From Zetaproteobacteria bacterium CG1_02_55_237 (GTDB lineage: Bacteria; Pseudomonadota; Zetaproteobacteria; Mariprofundales; Mariprofundaceae): a DNA stretch of 64,000 bases. The notes beneath the pieces are model-generated. The model saw only the letters and a program-made list of their open reading frames with translations, made no database searches and was not told the origin of the DNA. Below, one piece after another: positions 1 to 64,000 of this stretch. The DNA lies in assembly GCA_001871195.1 (NCBI GenBank), contig MNXA01000048.1:1-64000 (forward strand). The letters run 5' to 3'. A program made the position numbers and the translations under genes. Each line of letters begins with the position of its first letter. The stretch's first letter is position 1.

Positions 1-203
1 GTGAGTCGCAACACCTCGTCCACCGGGGCACACCGGCTGGATGCTTGCGTCAAACGCTTGTCCATCAACCCAGCTTCGCCTTCCCCCTGATAACGCTCTA
101 CATAACGCCGGAAGTTACGCTCGCTCATGCCGAGCAGTCGTCCCGCCTCTTCCTGGGTCAACTGGCCTCTCTGCCAACCACCATATGCCTCATCAAATCT
201 CAT
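1..203 (-). CDS. IS transposase, N-terminal part (runs off window)
   Basis: The minus strand reads MRFDEAYGGWQRGQLTQEEA and continues with a helix-turn-helix (LLGMSERNFRRYVERYQ) and AGLMDKRL to the window edge, 67 codons in all. This arrangement is typical of the DNA-binding N-terminus of ISNCY/IS481-like DDE transposases; the catalytic core lies outside the window. The start at 203 is chosen because AGGAGGT sits 7 nt upstream; an in-frame ATG at 239 is also possible. Family assignment is from remembered motif similarity. It borders the AT-rich segment and suggests that segment was mobilised or is decaying. Confidence 0.75.
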   Translation of the reverse strand, partial: MRFDEAYGGWQRGQLTQEEAGRLLGMSERNFRRYVERYQGEGEAGLMDKRLTQASSRCAPVDEVLRL

Positions 204-243
204 CTTCCTGACCTCCTGTAACACTGTCGTTCGTCTCATCTCT

Positions 244-262
244 GATTACCTCTCGGGTAATC
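244..262. repeat. Perfect 7-bp inverted repeat upstream of the transposase
   Basis: GATTACC and GGTAATC flank a 5-nt loop (TCTCG). It lies just upstream of the transposase start, where an IS end or a transposase operator would be expected. No second IS end is visible in the window, so its role is open. Confidence 0.4.
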
Positions 263-466
263 TTCAGACCGGACAACTTATGAGCTACTGATGAGGACAG
301 GTTATGTGCTGCCGACAGACTTGCGCCCGAAGATTGCCCACATGACGTTTCTTGGATACCCTAGAGTTCCGAGAGGAGACTTTCTGGGAGTGAATGACGA
401 TAAATTTATAGCCAATATTCAACGGCAACGGCACAGCTCATGGTTCGTTGAGAGGTTTTTAAAGAC

Positions 467-1396
467 ATGCAGCTGAAGTACCAATTAATTGAGGATATTT
501 TTGATAAGCATTTTCCGTCGGCGAAGCAAACAGATATCGAGGATTGGCTCTTAGGCAGTATTTTGGGATGGTGCGAAACAGGCCGCATTGATTCATTTTG
601 TCCGTTTGAGGATTTTTTCCCAAGTTTTGAAAGTGAGGAAAGAAATCTTGCCGTGATTGGTATGAGCCTTGGACATAACAAACAACTTGAAGAAATTTAT
701 TCCCCAGCGATTCTTTTCGGCAGGGCTCTATCAAACATTGTCGCTAGAAAAGAATTATATATCCATAATATGCGGGCATGGCGTTTCACACTCTCAGTTG
801 CAAGAGAAATGAATCTTGACCAAATCTCAGAAACACTTGCAATATTGATCGGCGATGAGAATTTTCGGCAAATAGGAGCTGATGATGGGTATTCTCTATT
901 CAGAGATGCCTTTGAGGTTGTGGAAAGCTTTGGGCCAACGACGCAGACACTAGAGTTTTGGAAAGTGACATTGGCGTATATTCATGAGCATCCATCGCTT
1001 TCTCTTCGCTTGCTTTTAAAGTTGGTTAGGGCATATCCACAAGATTGGGCGGAGAATGCAACGGAAAGCCGAATGTGCCAGGCTTTGAAGGATTACAGGC
1101 GCAGTCAAATGGAACTTCTTGATACACTTCCAGATGAACTCATTCTGGCAGCGAAGGAGATAAGTGACGCTGTAAGCGATCAAGCCTATTGCTCAGGCGT
1201 TGGAAAAGTTTTGGCAGCCGACGTCGGGTTTCTTTTAGATGAGGATAGAATTAGAAGCATTCTTTCTTCCTTACGGCCAGAACCAAAACCCGATGGGGGT
1301 TCCAAAAAGGGTATAAGCAACTATGGGGCGCTAGTGAGGAATCGACTAAGGGATCGGGCGCGAAGAAAACCAGCATTTTTGCAGAGGGCAGCATGA
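467..1396 (+). CDS. Unknown 309-aa protein, first gene of a two-gene accessory operon
   Basis: I do not recognise a family. The product is cytoplasmic by appearance: no signal peptide or membrane segment, mostly predicted helix, with a basic C-terminal tail (VRNRLRDRARRKPAF). The start ATG has GAGAGG about 11 nt upstream. Its stop overlaps the next start as ATGA (1393-1396), so the two genes are almost certainly co-translated and their products may act together. Base composition is clearly AT-richer and codon choice differs from the housekeeping genes after 4.1 kb, which with the neighbouring transposase points to horizontal acquisition. A helical partner or adaptor of the second protein is a guess. 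Confidence 0.7.
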   Translation: MQLKYQLIEDIFDKHFPSAKQTDIEDWLLGSILGWCETGRIDSFCPFEDFFPSFESEERNLAVIGMSLGHNKQLEEIYSPAILFGRALSNIVARKELYIHNMRAWRFTLSVAREMNLDQISETLAILIGDENFRQIGADDGYSLFRDAFEVVESFGPTTQTLEFWKVTLAYIHEHPSLSLRLLLKLVRAYPQDWAENATESRMCQALKDYRRSQMELLDTLPDELILAAKEISDAVSDQAYCSGVGKVLAADVGFLLDEDRIRSILSSLRPEPKPDGGSKKGISNYGALVRNRLRDRARRKPAFLQRAA

Positions 1397-3789
1397 CCAA
1401 AGACAATACGGCGGCACTCTCGCAGGCTAAAGCGTGGATGGTTTTTGCAGAGAGGTTGAATGAACATGTATCGCTAGATCGCAAGACGGCCAATTTTCTT
1501 GCTGAGGATCCGGATCATTTCGTTTTCTACGCTGTAGATACCGATGTGGTTATGTGCTTTACAAGTCCTTGGAATCTGGGTTTAGGATCTTCAAAATCCA
1601 GTAATAGTCCATCCGCAAAACAGATGCCTTATGGAGTGATTTTTCCACCAGATCAAGGTGATGCTGAAGCAGCAAGTGGAATTACTTTCGCAATAGCTAA
1701 GTATGTTTTCTTTCACCTTTCTGATTGGCCGCTTTTTCAACTGCCGACCCATGCAGAAGAAACCAGACGTGTATTTGATGCAGCTGCCTATAAGGCAATT
1801 GGGTACAACGAAAGCGTTCGCACAATGCAGGAACAACTCAATATATTGACTGAAGCTACCAAACCGACTGAGAAGAAAATAGATAACATGATAGAGCAGT
1901 TAGCAAAGGAAATGGATCAGGGAGGTAGCACGCTCAGGAGGCAGGTTGTTAATATTCTTGATCAACTTGAACCTCTGGTCATCGGCCGCGAAAAAAGCGC
2001 GGCAGTTGAGATGGAACGATATCTAAGACTCTTGCTTGAAGGGTCCCTCGTATCCACTGATGAGACGCAACAATTGATTGATGATAGCGAAGGCTTATCC
2101 GATGTTTTAGCGGCTTTGGAAAAGCCTCAAGGATTATTCGAATGGATTGAAGAAAGTGGCGAGGAAATCGGGTGGATGAAATCCTTGGAAGAGGAACACG
2201 CTAGATATACGGGGAAGAAACAGGGTATTGTCCAGATTGAGGCTGATGCCAAGGCTTTGGCCCGCTTGAGTGTGATAAATAAAAAGCTTGAGCCATTGGG
2301 TGGAAGGATGATCCTGATATCTGGGGCTGCTGCAATTCACAGGGCTGCAAAAAGCAAGGATGGTAATTTCCACGAGAAATACATTCGTCATTTTCATAGC
2401 TTTGTTCCGCAAGCGTTTCTTGAAGCGGAAAAGAACTTAAATTCATCAGCGGATAAAATTTCTGGCAACGTCCGAGATACTTTTGGTTTTCGAACTCTGA
2501 CGCGAAGGCCCACATCAGGGAACAAAAGTGAGGTCTTGTCAAAATCGCGTTTCAGTCATTTGTTATCCGGTGATCATGAGCCTTTCAAAAAAATCGAAGA
2601 TGACTGGGTTGATTTTAGAAAACGGATTATTCGATCAGCAGTAACTAATGCGATATCTCAACAATTTTATTTAGTTCGAGAGGCTGCTAATTCTGAGTCA
2701 GGCGACGAGCATCGTTTGAAAGAAATGTTAAAGGTGTTAGGGAGAAAAATACAGGAAGACGTTTGGAAAGAGCGCCTCTCTCTAGCTGCAGAATTTGCAG
2801 CAACAGGAGTTGAATTTCTGCTGACGCTTGGAGTTGCATCTGCACGAAACCCACCGGATGTTAAATTTGAAAGCTACGTGAATGCAAACAGATTATTTCA
2901 AACACTACGAAGCGCAACCAATCTAATAAATTTGGATCCACCGTTCCGGGAACAACTTAAAAAATTAGAGGGAGATTGTGTTTCGAAAGAAGTGGGGCTT
3001 AATGATTTGGGCTATGTCCACTTCATAGTGTTTGCCGGTATTTTTGCAGCCGCGAACCGATGGGGTATTACCGCAGACTTGGCTAGCAATGCTATTGAGA
3101 TTGCCAATACGAACCCAAGCACAAAAAAAGGTGGTGGAATCTCGGGCAGAGAAGCTTACTATTTGAAAAGTTCTGCCCTTAGGTTAACTGCCAAAAACAC
3201 AAAAGATTTTGAGGAAGCTCGCAAAGCACTCCAGCAAGCTCGAAATGCTTTGGAGCAAGATAAAAAAAGAGGGGTTCATATATCCAAACTTCGCTTCGAT
3301 GCAGAGGAAATAGCTACAGAGATTGGAGAGTGGCATTTCCTTGCCGTGAGAGAGAAACTGCCGTTTATCGATGCATGCAATTTTGAAAAATCATCAGACC
3401 TCTTGGACCAAGTGCTTCAGTATCAGAACGATGATTACCCTCTTTTAATTCAGTGTTCAGTAAATGGTATTCAGATGGCTTCGATTTTAATGCAGGTTGA
3501 TCAGCAGATTTTAGAAAATTCGCCATTGTTTCTTGAAAGAGTAAAGAAATTTCGACAGGTAATGATAGATACGCTTAGGCAAGAGGGTGAAGGAAAGGTT
3601 AGGAAAACGTATCTTATGAAGACTTACGGAATGTTCGCGGACATTCTGTTAAATAGATGTAGTGAGATCAAATCACCGGTGAATAAGAATAAATTGCATC
3701 AACTGTTTTTAAATCCTGATATTTCGACTAAATATGATTTAAAAAGATATTCAGCTCTTCGGGAGCTGTGTCAGAAGTTAATATCCTGA
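1393..3789 (+). CDS. Large protein with a PIN-like nuclease domain and helical-repeat C-terminus (putative)
   Basis: 798 aa, no signal peptide. Residues 44-53 (VFYAVDTDVV) resemble the first strand and catalytic Asp of PIN domains. Residues 283-292 (EADAKALARL) followed by 306-311 (MILISG) resemble the second acidic helix and last strand. The usual acidic residue after that strand (TGD/SxD) is replaced by small residues (ISGAAAIH). Between these parts lies a long helical, Glu-rich insert (about 130-270). From about 570 the sequence is Ala/Leu-rich helical repeat, TPR-like (ALRLTAKNTKDFEEARKALQ). The gene is translationally coupled to the upstream 309-aa gene and AT-rich. A toxin or defence nuclease is plausible from domain pattern and location; the function is unproven and the PIN call is by eye only. 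Confidence 0.55.
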   Translation: MTKDNTAALSQAKAWMVFAERLNEHVSLDRKTANFLAEDPDHFVFYAVDTDVVMCFTSPWNLGLGSSKSSNSPSAKQMPYGVIFPPDQGDAEAASGITFAIAKYVFFHLSDWPLFQLPTHAEETRRVFDAAAYKAIGYNESVRTMQEQLNILTEATKPTEKKIDNMIEQLAKEMDQGGSTLRRQVVNILDQLEPLVIGREKSAAVEMERYLRLLLEGSLVSTDETQQLIDDSEGLSDVLAALEKPQGLFEWIEESGEEIGWMKSLEEEHARYTGKKQGIVQIEADAKALARLSVINKKLEPLGGRMILISGAAAIHRAAKSKDGNFHEKYIRHFHSFVPQAFLEAEKNLNSSADKISGNVRDTFGFRTLTRRPTSGNKSEVLSKSRFSHLLSGDHEPFKKIEDDWVDFRKRIIRSAVTNAISQQFYLVREAANSESGDEHRLKEMLKVLGRKIQEDVWKERLSLAAEFAATGVEFLLTLGVASARNPPDVKFESYVNANRLFQTLRSATNLINLDPPFREQLKKLEGDCVSKEVGLNDLGYVHFIVFAGIFAAANRWGITADLASNAIEIANTNPSTKKGGGISGREAYYLKSSALRLTAKNTKDFEEARKALQQARNALEQDKKRGVHISKLRFDAEEIATEIGEWHFLAVREKLPFIDACNFEKSSDLLDQVLQYQNDDYPLLIQCSVNGIQMASILMQVDQQILENSPLFLERVKKFRQVMIDTLRQEGEGKVRKTYLMKTYGMFADILLNRCSEIKSPVNKNKLHQLFLNPDISTKYDLKRYSALRELCQKLIS

Positions 3790-3844
3790 TTTCCCTGAAT
3801 GTTTTCTTAGAATTCTCAACAAAATAAGAATCGGGGAACTCTAG

Positions 3845-4006
3845 TGTACAACTGTTCCTGTAAATCATGCCGCGGTGCATGAGCTTTGCCATCTTAAGCA
3901 CCATAACCATTCACCTGCTTTCTGGGATGAAGTAAGCAAACTCTTCCCTGACTACAAAGAACAGCGTCGCTGGCTGCGCCGGCATGGGCGGCTTCTGGAC
4001 CTCTAG
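3845..4006 (+). pseudogene. 3' relic of a YgjP/DUF45-type metallopeptidase gene
   Basis: An open frame between TAG at 3842 and TAG at 4004 has no start of its own and encodes 53 codons with VHELCHLKHHNHSPAFWDEV, then LFPDYKEQRRWLR. This is the zinc-binding HExxH helix (3878-3892) and the C-terminal part of the YgjP/DUF45 (M48/SprT-like) metal hydrolase family. The upstream two thirds of such a gene is absent, so it is a 5'-truncated remnant. Genes of this family are often found in type I restriction-modification loci, which suits an eroded defence island, but no hsd gene is visible. Confidence 0.75.
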
Positions 4007-4062
4007 TTCCGCCTTATTTTCCTTACTGTCTTTTACCCAGCACAAAGATGCATAAGTAAACA

Positions 4063-4077
4063 GTTGCAATATGCAAC
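4063..4077. promoter_or_regulatory. Palindromic operator candidate before marR
   Basis: GTTGCA-ATA-TGCAAC is a perfect 6-bp inverted repeat ending 35 bp before the marR ATG. MarR proteins bind short palindromes in their own promoters, so autoregulation of the 4113-9769 operon through this site is likely. This is inference from position and symmetry. Confidence 0.5.
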
Positions 4078-4112
4078 AGATATGCTTAGTGTGCGGGCCA
4101 TAGGAGATTGCG

Positions 4113-4568
4113 ATGCATCATTTAATTGCGGATTTTCAGCTGGAACAGGCCATTGGTCTGAATGTAAACCGAACGGCATTCCTCATGACCGAGGAGATTG
4201 CCAGGCGTTTTGCCAGGCATGACTATCCACTGTCGGCTCAGGATTTCGGCATTCTTTTTCGTCTGTTCAAGCAGGGGCCGAGAACGCAGGTTGAGATTGC
4301 GGCCTTGATGATGCGTGACAAAACCACCATCACCCGCCGCATCGATGGGCTGGTGAAGAAACAGCTTGTCGAGCGCATGCCAGATCCGGACGACCGGCGT
4401 TATTTCCGGGTAACCCTGACCGAACAGGGGCATCGGGCGTTGGAGGTGATGATTCCTCTGGTGCGCGATTTTCAGCAGGAAGTGCTCAGTGATATTCCTG
4501 ACGAAGAGAAAGCCATCACGATCAGGACGCTGCAACAGATTTCAGAAAAATTAATCAAACTCAAATAA
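4113..4568 (+). CDS. MarR-family transcriptional regulator
   Basis: 151 aa with the MarR winged helix: LSAQDFGILFRLFKQGP, then TQVEIAALMMRDKTTITRRI (recognition helix) and the wing LVERMPDPDDRRYFRVTLT, ending in a dimerisation helix. MarR dimers repress nearby operons and respond to phenolic or other small ligands, or to oxidation. It is the first gene of a run of six same-strand genes with short gaps, so it very likely controls the cytochrome/RND export operon behind it. The ligand cannot be read from sequence. Confidence 0.9.
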   Translation: MHHLIADFQLEQAIGLNVNRTAFLMTEEIARRFARHDYPLSAQDFGILFRLFKQGPRTQVEIAALMMRDKTTITRRIDGLVKKQLVERMPDPDDRRYFRVTLTEQGHRALEVMIPLVRDFQQEVLSDIPDEEKAITIRTLQQISEKLIKLK

Positions 4569-4578
4569 GGAGAACACC

Positions 4579-5049
4579 ATGAAAAACACCAAACCACACT
4601 GGATTGCCATTGGACTGCTCTCAGCCCTGCTGATTGCAGGAGCGTTTAAGGTGATCGTGCTTGGCAACACGGAACCTGCTGAAGACGGGCGTACCGCTTT
4701 GATTTTGGAACCAGCTGAACGACAGGCTGTTCTGGGAGAGATGCGCATGCTTCTGGAGGCTAGCCAAACCATCGTCGAAGCACTGGCCAACGACGACCTG
4801 GCCGCTGTGGAAGCAGCGGCAACACCGCTCGGCAGTGCTGCTATTGCCACGGTTGATTTCAGCCTGCGCGCCAAGCTACCCCTCGAATTCAAGAAGCTCG
4901 GCTTTGGCACACACTATGCCTTCGACGATATCGCCAAGATGGCCAAGGAGAAGCAACCCGCCAAGCAAATTCAGTTGAAACTGGCCGACACCATGAACAA
5001 CTGCATTGCCTGCCACGCCTTGTATCAACTCCCTGAAAAGAAGATATAG
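4579..5049 (+). CDS. Membrane-anchored class II cytochrome c (c'/c556-like)
   Basis: 156 aa. An N-terminal hydrophobic segment (about 8-30) serves as signal or anchor, followed by a helical periplasmic domain. The single heme motif CIACH is only about 12 residues from the C-terminus, the position characteristic of class II cytochromes c (c', c556), which are four-helix bundles. AAGGAG lies 7 nt before the start. It follows marR by 10 bp. Its role may be electron transfer, or binding NO or another small ligand; which of these cannot be told. A cytochrome inside an RND transporter operon is unusual. Confidence 0.8.
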   Translation: MKNTKPHWIAIGLLSALLIAGAFKVIVLGNTEPAEDGRTALILEPAERQAVLGEMRMLLEASQTIVEALANDDLAAVEAAATPLGSAAIATVDFSLRAKLPLEFKKLGFGTHYAFDDIAKMAKEKQPAKQIQLKLADTMNNCIACHALYQLPEKKI

Positions 5050-5055
5050 GGAGAT

Positions 5056-5295
5056 ATGGCGATGACCACCGAACGCGTTATTCGTATAATTGCAGGCGCA
5101 TTTATCATGTTGTCTGTCTTTCTCAGTTCGATCTATAACGGCTCCGTTCTGAATGAACCGACCTGGCTGTGGTTCACACTGTTTGTCGGTGCCAACCTGT
5201 TCCAGTCAGGGTTCACCCGCTGGTGCCTGATGGAAAAAATCCTCATCAAGCTCGGCGTTAAACCTGGCGGCGCCTGTGGCAGCTGCGAGAGTTAG
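5056..5295 (+). CDS. DUF2892-type small inner-membrane protein
   Basis: 79 aa with two hydrophobic segments separated by a short turn (VIRIIAGAFIMLSVFLSSIY and WLWFTLFVGANLFQ), then GFTRWCLMEKILIKLGV and a Cys-containing tail (GGACGSCES). This is the DUF2892 pattern, often found fused or next to rhodanese genes in sulfur metabolism. The CGSC tail could bind metal or be redox-active. It lies 6 bp after the cytochrome gene, in the same operon. Function unknown. Confidence 0.8.
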   Translation: MAMTTERVIRIIAGAFIMLSVFLSSIYNGSVLNEPTWLWFTLFVGANLFQSGFTRWCLMEKILIKLGVKPGGACGSCES

Positions 5296-5334
5296 TATCT
5301 GCAATGTCAGATGATTCATAAGGAAGGAGAAACG

Positions 5335-6141
5335 ATGATGAATAAAACTGTCTTTATGCTGTTGGGTGCCATGCTGTTGCTGGTTGGGCCCATCTTTGCC
5401 GCAGAGCCGACCGGGTTGGAAATCATGCAGCGTGTGGATGCACGGGATGATGGCGATGACCTGATCCAGAAAATGAAGCAGCGCCTGGTAGACCGTCGTG
5501 GCGATGTGCGTGAGCGCGAGATGATTTCGTTACGCAAGGATTACGGAAAGGACAGTAAATCGATCACCTATTTTCTGGCACCATCCAATGTTCGCGACAC
5601 GGCATTGTTGACCTGGGACTACGATGGTGTCGAAAAGGACGATGATCAATGGCTTTACCTTCCGGCCCTGAAGAAGGTGCGTCGGATATCATCATCGGAT
5701 CGTGGCGATTATTTTATGGGTACCGATTTCACCTTTGAGGATATCAAGCAGACGCCGGAGCTTGAGGATTACAACTGGTCATTGATTGGTTCGGAGAATC
5801 TGGACGGTCACGATGTGTGGCTTGTCGAGGGCGAACCGAAGACGGATGATCTAAAGAAAAATCTGGGTTACTCCAAAACGCGCTACAGTATTCGCAAGGA
5901 CATCAATATGTATGTCCGGGTCGATTTCTGGGATCGTAAAGGACAGCTGCTGAAGCATCTTGTTTCCGAAGAGATCAGGCAGATCGATGGTATCTGGACA
6001 GCCATGCGTGGCACGATGACCAATGTGCAAAGCAGCCACCGTACAGAACTCTCGTTTTCGGATCACCGCTATAACTCCGGTTTGAATGACCGCGTGTTTT
6101 CCGAGCGTATGCTCAAGCGCGGATATCGTGAAAATGAATAG
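5335..6141 (+). CDS. LolA-like outer-membrane lipoprotein-sorting protein
   Basis: 268 aa. The start is set at the first ATG of the ATGATG pair because AGGAAGGAG sits 5 nt upstream; an upstream in-frame ATG at 5311 lacks such a site. Signal peptide KTVFMLLGAMLLLVGPIFA with cleavage near AAEP. The mature part (LEIMQRVDARDDGDDL, WDYDGVEKDDDQWLYLPAL, GTDFTFEDI) matches the uncharacterised LolA-fold family that is usually encoded next to MMPL/RND exporters. It likely carries a hydrophobic cargo, lipid or lipoprotein, across the periplasm for the adjacent transporter. The cargo is unknown. Confidence 0.85.
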   Translation: MMNKTVFMLLGAMLLLVGPIFAAEPTGLEIMQRVDARDDGDDLIQKMKQRLVDRRGDVREREMISLRKDYGKDSKSITYFLAPSNVRDTALLTWDYDGVEKDDDQWLYLPALKKVRRISSSDRGDYFMGTDFTFEDIKQTPELEDYNWSLIGSENLDGHDVWLVEGEPKTDDLKKNLGYSKTRYSIRKDINMYVRVDFWDRKGQLLKHLVSEEIRQIDGIWTAMRGTMTNVQSSHRTELSFSDHRYNSGLNDRVFSERMLKRGYRENE

Positions 6142-6176
6142 GCACGTATCTCTCAAACAATAGAAGAGGAATCGTT

Positions 6177-8483
6177 ATGCAACGAATCTTTAACTGGGTT
6201 CTCACCCATCCGAAATCGGTCCTGCTACTGCTGTTGCTGCTGACGGGTCTGGCGGTCAGCCAGTTGCGCCATATCTATATTGAAACCGATATGGATGCGA
6301 TGCTGCCGAAGCACAGCGACGCTTATATCAACAAACAGGTGCTGGAAGATCGCTTCGGCAGTTCGGACATGGTAATTATAGGTGTCATTAACGATGAGAA
6401 GGATGGTGTTTATAACACGCATAGCCTGCGTCTGGTTCAGGAGCTGACCGACTGGCTGGCGGAGCAGCCCCAATTCCGAACGCTGGCGCTGAACGATCTG
6501 CTGTCGCTGGCTACAATCAAGGATATTCGTGGTTCCGATGCCGGGCTTGATGTTGAGAAATTCATGGATGGCGTGCCTGAAACGCAGGCCCAGATCGACC
6601 ATCTGAAGCAGCGCATGCATGAATTCGGCATCTATGAAGATGTGATCGTCTCAGCCGATGGCAGTGGCACCATCTTTGCAGTACGCCCGATGCCGGATTC
6701 CAGACATCAATATGCCGAAATCTACGATCTGGTGAAGGCCAAGGTGGCAGAGCTTGAAGCGCGCGGGGGAGCCGAACATTTCTTTATCTCCGGTCGCCCG
6801 GTGATCGAAGGCGTGTTCGGTGCTTATATGCCTGCAGAAATGAAACGTATGCAGCCGCTTATCATGGGGCTGTTGTTGCTGTTGCTCTATCTCTCATTCC
6901 GTACGCCGCGCGGCATGCTGTTGCCGATGGCGGTGGTGTTAATGGCCGAGGTGTGGACGTTGGGCACGATGGCTGCATTGGGTGCTCCGATTTATACAAT
7001 TACCACCATGCTGCCGATTCTGATTCTTGCCATCGGTATTGCCGATGCCGTGCATTTTCTCAGTCGCGAACGCTTGCTGGCGCATTATCAGGCCTATAGC
7101 CATCGCAAAGAGCGCCTTGTGGAGGTGATGCATGAGTTGTGGAAACCCATGCTGATGACCTCAATCACCACCGGTGCAGGTTTTCTTTCCATGCTGGCTT
7201 CAGACCTGCCGCCGATACGCGATTTCGGTATGTTTACCGCCATTGGTGTTGTTTATGCCCTGTTGATTACCATGTTGTTATTGCCGGTTGCGCTGATGCT
7301 GCTGCCGGAGAAAGAGAAGCACGCCGAGCGTAAGCCTTTGTTTTCGGCTTACGTGGAGTGGCTGGGCACAGCCGTGCTGGCCTATCCCAAACGTATCATG
7401 GCCTTTTTTGCCATTCTGCTGCTTCTGTCGGTGGTTGGTCTGATGAGGCTGGATGTGAATGCTTCACTGGTAGATCAGTTCAAGCCGGGTGACCCCCTGC
7501 GGCAGGCCGATAAAATGCTGAACCAGCATTTTTCCGGCACCACCAGTCTGGATGTCATGATCGACACAGGTCGGGAGAATGGTCTTCTTGAGCCGATATT
7601 TTTGCAGCATCTGGTCGATCTGCAGATGGAGATTGAAATGGACCCGATGGTTGGCGACAGCTCTTCAATTGCTGAGTTTTTGAGAACCATGAATCAGGCC
7701 CTGCATGCCGATGATCCGGCCTGGAATCGTGTACCTGAATCATCTGATATGGCGGCACAATATCTGCTGCTCTATTCATTCTCCGGCGCGCCGGATGATT
7801 TTGAAACCTTTATCACCGGCGATTACCGTCAGGCCCACGTGCGTATCAATATGAAAACGGACGAGACGAAGGTCGTGGCGGCATTGCTGGAGCGGTTGAA
7901 GGATAAAACCGAGAACTGGTTCCCGGAGGATCAGGGCTACAAGGTGGAATGGGCTGGCACTGGTTTTACGGTGTATCGTCTGTCGCAAATGATTATCGAG
8001 GGTCAGATTGCCTCGCTTGCCGTCTCCATCCTCGTCATTTTTCTGCTTTGCTGGTGGATGTTCAAGCGCCTGCTGATTGCGACCATTGCCATGATTCCTG
8101 TGACGCTCGCCGTGACGGTAAATTACGGCATGATGGGTCATTTCGGCATTCCGCTTGATATTGCTACTGCGCTGACAGGGGCGATGGCGCTCGGCATCGG
8201 TGTTGATTTTGCTATCCATTACCTGCATCGCTTCCATGAGGAAAGCATGGCCGGAAACAGCTATGCAGAGAGTGTAATCAATACCAACCGCAGTGTAGGT
8301 CATGCGGTTTTGTTCAATGCCTTTGTGGTGATCGGCGGATTTCTGGTGCTGCTGTCGGCAGCATTCTATCCGCAGATGAAGCTGGGCGCGCTGATTGCCG
8401 CAACCATGATGGTTTGTTATCTGGCGACCTGTTATCTGTTTCCGGTATTGCTGGGCTTGGGCAAGCATAAAATCAAGGTATGA
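6177..8483 (+). CDS. RND-superfamily (MMPL) exporter
   Basis: 768 aa with two repeats, each a transmembrane helix (about 12-30 and 405-425), a large periplasmic domain and a five-helix bundle (about 220-375 and 610-765). Conserved helix segments are ILILAIGIADAVHFLSRE and AMALGIGVDFAIHYLHRF, the pseudo-repeated 'GIGxDxxIH' signature of the MMPL/SSD-type RND family. These use the proton motive force to move lipids or other hydrophobic compounds. A LolA-like carrier lies upstream and a DUF1302 barrel downstream (ATGA overlap), which suggests a full inner-to-outer membrane lipid route. Substrate not deducible. Confidence 0.9.
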   Translation: MQRIFNWVLTHPKSVLLLLLLLTGLAVSQLRHIYIETDMDAMLPKHSDAYINKQVLEDRFGSSDMVIIGVINDEKDGVYNTHSLRLVQELTDWLAEQPQFRTLALNDLLSLATIKDIRGSDAGLDVEKFMDGVPETQAQIDHLKQRMHEFGIYEDVIVSADGSGTIFAVRPMPDSRHQYAEIYDLVKAKVAELEARGGAEHFFISGRPVIEGVFGAYMPAEMKRMQPLIMGLLLLLLYLSFRTPRGMLLPMAVVLMAEVWTLGTMAALGAPIYTITTMLPILILAIGIADAVHFLSRERLLAHYQAYSHRKERLVEVMHELWKPMLMTSITTGAGFLSMLASDLPPIRDFGMFTAIGVVYALLITMLLLPVALMLLPEKEKHAERKPLFSAYVEWLGTAVLAYPKRIMAFFAILLLLSVVGLMRLDVNASLVDQFKPGDPLRQADKMLNQHFSGTTSLDVMIDTGRENGLLEPIFLQHLVDLQMEIEMDPMVGDSSSIAEFLRTMNQALHADDPAWNRVPESSDMAAQYLLLYSFSGAPDDFETFITGDYRQAHVRINMKTDETKVVAALLERLKDKTENWFPEDQGYKVEWAGTGFTVYRLSQMIIEGQIASLAVSILVIFLLCWWMFKRLLIATIAMIPVTLAVTVNYGMMGHFGIPLDIATALTGAMALGIGVDFAIHYLHRFHEESMAGNSYAESVINTNRSVGHAVLFNAFVVIGGFLVLLSAAFYPQMKLGALIAATMMVCYLATCYLFPVLLGLGKHKIKV

Positions 8484-9769
8484 AAGGATGCTCTGTATGC
8501 TGGCTGGCCGCGCTTTTGTTGTGTTCTTCGCCAGGTTTCGCCATGGAATGGACCTTGCATGGCGCTTTGAAGAATGAGACGGCTTATTTTGTCTCGGGGC
8601 AAAAGCGTTTGGACAAGGTTCAGAACCGGCTTGATCTGAAACCGGAGGCGATTCTCAGTGATCGCTGGGAATTCAGGGGCAGGGCGTTTGGCTGGTACGA
8701 CGCGGCAATGGATATCGAGCCGACCAATACTACCGATCTGACTCCGGCCATTAAGCGGCATTACAGAACCTATTTGCAGAGCAAAGAAGCCTATCTTCTG
8801 TATGGCGGCGATGATTTCGATTTCCGTATTGGCCAGCAGCAGATCGTGTGGGGAAAAACCGATGGCTTGCGTATGCTGGATATCGTTAACCCGCTGGATA
8901 TGCGCGAGTTTATGCTCGATGACTTCCTCGATTCGCGTATTGGTCTGTGGTCGGCTCGGCTGAACTGGTATGCCGAGCTCGGCGGTGCTGAACACGAGTT
9001 CGAGTTCATTGTCATACCGGATGCTCGGCCGGTCGAATTGCCGCCGGTCGGCTCTCGCTGGGCTGCTGCCTTGCCGGCAGCTCCTGCCGGCTCGGCGCTG
9101 GCGGTTCAGACAGGACGAAAGCCGGGTTGGCGACCTTCGGATACAGAGGCTGGCCTGGCCTGGCGCTCCAATGTTGATGGATGGGATGTGTCGCTGAACT
9201 GGTTTTACGGCTGGAAGGATTCACCCAATATGCAGAAAAGCCTGACTCCGGGCCTGTTGACCTTGACGCCAGTGTATCAACGCATGAATACCGTTGGCGG
9301 CTCCTTCTCCAATGCATTCGGGGCAGTGGTGTTGCGCGGTGAGATGGCGGTGAATGTCGGTGAAGGTCTCAATAGAACCGGAACTACCCCGGCCACTTCA
9401 GTCGGTAGAGGTACAACAGTGAATGCCTCTTTTGGTGCGGATTACACCAAAAACAACTGGCGTATCAGTCCTCAACTTTTTATCCGAACCTTGCCGGGCT
9501 GGGACAGCACGATTGCGGAAAACATGGTTTCGGGCTTTGCCAGTTTGATGGTCTCCACCGATTACCTGAACGAGAAGCTCAAGCCGGAGCTTCTCGGCCT
9601 GTACGACTGGGCGGATGGCAGCTGGATGCTGCGCCCCAAGCTTGCCTATGAGTTCAGCGACCAGATTACGGCCAAGCTTGGCAGCGATCTGTTCGGCGGT
9701 TCAAATGGGTTCTTCGGTCAGTTTGACAAGAATGATCGCGTCTATACAGAGCTTGAATACACATTCTAG
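8480..9769 (+). CDS. DUF1302-family outer-membrane beta-barrel protein
   Basis: 429 aa, signal peptide (residues 1-21, ending GFAM), then amphipathic beta strands up to a C-terminal aromatic residue (VYTELEYTF), the usual barrel signature. The stretch DFDFRIGQQQIVWGKTDGLR with NPLDMREF is typical of DUF1302 proteins, which accompany MMPL exporters and LolA-like proteins. The start overlaps the RND stop as ATGA. It presumably provides the outer-membrane end of the pathway; porin-like function is inferred. Last gene of the operon, with no clear terminator after it. Confidence 0.8.
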   Translation: MKGCSVCWLAALLLCSSPGFAMEWTLHGALKNETAYFVSGQKRLDKVQNRLDLKPEAILSDRWEFRGRAFGWYDAAMDIEPTNTTDLTPAIKRHYRTYLQSKEAYLLYGGDDFDFRIGQQQIVWGKTDGLRMLDIVNPLDMREFMLDDFLDSRIGLWSARLNWYAELGGAEHEFEFIVIPDARPVELPPVGSRWAAALPAAPAGSALAVQTGRKPGWRPSDTEAGLAWRSNVDGWDVSLNWFYGWKDSPNMQKSLTPGLLTLTPVYQRMNTVGGSFSNAFGAVVLRGEMAVNVGEGLNRTGTTPATSVGRGTTVNASFGADYTKNNWRISPQLFIRTLPGWDSTIAENMVSGFASLMVSTDYLNEKLKPELLGLYDWADGSWMLRPKLAYEFSDQITAKLGSDLFGGSNGFFGQFDKNDRVYTELEYTF

Positions 9770-9807
9770 GAAGTATCGTGAGTTGTCCATGTGCGACAAA
9801 TTGGCGC

Positions 9808-9836
9808 ATGTCAGAAAAACTGTTGTTTACTATAAT
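9808..9836 (+). promoter_or_regulatory. Sigma70-type promoter for the Gly/Gln-rich protein
   Basis: ATGTCA (9808-9813), 17-bp spacer and a perfect TATAAT (9831-9836). Predicted start of transcription is near 9843, 30 nt before the ATG at 9873, leaving room for the GGAGG site. With the terminator at 10262 this makes a one-gene transcript. Confidence 0.65.
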
Positions 9837-9872
9837 AGACTCTACGGGTAACCCGATATATTGGAGGAAACA

Positions 9873-10244
9873 ATGAAACAGAAGATTTTTCTGGCCATGA
9901 TGGCAGCCATGCTTGTGGGTATTTCGTTTGGCTCAACCCCGGCGTATTCGGCTGATAAGGAGAAGGTGTACGGGCGCGAACTGATGACCGAACAGGAACG
10001 CATCGAGGAGCGCCAAAAGATGCGCAACATGAATGATGCGGAACGCGAACAGTATCGCATTGAAAAGCATGAGCAGATGAAAGAGCGAGCCAAAGAGCAG
10101 GGTAAGGAAATCCCTGATGCGGTGGGCGAACGCGGTAAAGGTTTGGGTCAAGGGCAAGGGATGGGTCAGGGCCGCGGTATGGGCCAGGGTCAAGGGAATG
10201 GTCAGGGCCGCGGTATGGGCGGGGGACAGGGTCGAAGCCGTTAA
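9873..10244 (+). CDS. Small periplasmic protein with Gly-Gln-rich repeat tail
   Basis: 123 aa. Start at the ATG preceded by GGAGG at 5 nt; a TTG 12 nt upstream is rejected. Signal peptide KIFLAMMAAMLVGISFGS ending at AYSA. The middle (about 28-85) is highly charged helix rich in E/R/K/Q (MTEQERIEERQKMRNMNDAE), like a coiled coil. The tail (about 88-123) repeats GQG and GRGM units, reflected in DNA as near-identical short repeats. Own promoter and terminator. Family members with this build occur in several proteobacteria without known function; a stress or metal-binding role is only a guess. Confidence 0.7.
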   Translation: MKQKIFLAMMAAMLVGISFGSTPAYSADKEKVYGRELMTEQERIEERQKMRNMNDAEREQYRIEKHEQMKERAKEQGKEIPDAVGERGKGLGQGQGMGQGRGMGQGQGNGQGRGMGGGQGRSR

Positions 10245-10261
10245 TATCATGTGATGAATCC

Positions 10262-10288
10262 AGGCCCTGCGATGCAGGGCCTTTTTTT
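10262..10288 (+). terminator. Rho-independent terminator
   Basis: AGGCCCTGC, loop GAT, GCAGGGCCT and a run of T. Perfect 9-bp stem directly after the Gly/Gln-rich protein gene. Confidence 0.92.
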
Positions 10289-10355
10289 ACCAACAAGAGC
10301 GAGTGTGCCGACGTTGGGCTGGCGCTAACGTCTTTGGGTTTCCTGCATCTTAATC

Positions 10356-13262
10356 TTACAGGCCAACCTGATCGAACAGCTTCTTGTCCTCGGGTTGCAA
10401 ATCGAGGGCGCGCTGCATATCGGCATGGGCCAGGGCGGCATGGCCCAGGGCCTTGTGCGCCATGGCGCGGTAGATGTAGGGCCTGCCATCGCTGGGTTTC
10501 TGCATTGCGATGTGTTCATTCAGGGCATTGAGTGCTTGCTGATATTGGCCCATACGCAGCAGCAGCCGGCCGATGCGGTAGTCCACATCCCTGTCTTTGG
10601 GGTCCAGCTTCTTTTCGCTGTAGAAGCTCTGCAAAGCCTTGCTGTTCTCGCCCAGTCGTTCATAACAGGTGCCCAGATTGTAGTAGGCGTTGTTATACTC
10701 CGGGTCCATTTCCAGAACCTTGTTGAAGACGGTGATAGCTTCCGGATAACGCTCTACACGGGTCAACTGGGTTCCCAGGGCATGGTATGCCTTGGCCGTT
10801 TCCTCGATGCCGGCCCTGAGCCTTCGCTTATCCAACTCGGCCAGCTTTACTTTATCAGTATAGCCAGGGGTTCCTGAGACCTGTTTTTTCCAGCCGCGTG
10901 TGATGCTGGAGTTTTCAAGACGATCTTGTGCCTGTGCCATAAAGTCAGCAGGAAATGCCTCGCCGACCTTGTCCAGAGACTGCCGCACATCCTTGATGTC
11001 GAAGGCCTTGATCATGCGGGTTTTGAACTCATAGATGCCGCTGCTGTGCAGGCGGGCCATTTCAAATTCAAGCGCCGGGTAGTCGGCTGTATTGATGGGG
11101 CCATTCGGGTCTTTGATCAGGCTGAATGCCTTTGAGGTCATCAGGTGATAGGGCAACCAGCTGGCTACCACGCTGTGTTTATTCCACAGGTTGGCGGCGA
11201 GATCATGATTGTGCGTCACGGTATCTGCCTGCTGCACATGCAGCGGTTCATTGGATGCGACAAGCAGGAAGTAGGCGGACTTCACATAGAGAATGGCACA
11301 GTGGCGGAAGCTTTTCTGCAGCGTGCGCAGGGTGATATCCGTGCCGACATCGCCGATGCGCGAGTCCATCCAGGTGATATACACGCCGTCGGGCGTCAGT
11401 CGTTTGCTGATGCTGTCGAAGAAGTCTTTTGTGTAGAGCTTGGACGAGCTGAAGTACAGTGGCGTGGTCACCGTATTCAGGATCATCGAATACTTCTTAT
11501 CCCCGACCTTCACGTGATGGATGGCATCATCAACCATGATATCGACACCCGTGTTGTTCTCGATATCAAAATTCCACTGCGCCATGCGGAACAGGTTCTC
11601 GCGCACCACGGGATTGATTTCGACCACCTCGGTGTGCTTGAAGAACAAGCCGACAGATGAAGCGGTCGCGCCGCTACCCAGACCCAAAACCAGGGCATCG
11701 TCGAGGCGCGGGGCGTACAACGAGGACAATGCCCCGACGATTTTCTCCGAAGGGTTATTCAGCGGGATACTGATGTAGCCATTGATGAAAAAGTAGGGTT
11801 TGTCATTCATCCAGTTAATGGAGAAAACATCCTGATAGCCTTTGTAGCGGTCAGGGAAACTGAACGTCGCACGCTCCGCTCTCAGTTCATCGACGTTTCT
11901 GTAGTTTGTGTAACTGAGGAACAGAAGATCCTCATCCCACTTGTAGTGCTGCCAGCCGACCATGGCGACGACCACCATGCAGGCAGGGATCAGATGTTTA
12001 AGCGTCCCCTTGCAGTAGACAATCAGGGCCAGCGCAGAGATGCCGCCGACAATGAGCAATTGCACGCCGTAGTCGAGCAGGCGATGCAGCACGAACACCA
12101 TAAGCAGAAAGCCAAGCACATTGGCCAGTGAGGAGATAAACAGCAGAGCGCCGGATTCACGGCTGACCTCTTCATTGTGTGCGGACTCATTCTGGTGCGA
12201 AAGCAGGGCCGGGATGGTGGCGCCGAAGGTGAGGGCGGGAAGCAGCATCAGGGCGGAGAGCATCAGCCATTTGAGCAAAACCAGCAGCCAGAAGTGGCCG
12301 CTGACCAATCCATACAGGGCCGAGTATACATATATGGCGCTGCCGGCGGTGAGCATCAACCACAGCAGGCCGGCCAGATTCAGCCACATGACGGTAGCAA
12401 AACTCAGCGAGAAGCGGCGGACAAGCAGCGAGCCAAGCGTGATACCGATAAGAATCAGTGATAGCACCAGCGCAAAGGACTCACGGAAGGGGCCGAATAC
12501 CAGTTCGGAATATTTCACCATGAACAGCTGGAAAATGGCCGAAGCAATGCTGGCCAGCACCAGTGGCAACCAGCGGGAGGATGGGATCATGCGGAATACC
12601 CGGCTGATTACAAAGCTTTCGCCGGTCTCCGCTCTTGCATCGTGACGCCGATTATCATGACCCAAATCGGAAAAGCGGGTCCACAGGCCGATGGCAATCA
12701 GGCCGTTGACGGCGGCAAACAGCGCCACGGTGCCGCGAATGCCATAGTTGCGGATGAAATAGAATTCAATCAACAGCGCTGTTAAAGCAGCGCCGAGGTT
12801 GTAGACCATATACACCCATGAGAACGATGCCCTGGCATGTTGCTGGCTGGAGCGGCCGAAGTAGCCGGCAAACAGCGGTACGCTGCAGCCGATTAAAAAG
12901 GCGGGAAAAATGAGCAGCAGCACGCAGATCAAAATGCTGCCGCTGAGATTATCAGAGAAGAGGGTGGAACCGGCGTATACGATGCGCTCGATTAGCGGCT
13001 GGCTGAAGGCAATCAGGGCACCGTATATGCCGATGCCGGCTTCAATGGCCCACAGCCAGCGCCACAGGCGGTGCGCATAGGCCGAACCGAAACCGATACC
13101 GAGCAGGAAGGTCATCAGGATGGCGGCGGAAACGGCAAATTGATCGCCCACCATATTGCCCAGGATGCGTCCGTAGAGGATTTCATAGGAAATACCGGCA
13201 AAGCCGGACAACAGCATTAACAGGGCAAACAGCTTCGGCTGTGCTTCTGATTTCAAATACAT
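10356..13262 (-). CDS. Transporter-like / spermidine-synthase-like / TPR fusion membrane protein
   Basis: 968 aa from the ATG at 13262, which has GAGGGG 6 nt upstream (an earlier in-frame ATG at 13289 lacks a site). Residues about 1-440 form a many-helix membrane domain like those fused to polyamine-synthase homologues. Residues about 500-690 carry a class I methyltransferase/spermidine-synthase fold (LVLGLGSGATASSVGLF, VEINPVV, DAIHHVK). Residues about 800-965 are TPR repeats (YPEAITVFNKVLEMDPEYNN). Proteins of this type are widespread in environmental bacteria and their reaction is not established. Monocistronic, facing away from serA; its stop lies about 67 bp from the preceding terminator. 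Confidence 0.8.
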   Translation of the reverse strand: MYLKSEAQPKLFALLMLLSGFAGISYEILYGRILGNMVGDQFAVSAAILMTFLLGIGFGSAYAHRLWRWLWAIEAGIGIYGALIAFSQPLIERIVYAGSTLFSDNLSGSILICVLLLIFPAFLIGCSVPLFAGYFGRSSQQHARASFSWVYMVYNLGAALTALLIEFYFIRNYGIRGTVALFAAVNGLIAIGLWTRFSDLGHDNRRHDARAETGESFVISRVFRMIPSSRWLPLVLASIASAIFQLFMVKYSELVFGPFRESFALVLSLILIGITLGSLLVRRFSLSFATVMWLNLAGLLWLMLTAGSAIYVYSALYGLVSGHFWLLVLLKWLMLSALMLLPALTFGATIPALLSHQNESAHNEEVSRESGALLFISSLANVLGFLLMVFVLHRLLDYGVQLLIVGGISALALIVYCKGTLKHLIPACMVVVAMVGWQHYKWDEDLLFLSYTNYRNVDELRAERATFSFPDRYKGYQDVFSINWMNDKPYFFINGYISIPLNNPSEKIVGALSSLYAPRLDDALVLGLGSGATASSVGLFFKHTEVVEINPVVRENLFRMAQWNFDIENNTGVDIMVDDAIHHVKVGDKKYSMILNTVTTPLYFSSSKLYTKDFFDSISKRLTPDGVYITWMDSRIGDVGTDITLRTLQKSFRHCAILYVKSAYFLLVASNEPLHVQQADTVTHNHDLAANLWNKHSVVASWLPYHLMTSKAFSLIKDPNGPINTADYPALEFEMARLHSSGIYEFKTRMIKAFDIKDVRQSLDKVGEAFPADFMAQAQDRLENSSITRGWKKQVSGTPGYTDKVKLAELDKRRLRAGIEETAKAYHALGTQLTRVERYPEAITVFNKVLEMDPEYNNAYYNLGTCYERLGENSKALQSFYSEKKLDPKDRDVDYRIGRLLLRMGQYQQALNALNEHIAMQKPSDGRPYIYRAMAHKALGHAALAHADMQRALDLQPEDKKLFDQVGL

Positions 13263-13453
13263 GACATTCCCCTCATCGTAGTTGCGCATCGGCCGGCTGA
13301 CGGTTGCGTAACTTTATGGCCGCAAACTGTAGAACAACCGATGCCAAGCCGCCACGGCGAAAGTTCCGTGCCAAAGGCGGGAAAGCTGTGATATCAGGCA
13401 CGTTGTGAGGGGAAAAAGGTAGCCGGATTGACTCTGTCAGGGAGATATGCGCA

Positions 13454-13481
13454 TTGACCTCGCCATGTCGCGGGCTATCAT
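13454..13481 (+). promoter_or_regulatory. Sigma70-type promoter candidate for serA-hisZ-purA
   Basis: TTGACC (13454-13459), 16-bp spacer, TATCAT (13476-13481). It would start transcription near 13488, about 160 nt before serA, so the aminotransferase relic is inside the leader. Confidence 0.5.
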
Positions 13482-13545
13482 CGCCCCGCACCACGGATTG
13501 TGTTTCATAGGGTGCATATCACACCTTTGTGGAGAAAACATTCCC

Positions 13546-13647
13546 ATGTTAAAGCAATACCTTCCTTCCCCCGGCCCGACCGCAGTACCGGAGCACGCCT
13601 TGTTGCGCATGGCTCATCCAATGAACCGCTTTCCGGTGCAGGGGTAA
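13546..13647 (+). pseudogene. N-terminal remnant of a class V aminotransferase (SerC/AGXT-like)
   Basis: A 33-codon frame starts MLKQYLPSPGPTAVPEHALL and continues RMAHPM before ending NRFPVQG and stop. The YLPSPGPTAVPE...MAHPM pattern is the conserved N-terminus of the alanine-glyoxylate/phosphoserine class V aminotransferases (xxPGPTPVPxxVLxAMAxP), which are often encoded just before serA. The remaining roughly 350 residues are missing, so a large deletion has probably removed the gene body. It is still translatable (GGAG 11 nt upstream) and ends 3 bp before serA, so it may act as a short leader frame. The family call rests on 26 residues. Confidence 0.6.
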
Positions 13648-13650
13648 GTC

Positions 13651-15255
13651 ATGGCCAAGGTCTGGATTGCTGACAAGATGTCTAGCCGCGCGGTTGAGGT
13701 GTTCAAGGCGCGGGGTATTGAGGTGGATTATCGTCCCGGTTTGTCGGACGAGGAAAAGCTGGCCATTGCCGGTGATTACGACGGCATCGCGGTGCGTTCC
13801 TCGACAACCCTGAAGGGTGAATTGCTGGCGGCTGCCAAGAATACCAAGGTAATCGGCCGTGCCGGTATCGGCGTGGACAATGTCGATGTGACTGAGTGTT
13901 CACGGCACGGTATCGTGGTGATGAATACGCCGTTCGGCAATACCATCACCACAGCAGAACTGGCTGTGGCGCATATTGTGGCTGCAGCGCGCATGATTCC
14001 GCAGGCCTCGGCATCGACGCGTGCCGGCAAATGGGAAAAATCCCGTTTCATGGGCATGGAGTTGACCGGCAAGAAGGCCGGTGTGATCGGTGCCGGTAAT
14101 ATTGGCGCTATCGTCTGCGACCGGCTCAAGGGCCTGCACATGACGGTGTTTGTTTACGATCCGTTTATTTCCGACGAACGTGCCTCGGCTATGGGCGTGA
14201 CCAAAGTGGAAACAGTGGCCGAACTGGCCTCAATGGTGGATGTGTTGACCATCCATGTGCCATTGCTGGATGCCACACGCAATCTGGTCAATGCCGACAT
14301 CATTGGTCGCATGAAGAAAGGTTCTATCATCGTCAACTGCGCGCGCGGCGGGATTGTGGATGAAAAGGCCCTGTACGATGCCTGCAAGTCAGGCCATCTG
14401 CGGGCTGCAGCACTCGATGTCTTTGCCAAGGAACCTGCCACCGAGAATCCGCTGTTCGAGCTGGAGAATATCAGTTTTACACCGCATATCGGTGCATCCA
14501 CCGACGAAGCGCAGGAGAATGTGGCTGTGCAGATTGCCGAGCAGATGTCGGATTATCTGATCAACGGCGTGGTGCGCAATGCAGTGAATATGCCGTCGCT
14601 TTCCGAAGAGGAGCAGCGCTTGCTGTCGCCATACCTGTTGCTGGCCGAACGGATGGGTCGATTTATCGGGCAGACCATGCGCCCGGGCTATGCGCGCATC
14701 ACAGCGCACTTCGAGGGACATGCGGCGTCCGTCAATCGCAAGCCATTGATCAACTGCTTGTTGCAAGGCCTTCTCTCCGAGAGCATGGAAGAGGTCAATG
14801 CGGTGAATGCAGGTATGCTGGCCAAGGATCGCGGCATCGAAATCAATGAAACAGCGCGTGATGCATCGGAGAATTTCGCCACCATGATCCGTCTTGAAGT
14901 GGTGGGAGATGAAGGTACACGCAGTATCTCCGGAACCCTGTTTGACGAAACGCGTCCGCGCCTGGTCAGCTTCGATACCTGTGATGTGGAGATTGCGCCA
15001 GCCGGAAACCTTATCTTCCTGCAGAACGAAGACCGTCCGGGCGTGATTGCTGCTGTCGGCGGGATTCTGGCCGAGGCCAACATCAACATCGGCGATTTCC
15101 GTCTTGGCAGACGTGCTGATACACGCAATGCCGTGGCGCTGATTCAGGTTGATTCACCGCCCAGCGATGATGTGTTGAATCGCCTGGAGGCCTTGCCGAA
15201 TGTCTTGATGGTTCGCTACGCGGAGTTGGGTGAGATGAATCGGGGTGATATGTGA
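13651..15255 (+). CDS. serA: D-3-phosphoglycerate dehydrogenase
   Basis: 534 aa, the long SerA form. It oxidises 3-phosphoglycerate to 3-phosphohydroxypyruvate with NAD, the first step of serine synthesis. Seen: RAGIGVDNVDV, the nucleotide-binding GVIGAGNIGAIV (about 148-159), the catalytic Arg region NCARGGIVDE, the Glu/His region ending FTPHIGASTDEAQENV, an intervening ASB-type domain, and a C-terminal ACT domain (NEDRPGVIAAVGGILAEANI) for serine feedback. GGGG is close to the start. hisZ begins within its stop codon. The next pathway enzyme, SerC, survives here only as the upstream relic. Confidence 0.96.
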   Translation: MAKVWIADKMSSRAVEVFKARGIEVDYRPGLSDEEKLAIAGDYDGIAVRSSTTLKGELLAAAKNTKVIGRAGIGVDNVDVTECSRHGIVVMNTPFGNTITTAELAVAHIVAAARMIPQASASTRAGKWEKSRFMGMELTGKKAGVIGAGNIGAIVCDRLKGLHMTVFVYDPFISDERASAMGVTKVETVAELASMVDVLTIHVPLLDATRNLVNADIIGRMKKGSIIVNCARGGIVDEKALYDACKSGHLRAAALDVFAKEPATENPLFELENISFTPHIGASTDEAQENVAVQIAEQMSDYLINGVVRNAVNMPSLSEEEQRLLSPYLLLAERMGRFIGQTMRPGYARITAHFEGHAASVNRKPLINCLLQGLLSESMEEVNAVNAGMLAKDRGIEINETARDASENFATMIRLEVVGDEGTRSISGTLFDETRPRLVSFDTCDVEIAPAGNLIFLQNEDRPGVIAAVGGILAEANINIGDFRLGRRADTRNAVALIQVDSPPSDDVLNRLEALPNVLMVRYAELGEMNRGDM

Positions 15256-16220
15256 ATCAGCGTCCGCTGATCGGTCTGGAGGATGCCTTCGGCGTGCGCG
15301 CTGCCTCATTGCGCCGTTTGCAGTCGAAGTTGCTCAATCTGTTCGAGTCGGCGGGCTATGGTGAGGTGATTCCGCCCCTGCTCGAGCGTCCGGAAATTCT
15401 GAAGACAGGTGCCGGAAAGTTTCTGGCTGATCAGACCATGGTTTTCTCCGATCCGGCCGATGCCGGCTTGCTGGCCGTGCGCTCCGACATTACGCCTCAA
15501 ATCGCCAGAATTGCCGCCACACGTTTGCTTTCCAGCGAGGAACTTCGTCTGTGCTATTCCGGCCAGGTGGTGCTTGCCCGCCCTGAATCGCGCCATGGTT
15601 CGCGCCAACAGTGGCAGACAGGCGTGGAATGTATGGGTATTCCCAGCCCGGCTGGTGACATCGAGGTGATGCGTTTGGCCGTGGAGTCCATGCATGTGGC
15701 CGGATTCAAGACACCTGTGTTGCAGCTTGGCCATGTCGGTCTGTTGAAATCGCTGGTTAGCGGCAGTCACGTTTCTCTGGATCGCTGGACAGCCCACCTG
15801 GCACGACGCTCGCCCGATGATATGGCATCCTTGGTAGCAAAGGCAGATTTGTCCGATATGTGCAGCGATGCACTTTTTGTTATGGCATCAGGTCACGCTG
15901 ATGCGGGCTGGATGAAGGGACGAGTTGGGCGCATCAATGATGAATTCGATGCTGCAGCAAAGGAGCTGATTCATCTTGTCGAGCAGTTGCAGGATGAACT
16001 GGATGATGTTTCATTGCAGCTTGATGCGGCAGTGATGCCGCGCTTTTTATATCACAGTGGTGTAATCTTTGCCGGTTTTGCCGAGGGTGTTCCCTATGCA
16101 CTGCTTTATGGCGGGCGCTACGATGCCATGATGGCAGCGCACGGACGGGACATGCCGGCAACAGGATTTTCTCTGGATTTATGGGCCTGGCTGGATAGCG
16201 GGATTGAGGTGGAGTCATGA
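15252..16220 (+). CDS. hisZ: ATP phosphoribosyltransferase regulatory subunit
   Basis: 322 aa, a HisRS-like protein without the anticodon-binding domain. HisZ binds the short form of HisG to build and regulate the first enzyme of histidine synthesis. Seen: GLEDAFGVRAASLRRLQSKL, PLLERPEILKTGAG, the class II-type motif SDITPQIARIAATR and a C-terminal YALLYGGRYDAMM. Starts at GTG overlapping the serA stop; the purA ATG overlaps its own stop. A hisZ-purA pair is common in proteobacteria. A short hisG must be encoded elsewhere. Confidence 0.93.
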   Translation: MNQRPLIGLEDAFGVRAASLRRLQSKLLNLFESAGYGEVIPPLLERPEILKTGAGKFLADQTMVFSDPADAGLLAVRSDITPQIARIAATRLLSSEELRLCYSGQVVLARPESRHGSRQQWQTGVECMGIPSPAGDIEVMRLAVESMHVAGFKTPVLQLGHVGLLKSLVSGSHVSLDRWTAHLARRSPDDMASLVAKADLSDMCSDALFVMASGHADAGWMKGRVGRINDEFDAAAKELIHLVEQLQDELDDVSLQLDAAVMPRFLYHSGVIFAGFAEGVPYALLYGGRYDAMMAAHGRDMPATGFSLDLWAWLDSGIEVES

Positions 16221-17512
16221 GCAATACAATCGCTGTTGGTATCCAATGGGGAGATGAGGGGAAGGGTAAGATCGTTGATCTGCTCACACCTGAAGTCGAT
16301 ATCGTGGCTCGTTTTCAGGGTGGCCCGAATGCCGGCCATACGCTGGTAATTGGCGATAAAAAGACCGTGCTGAATCATATTCCATCTGGCGTCCTGCATG
16401 ATGATACGCTTTGTCTGATCGGTAACGGTACTGTGGTTGATCCGTTCCGTCTGGTTGAAGAGATGGACATGCTGATTGCCGCCGGTATTCCGGTTGCCGA
16501 GCGCTTGAAAATTTCTGATCGCTGTCAGCTTATTCTTCCCTATCACCGTGCACTTGATGCGGCACGTGAAGCAGCCAAGGGCGAAGGCAAGATTGGCACG
16601 ACGGGAAAGGGCATTGGCCCATGCTATGAAGATAAGACTGCGCGGCGCGGCATCAGGCTGGTTGATCTGACCTCACCGGATCTGGATGCGCGTATCGATG
16701 CCAATCTCGAATATGTAAATTTCATGCTGACGCAATACCTGAATGCTGCGCCGGTGAATCGTGCCGATGTGGAAGTGGCGCTGGACCTGGCCAAGGCACG
16801 CTTGTTGCCACTGGCTGCTGATGTGCCTCTGATCCTGCAAAAGCGTATCAAGGCTGGAGATAGCGTTCTTTATGAGGGTGCACAGGGCTCGATGCTGGAT
16901 GTCGATCACGGCACTTATCCGTTTGTAACATCTTCCAATACCGTTGCCGGTGCCGCTCTTGCGGGTCTCGGCGTTGGTCCGGGCCAGGTGGATGCCGTGC
17001 TCGGTATCTGCAAGGCCTATACCACCCGTGTTGGTTCAGGCCCGTTTCCTACAGAGTTGTATAATGCCGAAGGTATGTGTGATGCCGAGAATGCCGGCAA
17101 GCATATGGCTGAAAAGGGTCAGGAATTCGGTGCAACAACCGGACGCCCCCGCCGTACCGGATGGTTTGATGCCCCGGTGGTTCAGCATGCCGTGCGTATC
17201 AATGGCGTGACAGGTTTGGCTATCACCAAGCTGGATGTGCTTGATGGCCTTGCCGAGGTGAAGCTATGCGTGGCCTACGAACTGGATGGCGTACGTCTGG
17301 AATCCATGCCTTCCTGTTGCCATCAGCTGGACAAGCTTGTTCCGGTTTATGAATCCATGCCGGGCTGGTCCGAGAGCACCTTTGGCGCAACCTCGTTTGA
17401 TCAGATACCGGAGCGTGCGAAGGCGTTGCTCAGACGTATTGAAGAGGTCTGTGAATGCCCGGTGCGCATGCTTTCCACAGGTCCGGATCGTGATCATATT
17501 ATCCACCTGTAA
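16217..17512 (+). CDS. purA: Adenylosuccinate synthetase
   Basis: 431 aa, full length. Converts IMP, GTP and aspartate to adenylosuccinate in AMP synthesis. Seen: the glycine-rich GTP/IMP loop IQWGDEGKGKIVD (about 9-21), GPNAGHT, TTGKGIGPCYEDK, YEGAQGSMLDVDHGTYP, and TGRPRRTGWFDA near 310-320. Coupled to hisZ by an ATGA overlap. No anomaly. Confidence 0.97.
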   Translation: MSNTIAVGIQWGDEGKGKIVDLLTPEVDIVARFQGGPNAGHTLVIGDKKTVLNHIPSGVLHDDTLCLIGNGTVVDPFRLVEEMDMLIAAGIPVAERLKISDRCQLILPYHRALDAAREAAKGEGKIGTTGKGIGPCYEDKTARRGIRLVDLTSPDLDARIDANLEYVNFMLTQYLNAAPVNRADVEVALDLAKARLLPLAADVPLILQKRIKAGDSVLYEGAQGSMLDVDHGTYPFVTSSNTVAGAALAGLGVGPGQVDAVLGICKAYTTRVGSGPFPTELYNAEGMCDAENAGKHMAEKGQEFGATTGRPRRTGWFDAPVVQHAVRINGVTGLAITKLDVLDGLAEVKLCVAYELDGVRLESMPSCCHQLDKLVPVYESMPGWSESTFGATSFDQIPERAKALLRRIEEVCECPVRMLSTGPDRDHIIHL

Positions 17513-17566
17513 TCATGCTCCCTGTCATGTGTGCGTAAGCATTCGATTGGCGGAGCGGGGCAGATC

Positions 17567-18396
17567 ATGAACAGGCTGTTTTGTGGTTTGTTGCTGCTAT
17601 GCGCCATCTTGTCGGCGGCCGACAGCGCATCGGCTGACGGAGCAAAGAGAATGATTCAGGGTATCGAGTCATACCGGCAGAGTTATATCCTGCTGGATAG
17701 CTACAACGATCACTACAATTTCAATTCCATTTATGGTCCTAACAACAAATACCTGTATCAGGAAGTGAAGTACCAGATCAGCTTTCAGGGCGTTATTACC
17801 GATTTCGGGGATAGCCCGTACGAGTTGGGAGGCTCCTATACCCAGCAGTCCTACTGGCAGGTTTTCAATTCGGCATTGTCCGCACCGTTTCGTGAGACCA
17901 ACTATGCGCCGGAAATATTCGTTCGTTGGCAGGATAAAGATGCCCCTTTGTTCGACAAGGACACGTTTTATCGGGTTGGTTTTGAACACCAGTCCAACGG
18001 TCAATCCCAGCCCTTGTCGCGCAGCTGGAACCGGTTTACGGCGAGGTGAAGCTGCAGGATCCAGACGATGTGTGGCTGGGAGCCCTGCGCGGCTGGTGGC
18101 GCATTCCGGAAAAGGCTGCCAAAGATGACAATCCCGGGATCACCAACTACTACGGATTCTGGCAGTTCGATGGTCGCTACACGCTTGGCGATGAACGCAA
18201 GCACAAGCTCCACCTGATGCTGCGCGACAACTTGCACAGAAAAAACAAAGGTGCGGTGCAGCTCGACTGGAGCTGGAGGATATTCCATGATTTCAGTCTC
18301 TACGTGCAGGGTTTCTATGGGTACGGTGAGAATCTGATTGAATACAACTACGTCAGTGCCCGTATTGGTGCCGGTGTCCTGCTGACCAATTGGTAG
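17567..18396 (+). pseudogene. pldA: Outer-membrane phospholipase A, frameshifted
   Basis: Two overlapping frames together encode one OMPLA of about 276 residues. The first part has a signal peptide (MNRLFCGLLLLCAILSAADS) and the active-site segment FEHQSNGQSQPLSRSWNR with the His, Ser and Asn of the catalytic triad. At 18032-18034 one base is missing (CCGG instead of CCGGG): the frame then runs to a stop at 18049. The -1-shifted frame continues VYGEVKLQDPDDVWLGAL and keeps the late barrel motif GYGENLIEYNYVSARIGAG. OMPLA is a dimeric, calcium-dependent outer-membrane phospholipase active when the membrane is disturbed. Either a recent inactivation or a sequencing error. Confidence 0.9.
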
Positions 18397-18446
18397 GCAT
18401 TCGTTACACTTCCGCCGCCTGAGACATGCAGGCACGCGGAGAAAAC

Positions 18447-20042
18447 ATGAGTTTGAACAAAGAAATCAATAAACGGCGCACCTTCGGCATCATTTCCCAC
18501 CCGGACTCGGGTAAAACGACGCTGACCGAGAAACTGCTGTTGTTCGGCGGTGCGATTCAGATGGCCGGTGCGGTAAAAGCTCGCCGGGCCTCCCGCCATG
18601 CCACTTCCGACTGGATGCAGATCGAGCAGGAGCGTGGTATTTCGGTTGCTTCCTCGGTGATGAAATTCAATTACCAACATGGCGGCAAGGAATACGAAAT
18701 TAACCTACTCGACACTCCGGGCCACCAGGACTTTTCCGAAGACACCTACCGCGTGCTGACTGCGGTGGACTCGGCCATGATGGTGATTGATTCGGGCAAG
18801 GGCGTGGAAGCGCAGACGGAGAAGCTGATGGAGGTGTGTCGCATGCGTAACACACCCATCGTTACCTTTATCAACAAGCTGGACCGCGAAGGTCTTGATC
18901 CGCTTGAGTTGCTTGCCGATATCGAAAACAAATTACAGATCGAGTGCGTGCCGATGTCCTGGCCGATTGGTATGGGTAAATCCTTCAAGGGTGTTTTCAA
19001 CCTGTATAAGAATGAGTTGAACCTGTTTACACCATCGGCTTCAACCCGACATGCCGATGCCGTGCATATCGAGGATTTGAGCGATCCCAGGCTTGATGAG
19101 TTGCTTGGTTCGCAGGCCGCTGATGAGTTGCGCGATGGTGTTGAGCTGATGCAGGGGGCGGCGATTCCGTTTGATCGGGAGCAGTTCCTTAATGGCGGCC
19201 AAACCCCGGTGTTTTTCGGCAGTGCGGTCAATAATTTTGGTGTGCGTGAGTTGCTTGATGCCTTTGTCGAACTGGCACCGGCGCCGGGTCCGCGTGCGGC
19301 GGCCGAGCGGATGGTTGAGCCGGATGAAAAGGATTTTTCGGCTTTTGCCTTCAAGATTCAGGCAAATATGGATCCGGCGCACCGCGACCGCATTGCCTTC
19401 TTTCGCATCTGTTCCGGTAAGTTTTCGCGTGGCATGACCGTGCGGCATCACCGCATCGGCAAGGATGTGAAGCTGGCCAATGCCACCATCTTTATGGCGC
19501 AGGACAGGGCGCATGTCGAGGAAGCCTACGCCGGCGATATCATTGGTATCCATAACCACGGTACCATTCGCATCGGGGACACCTTTACCAGCAAGGAACC
19601 GCTTAAATTCACCGGTATACCTAATTTCGCACCGGAGATGTTCCGTCGTATCCGTCTGAATGATCCGATGAAGCGCAAGCAACTGCACAAGGGGCTGATG
19701 CAGCTTTCCGAGGAAGGGGCGGTGCAGGTGTTCAGAACGGTGCTGACCGGCGATTACCTGCTGGGTGCGGTGGGTGTGTTGCAGTTCGATGTGGCCGTGG
19801 CCCGGTTGAAGGCGGAGTACAACGTTGATGCCGATTATGTCGGCACTGATTTCAAGTTGGCCCGTTGGATCAAATGTGACAATGCTGCCAAGCTCAAGGA
19901 GTTCGAACGCGTGTTTGCTGCGAGTCTGGCGCTTGATTCGGACGATAGTCTTGCCTATCTCGCCCCCGATGCCTGGAAGTTGCGTTATACCGAAGAGCAG
20001 TGGCCCGAAGTGAAGTTTTTCAAGACACGGGAAAATCTGTGA
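18447..20042 (+). CDS. prfC: Peptide chain release factor 3
   Basis: 531 aa from the ATG with GGAG 5 nt upstream. RF3 is a translational GTPase that recycles RF1/RF2 from ribosomes after termination. Seen: G1 [13 protein letters not shown] (about 18-30), the switch region [19 protein letters not shown]3 [15 protein letters not shown]4 NKLDREG, and the C-terminal RF3 domain. The last bases overlap the start of the next gene (GTGA). Confidence 0.96.
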
Positions 20043-21235
20043 GTATCAAGCCGTTCAATTTTGCTGCCACACCGCACATCCATTTTGGTGCAGGTCAGCG
20101 CGCGCGCCTGAAAGAGCTGGCCGGAACATTTGCTCAGGGAGGCAATAATCGACTGTTGCTGCTAACCGGCGGGCAATCATTCGATGACTCTGCCATGTGT
20201 CAGGCCTTGTGGGATGATCTTTCGGCAGGCTTTGATGTGCAGCGTCTGCGCGTAGCGGGCGAGCCCTCGCCGGCCCTGATTGATGCGGCTGTGACCGAAT
20301 ATCATGCCTTCAATCCTTGTTGCGTGATTGCCATTGGCGGTGGCAGCACTGTGGATGCTGCCAAGGCCATCGCAGGTCTTTTGCCGCTAGGTGAATCAGT
20401 GATGGAATATCTTGAAGGGGTGGGCAAGGGACGTACGTATTGTGGCCCGGCGACACCCTTTATCGCTGTGCCGACCACGGCCGGAACGGGCGGTGAAACA
20501 AGCAAGAATGCTGTGCTTTCGGTGATCGGTGAGCATGGGTACAAGAAATCGTTTCGCGACGAGATGCTGGTTGCCCGGCACATTATTCTTGACCCGGAAT
20601 TGACCCTTTCCTGTCCTCCCGAGCTTACCGCCGCATGTGGTATGGATGCCTTTACCCAGTTGCTTGAGTCGTATGTTTCCAGTCGCGCGAATCCGATGAC
20701 CGATGCACTGGCTTTAAGTGGTATGCAGATGGTACGTGATCATCTGCTGACAGCAGTGGAACAAGGCGAACGGATTGAGGCGCGCAGCGCCATGCTTTAT
20801 GCATCGTCTCTCTCCGGCCTGACTTTGGCCAATGCAGGGCTGGGCAGCGTACACGGTCTGGCATCGCCACTGGGTGCATTCTTCCCGATTCCGCACGGTG
20901 TGGTCTGCGGTACGCTGCTGCATGCGGCGACACAATTGAACATATCTGCCATGCAGTCCAGAGAGCCGGGCAATCCGGCACTGGGTAAATATGCTGAAGC
21001 AGGGCGTTTATTGGTTGATGATGCAATGATGCCTGATGATGTCGCACTTGATGCTTTGCTTGCTGTGCTTGAAGGATGGTGCGAGGGCTTGAAGATGAAA
21101 CGGCTGGGTGAATACGGGGTTGCTCAGGACGATATTCCGCGCATTGTAGCAAACAGCCGTGGCAACAGCATGCAGACCAATCCCATTGTGTTAAGCGACG
21201 AGGAAATCGCCGGACTTATCAGCTGTCGGCTTTAA
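20039..21235 (+). CDS. Iron-containing (group III) alcohol dehydrogenase
   Basis: 398 aa from GTG overlapping the prfC stop; this start places [16 protein letters not shown] at the N-terminus as in the family. Seen: the NAD(P)-binding [63 protein letters not shown]. The metal site of the family is normally Asp, His, His, His; here the first His is Gln (MDAFTQ), a variant seen in one subgroup, while the two later His remain. It reduces aldehydes or oxidises alcohols with unknown substrate. It converges with pgsA and their 3' ends overlap by 17 bp. Confidence 0.88.
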
Positions 21236-21833
21236 GACCGCCGGAGCTTGTGATGACAGGTTGCTCTTTATCGTTTTCGCTAGGGGTGTCGTCGTCAATC
21301 AGCACACCCCATGCATCACGCAGGTATTCATAAGCTGACCACAGGGTGAGCAGAGCGGCTATCCACAGCAGGACAATGCCTGTCAGGTGCATATTGATGC
21401 CAAAAACCGTGATATGCAGAAGCAGGCAGACAACCGCCACCATCTGCACGGCAGTTTTCCATTTCGCCAGTGAAGAGACATGAACAATGCTGGAAACCTG
21501 CGCCAGCCATTCGCGCAGTGCACTGATTACGATCTCACGACCAATGATGATGGCGGCCAGCAGGGCAGGAGCACGATCGGCTTCCACCAGCAGGACGAGG
21601 GCTGTGGCGACGAGCAACTTGTCGGCTACAGGATCAAGGAAGCGCCCAAAGGCCGTGATCTCGTTGCGACTGCGGGCCAGATAGCCGTCCAGCCAGTCGG
21701 TGGCTGAGGCAAGTCCGAACAATGCTGCAGCCAGAACATAACCTGCTTTCCCCGGAACGTAAAAGGCAATCGCAAGCAGAGGAATCAGCAGTACGCGAGA
21801 AACAGTCAGTTGATTGGAAAGCGTCCAAGTCAT
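21219..21833 (-). CDS. pgsA: CDP-diacylglycerol-glycerol-3-phosphate phosphatidyltransferase
   Basis: 204 aa integral membrane enzyme that makes phosphatidylglycerophosphate, the precursor of phosphatidylglycerol. The CDP-alcohol phosphatidyltransferase signature D-G-x2-A-R-x8-G-x3-D-x3-D is visible as DGYLARSRNEITAFGRFLDP followed by VADK, with PNQLT-like NQLTVSRVLLIPLL at the start and 4-5 hydrophobic segments. pgpA, the next enzyme of the same pathway, is about 5 kb away on the other strand. Confidence 0.95.
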   Translation of the reverse strand: MTWTLSNQLTVSRVLLIPLLAIAFYVPGKAGYVLAAALFGLASATDWLDGYLARSRNEITAFGRFLDPVADKLLVATALVLLVEADRAPALLAAIIIGREIVISALREWLAQVSSIVHVSSLAKWKTAVQMVAVVCLLLHITVFGINMHLTGIVLLWIAALLTLWSAYEYLRDAWGVLIDDDTPSENDKEQPVITSSGGLKADS

Positions 21834-22238
21834 GCCCGCTATTGTTGACGTATGAGGCTCGGGGGTAAAGGGGTAAAATTATCTGCGTGAGGGTATCGTT
21901 CGAAACATTATTCCTGACAGTTGGGCAGAGAAATTGCCTGAAGGGCTTGTGTTTCAAGGGCTAAGCCGAGTTGTCCACAATGCCTGTGGATAACTTGCTG
22001 AATAACTTTTGCTAAATCCATACGTGACAGGCCGGACTCATATTTGTTAAGTGGGGATTAAAATTTAGTCATTACAAAAAAAATATATTAAACAATCAGT
22101 TGTATAATAATGTTAATGTTATGGATTCATATCCTTGGCGAAATCACATGAACATTTATAACGCATGCGGGATGGTGGATAAGTCTGAATGAGATGCAGC
22201 ATAAAGGGCTTGAAACGGGGCTGCACAACCCTTTGCAA
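21834..22238. other. 405-bp gene-free region with DnaA-box-like sites and AT-rich tract
   Basis: TTGTCCACA (21971-21979) and TGTGGATAA (21985-21993) form an inverted pair of DnaA-box-like 9-mers; the second is a perfect reverse complement of TTATCCACA. A weaker copy, GGTGGATAA, is at 22174-22182. Between them, about 22065-22135, lies an AT-rich tract with A and T runs. This resembles a replication origin or a DnaA-controlled promoter. The neighbours (pgsA, trmL) are not classical oriC neighbours and no dnaA is in the window. Confidence 0.45.
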
Positions 22239-22706
22239 CTATTCCGTCAGCGTATTCATTTGTCGCAAGGCTTCATAAGCAACGATGGCACAGGCGGAAG
22301 AAAGATTCAGTGAGCGAACCGGGGCATCGTGGCGCATGGGAATGCGCAGCGGGCTGATCTCATTTAACACATGCTCGGGCAGACCACGTGATTCCGGTCC
22401 CATGACCAGAACATCACCGGGGGAGAACCGTGTCTGCCAGATTGTTTGTCCTGCTTTGGTACTCAGTCCGTACCAGTTGTGATCCTTCAGTGTATGCCGA
22501 ACCTCAGCCCAGTCCTTGTACTCCCGAACATTCAGGTAAGGCCAGTAGTCCAGTCCGGCCCGCTTGAGTTGCTTGTCGTCAATTGTAAAGCCCAGCGGGT
22601 GCACCAGATGCAGGTGGATGCCCGTGCAAGCGCAGAGGCGGGCGATATTTCCAGTATTGGGCGGTATCTCCGGTTCGAAGAGGACGAGATTCAGGTCTGC
22701 ATTCAT
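22239..22706 (-). CDS. trmL: tRNA (cytidine/uridine-34 2'-O)-methyltransferase
   Basis: 155 aa SPOUT methyltransferase that modifies the wobble base of certain leucine tRNAs. Seen: NLVLFEPEIPPNTGNIARLC at the N-terminus, HPLGFTIDDKQLKRAGLDYW, the knotted SAM-binding part VLVMGPESRGLPEHVL and SLNLSSACAIVAYEALRQ. Full length. Its first 26 codons and leader are duplicated immediately upstream (see the 22630 and 22811 repeats). Confidence 0.95.
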   Translation of the reverse strand: MNADLNLVLFEPEIPPNTGNIARLCACTGIHLHLVHPLGFTIDDKQLKRAGLDYWPYLNVREYKDWAEVRHTLKDHNWYGLSTKAGQTIWQTRFSPGDVLVMGPESRGLPEHVLNEISPLRIPMRHDAPVRSLNLSSACAIVAYEALRQMNTLTE

Positions 22707-22762
22707 GCGCTTGCACGATGCCGACGGATGGAGGCATTCGCAAGGGGTGAGTCATGCGGACT
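22630..22762. repeat. 133-bp direct repeat, copy A (5' end and leader of trmL)
   Basis: Matches 22811-22943 at an offset of 181 bp. About 77 bp lie inside trmL and 56 bp are its leader. The leader halves look identical in the two copies. The coding halves differ at seven bases or so, all at third codon positions. Confidence 0.9.
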
Positions 22763-22797
22763 TGTTCCGCATGATGAGGGGAAAGCGTTTTTCCCCT
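22752..22797 (+). promoter_or_regulatory. Double-hairpin element, copy A
   Basis: TCATGCGG / CCGCATGA (22752-22759 / 22767-22774) forms a perfect 8-bp stem. AGGGGAAA / TTTCCCCT (22777-22784 / 22790-22797) forms a second 8-bp stem with loop GCGTT. A related pair follows repeat copy B at 22934-22990. Confidence 0.6.
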
Positions 22798-22803
22798 ATG
22801 TAT

Positions 22804-22887
22804 TCAGACAGCGCAGAGACGGGCGATATTGCCTGTGTTAGGCGGTATCTCCGGTTCGAAGAGGACGAGGTTCAGGTCTGCATTCAT
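22804..22887 (-). pseudogene. Duplicated 5' fragment of trmL
   Basis: A minus-strand frame gives the same first 26 residues as TrmL (MNADLNLVLFEPEIPPNTGN, then IARLCA), then V and stop. Codon differences from the intact gene are all synonymous (for example AAT-ACT-GGA against AAC-ACA-GGC). That pattern means both copies diverged as coding sequence before this one was cut down. It keeps the trmL leader upstream, so it may still be transcribed. Confidence 0.85.
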
Positions 22888-22943
22888 GCGCTTGCACGAT
22901 GCCGACGGATGGAGGCATTCGCAAGGGGTGAGTCATGCGGACT
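22811..22943. repeat. 133-bp direct repeat, copy B
   Basis: Second copy of the trmL 5' end plus leader, within the 357-bp region (22707-23063) between trmL and ribE. Apart from this repeat, the two hairpin pairs and a CCGG-rich inverted repeat near 23035-23050, nothing else was recognised in that region. No FMN riboswitch core was found. Confidence 0.9.
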
Positions 22944-22990
22944 GGCTTGATGCATCTATGGCGCATGCCGAGGGGAGAGCGATATCTCCC
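22934..22990 (+). promoter_or_regulatory. Double-hairpin element, copy B
   Basis: CATGCG / CGCATG (22934-22939 / 22962-22967) and GGGAGA / TCTCCC (22973-22978 / 22985-22990). The second stem differs from copy A by a paired change (GGGGAAA/TTTCCCC to GGGGAGA/TCTCCC), a compensatory substitution that argues for a maintained structure. It ends 73 bp before ribE. Confidence 0.55.
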
Positions 22991-23063
22991 GATTGGTCTT
23001 GCACAATAAACCTGCAATGTTTGCGGATGCATCGGCCGGACATGCCGGTTAGAGTGCGGCCAC

Positions 23064-23696
23064 ATGTTTACCGGCATTATTCAGGATGTGGGATGCATCT
23101 CGTGTATCAGGCACGAGCAGGCACAAGCCCATTTCAGTATTTCAACCTCGTTGGATACATCCAACTGGCATATCGGCGATTCCATTGCCGTGGATGGCTG
23201 CTGCCTGACGGCAACCACTATTTGTTCTGACAGTTTTGATGTCACCTTGTCGTTGGAAACGCTTAAATTGACCGTATTTGCTTATGCAGAGGAAGGACGC
23301 AGGGTCAATCTTGAGCCTGCACTGCGCATGGGTGATGCGCTCGGCGGGCATATGGTCAGCGGCCATGTGGACGGTCTTGGCAGGCTGGAAGAACTGAAAG
23401 AAATCGGTGAGCACCGTTTTATGCGCTATTCTCTGCCTAAAGAGTTGTTGCGCTATGTGGTGCACAAGGGCTCGGTGGCAGTGAATGGTGTAAGCCTGAC
23501 AGTGAACGAGGCCGATGATCACGGCTTTACCGTGAACCTCATTCCGCATACGCTGGCGAACACCAACCTCGGCGATCTGAAGGCGGGTGATGCCGTCAAT
23601 ATTGAGACCGATCTGCTCGGACGCTATGTCGAACGTTTGATGGCACAACAAGGACAACCGGCACAGCCGGAACAATCAGGAGAACTTACAGGATGA
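23064..23696 (+). CDS. ribE: Riboflavin synthase, alpha chain
   Basis: 210 aa; makes riboflavin from two lumazine molecules. Two lumazine-binding repeats are visible: MFTGIIQDVGCI...GDSIAVDGCCLT and GGHMVSGHVDGLG...GSVAVNGVSLTVNEADDHG. The C-terminal tail is Gln/Pro-rich (QQGQPAQPEQSGEL), slightly longer than usual. First gene of the rib operon; its stop overlaps the ribBA start (ATGA). The region upstream carries the tandem repeats described separately. Confidence 0.96.
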   Translation: MFTGIIQDVGCISCIRHEQAQAHFSISTSLDTSNWHIGDSIAVDGCCLTATTICSDSFDVTLSLETLKLTVFAYAEEGRRVNLEPALRMGDALGGHMVSGHVDGLGRLEELKEIGEHRFMRYSLPKELLRYVVHKGSVAVNGVSLTVNEADDHGFTVNLIPHTLANTNLGDLKAGDAVNIETDLLGRYVERLMAQQGQPAQPEQSGELTG

Positions 23697-24907
23697 AGCT
23701 GGCCAGTTGTGAAGAGCTGATTGAGGAATTGCGCGCCGGTCGCATGATTATCCTCGCCGATGATGAAGATCGGGAAAATGAGGGCGATCTGGTGATGGCG
23801 GGCGAGTGGGTCACCCCCAAAGCCGTTAATTTCATGGCCACCCATGCGCGTGGCCTGATTTGTCTTGCCCTGACTGAGGAGCAGGTAACGCGCCTGAATA
23901 TTCCGCTGATGGTCAAGGACTCGAATGCTAAATTCAAATCTGCATTCACCGTGTCCATTGAGGCAGCTGAAGGTGTGACAACAGGGATTTCCGCCTTTGA
24001 CCGTGCGCATACTATTCGCGTGGCTTCCAGTGAGAATTCCGGGCCGACCGACGTGGTCAGCCCAGGGCACATCTTTCCGCTGATGGCCCAGAAGGGCGGT
24101 GTGCTGGTGCGCGCCGGGCATACCGAGGCCAGTATCGATCTGGTGAACCTTGCCGGATTAAAGCCGGCGGGCGTGATCTGCGAGATCATGAACGAGGACG
24201 GCAGCATGGCACGCATGCCGGAACTGATGGAATTTGCTCTGAAACATAACCTGAAGGTGGGCTGTATTGCCGATATCATTCGCCATCGCCTGAAGCATGA
24301 TTCATTGGTCAAACGCGAAGTTGAGGTGCGCCTGCCGACCGAATTCGGTGATTTCCGTATGGTTGGATATTCCAATGTCGTCGATAAGGCTGAGCATGTG
24401 GCCCTGGTCATGGGCGAGCCGGATGGTGACACGCCTTGTCTGGTGCGCGTGCACTCCGAATGCCTGACTGGCGATGTGTTTACCTCGCGGCGTTGCGATT
24501 GTGGTTCGCAGCTGCATGCTGCGATGCGGCAGGTGGCTGAGGCCGGCTGCGGTGTGATTCTTTATCTGCGTCAGGAAGGCCGTGGTATCGGCCTGTTCAA
24601 CAAGCTCAAGGCCTATAAATTGCAGGATGCCGGGCACGATACGGTGGATGCGAACAAGAAACTCGGTTTTCGTGCCGATCTCAGGGATTATGGTATCGGT
24701 GCACAAATCCTGCGCGATCTGGGTCTGCGCAAGCTGAATCTGCTGACCAACAACCCGAAGAAGATTGTCGGGCTCGATGGTTACGGCCTGGAGGTTTGCG
24801 AACGTGTGGCACTGGAAGTTGGTGCGCATGATGAAAATATCGGATACCTGACCACCAAGCGAGACAGAATGGGTCATTTGCTGGATATGAAGAGGGAGCG
24901 CGAATGA
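23693..24907 (+). CDS. ribBA: Bifunctional DHBP synthase / GTP cyclohydrolase II
   Basis: 404 aa fusion supplying both precursors of riboflavin. The N-terminal half (about 1-200) is 3,4-dihydroxy-2-butanone-4-phosphate synthase: DDEDRENEGDLVMAGEWVT and RAGHTEASIDL. The C-terminal half (about 205-404) is the GTP cyclohydrolase II domain with the zinc-binding ECLTGDVFTSRRCDCGSQ and LRQEGRGIGLFNKLKAYKLQ. Both halves keep their key residues. Overlaps ribE and ribH by 4 bp each. Confidence 0.97.
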   Translation: MKLASCEELIEELRAGRMIILADDEDRENEGDLVMAGEWVTPKAVNFMATHARGLICLALTEEQVTRLNIPLMVKDSNAKFKSAFTVSIEAAEGVTTGISAFDRAHTIRVASSENSGPTDVVSPGHIFPLMAQKGGVLVRAGHTEASIDLVNLAGLKPAGVICEIMNEDGSMARMPELMEFALKHNLKVGCIADIIRHRLKHDSLVKREVEVRLPTEFGDFRMVGYSNVVDKAEHVALVMGEPDGDTPCLVRVHSECLTGDVFTSRRCDCGSQLHAAMRQVAEAGCGVILYLRQEGRGIGLFNKLKAYKLQDAGHDTVDANKKLGFRADLRDYGIGAQILRDLGLRKLNLLTNNPKKIVGLDGYGLEVCERVALEVGAHDENIGYLTTKRDRMGHLLDMKRERE

Positions 24908-25383
24908 GCCTGGATGCACCACAACTGGCCGGGAGCGTGGATGCCAGTGGTATGCACATTGGCGTGATTGTCAGCCGTTTCAATGAGGATATTACCGATG
25001 CATTGCTCGATGGGGCCAGATCAGCCCTGCTGGAGCACGGCGCTGAAGAGTCGGATATCCATATTGTGCTTGTGCCCGGTGCGCTGGAGATCGGCACCAT
25101 AGCTGCGCGCATGGCGGATAGCGGGCGCTATGATGCACTCGTTTGCTTGGGCTGCGTGATTCGTGGCGGCACCGCACATTTCGAACATGTTTGCCGGGTG
25201 TCGATGGATATGATTGCTGCTGTGGCAGCACGTGGAGATATCGGCGTCGGTAACGGTGTATTGACCGTTGATACCCATGAACAGGCCGTCGAGCGCATTG
25301 GTGGCGCACATGGTCACAAGGGTGCCGAGGCGGCCCTGACCGCAGTGGAAGTCGCAAATCTGTTGCGGCAATGGGAGGCCTGA
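24904..25383 (+). CDS. ribH: 6,7-dimethyl-8-ribityllumazine synthase
   Basis: 159 aa. Condenses the RibA-branch and RibB-branch products into lumazine. Seen: GVIVSRFNEDITDALLDGA, VLVPGALEIGTIAARMA, and the catalytic region LGCVIRGGTAHFEHVC with its His, then GNGVLTVDTHEQAVERIGG. Its stop and the nusB start share one base (TGATG), so translation is coupled. Confidence 0.96.
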   Translation: MSLDAPQLAGSVDASGMHIGVIVSRFNEDITDALLDGARSALLEHGAEESDIHIVLVPGALEIGTIAARMADSGRYDALVCLGCVIRGGTAHFEHVCRVSMDMIAAVAARGDIGVGNGVLTVDTHEQAVERIGGAHGHKGAEAALTAVEVANLLRQWEA

Positions 25384-25823
25384 TGGCAAATCGGCATAAG
25401 GCAAGACAATCAGCTCTGGAAACTCTGTATGCATGGCATAGTGCCGGGCAGGATGGCGCAGCCATTCCCGGGCTGCTGGCCGGTCGCCTGGTTGAAGAAG
25501 ACCGTGGCGATCAGGATAAGGATTATCTGCGCGAGATGGTGCTCGGTGTAGTTGAGCAGGTGGATAAGATCGATGAGATGATCTCCGGTGCGGTACGCGG
25601 GCGCAGCCTGAAAAGTATCGCACATGTGGAGCATAATGTGCTGCGTTTGGCCATCTGGGAGATGATGAACCGGATGGAGATTCCCTACCGGGTGATTATC
25701 AATGAGGCGCTTGAACTGACCAAGGCCTATGCCGATGAGCCGGGGCGTTCCTTTGTGAATGGCGTGCTGGATGGTTTGTCAAAGAATCTGCGTAAGCAGG
25801 AAAGCGGCAGCAAGAAGCGATAA
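25383..25823 (+). CDS. nusB: Transcription antitermination factor
   Basis: 146 aa. NusB with NusE binds boxA RNA and supports rRNA antitermination. Seen: NRHKARQSALETLYAW at the start, then DEMISGAVRGRSL, VEHNVLRLAIWEMM, IPYRVIINEALELTKAYADE and SFVNGVLDGL, the conserved end. Start chosen at the ATG overlapping the ribH stop, with GGAGG 5 nt before it. ribH-nusB-thiL-pgpA is a common proteobacterial order. Confidence 0.95.
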   Translation: MANRHKARQSALETLYAWHSAGQDGAAIPGLLAGRLVEEDRGDQDKDYLREMVLGVVEQVDKIDEMISGAVRGRSLKSIAHVEHNVLRLAIWEMMNRMEIPYRVIINEALELTKAYADEPGRSFVNGVLDGLSKNLRKQESGSKKR

Positions 25824-25862
25824 CAGGATGCAGGGCAGTACCGGCATCAGGTCATGGTATCA

Positions 25863-26789
25863 ATGAGCGAATTCGATCTGATCGATCACGCCTTCCGGGC
25901 CAAACTTCCTTTTAAACATTCCCTGACCACAATTTCCGGCGGCGACGATGCGTCCGTGCATAGCGTGCCCGATGGTTACGAACTCGTTGTCAGCACAGAT
26001 ATGTCGCTGGCCGGGGTGCACTGGCCGCACAATTTCCCACTTGAACATGCCGCCTGCCGGGCGGTGAATGCCGCCCTTTCCGATCTGGCTGCCATGGGTG
26101 CACAGGCCTGCTGGGTTTGGGTCTGTGCTGCGCTGTGTGATGCAGCAGCTGCCGAGATGATGGGCGATGGCATCGCCACAGCGCTTAATGAAAGCGGCAT
26201 TGAACTGGCGGGCGGGGACACTGTAAAAGCGAAGGACAACAGTCTGGCGGTGACGGTTGCCGGTGTTCTGCCCAAGGGCACGGCCATGCGCCGCGATGCG
26301 GCGCAGGATGGCGATGATATCTGGTTGTGCGGCGAGTTGGGATTCGCGGCGCAAGCCCTGCGCCAATGGCAGCAGGGGGATTCATGTGCACAGACGATGC
26401 AGGCTTTCAGCTATGTGCAGCCGCGTCTCGCCGAGGGTATAGTCCTGCGTCAGGGCGGGGTGCGCTGCTGCATTGATGTCAGCGACGGTCTGCTGGCCGA
26501 TAGCGAGCATTTGGCCGAGGCCTCCGGCGTGGGTATGGAAATCGAGCTTTCCCTGATTCCCTCATTCAAGCATCTTGAACAGTTGCTGGGTAAGGACGAC
26601 GCGGCCAATCTTGTGCTGACTGGTGGCGAGGATTACGCCCTTGTCTGTACAGCGCCCGTTGCCTTGCGTGATACGCTTTTACCGTTAGCTGTACGCATTG
26701 GTCGATGCAGGTCTGGCAAAGGGGTGCGTGCGATGCTTGATGGTCTTGAGCTGAATATTACACAACGAGGGTTTGATCATTTTGCCTAG
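25863..26789 (+). CDS. thiL: Thiamine-monophosphate kinase
   Basis: 308 aa from MSEFDLIDHAF, the usual family start; an ATG 9 nt earlier is possible and neither has a strong ribosome site. Phosphorylates thiamine monophosphate to the active diphosphate. Seen: TISGGDDASVHSV (Asp cluster), STDMSLAGVHW, ALSDLAAMGAQ, GGDTVKA, ISDGL-type DVSDGLLADSEHLAE and VLTGGEDYALV. Overlaps the pgpA start. Confidence 0.95.
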   Translation: MSEFDLIDHAFRAKLPFKHSLTTISGGDDASVHSVPDGYELVVSTDMSLAGVHWPHNFPLEHAACRAVNAALSDLAAMGAQACWVWVCAALCDAAAAEMMGDGIATALNESGIELAGGDTVKAKDNSLAVTVAGVLPKGTAMRRDAAQDGDDIWLCGELGFAAQALRQWQQGDSCAQTMQAFSYVQPRLAEGIVLRQGGVRCCIDVSDGLLADSEHLAEASGVGMEIELSLIPSFKHLEQLLGKDDAANLVLTGGEDYALVCTAPVALRDTLLPLAVRIGRCRSGKGVRAMLDGLELNITQRGFDHFA

Positions 26790-27294
26790 TCCGGAACTTT
26801 TACCCAGAACGCTTGGTCTGGCGCGCCTTATTGCGGCCGGTTTTGGTAGCGGCTGGTTGCCCAAGGCGCCCGGCACCTTCGGCAGTCTGGTAGCACTACT
26901 GCCGGCATGGTGGATGCTTGCCACGTATGGTCTTCCCGGGCTGTTGGGCATGTTTCTGCTTTTTATCCCGCTGGCCTGCTGGTCCACCTTTATTGCCTTG
27001 CCGCATCTGGCCGACAAGGATCCCGGCTGGGTGGTGATTGATGAATGGCTGGGGCAATGGTTGACCCTGATGCTTGCCGTTCCTCTGTTGGGGGTAACTT
27101 GGTGGTCCTTTGTCTTTGCCTTTGCTGCTTTCCGCCTGTTTGATATCTGGAAACCGGGCCTGATTCGAAGAGTCGAGCATTTGGGGCCTGCATGGTGGTC
27201 GATTCATGCCGATGATTTGCTGGCGGCAGTGTATGCGGGCTTAAGTCTTGGGGCCGGGCATCTTGTGCTGCTACAGACCGGGTTGCTGACATGA
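26782..27294 (+). CDS. pgpA: Phosphatidylglycerophosphatase A
   Basis: 170 aa membrane enzyme that dephosphorylates phosphatidylglycerophosphate. Seen: GFGSGWLPKAPGTFGSLVAL, DKDPGWVVIDEWLGQWLTL (the conserved Asp/Glu site), FRLFDIWKP and HADDLLAAVYAG. No ATG is near: TTG at 26782, 10 nt after GAGGG, is preferred; TTG at 26773 is too close to that site. It overlaps thiL and is overlapped by the next gene. Confidence 0.92.
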   Translation: MPSPELLPRTLGLARLIAAGFGSGWLPKAPGTFGSLVALLPAWWMLATYGLPGLLGMFLLFIPLACWSTFIALPHLADKDPGWVVIDEWLGQWLTLMLAVPLLGVTWWSFVFAFAAFRLFDIWKPGLIRRVEHLGPAWWSIHADDLLAAVYAGLSLGAGHLVLLQTGLLT

Positions 27295-28334
27295 ACGGTA
27301 CTGCATTGCGCGCGCAACTGGTGCTTAGCGAGGCCGGTCTGGCTTCACTGTTTGCCGCAGGCATCACGCAAGGTTGGCTGAAGGCATGGCTGCAGTCTGC
27401 CGGCGCACAATCGGTGGATGTCTGCATGCTGGAGCAGGAGGCATGGAAACGTGCCGCCGACTGGCATGTGTTTTTCGCCTCCGAGGCCGAATTGTTGCGT
27501 GTAGCATTGCATTTCGGACGTCGTATTCAGGCGAGTGACGACGGCACGCTTGGCCTGCTCGGCATCACTCCCTTTGCCCTCGAAAACCCAACGCGTCATG
27601 CTTGGTCTTTCAGGAATAGCCCCGCTCCTTCGCGCGTGCTCCTGCTGCCGCTTGGCGATATCGCTTTTGACCGGCAACTCTGGCTGAATCTGTTGAATGA
27701 TGCGCAACCGCTGTCGCCGCTTTATGTATCCCTTTTGGAGACAGGCGATGCACCGACCTGTACATGCCCATTGGAAGCCGGTCTTTGCGCCTCATCCATG
27801 GCTCCGGAGGATGATTCCAAACTGCTCAACGATGGTGGTTATCTGCCTGAAGAGTCGCTGATGCAGGCACTCAGATCGCGTGGTCTGAAGGTACGTTTTG
27901 CCGAGTCGTGCACGGCAGGGGGCATGGCCGAGCGTCTGAGCCGCCTGCCGGGTTCTTCCGAGGTGCTGGATTGTGCTTGGGTGACCTATAGCAATGAAGC
28001 CAAGCAGCGCCTGCTTGGTGTGTCGGGTAAATTGCTTGAGAAGTACGGTGCAGTCAGCCGCGAGGTGGCCGAGGCGATGGCCAGGGCTGGAAGCGATGCG
28101 ACACATGCCTGTGTTGCGGTCAGCGGTATTGCCGGACCCGGCGGCGGCAGTGAGGACAAGCCGGTAGGTACCGTGTGGATTGCAGCGGCCTTGCCCGATG
28201 GTACCGTGCACAGCGCCTGTCATCATTTTCCCGGTTCGCGAGCCGAGGTGCGCAACAGGACGGTGGTGCATGCCCTGCATTTGTTGTGTGGTTGCCTGCA
28301 AGAAACGAATCTGGAACAATTCACTCCGAATTAA
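27291..28334 (+). CDS. CinA/PncC-type amidohydrolase with unusual N-terminal region
   Basis: 347 aa. Residues about 183-340 are a PncC (CinA C-terminal) domain, which deamidates nicotinamide mononucleotide: AESCTAGGMAERLSRLPGSS, VTYSNEAKQRLLGV, VAVSGIAGPGGGSEDKPVGT. Residues 1-180 do not show the MoCF/COG1058 domain normally fused in CinA and I do not recognise them; they contain FFASEAELLRVALHFGR and RVLLLPLGDIAFDRQLWL. It is therefore either a new fusion or a strongly diverged N-terminus. Coupled to pgpA by a 4-bp overlap; a cinA homologue upstream of recA is common, but here recA is 6 kb away. Confidence 0.8.
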   Translation: MNGTALRAQLVLSEAGLASLFAAGITQGWLKAWLQSAGAQSVDVCMLEQEAWKRAADWHVFFASEAELLRVALHFGRRIQASDDGTLGLLGITPFALENPTRHAWSFRNSPAPSRVLLLPLGDIAFDRQLWLNLLNDAQPLSPLYVSLLETGDAPTCTCPLEAGLCASSMAPEDDSKLLNDGGYLPEESLMQALRSRGLKVRFAESCTAGGMAERLSRLPGSSEVLDCAWVTYSNEAKQRLLGVSGKLLEKYGAVSREVAEAMARAGSDATHACVAVSGIAGPGGGSEDKPVGTVWIAAALPDGTVHSACHHFPGSRAEVRNRTVVHALHLLCGCLQETNLEQFTPN

Positions 28335-28411
28335 TAATTTGATGTATAGATTGGCGGCTGCATGATGTATCTGCCAATAAAATGAACAGGGTTGAGGCCC
28401 AAGGAGCTTAA

Positions 28412-28774
28412 ATGAGTCTTCAGTTAACCGAGTCGGCCGCAGGGAAAATTCATAGCCTGCTTGAGCAGCAGGGCAACGATGCCCTGCATCTGCGCATCTT
28501 CGTATCCGGTGGCGGTTGCTCCGGCTTCCAGTATGGCTTTACCTTTGATGAAGAGGTGAAGGTGGATGATACCGTGGTTGAATCGCAGGGCGTCAAGTTG
28601 CTCGTCGATGCCATGAGCCTTGATATGCTCAAGGGTGCCGAGGTCGATTATCAAACCTCGCTGCAGGGTGAGTCTTTCGTGATCCGCAATCCCAATGCCG
28701 CTTCGAGTTGCGGTTGCGGCAAATCCTTCACCCCGGCCGAGAGCAGCACAGGCTGCGCCAACGCCGGTTACTGA
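28412..28774 (+). CDS. erpA: Iron-sulfur cluster insertion protein
   Basis: 120 aa A-type carrier that delivers Fe-S clusters to target enzymes. Seen: [18 protein letters not shown], the first Cys in [16 protein letters not shown], and the C-terminal pair CGCGKSF. The extra tail ([14 protein letters not shown]) has one more Cys. AAGGAG is 7 nt before the ATG. Monocistronic with a strong terminator. Confidence 0.92.
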
Positions 28775-28797
28775 TGTCTCTGGGCGCATCAACATTG

Positions 28798-28822
28798 CGG
28801 AGCCTTCGGGCTCCGTTTTTTT
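28798..28822 (+). terminator. Rho-independent terminator with UUCG loop
   Basis: CGGAGCC, loop TTCG, GGCTCCG, then seven T. A stable tetraloop hairpin 23 bp after erpA. Confidence 0.95.
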
Positions 28823-28879
28823 ATAGCCCGTTTGATTGTGATGCATTTTCTTATGGGACAGAGGGCGTAGCATTGCGTC

Positions 28880-29851
28880 ATGGTTGAATTCGCACTACAG
28901 GTCAAAGGGCTCACCAAAAGCTATGCCAACGGCAAGCAGGCGCTCAAAGGCGTCAGTCTTGAGGTGCCTGCCGGTTCTTTCTATGCCCTGCTCGGCCCGA
29001 ATGGAGCAGGCAAGAGCACGCTGATCAATATACTTGCCGATATCGTGCGTCCGGGCGAAGGCTCGGCCACCCTGTTCGGCCATGATCTGTTTGCCGATAG
29101 GGCATGGTGCAAGCGGCGCATGGGCGTGGTGCCGCAGGAGGTGGCCTTCGACCCCTTTTTCAATCCGCGCGAGGTGCTGAAAATCAGCAGCGGCATGTTC
29201 GGCGTAAAGCCCGATATGGCATGGATCGATGAATTGCTGGCCCGCCTCGAATTGACCGAACATTGCGGCAAGAACACACGTCAGCTTTCCGGCGGCATGC
29301 GTCGCAGGCTTTTGGTGGCACAGGCGCTGGTGCACAAGCCGCCGCTGGTTATCCTCGATGAGCCGACAGCCGGTGTGGATGTGGAGTTGAGAAGGCGTTT
29401 GTGGGATTTCATGCGTGAGCTCAATGCCGCAGGGACCACCATCCTGCTCACCACGCATTATCTCGAAGAGGCCGAAGAGCTTTGCGATCACGTAACCATT
29501 GTGGACAAGGGTAAAGTTGTGGCGGATCGCCCGATGCGCGAGCTGATGCGCGAGGTGGCAGGGCGTTATCTGTGGCTGAGTTATGGCGAGAGCTTTGTGC
29601 TCAGCGAGGATGATGAAGTGGCGCTTGCCGCTTTCCAGCCGCGCACCAATGGCAGGGGTGTGAGCCTGACGCTGCGCCATGTCGAGGGCGCAGCGTCCAG
29701 TTTTCATGCAGCCTATGAGGCAGCGGTGACGCGTTTCGGCCCGCCGCAGGATGCAGGGATCCGTCAGGAAGATCTGGAGGATGTATTCATCCGCCTGACC
29801 CATGAACATGACGAACAACCCAATGCGGACCAAACCAAGGTGAACGCCTGA
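28880..29851 (+). CDS. ABC-2 type exporter, ATP-binding subunit
   Basis: 323 aa. Walker A LLGPNGAGKSTLINIL (about 33-48), Q-loop region VVPQEVAFDPFF, signature LSGGMRRRLLVAQAL, Walker B PLVILDEPTAGVDVE, switch His in LLTTHYLEEAEEL. C-terminal extension (about 230-323) typical of NodI/YadG-type ATPases. Its TGA overlaps the permease ATG. The pair exports an unknown substrate; YadG/YadH of E. coli is the closest remembered layout. Confidence 0.92.
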   Translation: MVEFALQVKGLTKSYANGKQALKGVSLEVPAGSFYALLGPNGAGKSTLINILADIVRPGEGSATLFGHDLFADRAWCKRRMGVVPQEVAFDPFFNPREVLKISSGMFGVKPDMAWIDELLARLELTEHCGKNTRQLSGGMRRRLLVAQALVHKPPLVILDEPTAGVDVELRRRLWDFMRELNAAGTTILLTTHYLEEAEELCDHVTIVDKGKVVADRPMRELMREVAGRYLWLSYGESFVLSEDDEVALAAFQPRTNGRGVSLTLRHVEGAASSFHAAYEAAVTRFGPPQDAGIRQEDLEDVFIRLTHEHDEQPNADQTKVNA

Positions 29852-30621
29852 TGTGGCCGGTAAATCCCAGAGGTTGCTGGACGCTGTTTGTGCGCGAGTC
29901 ACATCGCTTTATGAAGGTGAAGATGCAGACCATCGTGGCCCCGGCGTTGACTGCGGTTCTTTATCTGATGGTTTTTCACTATGCGATGGGCGAGCGCAGC
30001 GTGCCGGGCTTATCCGTGCCGTATTTCGATTTCCTGATTCCGGGCCTGGTGATGATGTCGATGCTTCAGAATGCCTTTGCCAACACCTCAAGCTCCATCA
30101 TTGTGGGTAAGGTAATGAATGTGCATATCTATCTGCTGATGGCTCCGCTTTCCGCCATTGAGGCCATCGCCGCATTCCTCGCCGCCGCCGTGCTGCGTGC
30201 GTTGATTGTTGCCGCCGTGCTGCTGGCCGTGCTTGCACCGTTTTCCTCGCTAGGTTTTCAGCATATCGGACTGATCCTGTTCTACGGTGTGTGTGGCAGC
30301 ATCCTGATGGGTGGATTTGGCATCATCGGCGGTATGTGGTCGAAGAAATTCGATGATATGGCGCTGATCAGTAATTTCCTGATCATGCCGCTGACCTTCT
30401 TATCCGGTGTGTTCTATTCGGTGAAACAGTTACCGCCGCTCTGGCAGCAAATAAATGCCTTCAATCCCTTCTTCTACCTGATCGATGGATTCCGCTACGG
30501 CTTTATCGGTGTCGGTGACACCAACCCCATGACAGCCATCTGGGTGGTACTTACAGCAACCATCGTCTGCATGGTCGCATGCTGGTATCTCTGGCTTATC
30601 GGCTGGAAGCTGAAGGAATAA
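29851..30621 (+). CDS. ABC-2 type exporter, permease subunit
   Basis: 256 aa with six hydrophobic segments and an amphipathic N-terminus (TLFVRESHRFMKVKMQTI). The conserved ABC-2 pattern is visible near 175-215 (LTFLSGVFYSVKQLPPLWQQ then NPFFYLIDGFRYGFIG). Works with the ATPase immediately upstream. YadH-like by length and layout. Substrate unknown. Confidence 0.92.
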   Translation: MWPVNPRGCWTLFVRESHRFMKVKMQTIVAPALTAVLYLMVFHYAMGERSVPGLSVPYFDFLIPGLVMMSMLQNAFANTSSSIIVGKVMNVHIYLLMAPLSAIEAIAAFLAAAVLRALIVAAVLLAVLAPFSSLGFQHIGLILFYGVCGSILMGGFGIIGGMWSKKFDDMALISNFLIMPLTFLSGVFYSVKQLPPLWQQINAFNPFFYLIDGFRYGFIGVGDTNPMTAIWVVLTATIVCMVACWYLWLIGWKLKE

Positions 30622-30625
30622 GCTG

Positions 30626-30642
30626 AAAGGGCTCAGCCCTTT
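30626..30642. terminator. Bidirectional hairpin between permease and ugd
   Basis: AAAGGG, loop CTCAG, CCCTTT in the 21-bp gap between two convergent genes. The stem's own A and T ends provide a short U-tract in both directions. Confidence 0.6.
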
Positions 30643-31812
30643 CTAAGAATCCCTGCCGAACAGATCGCGCGTGTAGACCTTGTTGGCGACATCCGCCAGA
30701 GCATCGGACATGCGATTGGCAATAATCACATCGGATTCTTTCTTGAAGGCATCGAGATCCCTGATGACGCGGGATTTGAAGAACTCATCTTCCTCCATTG
30801 CAGGTTCGTAAATAATCACTTCAATACCCTTGGCCTTGATGCGTTTCATGATTCCCTGAATGCTCGATGCGCGGAAGTTATCAGAGCCAGCCTTCATGAT
30901 GAGTCTGTAAACACCCACCACATGCGGGTTCTTTTTGATGATATCGCTGGCAATGAAATCCTTGCGCGTGGTGTTCGCCTCAACGATGGCGTGCATCAGG
31001 TTCTGCGGCACATCCCGGTAGTTAGCCAGTAGCTGTTTGGTATCCTTGGGCAGGCAGTAGCCGCCATAGCCGAACGAAGGATTGTTGTAATGGCTTCCGA
31101 TGCGCGGATCAAGGCACACACCCTCAATGATCTGGCGTGTATCCAGCCCGTGCGTGGCTGCATAGGTATCAAGTTCATTGAAGTAGGAAACCCGCATGGC
31201 GAGATAGGTGTTGGCAAACAGTTTGATGGCCTCGGCCTCGGTGCTGTCGGTAAAGAGTACGTCAATATTCTGTTTGATAGCCCCTTCCTGGAGCAGGTCG
31301 GCAAAGACTCGCGCCCGTTCCGAGCGCTCCCCGACCACGATGCGGGAGGGGTGAAGGTTGTCATATAGTGCCATGCCTTCGCGCAGAAACTCCGGGCTGA
31401 AGATGAGATTGTCGCAGGCAAACTTTTCCCTTGTCGCAGCCGTGTAGCCGACCGGAACGGTGGATTTGATCACCATGACCGCACTCGGATTGGCTTGTAT
31501 TACATCCTGAATCACAGCCTCGATGGAACGCGTGTTGAAATAATTGGTCACCGGATCGTAGTCGGTTGGTGTGGCGATGATGACGAAATCCGCGCCCTTG
31601 TAGGCTTCCTTCTTGTCCATTGTGGCACGAAGATTCAATGCCTTGGTTTGCAGGTATTCCTCGATCTCCTTGTCTTCGATGGGAGATTGCTTGCGGTTGA
31701 GCATCTCAACCTTCTCGGCAATGATATCCAGCGCAACGACCTCATGGTGCTGGGCCAGAAGCACGGCATTGGACAGCCCGACATAGCCGGTTCCTGCAAT
31801 TGCTATTTTCAT
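30643..31812 (-). CDS. ugd: UDP-glucose 6-dehydrogenase
   Basis: 389 aa from the ATG with AGGGAG about 7 nt upstream; an earlier in-frame start at 31857 would add 15 residues not found in the family. Oxidises UDP-glucose to UDP-glucuronate for polysaccharide synthesis. Seen: NAD-binding [61 protein letters not shown] and the catalytic Cys in [18 protein letters not shown]. Same length as E. coli Ugd. Isolated gene here; it may feed capsule or surface sugar synthesis elsewhere. Confidence 0.96.
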
Positions 31813-31974
31813 GGTATTTCTCCCTTGCCGGATGGGCGCTGAGGCGGATGGCGGCATGTTTTCCTAGCTTTGCGGAAGTGTATGCATATTTCCCTAATCG
31901 GCAAATACAACACGGGCACGCACCCGTCGAGAAATGCCGGTCTTGTCGTCAGGGTGTTTTTTCTTTGCAATCGA

Positions 31975-31997
31975 CGCCAATCTCACCAGCATTGGCG
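31975..31997 (+). promoter_or_regulatory. Inverted repeat directly before the rlmE start
   Basis: CGCCAAT and ATTGGCG flank 9 nt; the right arm ends 2 nt before the ATG. No Shine-Dalgarno sequence is visible, so the hairpin would occupy the ribosome landing site. Control of translation initiation is inferred. Confidence 0.4.
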
Positions 31998-31999
31998 AT

Positions 32000-32650
32000 A
32001 TGAGTCAGCAATCGAAAAGCAAGGCGAAACGGAAAACCTCGGCGTGGTATCAGCGGCATGCGAATGACCCGCATGTGAAACGTGCGCAGGCCGAGGGCAA
32101 GCGTTCTCGCGCCGCATTCAAGCTCACCGAAGTGCTGGAGAAGAATCAGTTGCAGATCAAACGCAATGCGGTGATTGTCGATCTGGGCTGCGCGCCCGGA
32201 TCGTGGTGCGAGGAACTGGTGCAACGGGTTGGTGAGACCGGGTTGGTGATCGGCGTGGATTTATTGGATATGCAGCCGGTCAGCCGGGTGACGTTTATCC
32301 AGGGCGATTTCACCGAAGCCAAGACGCTGGCTGAGGTGAGCGAGGCCGTCGGTGAGCGTCGCGTGGATATGGTGGTGTCCGATATGGCACCGGAGATGAG
32401 CGGCAACAAGCTGGTGGATCAGGCGCACACCATCGGCCTGAACGATGAGACCCTGAGCTTCGCGGTGAATCATTTGCGCGAGGGAGGCAATCTGCTGCTC
32501 AAGACCTTTATGGGCGATGGCTTCGATGCCTTCAGGAAAGAAATGACCGGTTGGTTTGCCAAGATGAAGATCGTCAAGCCTGCAGCCAGCCGCAAATCAT
32601 CCAGCGAAATCTACCTGCTTGGAACGGGCTTCAGGCGTCCTAACCCCTAG
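32000..32650 (+). CDS. rlmE: 23S rRNA (uridine-2552 2'-O)-methyltransferase
   Basis: 216 aa, FtsJ/RrmJ. Methylates the A-loop of 23S rRNA late in 50S assembly. Seen: KTSAWYQRHANDPHVKRAQ and RSRAAFKLTEVLEKNQL, SAM-binding VDLGCAPGSWCEELVQRVG, GVDLLDMQPV, catalytic Asp in MVVSDMAPEMSGN, Lys in NLLLKTFMGDGFDAF, and SSEIYLLGTGF. Start at MSQQSKSK; the reading frame stays open upstream but without family similarity. Confidence 0.95.
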   Translation: MSQQSKSKAKRKTSAWYQRHANDPHVKRAQAEGKRSRAAFKLTEVLEKNQLQIKRNAVIVDLGCAPGSWCEELVQRVGETGLVIGVDLLDMQPVSRVTFIQGDFTEAKTLAEVSEAVGERRVDMVVSDMAPEMSGNKLVDQAHTIGLNDETLSFAVNHLREGGNLLLKTFMGDGFDAFRKEMTGWFAKMKIVKPAASRKSSSEIYLLGTGFRRPNP

Positions 32651-32709
32651 GTTTAAGCACCAAGGTATCTGGTGAATTTCGTTTGCGAAAGAGAATATCC
32701 CCTGGGGGA

Positions 32710-32787
32710 CGAAGACACAAAGTTAAGACAAGGTCGTCATGCCTGCGTGGAAATGACAATAATTGATGGTTTACCTTTGTGTCTTCG
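32710..32787. repeat. Imperfect hairpin repeat, 13-bp inverted arms
   Basis: CGAAGACACAAAG (32710-32722) and CTTTGTGTCTTCG (32775-32787) are exact inverted copies 52 bp apart. The right side continues TGTCTTTGTGGTGAAAGG, a sequence type I associate with dispersed intergenic repeats in many environmental bacteria. Sits in the gap between convergent rlmE and the cNMP-domain gene. Confidence 0.65.
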
Positions 32788-32808
32788 TGTCTTTGTGGTG
32801 AAAGGATT

Positions 32809-33246
32809 TTAGTGCTTTGAATTATCCATGCTGCGAATGATCTCACCCATATTACGCAGCACAAAAGCCATTAGCTTCATGGCGATGTCGGCATGGTTCT
32901 GCATCAGCCACTGGAACTTTTCACAGGTTATTTTGTAAACCTCGCAGGGTTGCTCGGCATATACATCGGCAGAGGCCGGCTCATCGCCGAAAAAGCTCAT
33001 TTCCCCAAATGTTCGGCTGTGTGAGTTTTTGTTCAGGGTGGCGAGGTGAAAGTTGTTCTTGTGCACAATGCGCAGGCTGCCGGAATGCAGCACGTATAGA
33101 CTGCGCACCGATGTGCCTTGATGAATAATCGGCATGTCTTTGAGCACAAACTCGGACTCAAAGGCTGTCGCAAGAATTCCCCTTTGTTCCTTGTTCAGTG
33201 CTTGAATGCGTAATTTCTCGGCCAGCCAGTCAATATTCACTTGCAT
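32809..33246 (-). CDS. Cyclic nucleotide-binding domain protein
   Basis: 145 aa, essentially one cNMP-binding fold: PIIHQGTSVRSLYVLHSGSL, then RTFGEMSFFGDEPASADVYA and a C-terminal helix. No DNA-binding or effector domain. The phosphate-binding cassette lacks the Arg that usually follows the FGE motif (PASADV where PRSATV is typical), so tight cAMP or cGMP binding is doubtful. GGAGGG lies 6 nt before the ATG. A stand-alone sensor or a protein-interaction module; partner unknown. Confidence 0.82.
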   Translation of the reverse strand: MQVNIDWLAEKLRIQALNKEQRGILATAFESEFVLKDMPIIHQGTSVRSLYVLHSGSLRIVHKNNFHLATLNKNSHSRTFGEMSFFGDEPASADVYAEQPCEVYKITCEKFQWLMQNHADIAMKLMAFVLRNMGEIIRSMDNSKH

Positions 33247-33434
33247 ATCGTCCCTCCAAAGACCTTATTCTAGACCATTGTCATGTACCTGCACGCGGTA
33301 TGCAGGGCAATTTCCAAAGGTCTTGGAAGAAAAATACGCATGGCATCGCCATGGGTCGCCAAATCTTGTGCTGCGCTTACATCTTATGCTAAATTGCGCT
33401 CTCGTATTTTTAATAGACGAGGGAGATTCGAATC

Positions 33435-34049
33435 ATGGCCGAGACCAAGCAGAAGCAGGGAAAAATCGTAAGAACCATCAAGACGCACAACGATGTCTTT
33501 GAAGGAACCGCATACAAGAAACAGAACAATGGGTTGCGCATGGCGCTTTTTTATTCGAGCTGTGCCCTTGTGCTTGTGCTTGCCTCGTATGGTGGCCTTT
33601 ACGTTGAGAGGGGCAATCTGCATGACGGCGTGTTGAAGAATGATGCTGCGACGATGGTCGACGGTATTAATTTCGACAAGACGAATCGCACCATTCTCGG
33701 TCAGATGCCCGGCATTCTGGACAATGTGGTCAAGGACCCGAACGACAAGTATGCGGCCTCTATGGATGTGGTGGTAACCAGTCCAAAGTTGCAGATAACG
33801 ACCGACAACCTGGTCGATTTGCTGATCAAGGCCGGGTTTGTCAAAAAGACAATGAATGGTCTTGAGTATACTGATTTTTCCTGGAAAACAAAAAACTGGT
33901 CCTACAGCCATCTGTCGGTGGATTTGACCAGCAAGGAAAATCCCGAAGACGTCCTGACCCTGAATATCGCCAAGGACGGCAGCCTGCTGATCTGGCGTGT
34001 GGTCGGGGTGTTCATGTCCAAGCCGCTGCTGGACAGAATGCTGGAATAG
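33435..34049 (+). CDS. Unknown single-pass membrane protein
   Basis: 204 aa. Basic cytoplasmic N-terminus (1-35), one transmembrane helix (MALFYSSCALVLVLASYGGL, about 36-56), then a soluble, probably periplasmic domain with MVDGINFDKTNRTILGQMPG and NLVDLLIKAGFVKKT. No family recognised. GAGGGAG precedes the ATG, and a strong terminator follows, so it is its own transcription unit. Composition matches the host genes. Confidence 0.75.
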   Translation: MAETKQKQGKIVRTIKTHNDVFEGTAYKKQNNGLRMALFYSSCALVLVLASYGGLYVERGNLHDGVLKNDAATMVDGINFDKTNRTILGQMPGILDNVVKDPNDKYAASMDVVVTSPKLQITTDNLVDLLIKAGFVKKTMNGLEYTDFSWKTKNWSYSHLSVDLTSKENPEDVLTLNIAKDGSLLIWRVVGVFMSKPLLDRMLE

Positions 34050-34089
34050 GCGCGTTATCGCCTCGCTTGCGGGGCGCTGAATCATCAAG

Positions 34090-34120
34090 GAGGGCTGCCT
34101 GCTGGCAGCCCTCTTTTTTT
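34090..34120 (+). terminator. Rho-independent terminator
   Basis: GAGGGCTGCC, loop TGCT, GGCAGCCCTC, then seven T. Ten-bp perfect stem 40 bp after the unknown membrane protein. Confidence 0.95.
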
Positions 34121-34147
34121 ATGCTGTCCAATGGTTAGTTTGAGGCC

Positions 34148-34738
34148 ATGCGATTATTTGCCGCTGTTGATGTGCCTGAAGATATTCGTCAGGAAATAGC
34201 CGCGTGGTGGGCGGCGGCCTGTGTTCACCTGCCTGCTGGCGACTGGCGCGATGTCGCTGTGCGCAACTGGCATGTCACGCTGGCTTTTTATGGCGAGGTG
34301 AGAGGAGACGAGGTGGATGATCTGGCGGAAGCTCTGGCCGACTGTGCAGCCACGGCATCTCCGTTGATTTTGCGAACCGGTGCTTGCGGGGTGTTTCCCA
34401 ATGCCTCCCGGCCGCGCGTTTTCTGGGGCGGTGTCGGGTCTGTGGATGGAGCAAAAGACCTTGCATATCTTGCCCGTTGTTGCCGTCTGGCGGGGCATGT
34501 TACGCTTCGCAAACATACCGCCAAGGAAGCGCCATTTCGCGGCCATATTACATTGGCCCGTGCACTTCCGGATGCTGCGCCGCTGGGGGGAGAAGTCTGG
34601 CAGTCATTGCCCGATTTACCGGTGCTTGAATGGACCGTCGGTGCTGTCAGCCTGTACGCCTCTCAATTAAGGCCGCAGGGGCCGATCTACCGGCTTGTGG
34701 AAGCTTTTGAATTCAAGGGGAATCATCATGTCAGATAA
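34148..34738 (+). CDS. thpR: RNA 2',3'-cyclic phosphodiesterase (LigT/ThpR)
   Basis: 196 aa two-histidine (2H) phosphoesterase that opens 2',3'-cyclic phosphates in RNA. The two HxT motifs are present: [12 protein letters not shown] (about 41-52) and [11 protein letters not shown] (about 134-144). N-terminus [17 protein letters not shown] is typical. Its end overlaps the recA start by 11 bp, so recA is probably read through from here. Confidence 0.92.
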
Positions 34739-35777
34739 ATCCAAGGCGCTGGATAGCGCCCTAAGTCAGATTGAACGCCAGTTCGGCAAGGGAACGGTGA
34801 TGCGGCTCGGCGAGCAGGCACACGTTTCTGTGGATGTGATTCCGAGCGGTTCGCTGGCTCTGGATGCAGCTCTCGGCGTGGGCGGTTATCCGCGCGGCCG
34901 GGTGGTGGAAATCTACGGACCGGAATCCTCCGGCAAGACCACGTTGGCCCTGCATGCAGTGGCCGAGGCGCAGAAAAAGGGCGGCACCTGTGCCTTTATC
35001 GATGCCGAGCATGCGCTTGATCCGGTTTATGCCGCCAATCTCGGCATTAATGTGGATGAACTGCTAATCAGTCAGCCGGATTCAGGCGAACAGGCACTGG
35101 AGATCGTCGATATGCTGACCCGCTCAGGTGCAGTGGATATTATCGTTGTCGACTCCGTGGCAGCCCTGACTCCGAAAGCTGAGATCGATGGCGAGATGGG
35201 CGATTCGCACATGGGCTTGCAGGCCCGATTGATGAGCCAGGCCCTGCGCAAGCTGACCGGTTCGATTAATCGCTCCGGCACCATGGTGCTGTTCATCAAC
35301 CAGATTCGCATGAAGATCGGTGTGATGTTCGGCAATCCAGAAACGACCACCGGCGGTAACGCGCTGAAATTCTATGCCTCGGTGCGCCTCGATGTTCGCC
35401 GCACCGGTTCCATCAAGAAGGGCGATGAGGTGCTGGGCAACGAAACCCGCGTGAAGGTGGTGAAAAACAAGGTAAGTCCACCATTCCGTCAGGCTAATTT
35501 CTCCATCATGTACGGTGAAGGTATCTCCCATGCCGGCGAGGTGCTGGATATGGGCGTGGAGCATGATCTGGTGAACAAGAGCGGTGCCTGGTATGCCAAA
35601 GGTAACGAGCGCATCGGGCAGGGACGCGAGAATGCTATTCAGTATCTCAAGGACCATCCCGAGATGATGGCTGAAGTCGAGGCAGATATTCGCGCCAAAT
35701 TGGGCTTGAAGGCTGCTGCGGAGCAGGCCGCCAGAGCATCGGCGAACAAACCTGCCGCCAAACCCGCCGCCGAATAG
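34728..35777 (+). CDS. recA: Recombinase A
   Basis: 349 aa, full length. DNA-dependent ATPase for homologous recombination and SOS induction. Seen: [15 protein letters not shown], Walker [56 protein letters not shown], loop region [20 protein letters not shown]. Start at MSDKSKALD with AAGGGG upstream. It lies inside the end of thpR and no LexA-type box was seen directly in front, so SOS control, if any, would act from upstream of thpR. Confidence 0.98.
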
Positions 35778-35795
35778 GTTTTTCCGGACTCCTCT

Positions 35796-36275
35796 TTGGA
35801 CAAAACAGAGCTGGCCGCATATGCCTGTGCGGTGCGGGCACTGGGCAGGCGTGAACATTGTGCTGCCGAGTTGCGTGCCAAGCTGCGGCAGCGCGACTAT
35901 GCCGATGAAGTGATTGCGACGGTGATCGCGCGCCTGCAGGACGAGGGTTACCTGAGTGAAGCGCGTTTTGCCGAGGCATTCCTGCGCATGCGTATGCGAG
36001 GCGGAGAGTCCCCCTGGCTGGCGGCGCAGAAGGCGAGGCGTCGCGGGCTTGAAGAAGGGGCATTGCAGGATGCATTGCAGGCGGCGCAGGATGATTTTGA
36101 TGCGCTTGCCGTGTGCCGCCAACTGATCAATCGGCGCGACCCGCAGGGTCTGCGCCATGAGGACGAGCGCATCTGGCAGCGGCATGCGCGATTTTTGCAG
36201 AACAAAGGCTTTGATGCTGCTACGATTCTGCGCGCCCTTAAGGAAAATAATGATGTACCCGTTGCGGAGGATTAG
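35796..36275 (+). CDS. recX: RecA regulator
   Basis: 159 aa, helical. RecX caps RecA filaments and limits their growth. Seen: ACAVRALGRREHCAAELRAK, LQDEGYLSEARFAEAFLRMR and a third repeat ending in HARFLQNKGFDAATILRAL, the three-repeat plan of the family. The start is TTG without a clear ribosome site, which fits low expression relative to recA 18 bp upstream. alaS begins directly after the stop. Confidence 0.92.
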   Translation: MDKTELAAYACAVRALGRREHCAAELRAKLRQRDYADEVIATVIARLQDEGYLSEARFAEAFLRMRMRGGESPWLAAQKARRRGLEEGALQDALQAAQDDFDALAVCRQLINRRDPQGLRHEDERIWQRHARFLQNKGFDAATILRALKENNDVPVAED

Positions 36276-38891
36276 GTGAACACTTCGGAGATTCGTACCA
36301 GATTTCTCGATTATTTTGCAGGCAAGGACCATGCGGTTGTTGCCTCAAGCTCGCTTGTGCCACATGGCGACCCCACTCTGATGTTCACCAATGCAGGCAT
36401 GGTGCAGTTCAAGCATGTCTTTCTCGGCAATGAATCGCGTCCCTATACTACCGCAACCAGCAGCCAGAAATGTGTGCGTGCCGGTGGCAAGCACAACGAT
36501 CTGGAGAATGTCGGCCACACCGCACGCCATCACACCTTCTTTGAAATGCTGGGCAACTTCTCCTTCGGCGACTATTTCAAACAACAGGCGATTGCCTACG
36601 CCTGGGAATTCCTCACCGTCGAGATGAAGCTCGATGCTTCGCGTCTCTTTGTTACCGTTTTTGAAGAAGATGATGAGGCTTACGATATCTGGGCCAAAGA
36701 GGTGGGTATCCCGACCAGCCGTATCGCCCGCATCGGTGCCAAGGATAACTTCTGGTCGATGGGCGACACCGGCCCTTGCGGCCCATGCTCTGAAATCTTC
36801 TACGATCACGGCGAACATATCCCCGGTGGTCCTCCGGGCACACCGGATGAGGATGGCGACCGTTTCGTCGAAATCTGGAATCTGGTTTTCATGCAGTACG
36901 ATCGCGACGAAGAGGGCAATCTGAATCCCTTGCCCAAGCCATCGGTGGATACCGGCATGGGTCTCGAGCGCATGGCGGCCGTCATGCAGGGCACGAATGA
37001 CAACTACAGCATCGATCTGTTTAAAAAGCTGATTGCCGCGGCCTGCGATGTCACCGGCGTGAAATTCGGCGAGCATAAAGAGCAGGATGTTTCCCTGCGT
37101 GTGCTGGCCGATCATCTGCGTTCGGTTTCCTTCCTGATGGCCGATGGCGTGTTGCCCTCCAATGAGGGGCGCGGTTTTGTGCTGCGTCGCATTTTGCGTC
37201 GTGCCTGCCGTCACGGGCGTCTGCTGGGTATGAACGAGGCCTTTATCTATCGCCTGGTGGATACACTGGTACGCGAGATGGGCGGCCATTTCCGCGAGCT
37301 TGCCGAGGCACAGGGCAATATTGAGCAGGTGATTCGTATTGAGGAAGAGCGTTTCATCAAGACGCTGGACAAGGGATTGAAGCTGGTGGAGCAGGCGGTT
37401 GATGATGCCGGCGATGGCGGCACGATTCCGGGCAAGACCCTGTTCACCCTGTACGACACCTTTGGATTTCCTACTGATCTGACTGCAGACATCCTGAGAA
37501 ACAGAAATGTTGCGCTGGATATGCCGGGTTTCGAGGCTTGCATGCAGGAGCAGCGTGAGCGTGCCCGTGCGGCATGGGGTGGAAGCGGCGAGTCTGCTAT
37601 CCCCAAGGCATTGTTCGAATTGCGTGAGAAGCACGGGCCGACCGAGTTTCTCGGTTACACCACCCAGAAGGCCGAGGGCGTGCTTACCGGGCTTATCAAG
37701 GAAGGCAATGCTGTTGCCAGCCTTTGTGAAGGCGAAGAGGGCTGGCTGATTGCCAACCAGACTCCGTTTTACGGAGAGTCCGGCGGGCAGGTGGGTGATA
37801 CCGGTGTAATTACTGCCGGTGATGCGACATTCCTTGTTTCTGACACGAAGAAGTTGCTTGCCGACCTGTTCGTGCATATTGGCAAGGTAAGCAAGGGCAC
37901 AATCAAGAGCGGCGGCACGGCCCGTTTTGAGGTGGAAGGTGCACGGCGCGATGCAATCCGCCGCAATCATACCGCTACCCATCTGATGCATGCCGTGCTG
38001 CGCGAGGTGCTGGGTGAGCATGTGAAGCAGGCGGGTTCACTGGTTAATGCCGAGCGCCTGCGTTTCGATTTCTCGCACCATCAGCCTGTTTCCGCCAAAG
38101 AGAGGGCGGCGATTGAGGCAAAGGTGAATGCAGCCATCTGGGCCAACGATGTCGTGGATACCAAGCTGATGACGCAGGATGAGGCGATTGCCTCCGGTGC
38201 CATGGCACTGTTCGGCGAGAAGTACGGTGAAGAAGTCCGCGTTGTTTCGGCTGGCTTCTCCACTGAATTGTGCGGTGGCACGCATGTGTCGCGCACCGGT
38301 GATATCGGTCCGTTCCGTATTGTTTCCGAGGCCGGTATTGCTGCCGGTGTGCGCCGTATTGAGGGCATGACCGGTGAAGGGGCGTATAAGAGTTTTGTCG
38401 CTGATGTGGAGCACCTGAGTGAGGCTGCAGGGCATCTTAAGGTACGCCCCGCTGAGACATCCGATGCGGTTGTTGCACTGCAGGCGAAGTTGAAGGAGGC
38501 CGAGAAGGCACTGAGCAGCCTGCAGGCCAAGCAGTCCACCGGTATTCTCGATGATCTGATTGCCACGGCGGTTGATGTTGACGGCGTGAAGCTGCTTACT
38601 GCTGAGGTAAGCGGTGTAGCCGATTTTCGCGACTTCATGGACAAGGCCAAGGGCAAGATGAAATCCGGCGTGATTGTGTTCGGCATGAAGAATGGGCCGA
38701 AGGTGCAGTTGATTGCCGGTGTCACCCCTGATCTGCTTGGCAAATACCATGCCGGCAATATCGTGCGTGATGTAGCCATCATCTGTGGCGGCAAGGGCGG
38801 TGGCAAACCGGATATGGCCATGGCCGGTGGCACCGATGCATCCAAACTGAAAGAGGCTTTGGCGTCTGTTTCAGGCCTGTTGAAAGGATAA
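36276..38891 (+). CDS. alaS: Alanyl-tRNA synthetase
   Basis: 871 aa, complete. Class II core at the N-terminus (IRTRFLDYFAGKDHAVVASS; LMFTNAGMVQFKHVFLG; GDTGPCGPCSEIFYDHG). Editing domain with RNHTATHLMHAVLREVLGEH and CGGTHVSRTGDIGPFRI, whose His/Cys residues bind zinc. C-terminal C-Ala domain with GKGGGKPDMAMAGG. Starts at GTG with GGAGG 5 nt upstream, immediately after the recX stop. recA-recX-alaS is a common bacterial order. Confidence 0.97.
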   Translation: MNTSEIRTRFLDYFAGKDHAVVASSSLVPHGDPTLMFTNAGMVQFKHVFLGNESRPYTTATSSQKCVRAGGKHNDLENVGHTARHHTFFEMLGNFSFGDYFKQQAIAYAWEFLTVEMKLDASRLFVTVFEEDDEAYDIWAKEVGIPTSRIARIGAKDNFWSMGDTGPCGPCSEIFYDHGEHIPGGPPGTPDEDGDRFVEIWNLVFMQYDRDEEGNLNPLPKPSVDTGMGLERMAAVMQGTNDNYSIDLFKKLIAAACDVTGVKFGEHKEQDVSLRVLADHLRSVSFLMADGVLPSNEGRGFVLRRILRRACRHGRLLGMNEAFIYRLVDTLVREMGGHFRELAEAQGNIEQVIRIEEERFIKTLDKGLKLVEQAVDDAGDGGTIPGKTLFTLYDTFGFPTDLTADILRNRNVALDMPGFEACMQEQRERARAAWGGSGESAIPKALFELREKHGPTEFLGYTTQKAEGVLTGLIKEGNAVASLCEGEEGWLIANQTPFYGESGGQVGDTGVITAGDATFLVSDTKKLLADLFVHIGKVSKGTIKSGGTARFEVEGARRDAIRRNHTATHLMHAVLREVLGEHVKQAGSLVNAERLRFDFSHHQPVSAKERAAIEAKVNAAIWANDVVDTKLMTQDEAIASGAMALFGEKYGEEVRVVSAGFSTELCGGTHVSRTGDIGPFRIVSEAGIAAGVRRIEGMTGEGAYKSFVADVEHLSEAAGHLKVRPAETSDAVVALQAKLKEAEKALSSLQAKQSTGILDDLIATAVDVDGVKLLTAEVSGVADFRDFMDKAKGKMKSGVIVFGMKNGPKVQLIAGVTPDLLGKYHAGNIVRDVAIICGGKGGGKPDMAMAGGTDASKLKEALASVSGLLKG

Positions 38892-38894
38892 GTA

Positions 38895-40313
38895 TTGAAC
38901 GGCTGGGGGGTGTTTAATGAGCCGGTAGCCGTCGGACTGCTGCTCCTTGCGGCCCTTCTTACCATCGGCTGGTTGATCAGTTACAGCAAACAGAAGAAGG
39001 TCATCACAGGACTTGAAGAGCGCATTGCATTGCAGACAGGGGAGGCGACCAGCCTGCAGGTTAGTAATGCCCAACTCGGCGAGCGAGTGCAGAATGCTGA
39101 AAGGCAGATGCAGGAGTTAAATCAGAAAATCGCAAGCGATGCCGCTACGATTGATGTCCTGAATCGCGAACTATCCGACTATAAATCCAATATCAGAGAA
39201 CTCGAAACCCGCATGGGCGAAGAGCGCAAGGCCGCCCTTGAGAAGCTGGCCTTGCTGGATGAGGCAAAGCAGAAGCTGGGCAACGAGTTCAAGCTGCTAG
39301 CCAATCAGATTTTCGAAGAGAAGGGAAAAGCCTTCTCGGAGCAGAACCGCAGCGGCATGGATGAAATTCTCAAACCGGTGCGCGAGCAACTTGGCGAGTT
39401 CCGCAAACGTGTGGACGAGGTACATCTCAACGACGCCAAGGATCGTGCCTCGCTCAAAGAGCATCTGGCCCAGCTGGAAAAGCTGAATCGCCAGATGTCC
39501 GAGGATGCTGTGGGGCTGACCCAAGCCCTGAAGGGTGAGAGTAAGACACAGGGTAACTGGGGTGAAATGATTCTGGAGCGCATTCTGGAAACATCGGGCC
39601 TGCGTGAGGGTCACGAGTTTCTGCGCGAGGATTCGACCACTATCGATGTGAATAAACGCCTGCGTCCGGACGTGATTGTGCGCATGCCGGGCGAGAAACA
39701 CATCATCATCGATTCCAAGGTGTCACTGACCGATTACGAGCGTGCCGTCAGCGCCGTTGATGCCGGAGAGCGCAAGAAGCACATCAAGACGCATGTAAAC
39801 AGCATGAAATCGCATATCAAAGGCCTTGCCGACAAGCATTATGCCCAGCTTCCCGGCCTGAACTCGCCGGATTATGTGTTGATGTTTATGCCCATCGAAG
39901 GGGCCTATATGATGGCCATTGAAGAAGATCAGGGCATCTTCGAGGCAGCTTTTGACAAGGGCGTTGCCGTGGTCACGCCATCCACCCTGTATGCAACCCT
40001 GAAACTGGTCGAGCAGTTGTGGCGCTACGAGCGGCAGAGCGAAAATGTGATCAAGCTGATTGATCGAGCCGGTAAGTTGCACGATAAGATGGCAAGCTTT
40101 GTCGAATCCTTTGAGGAGATCGGGACGCGTCTGGAGCAGGCTCAGAAGGCTTATGAGACCTCGTTGAACCGCATCAAGACCGGTCCCGGCAATGTGATCA
40201 ATCAGATTTCCACGCTCGGCAGGCTAGCCGGAAAGACGCAGAAAGAGTTACCCAAGCATCTGACCGAGCCGGCGGCCCTTGCCGACCCATCAGATGACGT
40301 GGATGGATTCTGA
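38895..40313 (+). CDS. rmuC: DNA recombination protein RmuC
   Basis: 472 aa. One N-terminal transmembrane helix (about 10-27), a long coiled coil (about 30-200; ERIALQTGEATSLQVSN onward), and the RmuC nuclease-like domain (GNWGEMILERILETSGLREG; DSKVSLTDYERAVSA; SPDYVLMFMPIEGAYMMAIE). It limits recombination at inverted repeats in E. coli. Starts at TTG with AAGGA 6 nt before it, 3 bp after alaS. Confidence 0.93.
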   Translation: MNGWGVFNEPVAVGLLLLAALLTIGWLISYSKQKKVITGLEERIALQTGEATSLQVSNAQLGERVQNAERQMQELNQKIASDAATIDVLNRELSDYKSNIRELETRMGEERKAALEKLALLDEAKQKLGNEFKLLANQIFEEKGKAFSEQNRSGMDEILKPVREQLGEFRKRVDEVHLNDAKDRASLKEHLAQLEKLNRQMSEDAVGLTQALKGESKTQGNWGEMILERILETSGLREGHEFLREDSTTIDVNKRLRPDVIVRMPGEKHIIIDSKVSLTDYERAVSAVDAGERKKHIKTHVNSMKSHIKGLADKHYAQLPGLNSPDYVLMFMPIEGAYMMAIEEDQGIFEAAFDKGVAVVTPSTLYATLKLVEQLWRYERQSENVIKLIDRAGKLHDKMASFVESFEEIGTRLEQAQKAYETSLNRIKTGPGNVINQISTLGRLAGKTQKELPKHLTEPAALADPSDDVDGF

Positions 40314-40352
40314 ATGTGGGTGATGTGTAAACGAGCGAATCGGGATTAACCC

Positions 40353-41207
40353 ATGATCAAAATTCTGAATTATCTTTTTGAAGGTAAGCCCCGCGGCCTG
40401 ATTTTCCTGTATAGCCTTGTGCTTGTTATATTCGACGGAGTCGTCGATTTTATGACCGGCTATGAATTAACCTATTTCATATTCTATGTGCTGCCCGTGA
40501 TGCTTGCTGCCTGGTACGGCAACCGGGGCATGGGCTGGATTATTTCACTGCTCTCGGCCATGGTATGGCTCTTTGTCGACATTATTGATGCGCATCCCTA
40601 TAGCCACGACTGGTATGCCTACTGGAACGGTGGGGTTCGTTTCTCCTTCTTCATCCTGATTACCAAGCTGATTACGGCAGTCCGCATGCGTCTGGAAATC
40701 GAGAAGACGCTGGCGCGCGTCGATCCACTGACGGATGCACCGAACAGACTGGCCTTCAGGGAGAAATGCGATGTGCTTTTTCCTCTGGCCAATCGCAAGC
40801 AATCACCGATGGCACTTGGTTTTATCGACATCGACGATTTCAGCAACCTGAACGACAAGCACGGACATGGCTTTGGCGACGAGGTATTAAGAACTGTTGT
40901 CGGCATGTTGAAAAGGTCCATGCGAAAGACCGATGTTTTCGGACGCGTTGGCGGCAATGAATTTGCCGTTCTGCTACCCAATACCGATCCCGACACTGCC
41001 CGCAAGCTGTTTGCCGAGCTACATCTTCTCCTCATTGAAAGGGCGCAGACTGAAGGCTGGCCCATAGGCTTCAGCATCGGCGTGGCGGTGATCGAGAATC
41101 CGGACATCAGCACCGATCAGGCCATGGAATTCGCTGAGGATCTCGTGCATCGAGTTAAGAAAAGCGATAAGAGCAGCCTGCTTTGTGAGGAATTCGACCA
41201 CACGTGA
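40353..41207 (+). CDS. Membrane GGDEF-domain protein with GGNEF signature
   Basis: 284 aa. Four or so hydrophobic segments in residues 15-110, then a GGDEF domain (DPLTDAPNRLAFREK; GFIDIDDFSNLNDKHGHGFG). The active-site signature reads RVGGNEFAVLLP: Asn replaces the metal- and substrate-contacting Asp/Glu. The I-site RKTD, five residues upstream, is retained. Diguanylate cyclases with GGNEF are usually poor or inactive, so it may be a c-di-GMP receptor or a weakened enzyme. Its stop overlaps the next GTG start. Confidence 0.88.
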   Translation: MIKILNYLFEGKPRGLIFLYSLVLVIFDGVVDFMTGYELTYFIFYVLPVMLAAWYGNRGMGWIISLLSAMVWLFVDIIDAHPYSHDWYAYWNGGVRFSFFILITKLITAVRMRLEIEKTLARVDPLTDAPNRLAFREKCDVLFPLANRKQSPMALGFIDIDDFSNLNDKHGHGFGDEVLRTVVGMLKRSMRKTDVFGRVGGNEFAVLLPNTDPDTARKLFAELHLLLIERAQTEGWPIGFSIGVAVIENPDISTDQAMEFAEDLVHRVKKSDKSSLLCEEFDHT

Positions 41208-42037
41208 CGCGAGACCGCTCACCGTTTCCCGAAACAGGTGTGTGCATGCCGGCCATGTTTGTCGGGCACGGAAATCCGATGAATACCATTGTTGATAGCA
41301 CTTACAGGCGTACATGGCAGGCGTTGGGAAAAAGCCTTCCCCGGCCGGCGGCGACTCTGTGCATTTCGGCGCACTGGGAAACAGACGGTTGTTATGTGAG
41401 TGGTTCCCAAGCCCCCGATACGATTCACGACTTCTACGGTTTCCCTCAGGCCTTGTTTGATGTGTCTTATCCGGCACCGGGTTCACCCGGGCTGGCTCAG
41501 CGTGTGCATGATGCCCTGCCCGATGTGCTGATCGATGCACAGCGCGGTCTGGATCACGGGGTATGGTCGGTGCTGCTGCCGATGTTTCCTGATGCTGATA
41601 TCCCTGTTGTGCAACTGAGTCTTGATCGCAGCAAGCCGGCTGAGTTTCACTATGCGATGGGACGCAGGCTGGCATTTCTGCGCCGCTGCGGGATATTGAT
41701 CGTGGCCAGCGGCAATATTGTTCACTCCCTGCGCGATGTGGTGTGGCAGGAAGCGGCCAGGTACGATTGGGCGATTGAGTTTGATGAACGCATTCGCGAC
41801 CTGATCGTGACCGGCAATCAGGATGCCATAATCCACTACGAGAAGCTGGGAGAAGCGGCACGTCGTTCGGTCCCTACCAATGAACACTTCCTTCCGCTTC
41901 TCTATATCCTCGGCATGCAACAACCCGAAGAGCGGCTCAGCTTTTTCAACGATTCCGTGAGTATGGGCTCGCTTTCCATGCGCTCGCTTCTCTTAAGCGG
42001 TGCGGGAGAAGATGGTCTATTCAGCCAGCAAATGTAA
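41204..42037 (+). CDS. DODA-type extradiol ring-cleavage dioxygenase (YgiD-like)
   Basis: 277 aa. Class III extradiol dioxygenase fold with the metal-site His residues in FVGHGNPMN, ISAHWETDG, GLDHGVWSVLLPMFP and ASGNIVHSL. Relatives cleave 4,5-DOPA or other catechols using Fe(II) or Zn(II). Starts at GTG overlapping the GGDEF stop (GTGA); a later ATG (MPAMFVGHGN) is also possible. No aromatic pathway genes are nearby, so the physiological substrate is open. Confidence 0.88.
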   Translation: MTRDRSPFPETGVCMPAMFVGHGNPMNTIVDSTYRRTWQALGKSLPRPAATLCISAHWETDGCYVSGSQAPDTIHDFYGFPQALFDVSYPAPGSPGLAQRVHDALPDVLIDAQRGLDHGVWSVLLPMFPDADIPVVQLSLDRSKPAEFHYAMGRRLAFLRRCGILIVASGNIVHSLRDVVWQEAARYDWAIEFDERIRDLIVTGNQDAIIHYEKLGEAARRSVPTNEHFLPLLYILGMQQPEERLSFFNDSVSMGSLSMRSLLLSGAGEDGLFSQQM

Positions 42038-42072
42038 AGGAGTGTAAATGTGATTTTCCCTGCACTCTGATT

Positions 42073-43497
42073 ATGTTAGCAAGACACCCCATGACGAAAA
42101 ATGCTTATTTCGCAGCCCTGTTTCTTATAGCACTGACTGCCTCACTGCCAGTTGCGGCATCCGGTCTGGATGATCCGTTTTCCACCGCGGATAAGGTGGC
42201 GCGCACACCCAGCGATGCCGGTATCTGCGATATCAGGATCGAAGGAAAGGTGTTGTCGCTGGCTGATATTGTGCAGTTCAGCCTGTGCAACAATCCGCAG
42301 ACGCGTGCTGCCTGGGCTTCAGCCAGAAGTGCCGCAGCCCAGCTCGGGGTCAGCGAGTCGTCGCGCCTGCCGACGCTGTCGCTGTCGGGAGCCGCCAGTC
42401 ACAGTGCTTCTGCGACCGGGGCGACCCATACGGTCACAAACCAGCAGAGCGCCTCGCTCTCGGCCAGCTACCTGCTCTACGATTTCGGCGGGCGTGAGGC
42501 CGGTATCGATAATGCCCTTGAACTGCTGGCAGCCGCCAATGCCAGCGGCAATGCCACGCTGCAAACGGTATTCCTCAATGCATCCTCGGCCTATTTCTCG
42601 TTGATGTCGGCGCGCGCTAGCGTAGAGGCCAGCCGTGCCAGCGAGGCAGCGGCACGCGAAAGCCTGGCCGCTGCGCTGGCGCGCTATCAGGCTGGCGTGG
42701 CAACACCTGCGGATCGCCTGCAGGCCAAAACCGCATTGGCGCAGTCCACGCTTACCCGCGTCACCGCCGAGGGCACGATGTACAATGCACTGGGTACATT
42801 GGCCAATGCCATGGGCGTTGCACCGACCGTGGCCCTTGAGTTTTCCGACCCCGCACCGGCACGGCCGGATATCGCACTGGAAGAGGATGTGGGTAAGCTG
42901 ATTGCCGCAGCACAGGAGCAGCGGCCGGATCTGGCGGCGGCGGAGGCACGTATCCGTGCTGCCAACGCGAGCATTGATTCCGTTTATGCCAGCGGTATGC
43001 CGCAACTGACTGTGGATGCTACAGCAAGCGATTCGCGCAGCGCTGCAGCCGGTGGTAATTATGCAAAAACGGGCAGCGGCAGTATTGCCCTGAATCTCAG
43101 CTTTCCCGTCTTCACGGGTTTTAGGACCACCTATCAGACACGTGCAGCCGAGGCGCAATTAGAGAACAGCATCGCCACCCGCGATCAGCTTGCGCAACAG
43201 GTGACCCTGCAAGTCTGGCAGGCGTATCAGAATCTACGCACTCAGGGGCAGGCGCTGCGCACGGCCGACGATCTGCTGGCTTCGGCCTCTGAATCAGAGG
43301 CCATGAGTCTGGGTCGTTACCGCGAAGGGGTGGGCAATATCCTCGACCTCTTGAGCGCGCAGAGTGCGATGGCCAATGCCCGCCAGCAGCATGTGACTGC
43401 ACTGTACAACTGGCACGCGGCGCGGTTTTCTCTGGCTCAGGCCCTCGGGGCGCTGGATCTCACCGCCCTGCAGAAGATTCGCCGCATGGAGCAATAA
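42073..43497 (+). CDS. TolC-family outer-membrane efflux protein
   Basis: 474 aa. Signal peptide (KNAYFAALFLIALTASLP, cleaved near AASG), then two structural repeats of long helices and strands; LSLSGAASHSASATG and LTVDATASDSRSAAAGG are the paired strand regions, and YREGVGNILDLLSAQSAMAN is the conserved late helix. Start at 42073 or at the ATG 18 nt later; neither has a clear ribosome site. It provides the outer-membrane channel for the MacA/MacB-like proteins encoded directly after it. Confidence 0.9.
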   Translation: MLARHPMTKNAYFAALFLIALTASLPVAASGLDDPFSTADKVARTPSDAGICDIRIEGKVLSLADIVQFSLCNNPQTRAAWASARSAAAQLGVSESSRLPTLSLSGAASHSASATGATHTVTNQQSASLSASYLLYDFGGREAGIDNALELLAAANASGNATLQTVFLNASSAYFSLMSARASVEASRASEAAARESLAAALARYQAGVATPADRLQAKTALAQSTLTRVTAEGTMYNALGTLANAMGVAPTVALEFSDPAPARPDIALEEDVGKLIAAAQEQRPDLAAAEARIRAANASIDSVYASGMPQLTVDATASDSRSAAAGGNYAKTGSGSIALNLSFPVFTGFRTTYQTRAAEAQLENSIATRDQLAQQVTLQVWQAYQNLRTQGQALRTADDLLASASESEAMSLGRYREGVGNILDLLSAQSAMANARQQHVTALYNWHAARFSLAQALGALDLTALQKIRRMEQ

Positions 43498-43500
43498 ATC

Positions 43501-44712
43501 ATGGATATGAAGCATTTTTTCAGCAGCAAGCTGGTGATAACAGGCCTTGTCGCCGTAGTTCTGGCGGGCGGGGCTTATACAATGTTCTGGCCGAAAACAC
43601 TGCCGCCGGGCGAACGCTATGTGACTGAGGCTGTGCAGGAAGGGGCACTGGTCGAGTCGGTGTCGGCCAATGGTACGCTTAATCCGGTGATTCTGGTCAA
43701 TGTCGGCACGCAGGTTTCCGGCGTGGTGAAGAAGCTTTACGCCGATTTCAACGACAAGGTGAAAGAGGGGCAGGTGCTGCTTGAACTTGACCAGTCGCTG
43801 ACCAAGGCTGCGCTGGCGCAGTCCGAGGCCTCGGCCGCCTCGGCTGCAGCCTCCCTTGAGCTTGCCCGCGCCAATATGAAGCGCACCAGTTCCTTGTTCA
43901 AAAAGGAATACGTCACAAGTCAGGATGTTGATACGGCGAAGCAGGCCCTGAAGGCGGCTGAGGCGCAGCTTGCCCTGAGCATGGCGCAGGTGCAGCGAGA
44001 CCGCGTCAATCTGGCTTATACGGTTATCCGCTCGCCGGTTTCCGGCGTCGTCGTGTCGCGTGAGGTGGATGTCGGGCAGACGGTAGCTGCTTCCTTCCAG
44101 ACACCGACCCTGTTCAAGATCGCCCAGAGCCTGACCAATATGCAGATCGATTCTAGTTTTGCCGAGGCCGATATCGGCAGCATCCGCGTAGGGCAGGAGG
44201 CCGACTTTACGGTCGATGCCTATCCTGGGCGCGAGTTCACGGGCAAGGTACGGCAGCTTCGCCTCAACCCGACCACGCAACAGAACGTTGTGACTTATAA
44301 CGTGGTTATCGATGTGAATAACGATGAGGGCATCCTGCTGCCGGGCATGACCGCCTATGTCAGCGTGGTTACCGCCCGCCTGAAACATGTGCTCAAGGTG
44401 CCGAATGCGGCACTGCGTTTCCGCCCGGCCGCCGATACGTTGATCGAGAAGGCGCTGGAAGATGAAACAGCAGGAAGCGCTGAAAGCAAATCGGGCACCA
44501 CAGCACCTGAGGCCAGCCTGACAGGAATGCGCGGCAAGGTTTACCTGCTGGGAAAGAAAGGACTGCGCCCTGTACGGCTGCAAATCGGTGCTTCTGACAA
44601 CGAGACTACCGAGGTGTTATCCGGAGCAATCAAGGCCGGAGACCCTGTTGTGGTCGATGTCGGCGGCGCAGGCAGCACATCCAAACGCTCGCCCAGCTTG
44701 CGGATTCGTTAG
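43501..44712 (+). CDS. MacA-like periplasmic adaptor
   Basis: 403 aa membrane-fusion protein. N-terminal membrane helix (about 12-30), biotinyl-lipoyl halves (VESVSANGTLNPVILVNVGT; VIRSPVSGVVVSREVDVGQT) flanking a helical hairpin (about 95-170), then beta-barrel and membrane-proximal domains. Connects the inner-membrane ABC part to the TolC channel. Four bases after the TolC gene, 17 bp before the ATPase gene. Confidence 0.92.
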   Translation: MDMKHFFSSKLVITGLVAVVLAGGAYTMFWPKTLPPGERYVTEAVQEGALVESVSANGTLNPVILVNVGTQVSGVVKKLYADFNDKVKEGQVLLELDQSLTKAALAQSEASAASAAASLELARANMKRTSSLFKKEYVTSQDVDTAKQALKAAEAQLALSMAQVQRDRVNLAYTVIRSPVSGVVVSREVDVGQTVAASFQTPTLFKIAQSLTNMQIDSSFAEADIGSIRVGQEADFTVDAYPGREFTGKVRQLRLNPTTQQNVVTYNVVIDVNNDEGILLPGMTAYVSVVTARLKHVLKVPNAALRFRPAADTLIEKALEDETAGSAESKSGTTAPEASLTGMRGKVYLLGKKGLRPVRLQIGASDNETTEVLSGAIKAGDPVVVDVGGAGSTSKRSPSLRIR

Positions 44713-44729
44713 GAAGACGGAGATGGCGC

Positions 44730-45443
44730 ATGAGTGAACTACTGGCGCTGCACGATCTCGGCAAGGATTACGATACCGATGCGGGTCCCGTATCGGTGCT
44801 GAAGCATCTGACGCTAGGCATCAATGAGGGCGAGTTTGTCGCCATCATGGGGCCGTCGGGCTCCGGCAAATCGACTCTGATGAATATCCTCGGCTGCCTC
44901 GATGTGCCGACCAGCGGCAGCTATGTACTCGACGGGCGCGATGTCGGCGTGCTTGGCGATGTCGATCTCGCCAGGGTGCGCAGTGAGGTGATCGGTTTTG
45001 TGTTTCAGGGTTTCAACCTGCTGCCGCGCGCCACGCTGGTAGCCAATGTGGCCCTGCCGCTGGTCTATCAGCGTATCGGGCGCGGCATACGCAATGCGCG
45101 AGCAGCAACGATGCTTGAGCGGGTCGGACTGAAGGACTGGCTTAATTCCCTGCCGCCACGCATCTCCGGCGGCCAGCAGCAGCGTGTCGCCATTGCCCGC
45201 GCCCTGGTGACCGAACCGCGCCTGATTCTGGCCGACGAACCAACCGGCAATCTTGATACACGCACCGGGCGCGAGATCATGCAACTATTCCAGCGCATCA
45301 ACCACGACAGCGGCATGACCATGGTGGTGGTCACCCATGATCATAACGTGGCGAGTTTTGCCTCACGACTGGTCTATCTGCTCGATGGCCGTATCCACTA
45401 CGACGGGCCGGTGGATGATTTCCGCGAGGAGGGTCTGGCATGA
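44730..45443 (+). CDS. MacB/LolD-like ABC ATPase
   Basis: 237 aa. Walker [20 protein letters not shown]-loop [14 protein letters not shown], signature [15 protein letters not shown], Walker [14 protein letters not shown]-loop [12 protein letters not shown]. Belongs to the MacB/LolD/FtsE type-VII ABC group, which work by mechanotransmission rather than direct transport. Encoded separately from its permease, unlike E. coli MacB. Its stop overlaps the permease start. Confidence 0.93.
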
Positions 45444-46663
45444 TTCTCTCCCTGCTCGGTGAAGCACTCGCCGCCATGGCCGCCAATCGTCTGCGCACCT
45501 TTCTCACCGCTCTCGGCATCCTCATCGGTGTGGCAGCCGTGGTGCTGATGGTGGCCATCGGCCAGGGTACGCAGAAGCAGGTAGGCGATTCGATTGCCTC
45601 AATGGGCTCCAATCTTCTGATTGTGCGCTCCGGAGCCCCCAATAAGGGTGGGGTGCATGGCGGGTCGGGTAATATGCCGACACTCACGGTGATGGATGCG
45701 CAGGCCATCGGCCAGCTGGCGCGGGCAGCCCTTGTTGCGCCGACCGTAATGGGCTCGGTACAGCTGGTGTATGGTCCCAATAACTGGAATACCACGGCCA
45801 CCGGGACCAGTGCCGATTACCTGAATATCCGTTCATGGCAGCTTGCTGCCGGACGCGGTTTCACCGAGTCGGAGGCGATGAGCGGCGTACGCGTTGCACT
45901 GATTGGGCAGGAGGTGGCGAATCAATTATTTGGTGATGACAACCCGCTGGGGAAATCGATCCGCGTACAGCGCACGCCTTTTACTGTCATCGGCCTGCTT
46001 GATGCAAAAGGGCAGAGCATGGGAGGCCAGAATCAGGACGATATGATTATCGTGCCGCTGGCGACAGCGCAGCGACAATTGTTCGGGTCGCAGTTTCAGG
46101 GCACGGTATCGATGGTGATGATTCAGGCCAGGTCACCGGAAGACATGTCTCCACTAGAGAAAAGCATCCGTGAGCTGCTTCGCCAGCGCCACCATCTGGG
46201 CGTCCGCGCCGATGATGATTTCCGCATCACCAATATGACCGAGGTGAGCGAAACGGCTTCACAGGTAACCGGCATGCTGTCGATTTTGCTTGGCGCCATT
46301 GCCTCGATTTCGCTGTTCGTCGGCGGCATCGGCATCATGAACATTATGATGGTCTCGGTGACCGAACGCACCCGCGAGATCGGCATCCGCATGGCCATCG
46401 GCGCGAGCCGACGGGATATCCTGCTGCAGTTCCTGCTTGAATCGGTGATTATCACCATGGCCGGCGGCATTGCAGGCATTGCCGTGGGTATAGGTCTTGC
46501 CCTTGGCGTGACGCGCGTGTTCGACGTGTGGACTGCCGTCACCGCCATGCCGGTGCTGCTGGCTTTCGGCGTATCCGTCGCCGTCGGCATCTTTTTCGGC
46601 CTGTATCCGGCGCGCAAGGCCTCGCTGATGCGTCCGATTGATGCGCTGCGCTATCAGGGGTAA
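45440..46663 (+). CDS. MacB-like ABC permease
   Basis: 407 aa. One transmembrane helix at about 18-40, a large periplasmic domain (about 45-270) and three C-terminal helices with the FtsX pattern (GGIGIMNIMMVSVTERTREI; GIRMAIGASRRDILLQF; LYPARKASLMRPIDALRYQG). With the three preceding genes it forms a complete tripartite exporter for an antibiotic, peptide or lipid-like substrate. Ends 14 bp from the convergent dbpA gene. Confidence 0.93.
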   Translation: MILSLLGEALAAMAANRLRTFLTALGILIGVAAVVLMVAIGQGTQKQVGDSIASMGSNLLIVRSGAPNKGGVHGGSGNMPTLTVMDAQAIGQLARAALVAPTVMGSVQLVYGPNNWNTTATGTSADYLNIRSWQLAAGRGFTESEAMSGVRVALIGQEVANQLFGDDNPLGKSIRVQRTPFTVIGLLDAKGQSMGGQNQDDMIIVPLATAQRQLFGSQFQGTVSMVMIQARSPEDMSPLEKSIRELLRQRHHLGVRADDDFRITNMTEVSETASQVTGMLSILLGAIASISLFVGGIGIMNIMMVSVTERTREIGIRMAIGASRRDILLQFLLESVIITMAGGIAGIAVGIGLALGVTRVFDVWTAVTAMPVLLAFGVSVAVGIFFGLYPARKASLMRPIDALRYQG

Positions 46664-46677
46664 GGAAGGGGTTGAGA

Positions 46678-48072
46678 TCAGTCGGGCCAGCTAAACATCT
46701 GTCTGACACGAAACGAACGCCCCTTCAATTTCCCCTCTGTGAGTTTACGCAAGGCGACCTTGACCACATCCCGGCTGATCGCCACATAAGCCCAGTTATC
46801 AAAAATCTGAATTTTGCCGACCTGTTTACCTGCGATACCGTTTTCGCCGGTCAAGGCTCCCAGTATATCGCCGGGCCGGACCTTTTGTTTTTTTCCGCCG
46901 CCGATTTGCAGGGTTGCCATGGGTGGTTGCATAACAGGTTTGTTGAGTACGCTAACTGAGGGTAGTGTCTCGCTCTCGATCTTTCGCCCGATGCTGTCGC
47001 CGAGCATGATCATTCGGTAAGGGTGTTCCTGATACAGCGAGAAGGCCATGCCTTTGCAGCCGGCCCTGCCTGTGCGGCCGATGCGGTGGATATAGGTCTC
47101 GGGGTCGTGCGGGATGTGGTAGTTGATCACCGCATCCAGGGTGTCGATATCCAGACCGCGGGCTGCCACATCGGTGGCCACAAGGATGGAAATACTTCTG
47201 TTGGCGAATTGCACCATTGTCTGATCCCGGTCGCGTTGCTCAAGATCGCCATGCAGGGCCAGCGCCTTGAAGCCGTACGCAACCAGAGCATCCGCCACTT
47301 CCTGCGTTTCCACTTTGGTATTGCAGAACACCAGCGTGGATTCCGGGCTGTATTCAAGCAGCAGAAGGCGCAGGGCTGTCAGGCGCCCGGCATCATCCTC
47401 CACCCTGAAAAAACGCTGCTCAATGCTGTTGCTGTCGTGCGTAGAGGCGACCTGTACCAGCACGGGATTGCGCATGATGCGTCCGGAGATGGCCTTGATT
47501 GCATCCGGGAAGGTGGCACTGAATAGCAGCGTCTGCCGTTTTTTTGGCATCTGCCCGACAATGACATCGAGTGAAGGCTGGAAGCCCATATCAAGCATCC
47601 GATCTGCCTCATCGAGCACCAGCGTATTCAGGCTGTTCAGTGTCAGCGTACCCTTGGCAAGGTGATCTTCGATGCGCCCCGGTGTGCCGACAATGATATG
47701 CGCGCCGTATTCCAGCGAGCCGATCTGCGGCCCGAGGGGTACACCGCCGCACAGGGTGAGTATCTTGATATTGGGAATGCCACGAGCCAGTCGACGTATC
47801 TCTTTGGCTACCTGATCGGCGAGCTCCCGGGTCGGGCAAAGCACCAGCGACTGTACGCAAAGATGCTGCACATCGAGTTTCTGCAGCAGTCCGAGACCGA
47901 AGGCAGCGGTTTTACCCGAACCTGTTTTTCCCTGCGCAATCACATCCTTGCCGGCCAGAATGTCGGGCAGGCTCTGCGCCTGAATGGGGGTCATCTCCTC
48001 ATAGCCCAATGAGGCCAGGTTGCCCGATAGATCGGCATGCAGTGTGAGGCTTGAAAAGGCTGTGCTATTCAA
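46678..48072 (-). CDS. dbpA: ATP-dependent RNA helicase DbpA
   Basis: 464 aa from TTG at 48072, preceded by GGGAG at 5 nt and overlapping the yehS stop as TTGA; an upstream TTG at 48084 lacks this spacing. Seen: Q-motif MTPIQAQSLP, Walker A AQGKTGSGKTAAFGL, PTRELADQVAKEI, DEAD box VLDEADRMLDMGF, SAT, HRIGRTGRAGCKGMA, and a C-terminal DbpA-type RNA-binding domain (KQKVRPGDILGALTG, FDNWAYVAISRDVV) that targets helix 92 of 23S rRNA. Acts in 50S assembly, as does RlmE. Confidence 0.93.
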   Translation of the reverse strand: MNSTAFSSLTLHADLSGNLASLGYEEMTPIQAQSLPDILAGKDVIAQGKTGSGKTAAFGLGLLQKLDVQHLCVQSLVLCPTRELADQVAKEIRRLARGIPNIKILTLCGGVPLGPQIGSLEYGAHIIVGTPGRIEDHLAKGTLTLNSLNTLVLDEADRMLDMGFQPSLDVIVGQMPKKRQTLLFSATFPDAIKAISGRIMRNPVLVQVASTHDSNSIEQRFFRVEDDAGRLTALRLLLLEYSPESTLVFCNTKVETQEVADALVAYGFKALALHGDLEQRDRDQTMVQFANRSISILVATDVAARGLDIDTLDAVINYHIPHDPETYIHRIGRTGRAGCKGMAFSLYQEHPYRMIMLGDSIGRKIESETLPSVSVLNKPVMQPPMATLQIGGGKKQKVRPGDILGALTGENGIAGKQVGKIQIFDNWAYVAISRDVVKVALRKLTEGKLKGRSFRVRQMFSWPD

Positions 48073-48578
48073 AGTGACTCCCAATTAAACGCGGGTTTTA
48101 CGGGTGTGTCGTTGGTTGTAGCGGCACGAAACTTCAGCTGCATGCCATTGAGGAAATAACGCAGAACCTGATCCTTGCAGGCTCGATAATGCTTATGATC
48201 CGGTTTGCGGAAAAATGCGCTTAATTCAGGCTTACTCAATTGCTGACCAGCCAGCGCCAGTATTTCCAGTATATCATCATCTTTCAGATTCAGGGCGATG
48301 CGCAGCTTTCTGAAAATGATGTTGTTATTCAGGCGCTGCTCGGGCTCTGCCTGCGGGCCATCCTTTTTACCGCGCCTGTCGTTAATCAGTCCGTTGAGAA
48401 ATATCGCCAGCTCCACATCCGTGCAGGGTTGCTGCTCAGGATCAGTTTCCTTCTTCAGCCATGCACTGACCTGCTCACGCGTCACCAGATGGTCAGCCAG
48501 CCCGAATAGCGCCACCACTTTTGCATCGCCAAAGTCAAATGCATATCGAATGCATCGCAGGATATCGTTGTTTGTCAT
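48069..48578 (-). CDS. yehS: DUF1456 protein (YehS-like)
   Basis: 169 aa from the ATG with AGAGGT 10 nt upstream; the open frame extends further upstream without similarity. Two DUF1456 repeats: MTNNDILRCIRYAFDFGDAK...VTREQVSAWLK and NNIIFRKLRIALNLKDDDIL...LSKPELSAFFRK. Members are small helical proteins of unknown function. Translationally coupled to dbpA, which hints at a role near RNA or ribosomes. Confidence 0.88.
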   Translation of the reverse strand: MTNNDILRCIRYAFDFGDAKVVALFGLADHLVTREQVSAWLKKETDPEQQPCTDVELAIFLNGLINDRRGKKDGPQAEPEQRLNNNIIFRKLRIALNLKDDDILEILALAGQQLSKPELSAFFRKPDHKHYRACKDQVLRYFLNGMQLKFRAATTNDTPVKPAFNWESL

Positions 48579-48669
48579 CGGTAAATTAACCTCTGTCGTG
48601 GGGTGAAAATGACGGTTTTCATGCGTATGGTCAAATACCCATTTGCGCCCGAAATCTGATCTTTGCCAA

Positions 48670-48960
48670 TCACAGTAAGGTTTTACAGGCAACAAGATGG
48701 TCTTTTAGTTTGTCGCCCTTGATTTTTTCGTGGTTGTCATTTTTGTAGTAAAAGCAACGCTCGAAGCCATTGTTATCATACAGCATCTTCCAGTAGGCAT
48801 CGGGGTAAGCAATCCCTGAACTGCGCATGCGTTTCGGACTGACGACATAAACCACGCCGTTGATCACGCTGACGGTGCCCAGTTTCGATGCGGTCAGCCA
48901 CTCGTATCTTTCGGCTTGAAACTCATTTCTGGTATAATCTGAGGATGATGTTGAGGTGCT
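48670..48960 (-). pseudogene. Internally deleted copy of the secreted DNA/RNA nuclease
   Basis: Reads SSDYTRNEFQAERYEWLTAS then KLGTVSVINGVVY and continues to KLKDHLVACKTLL, closely matching residues 94 to 226 of the intact nuclease at 50835-51515. Compared with that gene, about 46 residues are missing in frame, including the catalytic DRGH motif. The 5' end (signal peptide and first ~90 residues) is also gone, cut at the hairpin at 48959-48985. Remaining residues are well conserved. Clearly non-functional as a nuclease. Confidence 0.9.
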
Positions 48961-48985
48961 AACCGCCCCGACTTCAGGCGGTTAG
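48959..48985. repeat. 9-bp inverted repeat at the nuclease pseudogene edge
   Basis: CTAACCGCC and GGCGGTTAG flank CCGACTTCA. It marks the truncated 5' end of the pseudogene, 31 bp beyond the chemoreceptor stop. No T-run follows on either strand, so it looks more like a mobile-element or rearrangement scar than a terminator. Confidence 0.6.
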
Positions 48986-49015
48986 CCCTGGCAATTTCCT
49001 GTTTGAAAGCCCGCG

Positions 49016-50548
49016 TTAATGTACCTGCGCGCGCAGGTTGCCGGCCCTTTGCATCAAGGACGAAGCCATGCCCCTTGTTTGCTCGGAAGCAGTCGCGGCT
49101 TCACCGGACAATTTCGACATATCGGATACGACTATCTGCATATTACCCATGCATGAATTGGCTTGCTGAGCGTTTACAGAAATCTCGCGTGTAGCATCGG
49201 CCTGTTCTTCCATGGCGGCTGCCACCTGCTGGCTGTGCTCGTTCATTTTGCTGACGATTTGGCTAATGCTTACAATTGCCTGGCTAGCATTTTCACTATC
49301 GGCCTGAATGGCGCTGATCTGCTCACTGATCTGTCCCGTGGCATTGTGAGTCTGATGGGCTAATTCCTTGACTTCATTCGCAACAACCGCGAAACCTCGC
49401 CCGGCTTCTCCGGCTCTGGAGGCCTCTATCGTGGCATTGAGTGCGAGCAGATTGGTTTGTCTGGCAATTGTATCGATCGTGGCAACCACCGAACCGATAT
49501 CAATGATGGCTGCGGCCAGTTTTTCCACCAGGGCATTGGATTCATTTGCTTGTTTCACAGCTTGTTCAGACACCCTTAGTGTTGCTTCGGTTTGGCCCGA
49601 CACTTCTTTAATAGATGCATTCAGCTCTTCAATTGCTGCTGCTGTGCTTTGAACGTGTTCCGTGCTTTCATCGACGCCACTGGATATGTTTTGTGTTGCT
49701 TGCAACAGGCTGTGGGACACACTCGTCAGTTGTTCGGAAGAGTCATTCATTTCAACAGACTCATTAGACATATTGTTGATCAGTTCGCCAATCTCAAAAG
49801 CCTCAAACTGAAGGCGTGATTGGAGCGCCCTGATGTGGTCCATGATCTCGCCACACGAATCATCCCTGTCTTTTATCATATTCACATCGAACTTGCCTTG
49901 GAGCAAACCCGTTAATCCTCTATCAATACGCTGTAGAGAAAGTCTGGACATTCGATTTGCGAACATCGCCATCATGACTCCTGATATTAACAAACCTGCT
50001 ATTGTACCCAGAACCCAAACTTTTTCGGCAAAAGGCAAGGCGAGCAGGGCCAGAAAACAAACGCCACCAATAAGTGCTTGTATGTGGGCCAACGTGATGC
50101 CTTTATGCCATGGGAAATGTAATGAAGAAGGAAGGGTCGCCTCTTCCTTCCATACCTTCTTGTATAGATCACCGTATGTTGCGATCTCGGATTTGCTTGG
50201 TGCGGTCCTGATCGAGATATAACCGGAAACCTTGCCGTTCTTGTATTCCGGTGAGACGTTGGCCTTCACCCAGTAATAGTCTCCGTTTTGGGCTCGGTTC
50301 TTCACCAGTCCTGTCCAAGGTTTGCCATCCTTGATTGTCTCCCAAAGGTCGGCAAATGCCTCTGGCGGCATATCCGGATGACGCACGATATTGTGCGACT
50401 GACCTATCAGTTCTTCGTGACTGAACCCGCTGATTTCTACAAAGGCCTGATTGGCAAATGTGATGCGTCCCTTGAGATCAGTCTTGGTCGCCAAAATCTT
50501 GTTATGCATTGAAATTTCATTGTCTGTAACCGGTAGATTCTTTTTCAA
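49016..50548 (-). CDS. Aer-like methyl-accepting chemotaxis protein with PAS domain
   Basis: 510 aa. N-terminal PAS domain (about 10-125; [20 protein letters not shown], then [20 protein letters not shown] and [10 protein letters not shown]), typical of FAD-binding redox sensors like Aer. Two adjacent membrane helices (about 155-195), then a HAMP-like linker and a cytoplasmic signalling domain with the conserved tip [20 protein letters not shown]. Likely senses redox or oxygen and signals to CheA. Starts at TTG, consistent with the family N-terminus; ATG at 50509 would cut into the PAS domain. Confidence 0.9.
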
Positions 50549-50586
50549 CGTTTCACGTCCCTTTGCGTATAGAATTCCCTAACATG

Positions 50587-50615
50587 AAAAAGGGGCGATA
50601 CAAAAGTAGCGCCCC
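50587..50615 (-). terminator. Terminator between nuclease and chemoreceptor
   Basis: On the minus strand GGGGCG, a 12-nt loop, CGCCCC and TTTTT. It would end the nuclease transcript before the chemoreceptor. The rest of the 286-bp gap (50549-50834) shows nothing recognisable. Confidence 0.65.
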
Positions 50616-50834
50616 ATCAATTTTTGACTTAAAGCAAGTTAAGGTTATGCAGTATATGTCGGCATAAAAGATGAGGACTTTAATTTGGATTATATCACTG
50701 CCAGTCGGACCAGAGGCGAGGCAAAAATCGGGCTGGGTTATTGATGGATATATTTCAGATGAGCACTGTATTTGATGTGCTTGCTCTGATCATGAAACCG
50801 GATAGGGTAAGTTTAGAAGTGGATATAACTGCTG

Positions 50835-51515
50835 TTACAACAGGGTTTTGCATGCCACGACATGGTCCTTGAGCTTGTCGCCTTTTATTTTTTCGTGGCT
50901 GTCGTTCCTGTAGTAAAAGCAGCGCTCGAAGCCCTTGTTGTCATAGAGCATCTTCCAATAGGCGTCAGGGTAGGCGATGCCGGATTTACGCATGCGTTTA
51001 GAGCTTGCGCTGTACACCACGCCATTGATGACGCTGACCCTGCCCAGCTTAGTGGCTATCTGCCGCTCGAAACGCTCGGCTTTTACCCATGTCTTGCGGT
51101 TGATCAGGGAGTACTGCGGGATGATGTTGGCCATCGAGTAGACCGAGTGCAACGACTGCTCGGAATAGTCGAAGGAGGCGTCCGGCGCCAGATGCCCACG
51201 GTCGGCATGAAACTCGTTTTTCGTATAATCCGAGGATGTCGTGCGATACTGACTGGGGATAGCGCGATCCGGGTAAAAGCGCGGGCGCTTCTTGATGTCG
51301 CGGGCATTCACATTCTTTCCATCAAGGGTGTAAGCTACATACTTCGCACCCTTGTCGCTGTAGTCGTAACAAATCTGATAGAAACCCTTATCCAGCACCT
51401 GATCGCAGTTGTGCGCATTGATGTAATCGCTGGATTCGGTGGCAAAGGCTCCCTGATTGCAGACCAACAGGCTCCAGACCATCAGGCAGAAGGCGGTAAC
51501 AGACAAAAATTTCAT
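50835..51515 (-). CDS. Secreted DNA/RNA non-specific endonuclease (NucA/Serratia type)
   Basis: 226 aa. Signal peptide (FLSVTAFCLMVWSLLVCNQG, cleaved near AFA), then the beta-beta-alpha-metal nuclease with the catalytic DRGH at 105-108 (FHADRGHLAPDASFDYSEQS), the metal-binding Asn region MANIIPQYSLINRKTW and the C-terminal AYPDAYWKMLYD. Degrades extracellular nucleic acid for nutrients or during DNA uptake or competition. A deleted copy lies 2 kb downstream, beyond the chemoreceptor. Confidence 0.9.
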   Translation of the reverse strand: MKFLSVTAFCLMVWSLLVCNQGAFATESSDYINAHNCDQVLDKGFYQICYDYSDKGAKYVAYTLDGKNVNARDIKKRPRFYPDRAIPSQYRTTSSDYTKNEFHADRGHLAPDASFDYSEQSLHSVYSMANIIPQYSLINRKTWVKAERFERQIATKLGRVSVINGVVYSASSKRMRKSGIAYPDAYWKMLYDNKGFERCFYYRNDSHEKIKGDKLKDHVVACKTLL

Positions 51516-51648
51516 GATGGGATTCCTTTTCAGGCCACGCCCTGACGCGGCAGATATTCCTAATAGCTGCCGTAGTAATTGAATATGCGGGATAAACAGG
51601 GCTTAGAAGCTCCTTTATGGAGGGAAAACAAGGACTCTAAGAAGAGAG

Positions 51649-52041
51649 TCATGGTTTTTGATTACAGGTGGATGAACAAGAGCGCTTCTTTGCTATAAAA
51701 TCCCATATCGAGGCGAGAATCAGCAGGGCGAAGCCGAGCATTTCGATGGACTTGGAGTAGGTGCCGAAGAATACCCACATCAGCAAGGCTGCTGCGGCGA
51801 TGCTCAGCATCAGGGGGCCTGAATTGCGGTGTTTGCTGAAGGAATAGGCCATGCCGGCCAGAGCGAGAACAAGCATACCGCTGACCAGTTTCACCATCGC
51901 CGCTTCTTCAACCTCCAGATTGATGCCGATCAGGGAAAGCAGGGAAACCGCTGCCAAAGTGCCATAGCATGCTGCCACGGCAAGCAGGCTGGTGGCCGAC
52001 CCGAGCCATGACAGGTCTTTCCTATCCGATTTCTTTTGCAT
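51649..52041 (-). CDS. Small four-helix membrane protein (MerC/MerT-like layout)
   Basis: 130 aa with four hydrophobic segments (about 12-38, 48-68, 75-95, 98-115) and a Cys-containing tail (KKRSCSSTCNQKP). The layout SWLGSATSLLAVAACYG followed by LALAGMAYSFSKHR recalls mercury-transport MerC/MerT-like proteins, but the usual Cys pair in the first helix is reduced to one. No mer genes are near. Function unknown; metal-related transport is a weak guess. Confidence 0.6.
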   Translation of the reverse strand: MQKKSDRKDLSWLGSATSLLAVAACYGTLAAVSLLSLIGINLEVEEAAMVKLVSGMLVLALAGMAYSFSKHRNSGPLMLSIAAAALLMWVFFGTYSKSIEMLGFALLILASIWDFIAKKRSCSSTCNQKP

Positions 52042-52065
52042 GATTTTTTCCTCTTGTTGCTTCGC

Positions 52066-53658
52066 TCAGGCCACGCCCTGACGATCCAGATATTCCTCAT
52101 AGGTGCCGTGATAATCGATGATGCCTTCGGGAGTGAGTTCGATGATACGGGTGGCCAGCGATGATACGAACTCGCGGTCGTGACTGACGAAGATCAGGGT
52201 GCCGGGGTAGTTCTCCAGTGCCGTATTCAGGGATTCGATGAACTCCATATCCATGTGGTTGGTCGGCTCATCAAGCATCAGAACATTGGGATTCTGGAAC
52301 ATGAACTTGCCGAACAGCATGCGGCCCTGCTCGCCGCCGGAAAGCGCTTTGACCGACTTTTTGATGTCGTTTTGCGAGAACAGCATGCGTCCGAGATTGC
52401 CGCGCACTTCCTGTTCACCGTGTTCCTTTTTCTTCCACTGTGCCATCCAGTCGAACAGATTGATATTTTCGGCAAAGTCGGCGGAATGGTCCTGCGCATA
52501 GTAGCCCAGCGTTACATTTTCCGACCATTTGATGGTTCCCGCATCCGCCTGTAAATCGCCGGCCAGACAGCGCAAGAGCGTGGTTTTTCCGATACCGTTG
52601 GCACCGATCACGGCGACGCGCTCACCGACCGGAATCATCAGATTGAGATTTTTGAACAGCTGCTGCTTGCCAAAGCCCTTGCTCAGGCCCTTCAGCTCCA
52701 GCGCGATGCGATAAAGCTTTTTATCCTGTGTGAAGCGGATATAGGGATTCACCCGGCTGGAAGGCTTCACCTCTTCGAGCTTTATCTTTTCAATCTGCTT
52801 GGCGCGCGAGGTGGCTTGCGTTGCCTTGGATGCGTTGGCGGAAAAGCGGCTCACAAAGGCCTGCAGTTCGGCAATCTGGGTCTTCTTCTTGGCATTCTCG
52901 GAAAGAAGTTTCTGCTGCACCATGGAGGCTGCGGTCATGTAGTCGTCGTAATTGCCCGGATAGATGCGCAGTTCGCCATAATCCAGATCGGCCATGTGCG
53001 TACACACACTGTTCAGGAAATGCCGGTCATGCGAAATGATGATCATCGTGGAATTACGCTCGTTGATCACGCCTTCCAGCCAGCGGATGGCATTGATGTC
53101 CAGGTTGTTGGTCGGCTCATCGAGCAGGATGACTTCGGGATTACCGAACAGGGCCTGCGCCAATAGCACGCGTAGCTTCCAGCCGGGGGCAATGGATTTC
53201 ATCAGGCCATGATGGGATTCGACCGGGATGCCCATGCTGATCAAGAGATCACCGGCATTGGCCTCGGCGCTGTAGCCATCGAGATCGGCAAAATGGCTTT
53301 CCAGTTCACCCGCGCGCATGCCGTCTTCTTCCGAGAAATCGGCCTTGGCATAGAGAATGTCGCGCTCTTCCTTGATCTTCCACAGGGCTTCATGACCCAT
53401 CATCACGGTATCAAGTACGGTGTGTTCTTCAAAAGCGAAGTGATCCTGACGCAGTTTTCCGAGACGCTCATTTTTATCGATGCTCACTGTGCCGGATGTG
53501 GGCACCAGATCGCCGCCGAGGATCTTCATCAGCGTCGACTTGCCGCAGCCATTGGCGCCGATCAGGCCGTAACGGTTGCCGTCGCCGAATTTGACCGAGA
53601 TGTTTTCAAATAGGGGTTTTTCCCCGAATTGCATGGTGATACCGGATGTGGAAATCAA
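52066..53658 (-). CDS. ybiT: ABC-F ATPase YbiT
   Basis: 530 aa from TTG at 53658, which gives the family N-terminus [20 protein letters not shown] and exactly the length of E. coli YbiT. The frame is open for a further 364 codons upstream, antisense to mscL and the CvfB-like gene, but that part has no protein-like similarity. Two ABC domains: [19 protein letters not shown] / [18 protein letters not shown] and [18 protein letters not shown] / [19 protein letters not shown] proteins act on the ribosomal E site; no membrane domain. Confidence 0.92.
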
Positions 53659-53835
53659 TGGTTTGTCTCGCGAAATGTTCAGATTTTTGAATGGCGCGCA
53701 TGGTAGGGCCTGAGCACTCAAATTGCGAGCAAAGCGCAGTCTTTCGCAAGATGGCATAAAGCGCGTGATAATCATCCTGTATTTCAGCCGATTATCTGCT
53801 TGAATGCGGCCACATTCAGCTGTTGTGGAGGGAGC

Positions 53836-54303
53836 ATGAGTATCGTAAAGGAATTCAAAGAGTTTGCTGTCAAGGGCAATGTCGTGGATATGGCCGTGGG
53901 TATCATCATCGGCGGTGCGTTCGGTACCATCGTGAAGAGCATGGTGACTGATATTCTGATGCCGCCGATCGGCCTGCTGCTGGGTGGTGTAGATTTCTCC
54001 GACATCTTTATCACCTTGAAGGACGGTGCCAAGGCTGCCGCACCTTATGCCACGCTGGCCGATGCGCAGGCAGCCGGTGCGGTAACGATGAATATCGGTC
54101 TGTTCGTCAACGGGATGATCAGCTTCATGATTGTCGCCTTCGCCGTGTTCCTGCTGATCAAGGGCATCAATAAGCTCAAGCGCGAAGAGGAAGCGGCACC
54201 GGAAGCAGCGAAGGAACCGACCACCAAGGAATGCCCGCATTGCCTGAGCACGATAGCCATCAAGGCAACGCGTTGCCCGAACTGCACCAGCAATATCGAT
54301 TAA
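53836..54303 (+). CDS. mscL: Large-conductance mechanosensitive channel with zinc-ribbon tail
   Basis: 155 aa from ATG preceded by GGAGGGAGC. Opens on membrane tension to release solutes under osmotic downshock. Seen: [20 protein letters not shown] then [20 protein letters not shown] (TM1), and the second helix [20 protein letters not shown]. The C-terminus adds a CPHC...CPNC zinc-ribbon ([20 protein letters not shown]), found in a subset of MscL proteins. Followed by a terminator. Confidence 0.95.
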
Positions 54304-54330
54304 GATTGCATTGCATAGCGTATGAAAGCA

Positions 54331-54357
54331 GGGCCGGCATTTGACCGGCCCTTTGCT
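54331..54357 (+). terminator. Rho-independent terminator of mscL
   Basis: GGGCCGG, 7-nt loop, CCGGCCC, then TTTGCTTTT. It lies inside the upstream extension of the next open frame, which argues against starting that gene at 54322. Confidence 0.85.
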
Positions 54358-54408
54358 TTTGCGGTCGGCTATATGAACATGGCTGCGAAGCATGCAGGAT
54401 TGCCCGCT

Positions 54409-55290
54409 ATGAGTTCTGTGACGATTGAAATGGGAAAGATGAACCGGCTTACCGTGGTCAAGGAAGTCGATTTTGGTCTGTATCTGGACGGCGGCGATCT
54501 GCCGGACGGACGGAAGAATGAAATTCTGTTGCCTGTGCGTTACGTGCCGAGAGGGATCCGGATCGGCGACGAGATTAATGTGTTCATCTACCGCGATTCG
54601 GAAGACCGCATCATCGCCACTACCGAACACCCGTATGTGATGGTCGGCGATTTCGCCTGTCTGAAGGTGGTATCGGTGAACCGTACCGGCGCGTTCCTCG
54701 ACTGGGGCCTGCCCAAGGACCTGCTGGTGCCCTTTGATGAGATGGAGCACCGCATGGAGGAGGGCAAGCGTTATGTGGTTGGCGTGTATCTCGATGAGGA
54801 CACGGATCGCATAGTTGCTTCGGCCAGGCTAGATGCCTTGCTCTACGATGAATCCGAAGATGATTTTGAGGTGGGCGAAGAGGTTGATCTGTTTGTCGCC
54901 AACAAGAGCGAGCTCGGTTACAAGCTGATTGTGAACACCTCGCACTGGGGCTTGCTGCACAACCATGAAGTGCTACGCCCGCTCAAACGCGGCGAACGGC
55001 TCAGAGGCTTCATCAAGAATATCCGCGAAGACGGCAGGATTGATTTAACCCTGCACAAGCGCGGTCGCGACAAGACTGATGATGCCGTGGATATCGTGAT
55101 GAAGGCCCTCAAACGTGAGGGTGGTTTTATCAGCATGACCGACAAGAGCCCGCCGGAGGCCATCAATGACATGTTCGGCCTGAGCAAGGGGATGTACAAA
55201 AAAGCGGTCGGTTCGCTGTACAAACGCAAGATGATTACGCTTGATGATAGTGGTATTCGTCTTGTCGAATCCGGGGCGGCGAAGAAGTAA
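54409..55290 (+). CDS. CvfB/YitL-like S1-domain RNA-binding protein
   Basis: 293 aa with three S1-like OB folds and a C-terminal winged helix: [40 protein letters not shown] with [28 protein letters not shown], and [20 protein letters not shown]. Matches CvfB, a conserved RNA-binding regulator of virulence factors in staphylococci. Start set at [10 protein letters not shown]; a slightly later ATG is equally possible, while the far upstream start overlaps the mscL terminator. Confidence 0.88.
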
Positions 55291-55400
55291 AAACAGCGGT
55301 TGTGATGCAGCCCTGATTGGTTACATTTCAGCCTTGATACATTCCCTGCCCGGAGCGATTCAGCTCCGCCAGCTATTCCCGATAACAGGACAGACACACC

Positions 55401-56306
55401 ATGTGGTTCAGAAATATCCAGTTCTACCGCTTTGAACAGCCGTTCACGATGACAGGCAAGCAATTGCAGGCAGCCCTTGAGGGTCGCGTCGCACGCAGCT
55501 GCGGCCAGATGGAACTGGCCTGCGAAGGTTGGGGTAAGCCGCTGGGCCTGGAAGGGCAGATGCTGGTGCATGAAACCGACGGCAGGTTGATGATCTGCCT
55601 GCGCCGCGAGGACAAGGTGCTGCCTGCCTCACTGGTGCGTGAAAAGGTGGCGGAGAAGGCCTTCGAGATCGAGGGACAGGCCGGCAGGCCAGTCGGGCGC
55701 AAGGAGCGGGCCGATATCAAAGAGCAGGTGTTGCAGGAGCTGTTGCCGCGTGCGCTGGTCAAGGCGAGCCATACCTATGCCTATATCGATGCGAAAAACG
55801 ACTGGTTGATCGTCAATGCCGCATCGGCAAAAAAGGCCGAAGACCTGATCATGCTGCTGCGCAAAACGCTGGGTACGCTGAATGTGGTGCTGCCACAGAC
55901 GAAGATTTCGCCCGAATCGGCCATGACGCAGTGGATGATGGACGATGCCAGTCTGCCGCAGGGTTTTGATGTGGAAGACGAATGCGAGTTGCGCTTGGTC
56001 GGCGAGGTGACCAGCACCATTCGCTGCAAGTATGTGGATATCGCTTCCAAAGAGGTTCGTGCCCATGTGGCGGCCGGTAAACGTGTGTTCAAGATGGCCA
56101 TGAACTGGCAGGGAAAACTGTCCTTTGTGCTGCATGATGATCTTTCCATCCGGCGGATTCGTTACGACAGCGAGTTGCTTGAGCAGGCCGATGCGGGCGA
56201 CGATCAGCTGGCGCAGTTCGATGCAGATTTCTCCATCATGGGTGCCGAACTCGCCGGATTTATTCCTGCGCTGATGGCTGGGCTGGATTCAACGACTGAG
56301 GACTAA
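55401..56306 (+). CDS. rdgC: Recombination-associated protein RdgC
   Basis: 301 aa, full length. Ring-shaped non-specific DNA-binding protein that restrains RecA. Seen: MWFRNIQFYRFEQPFTMTGK, GWGKPLGLEGQMLVHETDGR, DIKEQVLQELLPRALVKASH, SPESAMTQWMMDDASLPQGF and the C-terminal DADFSIMGAELAGFIPALM. AGGA about 12 nt upstream. Monocistronic between divergently composed neighbours. Confidence 0.94.
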   Translation: MWFRNIQFYRFEQPFTMTGKQLQAALEGRVARSCGQMELACEGWGKPLGLEGQMLVHETDGRLMICLRREDKVLPASLVREKVAEKAFEIEGQAGRPVGRKERADIKEQVLQELLPRALVKASHTYAYIDAKNDWLIVNAASAKKAEDLIMLLRKTLGTLNVVLPQTKISPESAMTQWMMDDASLPQGFDVEDECELRLVGEVTSTIRCKYVDIASKEVRAHVAAGKRVFKMAMNWQGKLSFVLHDDLSIRRIRYDSELLEQADAGDDQLAQFDADFSIMGAELAGFIPALMAGLDSTTED

Positions 56307-56318
56307 AACGGGGAGCGG

Positions 56319-58208
56319 TCAGTCCGACGTTTCGGCGATTTCAAGTTCCTCACAGACCATCAGCCACTGACTTTCAGTCTCGTCGATCTGTTGCACCAAT
56401 AATCGGCTCTCCATTGTCAGTGTCTTTTGCCGTTCGATTTGCGAACCATCGTACAGGGTCGGGTCGGCCAGTTTTTCATCCAGCGCCTCTTTGCGGCGAT
56501 GCAGCGTCTCCAGTTCACTCTCAAGCTTTTTGACCCGATTGCGCAGGGGTTGCAACGTCTTGCGCTGATCGGCCCGGTTGCGGCGCTCCTGCTGGCGTGA
56601 GGGCTGTGTGGATGAGGAAGAAGCTGCTTCGTCAGCATCACGCGCATCAAGCAGCCAGCGGGCATAGTCATCCAGATCACCGGCAAAAGCGTTGGCACCA
56701 CCATCGGCAACCAGCACCAGTTCATCGCACACCGTGCGCAGCAGATGGCGGTCATGCGACACCAGCACAAGCGCGCCCTCAAAATCCTGCAGGGCCATGC
56801 AAAGCGCATGCCGCATATCCAGATCGAGATGGTTGGTCGGTTCATCGAGCAGCAGCAGATTGGGCTGCTGATAGACAATCATGGCCAGCACCAGCCTTGC
56901 CCGCTCGCCGCCTGATAGCGGCGCCACGGGAGCGGTAGCCATATCGCCATGAAAGGCAAAGCCGCCAAGAAAACTGCGGGCCTCTTTCTCCGATAACTTC
57001 TCATTGAGCATTTGCATGTGTTGTAGCGGCGTAAGTTCATCGTGCAACTGTTCCAGCTGATGCTGCGCAAAGTAGCCGATGCGTAAATCGCGTGCGCATT
57101 CGCGGTTTCCAGAGCCCGGCTTGAGTTCACCGGCAAGTAGCTTGATCAGGGTTGATTTACCCGCGCCGTTGGGGCCGAGCAGGCCGATACGTTCGCCGGG
57201 CAGCAAGCTGAAGGAAATACCCTGAAGGATTGTTTTATCTCCATATCCAGCCGCCACCTTGTGCAGGCGCAGCAGCGGATTGGGGACTACGCCGGGATGC
57301 GTGAAGACAAAGGAAAACGGTGAATCGACATGCGCCGGGGCAATCAGCTGCATGCGCTCCAGCGCTTTGATGCGGCTTTGTGCCTGCCGCGCCTTGGTAG
57401 CTTTGGCACGAAAGCGGTTGATGTAGCTGTTCATGTGCTCAATCTGGGTTTGCTGCTTTTCGTGGGCGGCCTGTTGCTGGGCCAGTTGCTCGGCGCGGAT
57501 GCGTTCAAAGGCCGAATAATTACCGGAGTACAGATTTAATTTTTGCTGCTCGATGTGCGCGATATGCGTGACGCAGCGATCGAGAAAATCGCGGTCATGC
57601 GAGATTAATAGCATGGCGCCGGGATAGGTGCGCAGCCATTTTTCCAGCCAGATCACCGCTTCCAGATCGAGATGGTTGGTCGGCTCATCAAGCAGCAGCA
57701 GATCGGAACGGCACATCAGGGCGCGTGCCAGATTAAGGCGCATGCGCCAGCCGCCGGAGAAGCTGGCGACAGGATTTTCTTCCTCACCGACGGCAAAGCC
57801 CAAGCCGTGCATCAGGCGTGCAGCGCGGGCAGTTGCGGCATAGCCATCAATGGCCGCCATACGATCATGTAAGCGGGCCAGCGCATTGCCATTGCCATCT
57901 TTCTCGGCTTCGGCGAGTTGCTCTTCCAGGCGGGTCAGCTCGGCATCGCCCTGCATGATGTAACGAATCGCCGGAAGTGGCAGGGCAGGGGTTTCCTGTG
58001 CCACGTGCGCGATAACGATACCGCTATCCATATTGAATTTGCCGGCATCCTCCTCCAGTTGGCCAAGGATCAGGCCAAAGAGAGAGGACTTGCCGCAACC
58101 ATTGGCCCCGGTGACGCCCAGCTTGTTGCCGGAATGGACGGTGCAGCTGGCATTTTCGAACAGCAACTTGCTGCCGCGCCGGAGTGTAAGCCGATCAAAA
58201 TAAAGCAT
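56319..58208 (-). CDS. yheS: ABC-F ATPase YheS
   Basis: 629 aa. Two ABC domains ([20 protein letters not shown] / SGGWRMRLNLARALM / LLLLDEPTNHLDLEA, then GLLGPNGAGKSTLIKLLAGE / LSGGERARLVLAMIV) and a C-terminal coiled coil (about 545-625, LQPLRNRVKKLESELETLHR). Length and C-terminus match YheS, a ribosome-associated ABC-F protein. Converges with rdgC, 12 bp between the stops. Confidence 0.93.
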   Translation of the reverse strand: MLYFDRLTLRRGSKLLFENASCTVHSGNKLGVTGANGCGKSSLFGLILGQLEEDAGKFNMDSGIVIAHVAQETPALPLPAIRYIMQGDAELTRLEEQLAEAEKDGNGNALARLHDRMAAIDGYAATARAARLMHGLGFAVGEEENPVASFSGGWRMRLNLARALMCRSDLLLLDEPTNHLDLEAVIWLEKWLRTYPGAMLLISHDRDFLDRCVTHIAHIEQQKLNLYSGNYSAFERIRAEQLAQQQAAHEKQQTQIEHMNSYINRFRAKATKARQAQSRIKALERMQLIAPAHVDSPFSFVFTHPGVVPNPLLRLHKVAAGYGDKTILQGISFSLLPGERIGLLGPNGAGKSTLIKLLAGELKPGSGNRECARDLRIGYFAQHQLEQLHDELTPLQHMQMLNEKLSEKEARSFLGGFAFHGDMATAPVAPLSGGERARLVLAMIVYQQPNLLLLDEPTNHLDLDMRHALCMALQDFEGALVLVSHDRHLLRTVCDELVLVADGGANAFAGDLDDYARWLLDARDADEAASSSSTQPSRQQERRNRADQRKTLQPLRNRVKKLESELETLHRRKEALDEKLADPTLYDGSQIERQKTLTMESRLLVQQIDETESQWLMVCEELEIAETSD

Positions 58209-58485
58209 GCGGCAGTCTATGCTGTCAGTTCCGGTTTAACAGAGGGGCGGCGCCATCTCCATGGAGTACCGGTCGTTTTGTTTGGATCCATCTGCATGAA
58301 TCTTGGTGTTTACAAGACTCCCGCATACTTGTTTCAGGATTTATGAGCCGTGCATGACCCTCACTTCTGTCAAACCCATGTTAGATCGATCTGATTAATC
58401 TGCACGCAAAGCATTAAGTTCGGGACGATGTTCAGGTAGGCTGGGCTTCCATCTTTCCATAAAATCACGACGGGAGGTTTGCTGC

Positions 58486-59049
58486 ATGTCTGTTAGAAGC
58501 CTTATCAACGCTGCGTTGCTATTGCTTCTATTGATTCATGCATCGAATGCGATGGCGGCGCATTTCGCCAGAGGTGTTCCGTCGTTTGGCTTGAACGGAA
58601 ATGGCGGTGGGCAGGCTCAACAATCCATTATTTCTCAAGTCGGCAACTATCAGATTCTGTTGACTATCGCTCCTGCCTTTCCGGAGCCTGGAGAACTCTT
58701 TGAACTTCGGGTCGGTGTGATGCAGATGGACTCAGGTCTTCCATATAAAGGTGAAATGATCTTGAGCTATCGACAGGGATATTGGCTTTCCTCCGCCAGC
58801 TACGCGGCAGGTCGTCAGGCAGCAGTCAATGGCGAGGTACGTTTTCCCCTCCGCTTTTCCGAAAGGGATGGGTACAGGATCAGTCTGCAGATGCAGACTG
58901 CCAATGGCCAACAGGAGCTTGAATTCCCTCTTGCTGTCGGCCGGCCATATCAGTCCATGCCGTTGTTTATTACCTTGGTCTGCATCGCACTGATATTGCT
59001 TGGTGTGAGGGGCGTACAGTATGTCCGGCCTAAAGAAGGGGTATCATGA
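58486..59049 (+). CDS. Secreted/membrane-anchored protein of unknown function
   Basis: 187 aa. Signal peptide (SLINAALLLLLLIHASNAMA), a beta-rich periplasmic domain (GNYQILLTIAPAFPEPGELF; FPLRFSERDGYRISLQMQTA) like a small Ig-type or YtkA/FixH-like fold, and a C-terminal membrane helix (MPLFITLVCIALILLGV) with a short basic tail. GGAGG precedes the start. It overlaps the Fe-S membrane protein gene by 4 bp, so the two probably form one complex at the inner membrane. Confidence 0.75.
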   Translation: MSVRSLINAALLLLLLIHASNAMAAHFARGVPSFGLNGNGGGQAQQSIISQVGNYQILLTIAPAFPEPGELFELRVGVMQMDSGLPYKGEMILSYRQGYWLSSASYAAGRQAAVNGEVRFPLRFSERDGYRISLQMQTANGQQELEFPLAVGRPYQSMPLFITLVCIALILLGVRGVQYVRPKEGVS

Positions 59050-60581
59050 ATATGATGCATGAGGGGATCACGGCTGCATGGGCCTTGCTTGTGCTCGTTT
59101 TCATGCTTGTGTGCATCGTCAGGCTGTTTGCAGAAAATTCCGCAAGTGGGATTGCATCCCCGCAAAGCAAGTCGCACCCGGGATTGGGGATTACGGCCTG
59201 TTTCAGGCGATTCATGCAATCCATGATGGCCAGTCCGCGCCTTCTGCTGGCCGGCAAGCTGTTTTGTGTTGCCTTATTCCTTCTTGTGATTGCCACTGGT
59301 CTTTATGGAACGCCGATTCCCGAACGCAATCTTGCTCCCGTACTCACCTGGACACTGTGGTGGACGTTGCTGATTTTTTCCATTCTGTTTTTCGGGTCCG
59401 GTTGGTGCGCGGTTTGTCCGTGGGATGCACTCGCAACATGGTTGGTTCGCTGGCGCCTGTGGCGAAGGGGTTCCGGAAGAGGGAGCCTTAATCTCCGACT
59501 GCCGGTCAAGCTGAGAACCATCTGGGCAGCTGTGATTATGCTTATCGGCTTGTCATGGCTTGAGCTTGGCCTGGGTATTACTCTTGATCCGTATGCCACG
59601 GCATGCATGGCGTTGCTCATTCTGTTTCTGGCGGTTGCGTTTCAAGCTTTGTTTGAACGCAAGGCATTCTGTCGCTATGTGTGCCCAGTAGGACGAACCA
59701 TCGGTTTCTATGCGCTGCTTGTGCCTGCGGAATTGAAACCCCGCAAGCAGTCAGTCTGTGATGGATGCAAAACTCTTGAATGCAACCGTGGCACAAGTGA
59801 TATCGCGCCTTGTCCCACCAGTCTGGTGATGGGGCGTATGAGCCAAAGTTCCTATTGCGTGTCTTGCGGGAACTGTGTGCAAAGTTGTCCGAATGGCAAT
59901 ATTGAATGGGGAAGCCGTCGCTTTGCAGTGCTGGATCGTTATCAGTTGCAGCCCAGCGAGGCCTGTTTCATGTTGGCCCTGCTTGCCATGACCAGCTTGC
60001 ACGGACTAAGCATGACAGCGCGCTGGGATGTCTGGATCAGTGCAATGGCCAGCATGATTGGGGACTCCGGCATGCTGCTGGGAACATTCAGTCTCGGCTT
60101 GGCGGTAAGTATTATTGTACCTCTGTTATTATATGGTGCAGCGGTTTTTCTAATGTTGCGATTGCAGCCGACATTGAGCTTCGGGGCGCTATTCTCCGGC
60201 ATGGCATATGCGGTGCTCCCTCTAGCCTTTGCCTACCATCTGGCCCATAACCTTGTACATCTGCTGCGTGAAGTAGCATCGATCAGGGATGTTGTGCTGA
60301 ATCCATTCGGAGAGGGCGCCTTGCCACTGTCGATGATGGAAAAGCATATGCGTATGAGCAGTTTGCCGATTCCTGAATGGTTGTTGTTTTCGCTTCAGGC
60401 GGGCTTGATGATGTTCGGCTTCTGGGTGGCGCTGCGTATTTTACAGCAGCGCATGGAGGTGCTGCAGTCTGGAAATCTTTCCCGGCAACGGCGGGTGATG
60501 TGGCCGATGGTTTGTTTTATCGTAATCGCTTCCGGTTTTAATCTGTGGTTGTTGACGCAGCCGATGATCATGCGAATGTGA
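59046..60581 (+). CDS. Membrane 4Fe-4S protein (NosR/NapH/CcoG-like core)
   Basis: 511 aa with about ten hydrophobic segments. The middle carries the polyferredoxin-type motifs of the NapH/NosR/CcoG superfamily: GWCAVCPWDALATW, RYVCPVGRTIGFYALL, CDGCKTLECNRG, and the classical cluster YCVSCGNCVQSCPNGNIEWG. Likely relays electrons across or along the inner membrane. No nitrate or N2O reductase genes are adjacent; the partners are the anchored protein upstream and a TPR lipoprotein downstream, an arrangement I do not recognise. Confidence 0.82.
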   Translation: MNMMHEGITAAWALLVLVFMLVCIVRLFAENSASGIASPQSKSHPGLGITACFRRFMQSMMASPRLLLAGKLFCVALFLLVIATGLYGTPIPERNLAPVLTWTLWWTLLIFSILFFGSGWCAVCPWDALATWLVRWRLWRRGSGRGSLNLRLPVKLRTIWAAVIMLIGLSWLELGLGITLDPYATACMALLILFLAVAFQALFERKAFCRYVCPVGRTIGFYALLVPAELKPRKQSVCDGCKTLECNRGTSDIAPCPTSLVMGRMSQSSYCVSCGNCVQSCPNGNIEWGSRRFAVLDRYQLQPSEACFMLALLAMTSLHGLSMTARWDVWISAMASMIGDSGMLLGTFSLGLAVSIIVPLLLYGAAVFLMLRLQPTLSFGALFSGMAYAVLPLAFAYHLAHNLVHLLREVASIRDVVLNPFGEGALPLSMMEKHMRMSSLPIPEWLLFSLQAGLMMFGFWVALRILQQRMEVLQSGNLSRQRRVMWPMVCFIVIASGFNLWLLTQPMIMRM

Positions 60582-60584
60582 GTC

Positions 60585-61430
60585 ATGGAACGATTCAGAT
60601 ATTCAATCCTGTTACTTGTGCTCTGTGTTGGCATTGCGATGTTTCCGGCATGCGATAAAGCGCCTGAATCAAGCCAAACTCCGGCCATGCTACTTCCGGC
60701 GGAGCGCGCCTTTCTGGAGGCGCGGTTGGCAGATACGGTTACTTTGCTGAAAGCAGGGAAAAGGGATGCTGCGGACGGTCTGTTGCAGACCTATGCTATG
60801 TTTCTGCTGGGTGATGATGATGGAAGTCGCAGGCTGTTTGAGCAAATTATGTCTGGATCAGTGTCTGAACAGACTCCCATGTTTTATGCATTGGGTTTTC
60901 TGTTGACCGGCAAGCCGGATCAGGCATTGATGCAACTGGACAAGGTGAGACATCAGGGCGCTCAGATGTTTTTTGCGCAAATGCTTTACATTGAAACGCT
61001 TATCCTGATCGAGCAGTTTGACAAGGCGGATGCTGAACTCGCGCGGCTTATTCAGAGTTATCCCGATGAAAATATCGTTTATCACACGCAGGGCCACCTG
61101 TATTCAGCCCAGCAGCTTTGGGACAAAGCCATTGCTGCTTATGATGCGGCGCGACAGATGGGAGGGGAGAACCCTGATCTGGACGAGGGTATTGCAGCCG
61201 CAATGATTGCATTGGGTAGGTATCAGGAGGCCCAAGCGGTGATTGGTCGCTGTAAAAGAAATTTTCCCTCCTATGCTGAAATCCTGTTTGAGGAAATTCA
61301 TTTAATGCGTCAAAGATCAGGGTCGGACTCCCCGGAATTGGCTCGCCTTATGGCCGATTACATGAAGCGCTCGCAACGGCAGGACAGGATAGCTGAAATG
61401 CAGGCAATTTCTCCTTCTTCTAGGCAATAG
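60585..61430 (+). CDS. TPR-repeat lipoprotein
   Basis: 281 aa. Lipoprotein signal with lipobox FPAC (Cys at about 23; SILLLVLCVGIAMFPACDKA). The rest is helical TPR-like repeats: AERAFLEARLADTVTLLKAG, LGFLLTGKPDQALMQLDKVR, YHTQGHLYSAQQLWDKAIAA, MIALGRYQEAQAVIGRC. Three bases after the Fe-S gene, so same operon. Perhaps an assembly factor for that complex. Confidence 0.8.
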   Translation: MERFRYSILLLVLCVGIAMFPACDKAPESSQTPAMLLPAERAFLEARLADTVTLLKAGKRDAADGLLQTYAMFLLGDDDGSRRLFEQIMSGSVSEQTPMFYALGFLLTGKPDQALMQLDKVRHQGAQMFFAQMLYIETLILIEQFDKADAELARLIQSYPDENIVYHTQGHLYSAQQLWDKAIAAYDAARQMGGENPDLDEGIAAAMIALGRYQEAQAVIGRCKRNFPSYAEILFEEIHLMRQRSGSDSPELARLMADYMKRSQRQDRIAEMQAISPSSRQ

Positions 61431-61503
61431 CATTTCCACCTCTGGTGACATTCATTTGTAACCATAAGATATTTAAGCGGTTATTTATCCTTCCAACACC
61501 TTA

Positions 61504-61522
61504 CCCTCATTTGTGATGAGGG
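61504..61522 (+). promoter_or_regulatory. Hairpin in the leader of the surface-protein operon
   Basis: CCCTCAT, loop TTGTG, ATGAGGG: perfect 7-bp stem, 123 bp before the next ATG and without a T-run. It could be the terminator-like end of the previous operon or an operator. The remaining 61431-61644 gap shows no other clear signal. Confidence 0.4.
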
Positions 61523-61644
61523 GATGACAAGTTGTTCATGTTTTGCAATAATCGTTGCTCAAATCAAGCGATGGTCACCTTGCCTTGATGAAACGCGGAC
61601 GGGGCCCTCCAGAGTTTGAGCGATTCAACGGGGAGGAAACACCT

Positions 61645-62010
61645 ATGCGAAACCACAAAACCTTATTCGGCTTTGCCATGGCTTTATTCATGCTGGCCGC
61701 TCTTGCAGTTCCAAAACAGGCGCTGGCTGCCGCCGATTTCGTTATTACCAGTCACCAGATTGAAGGGGTGTACAACAACAACGTTAGTATGTTTGTTGAA
61801 ATGCAAGTGACCAACACTGGCCCCGCGGTTCTTGAGGCCGTACAGATTCATCCGGTGGGCTGTGATTCCTGTGGCGTATATGTTGATTCTCTGGCTGCAG
61901 GACAGACGGCAAGTTACTCGGGGGATGTTCTGGCTCCAGCTAATCAGTACAACGCTGCCGATCCGAGGCTTGGCCTGAACTGGCAAGTCACCAGCATGAA
62001 TGGTCAATAA
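61645..62010 (+). CDS. Small secreted beta-rich protein, unknown
   Basis: 121 aa from the ATG preceded by GGGGAGG; the open frame extends 30 codons upstream without a signal. Signal peptide LFGFAMALFMLAALAVPKQA, cleaved near LAAA. The mature part looks like one Ig-like beta domain (FVITSHQIEGVYNNNVSMFV; VTNTGPAVLEAVQIHPVGCD) with a CDSC pair that may form a disulfide. It sits 14 bp before the giant surface protein gene, so it may be an accessory or export partner of it. No family recognised. Confidence 0.7.
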   Translation: MRNHKTLFGFAMALFMLAALAVPKQALAAADFVITSHQIEGVYNNNVSMFVEMQVTNTGPAVLEAVQIHPVGCDSCGVYVDSLAAGQTASYSGDVLAPANQYNAADPRLGLNWQVTSMNGQ

Positions 62011-62024
62011 GGGAGGGCGAGCAT

Positions 62025-64000
62025 ATGAAATCACTACTTACTAAAACAATAGGCATCTTTCTTTTTGCAGCCCTGATGCTGTTTATGACTGCAACCGAGG
62101 CGCAGGCCAGCCATTTCCGTGGCGGTAATATGCACTATACCTTGGCACCAAACGGTGTCGCTACTTTTACAGTGGAATCATTATGGCGGAAATATGCTTA
62201 TGATGGTTTTCACAATATCAGCATTCGAAATGCCGCCGGTGCTCAAGTCTTGTATCAATCCGTTAGCTACACTGGTACAACCGTTTTATTGGACACAAGT
62301 AATCCGGATTATGATTTTAGACGTCAGGTCTTTACTGTGAATATGGCTGGGTTGCCAGCTGGGCAATATACCGCCTTCCATTCCAATTGCTGTCGCATTT
62401 CTGGGATCAGAAACCCGATCAGCAGCAATTTTTCTTTTGATAACAAGATTATATATACCCCTGGCGCAGCAAATGGCTCCCCCCAGCTGAATGCCAGTTT
62501 TATTACTACTGTGGCAAGAGGGTATAATTACAGTCAAAACCTGAACGCATTTGACCCGGATGGACATTCCATGTCTTATCAGCTGCTCTCCGGTGGCGTT
62601 GCCTATTCGCCGACATCGAATATTCCGGGGTTGACCATCAGTCCAACGGGCCAAGTTAATATCCCGGCCGCCAATACAGCAACTCTGACAACGGGAAACT
62701 GGGTATTCAAGGTGCGTGTGACGGATTCATCCGGCGCATTTTCTGATCGGGATGTGATGGTCAATGTTGTCAACACATCCAATGTGCCGCCTGTTGTGGG
62801 TTCCATTGGTGATCGAATCGTGGCACTGGGCCAGAGTGTTAGTTTTCCTGTAAGTGCTACAGATACCAATGCCGGTGATACGGTAACCCTGAGCTCAAGT
62901 TCCTTGCCAGCAGGGGCCAGCTTCATTCAGACACCTGGTAACCCTGCCAGTGGCACATTCACTTGGACCCCAAGCGCGGGTCAGGAAGGTGTGCATACGA
63001 TCAACTTCGAAGCCAAGGATAATGGCATACCGAACCTGACAGCCAGTCAGCAGGTGAAGATTACGGTTGTAGGTGCCAATAATGCGCCGATCCTTGACCC
63101 TGTTGGCAGTAAATCCGTACCAGCCGGGGGCAAGTTGAGCTTCCATGTAACATGTTCTGATCCAGCTGATCCCGGCGATAGCCAGACTTTGTCCGCCAGC
63201 TTCATGCCGGCAGGAGCAACGTTGACCCAGAATACGTTTGGCAATTCGGTCAGCGGTACATTCGCATGGACGCCGTCTTATAGCCAAGCCAATCAGGTGT
63301 TCACTGGTATTGCTATTCGCTGTACCGATAATGGCCTGCCGAATCTGACCGATGAGGAAAGTATCAACATCACCGTCGGCAATGCCAACAATGCCCCGGC
63401 TTTGGCCTCAATTGGTAATCAGAGCGTGGGCTACGGCCAGTCGATGACCTTGAATCTGAGCGCCTCCGATGCGGATGGAAATGTTGTGACATTGAGCAGC
63501 AGTTCGCTGCCGCCAAACGCCACCTTCGTTCAGAACCCAGGTAATCCAGCCAGCGGAACCTTTACCTTTACACCTGATTTCTCTCAGGCGGGCATGCTGG
63601 TGCCGATGACATTTACGGCCACCGATAACGGCAATCCGAACCTGTTCAGCTCGGAAAGCATTGTCATCATCGTGTTGTCCAATCAACCGCCGGTGGCTAA
63701 TGCAGGTGGTACTTATATAGCTCAATGCTCGGGGAACTCTAGTGCTAGCGTGACACTCAATGGCTCTGGTTCTACGGACCCTGATGCCGGCGATACACTG
63801 AGCTATGCATGGTCATGGCCTGGCGGCTCGGCCACGGGTTCAAACCCGACAGCATCCTTCCCCTTGGGTCACACACTGGTGAATCTGACCGTTAGCGATG
63901 GGAATGGTGGTGAATCCACGGCCTATGCCACGGTGATCGTAGAGGATACGACGGCTCCGACAGTGAATGCCGGACCTGATGTCACGGTTGAGGCGACTGG
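62025..64000 (+). CDS. Large secreted repeat protein, cadherin/PKD-like (3' end outside window)
   Basis: At least 658 aa, open at the window end. GGGAGG 8 nt before ATG. Signal peptide ending EAQA, then SHFRGGNMHYTL, an N-terminal domain seen in large bacterial surface proteins. From about 253 there are three dystroglycan-type cadherin-like/He_PIG repeats (starting near 253, 351 and 455), each with the plan P-x-IG-x-SV, AxDxDGDxVTL, SSLPxGAxF, SGTFTWTP, AxDNGxPNLT. A PKD-like domain follows (about 553-640, PPVANAGGTY), then APTVNAGPDVTVEA, the start of another Ig-like unit. Probably an adhesin or matrix component; calcium binding is plausible from the Asp-rich loops. Confidence 0.85.
   Translation, partial: MKSLLTKTIGIFLFAALMLFMTATEAQASHFRGGNMHYTLAPNGVATFTVESLWRKYAYDGFHNISIRNAAGAQVLYQSVSYTGTTVLLDTSNPDYDFRRQVFTVNMAGLPAGQYTAFHSNCCRISGIRNPISSNFSFDNKIIYTPGAANGSPQLNASFITTVARGYNYSQNLNAFDPDGHSMSYQLLSGGVAYSPTSNIPGLTISPTGQVNIPAANTATLTTGNWVFKVRVTDSSGAFSDRDVMVNVVNTSNVPPVVGSIGDRIVALGQSVSFPVSATDTNAGDTVTLSSSSLPAGASFIQTPGNPASGTFTWTPSAGQEGVHTINFEAKDNGIPNLTASQQVKITVVGANNAPILDPVGSKSVPAGGKLSFHVTCSDPADPGDSQTLSASFMPAGATLTQNTFGNSVSGTFAWTPSYSQANQVFTGIAIRCTDNGLPNLTDEESINITVGNANNAPALASIGNQSVGYGQSMTLNLSASDADGNVVTLSSSSLPPNATFVQNPGNPASGTFTFTPDFSQAGMLVPMTFTATDNGNPNLFSSESIVIIVLSNQPPVANAGGTYIAQCSGNSSASVTLNGSGSTDPDAGDTLSYAWSWPGGSATGSNPTASFPLGHTLVNLTVSDGNGGESTAYATVIVEDTTAPTVNAGPDVTVEAT

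Follow-up and report, generated by a model that had tools for sequence, protein, structure and literature searches.

Hairpin units and displaced gene starts upstream of trmL in Mariprofundaceae

A double hairpin is found twice upstream of the rib operon in the 64,000-nt stretch of Mariprofundaceae (Zetaproteobacteria) DNA analysed here (the window), which is contig C15 of its own genome, G000 (2.33 Mb). This arrangement raises the questions of which gene the hairpins belong to and whether they act as RNA or as DNA. The original prediction saw in them a possible undescribed cis-acting RNA for ribE or trmL, arranged in tandem, and took an A-T to G-C paired change between the copies as evidence of selection on structure. 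The double hairpin is present in two copies at 22752-22990, as described. The paired change in the GGGGA stem was confirmed as well, but it amounts to a single event in a single pair. Three features had not been described: the repeat consists of the trmL start together with its leader, a third hairpin is present, and a truncated trmL start closes the distal copy (Table 1).

The repeat unit at the trmL start

The 134-nt direct repeat is not intergenic filler, as it is made up of trmL codons 1-26 and 56 nt of leader. On the minus strand each copy takes the form of a leader with three hairpins before trmL, and in the direction of this gene a decayed leader is followed by a displaced start, a good leader and the intact trmL. 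The paired hairpins lie within a unit of 181 bases that places a hairpin element and a replacement gene start next to the old start, which has been pushed aside.

Table 1. Features of the trmL locus in the window and R2 repeats beside tRNA-Ser and tmRNA genes.
Feature	Position	Strand	Description
trmL	22239-22706	-	tRNA (cytidine/uridine-34 2'-O)-methyltransferase, intact, 155 aa (ORF)
Codons 25-28 segment	22624-22633	-	GCGCTTGCAC; break point of displaced copies (after GCGCT) and partner of leader arm
134-nt direct repeat	22629-22762 (proximal) / 22810-22943	-	96% identical, spacing 181
Leader arm	22707-22716	-	GTGCAAGCGC; ten bases directly before trmL ATG, complementary to 22624-22633 (codons 25-28)
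Proximal leader element (model R1)	22707-22809	-	103 nt; R1 match 22704-22802, E 2.5e-23 by construction
Hairpin 3	22710-22744	-	CTTGC.GAATGCC/GGCATC.GTGCAAG
Hairpin 2, copy 1	22752-22774	-	TCATGCGGA (22752-22760) / TCCGCATGA (22766-22774)
Hairpin 1, copy 1	22778-22796	-	GGGGAAA (22778-22784) / TTTCCCC (22790-22796)
Displaced trmL start	22810-22887	-	codons 1-26, then GTC TGA; six differences from intact start, all synonymous
Distal decayed leader element	22888-22996	-	13-nt insertion in hairpin 2, compensated hairpin 1
G000 L272	G000:C44:20398		R2 in partial 3' end beside tRNA-Ser(UGA)
G000 L274	G000:C21:1400		R2 in partial 3' end beside tmRNA
G000 L276	G000:C20:622		R2 beside tRNA-Ser(GGA)
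G003 L255, L261			two units, spacings 182 and 227; tRNA-Ser/tmRNA-type layout
G015 L278			tRNA-Ser/tmRNA-type layout
G070 L251	1123-1679		three tandem 162-nt units, hairpin repeat and tmRNA-end copy, beside ssrA

The two copies differ in their state of preservation. The insertion in copy 2 splits the hairpin 2 stem (CATGCG, 22934-22939; CGCATG, 22962-22967), and the compensated hairpin 1 reads GGGAGA/TCTCCC (22973-22990). Copy 1 reached a folding energy of -25.4 kcal/mol on the plus strand, compared with -12.6 kcal/mol in dinucleotide shuffles (z -5.1), and the good leader reached -36.6 kcal/mol on the minus strand, compared with -23.5 kcal/mol in shuffles (z -4.0). The stability of copy 2 did not stand out from that of shuffles, either on the plus strand (z -0.9) or as the decayed leader on the minus strand (z -0.3). 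The two copies share an identical leader between the 3' half of hairpin 2 and the ATG (22707-22765 and 22888-22946), with the identity running on to codon 5, although synonymous sites nearby differ, which may reflect later conversion or constraint in G000.

Distribution of the leader and its possible role as RNA

A covariance model of the leader (R1) was built from five sequences, those of G000 (twice), G002, G003 and G013. In five copies the three-hairpin structure pairs 82.9% of cells, compared with 77.3% after shuffling (0 of 500 as high), sliding the partners lowers pairing to 36-47%, and five pairs have changed on both sides. The conservation of the stems as structure in relatives supports the original prediction in part, but the paired change that had been offered in its favor does not by itself prove selection on RNA; an interspersed palindromic repeat of the same family of genomes, R2 (see below), covaries much more strongly. 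The insertion model given below, if right, also cautions against taking paired changes between two palindrome copies, alone, as evidence of a regulatory RNA.

Among the 74 family genomes searched, of which 72 have trmL (E<=0.001, paralogues counted in), R1 matched the trmL locus only, in G000, G001, G002, G003, G013 and G015, and nothing convincing was found at other places in 399 genomes of the phylum. Weak matches in G080, G139 and G099, the ones that were read, are apparent chance matches in coding DNA. The hosts of the leader (groups g1, g11 and g13) group together as one clade of the TrmL tree, with support 87/82, and most relatives have a trmL without any leader. Upstream of trmL in G015 (L053), a perfect foreign 16-bp hairpin (GCTTAGACGAAAGCAA/TTGCTTTCGTCTAAGC) breaks hairpin 2 of the leader.

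The gene neighboring trmL is ribE in G000 and G002, gmk in G013 and G015, where trmL follows it, and other genes in G001 and G003. In the last two genomes trmL and ribE are on separate contigs and the leader is beside trmL. The hairpins belong to the trmL start, not to the riboflavin genes, and of the cis-acting role proposed earlier only an action on trmL may be retained, a connection with ribE and the rib operon being unsupported. We consider very improbable both an FMN riboswitch and intrinsic termination, whether for the rib operon or within the trmL leader. Two weak terminator-like stems were flagged on the plus strand, but their tails (GATTGGTCTT, CTATGTATTC) are T-poor and the minus strand has no such stem; the element does not follow ribE in relatives; and no Rfam family reached its gathering threshold anywhere in the window, which places the leader outside Rfam and agrees with the earlier statement that no known FMN riboswitch core is present.

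A role in translation of trmL deserves closer consideration. According to this model, a cis-acting leader RNA would control trmL by forming a 10-bp helix between the bases preceding the AUG and codons 25-28, which would mask the start and exclude hairpin 3, and the tandem copy would be an unimportant later duplication. The arm is complementary to codons 25-28 at 10 of 10 positions in G000, G001, G003, G013 and G015 and at 9 of 10 in G088 and G097, even where no displaced copy exists (G001, G015), and at no more than 8 of 10 in every other genome, with 4 of 10 in G002, which has an altered leader end. A leader base covaries with the third positions of codons 25 and 26, being A-T in g1 and G-C in g11 and g13, with a change from G-C to A-T in G003. 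The long-range helix was predicted with a probability of 1.00 in G001, G003, G013 and G015 and of 0.52 in G000, in which the two competing forms are within about 1 kcal/mol of each other (-65.1 and -64.3); hairpin 3 overlaps the arm and thus competes with the helix. This covariation, together with the predicted helix, is the best argument for an RNA role, and the confinement of the leader to trmL is in line with it. Like 5'UTR translational switch RNAs, the leader would offer two mutually exclusive pairings around a start codon. Unlike them, it has no ligand or conserved core, is restricted to one small clade and does not keep hairpins 1 and 2 constant: both are lost in G001 and hairpin 2 is interrupted in G015, while the arm and hairpin 3 are altered in G002. 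Furthermore, the leaderless trmL genes of most relatives, the failure to find any promoter-like site in 22600-23120 and the presence of target-complementary arms beside breaks in tRNA and tmRNA genes, where masking of a start codon would be meaningless, all weigh against control of trmL by a leader RNA, which we regard as possible but rather doubtful.

Displaced trmL starts and their divergence

In the regions upstream of trmL that were read, seven genomes from three genera carry an incomplete trmL start immediately ahead of the intact gene: G000, G002 and G003 (group g1), G013 (g11), and G088, G097 and G033 (g9). Several of the genomes compared are fragmented MAGs. The same break points, near codon 26 or at codons 13/14, recur across the three genera. 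The break ...CTCTGCGCY|TGCAC, after codon 26, is common to the displaced copies except those of G002, where it falls 8 nt earlier, and G033, where it follows codon 14 and another hairpin repeat begins. Wherever codons 1-26 are duplicated the repeat spacing is 173-200 nt, and in G088, G097 and G033 an R2 repeat occupies the junction at codons 13-15 in the displaced copy. A distant-copy search found no displaced starts far from trmL, and among 80 trmL loci on genome contigs the same duplication was seen only in SZUA-26 and OFTM13, two Zetaproteobacteria already known. What might be a third and older remnant of trmL in G003 was too weak to accept. In G002 and G013 (L042, L185), the displaced start is open in frame through the hairpins, and its TGA stop overlaps the trmL start codon (GTGA, ATGA).

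Such an arrangement might have arisen by simple local tandem duplication, through slippage during replication or a template switch at palindromes, with later gene conversion and decay. Palindromes promote such events, the units are regularly spaced, the non-coding stretch of G000 described above is the same in both copies, and hairpin 3 alone stands in tandem copies in G003. The two starts are identical in G002 and 97.5% identical in G013, so that a recent duplication would fit these genomes too. However, a free duplicate should gather mostly replacement changes, and simple local duplication therefore fits poorly with the differences seen elsewhere. All six are synonymous in G000 (P 3e-4 if neutral; if the working copy adds its constrained share, the expected synonymous fraction is ~0.43 and P is near 0.006 by hand arithmetic), as are 12 of 13 in the Mariprofundus genome G088 (P 1.4e-6 if neutral), despite the interruption of its displaced copy, and 8 of 12 in G033 (P 0.005); in G097 the excess (6 of 13) is not significant. 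Nearly all differences in G000 and G088 are synonymous: in several genomes both starts were working genes under coding constraint while they diverged, and they were brought together only afterwards.

The relationships of the two starts in G088 are also contrary to a local origin. Codons 1-13 of its displaced copy are 90-92% identical to the native genes of G094, G084 and G086 (92% to G094), whereas its working start is 72-79% identical to those of native relatives (72% to G094); the remainder of the gene shows 72-88%, and the flank upstream is native. The displaced start of G088 is the native one, and the working start resembles close relatives less. Two once-functional trmL alleles have apparently been put side by side, imported rather than simply duplicated, and local duplication appears unlikely. 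In g1, g11 and g13, whose TrmL proteins form a single clade, one old insertion followed by gene conversion is possible.

Hairpin repeats at other genes and a model of insertion

The R2 repeat first came to notice in the trmL copies of Mariprofundus. Modeled from nine sequences, it comprises three hairpins in a chain of about 75 nt, with CGTCC before an A/T-ended stem. Its model contains 28 double-change cells, with a covariation of 0.399 compared with 0.114 after shuffling, and corresponds to no Rfam family. Matches were found in 52 of the 74 family genomes, with up to 64 per genome, often in tandem at about 74 nt. In G000 and its sister genomes, several copies lie in partial tRNA-Ser or tmRNA 3' ends beside the intact gene, within the T-loop sequence GGTTCGA|ATCC (Table 1), and the layout of partial gene end, hairpin element and intact gene is the same at tRNA-Ser and tmRNA as at trmL. 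The far ends of these units are, by eye, complementary to the target (GGGGTGGG/CCCACCCC, GAGAGAGGG/CCCTCTCTC), like the trmL arm. The orientation of the element relative to the gene differs between the tRNA and trmL cases, which argues for a process at the DNA level. In G061 (L249:1116-1273), an R2 copy within the CRISPR repeat that ends an array reads as a clean insertion without target duplication, the other repeats representing the empty site. At the same locus, a partial CRISPR repeat and the start of the element appear again 115 nt further on.

R1 could not be assigned to R2, as the R2 and R3 models gave no significant match to it: none in the window, G002, G003 or G013, and only a weak one in G015 (E 2.8). 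Traits common to R1 and R2 are the hairpin order and a linker, CCCCTCGCC(A/C)TGCGG, recognized by eye only; it is thus by architecture and linker that the trmL element is tied to the mobile repeat. R1 was never found away from trmL in the family and phylum searches, which counts against mobility of its own.

Displacement of the gene start explains the tandem copies best, in place of the tandem riboswitch arrangement suggested earlier, and we give about an even chance to the model in which the trmL array arose by repeated insertion of a hairpin unit at a fixed place inside the trmL start, the old start being displaced. The unit would consist of about 100-120 nt of hairpins plus replacement trmL codons 1-26 and would join the chromosome after codon 26, so that trmL would be completed by the new gene start, with the old one displaced upstream and left there as a dead fragment. 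It may move as DNA, either through single-strand hairpins used by some recombinase or by recombination with incoming DNA. The target-complementary arm might be part of the mechanism. Masking of the trmL start by the arm in mRNA, in competition with hairpin 3, could be a secondary effect.

Integrative elements that replace a gene end include SXT in prfC and islands in tRNA genes. The trmL and tRNA-type units resemble them in that the native end lies on the far side, the new end completes the gene, the break is fixed within a conserved gene, and repeats accumulate in tandem at one site. They differ in being only about 160-230 nt long and filled with hairpins, with no integrase or cargo found. 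A displaced native end and a foreign end that completes the gene are found in G088, and G000 shows the synonymous-only divergence; the other cases are weaker. No integrase was present upstream of trmL among the matches listed, no recombinase gene could be tied to the element in or near it, and the element was not found on any plasmid, phage or viral contig. A large island or prophage in trmL was rejected on the basis of that same integrase result and the lack of distant trmL starts, and an IMG/VR provirus near trmL was set aside because it ends at the neighboring tRNA gene, not in trmL. A viral contig with an integrase gene (L221, IMG/VR 2770939628) ends at a tRNA gene (GAA anticodon by eye) adjoining an unrelated trmL. 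A literature search returned nothing on trmL/yibK as an integration site or on Mariprofundus repeats.

A new class of hairpin-only, site-specific integrating elements of about 160-230 bp in Zetaproteobacteria may be proposed tentatively. Its members would carry a replacement gene end (tRNA-Ser, tmRNA or trmL) and a target-complementary arm and would pile up in tandem, the trmL array being a member specialized on a protein gene. REP/BIME palindromes, of the GTAG and CGTC families, the latter type without a dedicated transposase, are likewise interspersed and extragenic (PMC3733652). R2 differs from them as a three-hairpin chain of about 75 nt that is often in tandem, and its gene-end copies lie outside the REP description in that source. 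In mitochondrial genomes, mobile double-hairpin elements and GC clusters are described as short, mobile, hairpin-forming DNA (PMC7218506, PMC4478555); unlike those, the elements considered here are bacterial and accompanied by a displaced and a replacement gene end. If the proposal is true, units barely larger than a tRNA gene can invade essential, conserved genes without breaking them, because each unit brings its own gene end. It would also connect three puzzling observations, namely palindromic repeats that lack a transposase, partial gene copies next to tRNA and tmRNA genes, and riboswitch-like clusters of leader hairpins.

R2 also occurs as a component of longer sequences: at L247, L256, L262 and L266 (G000, G002), it forms part of a larger composite repeat, whose long palindromes end in gcttcttt / aaagaagaag.
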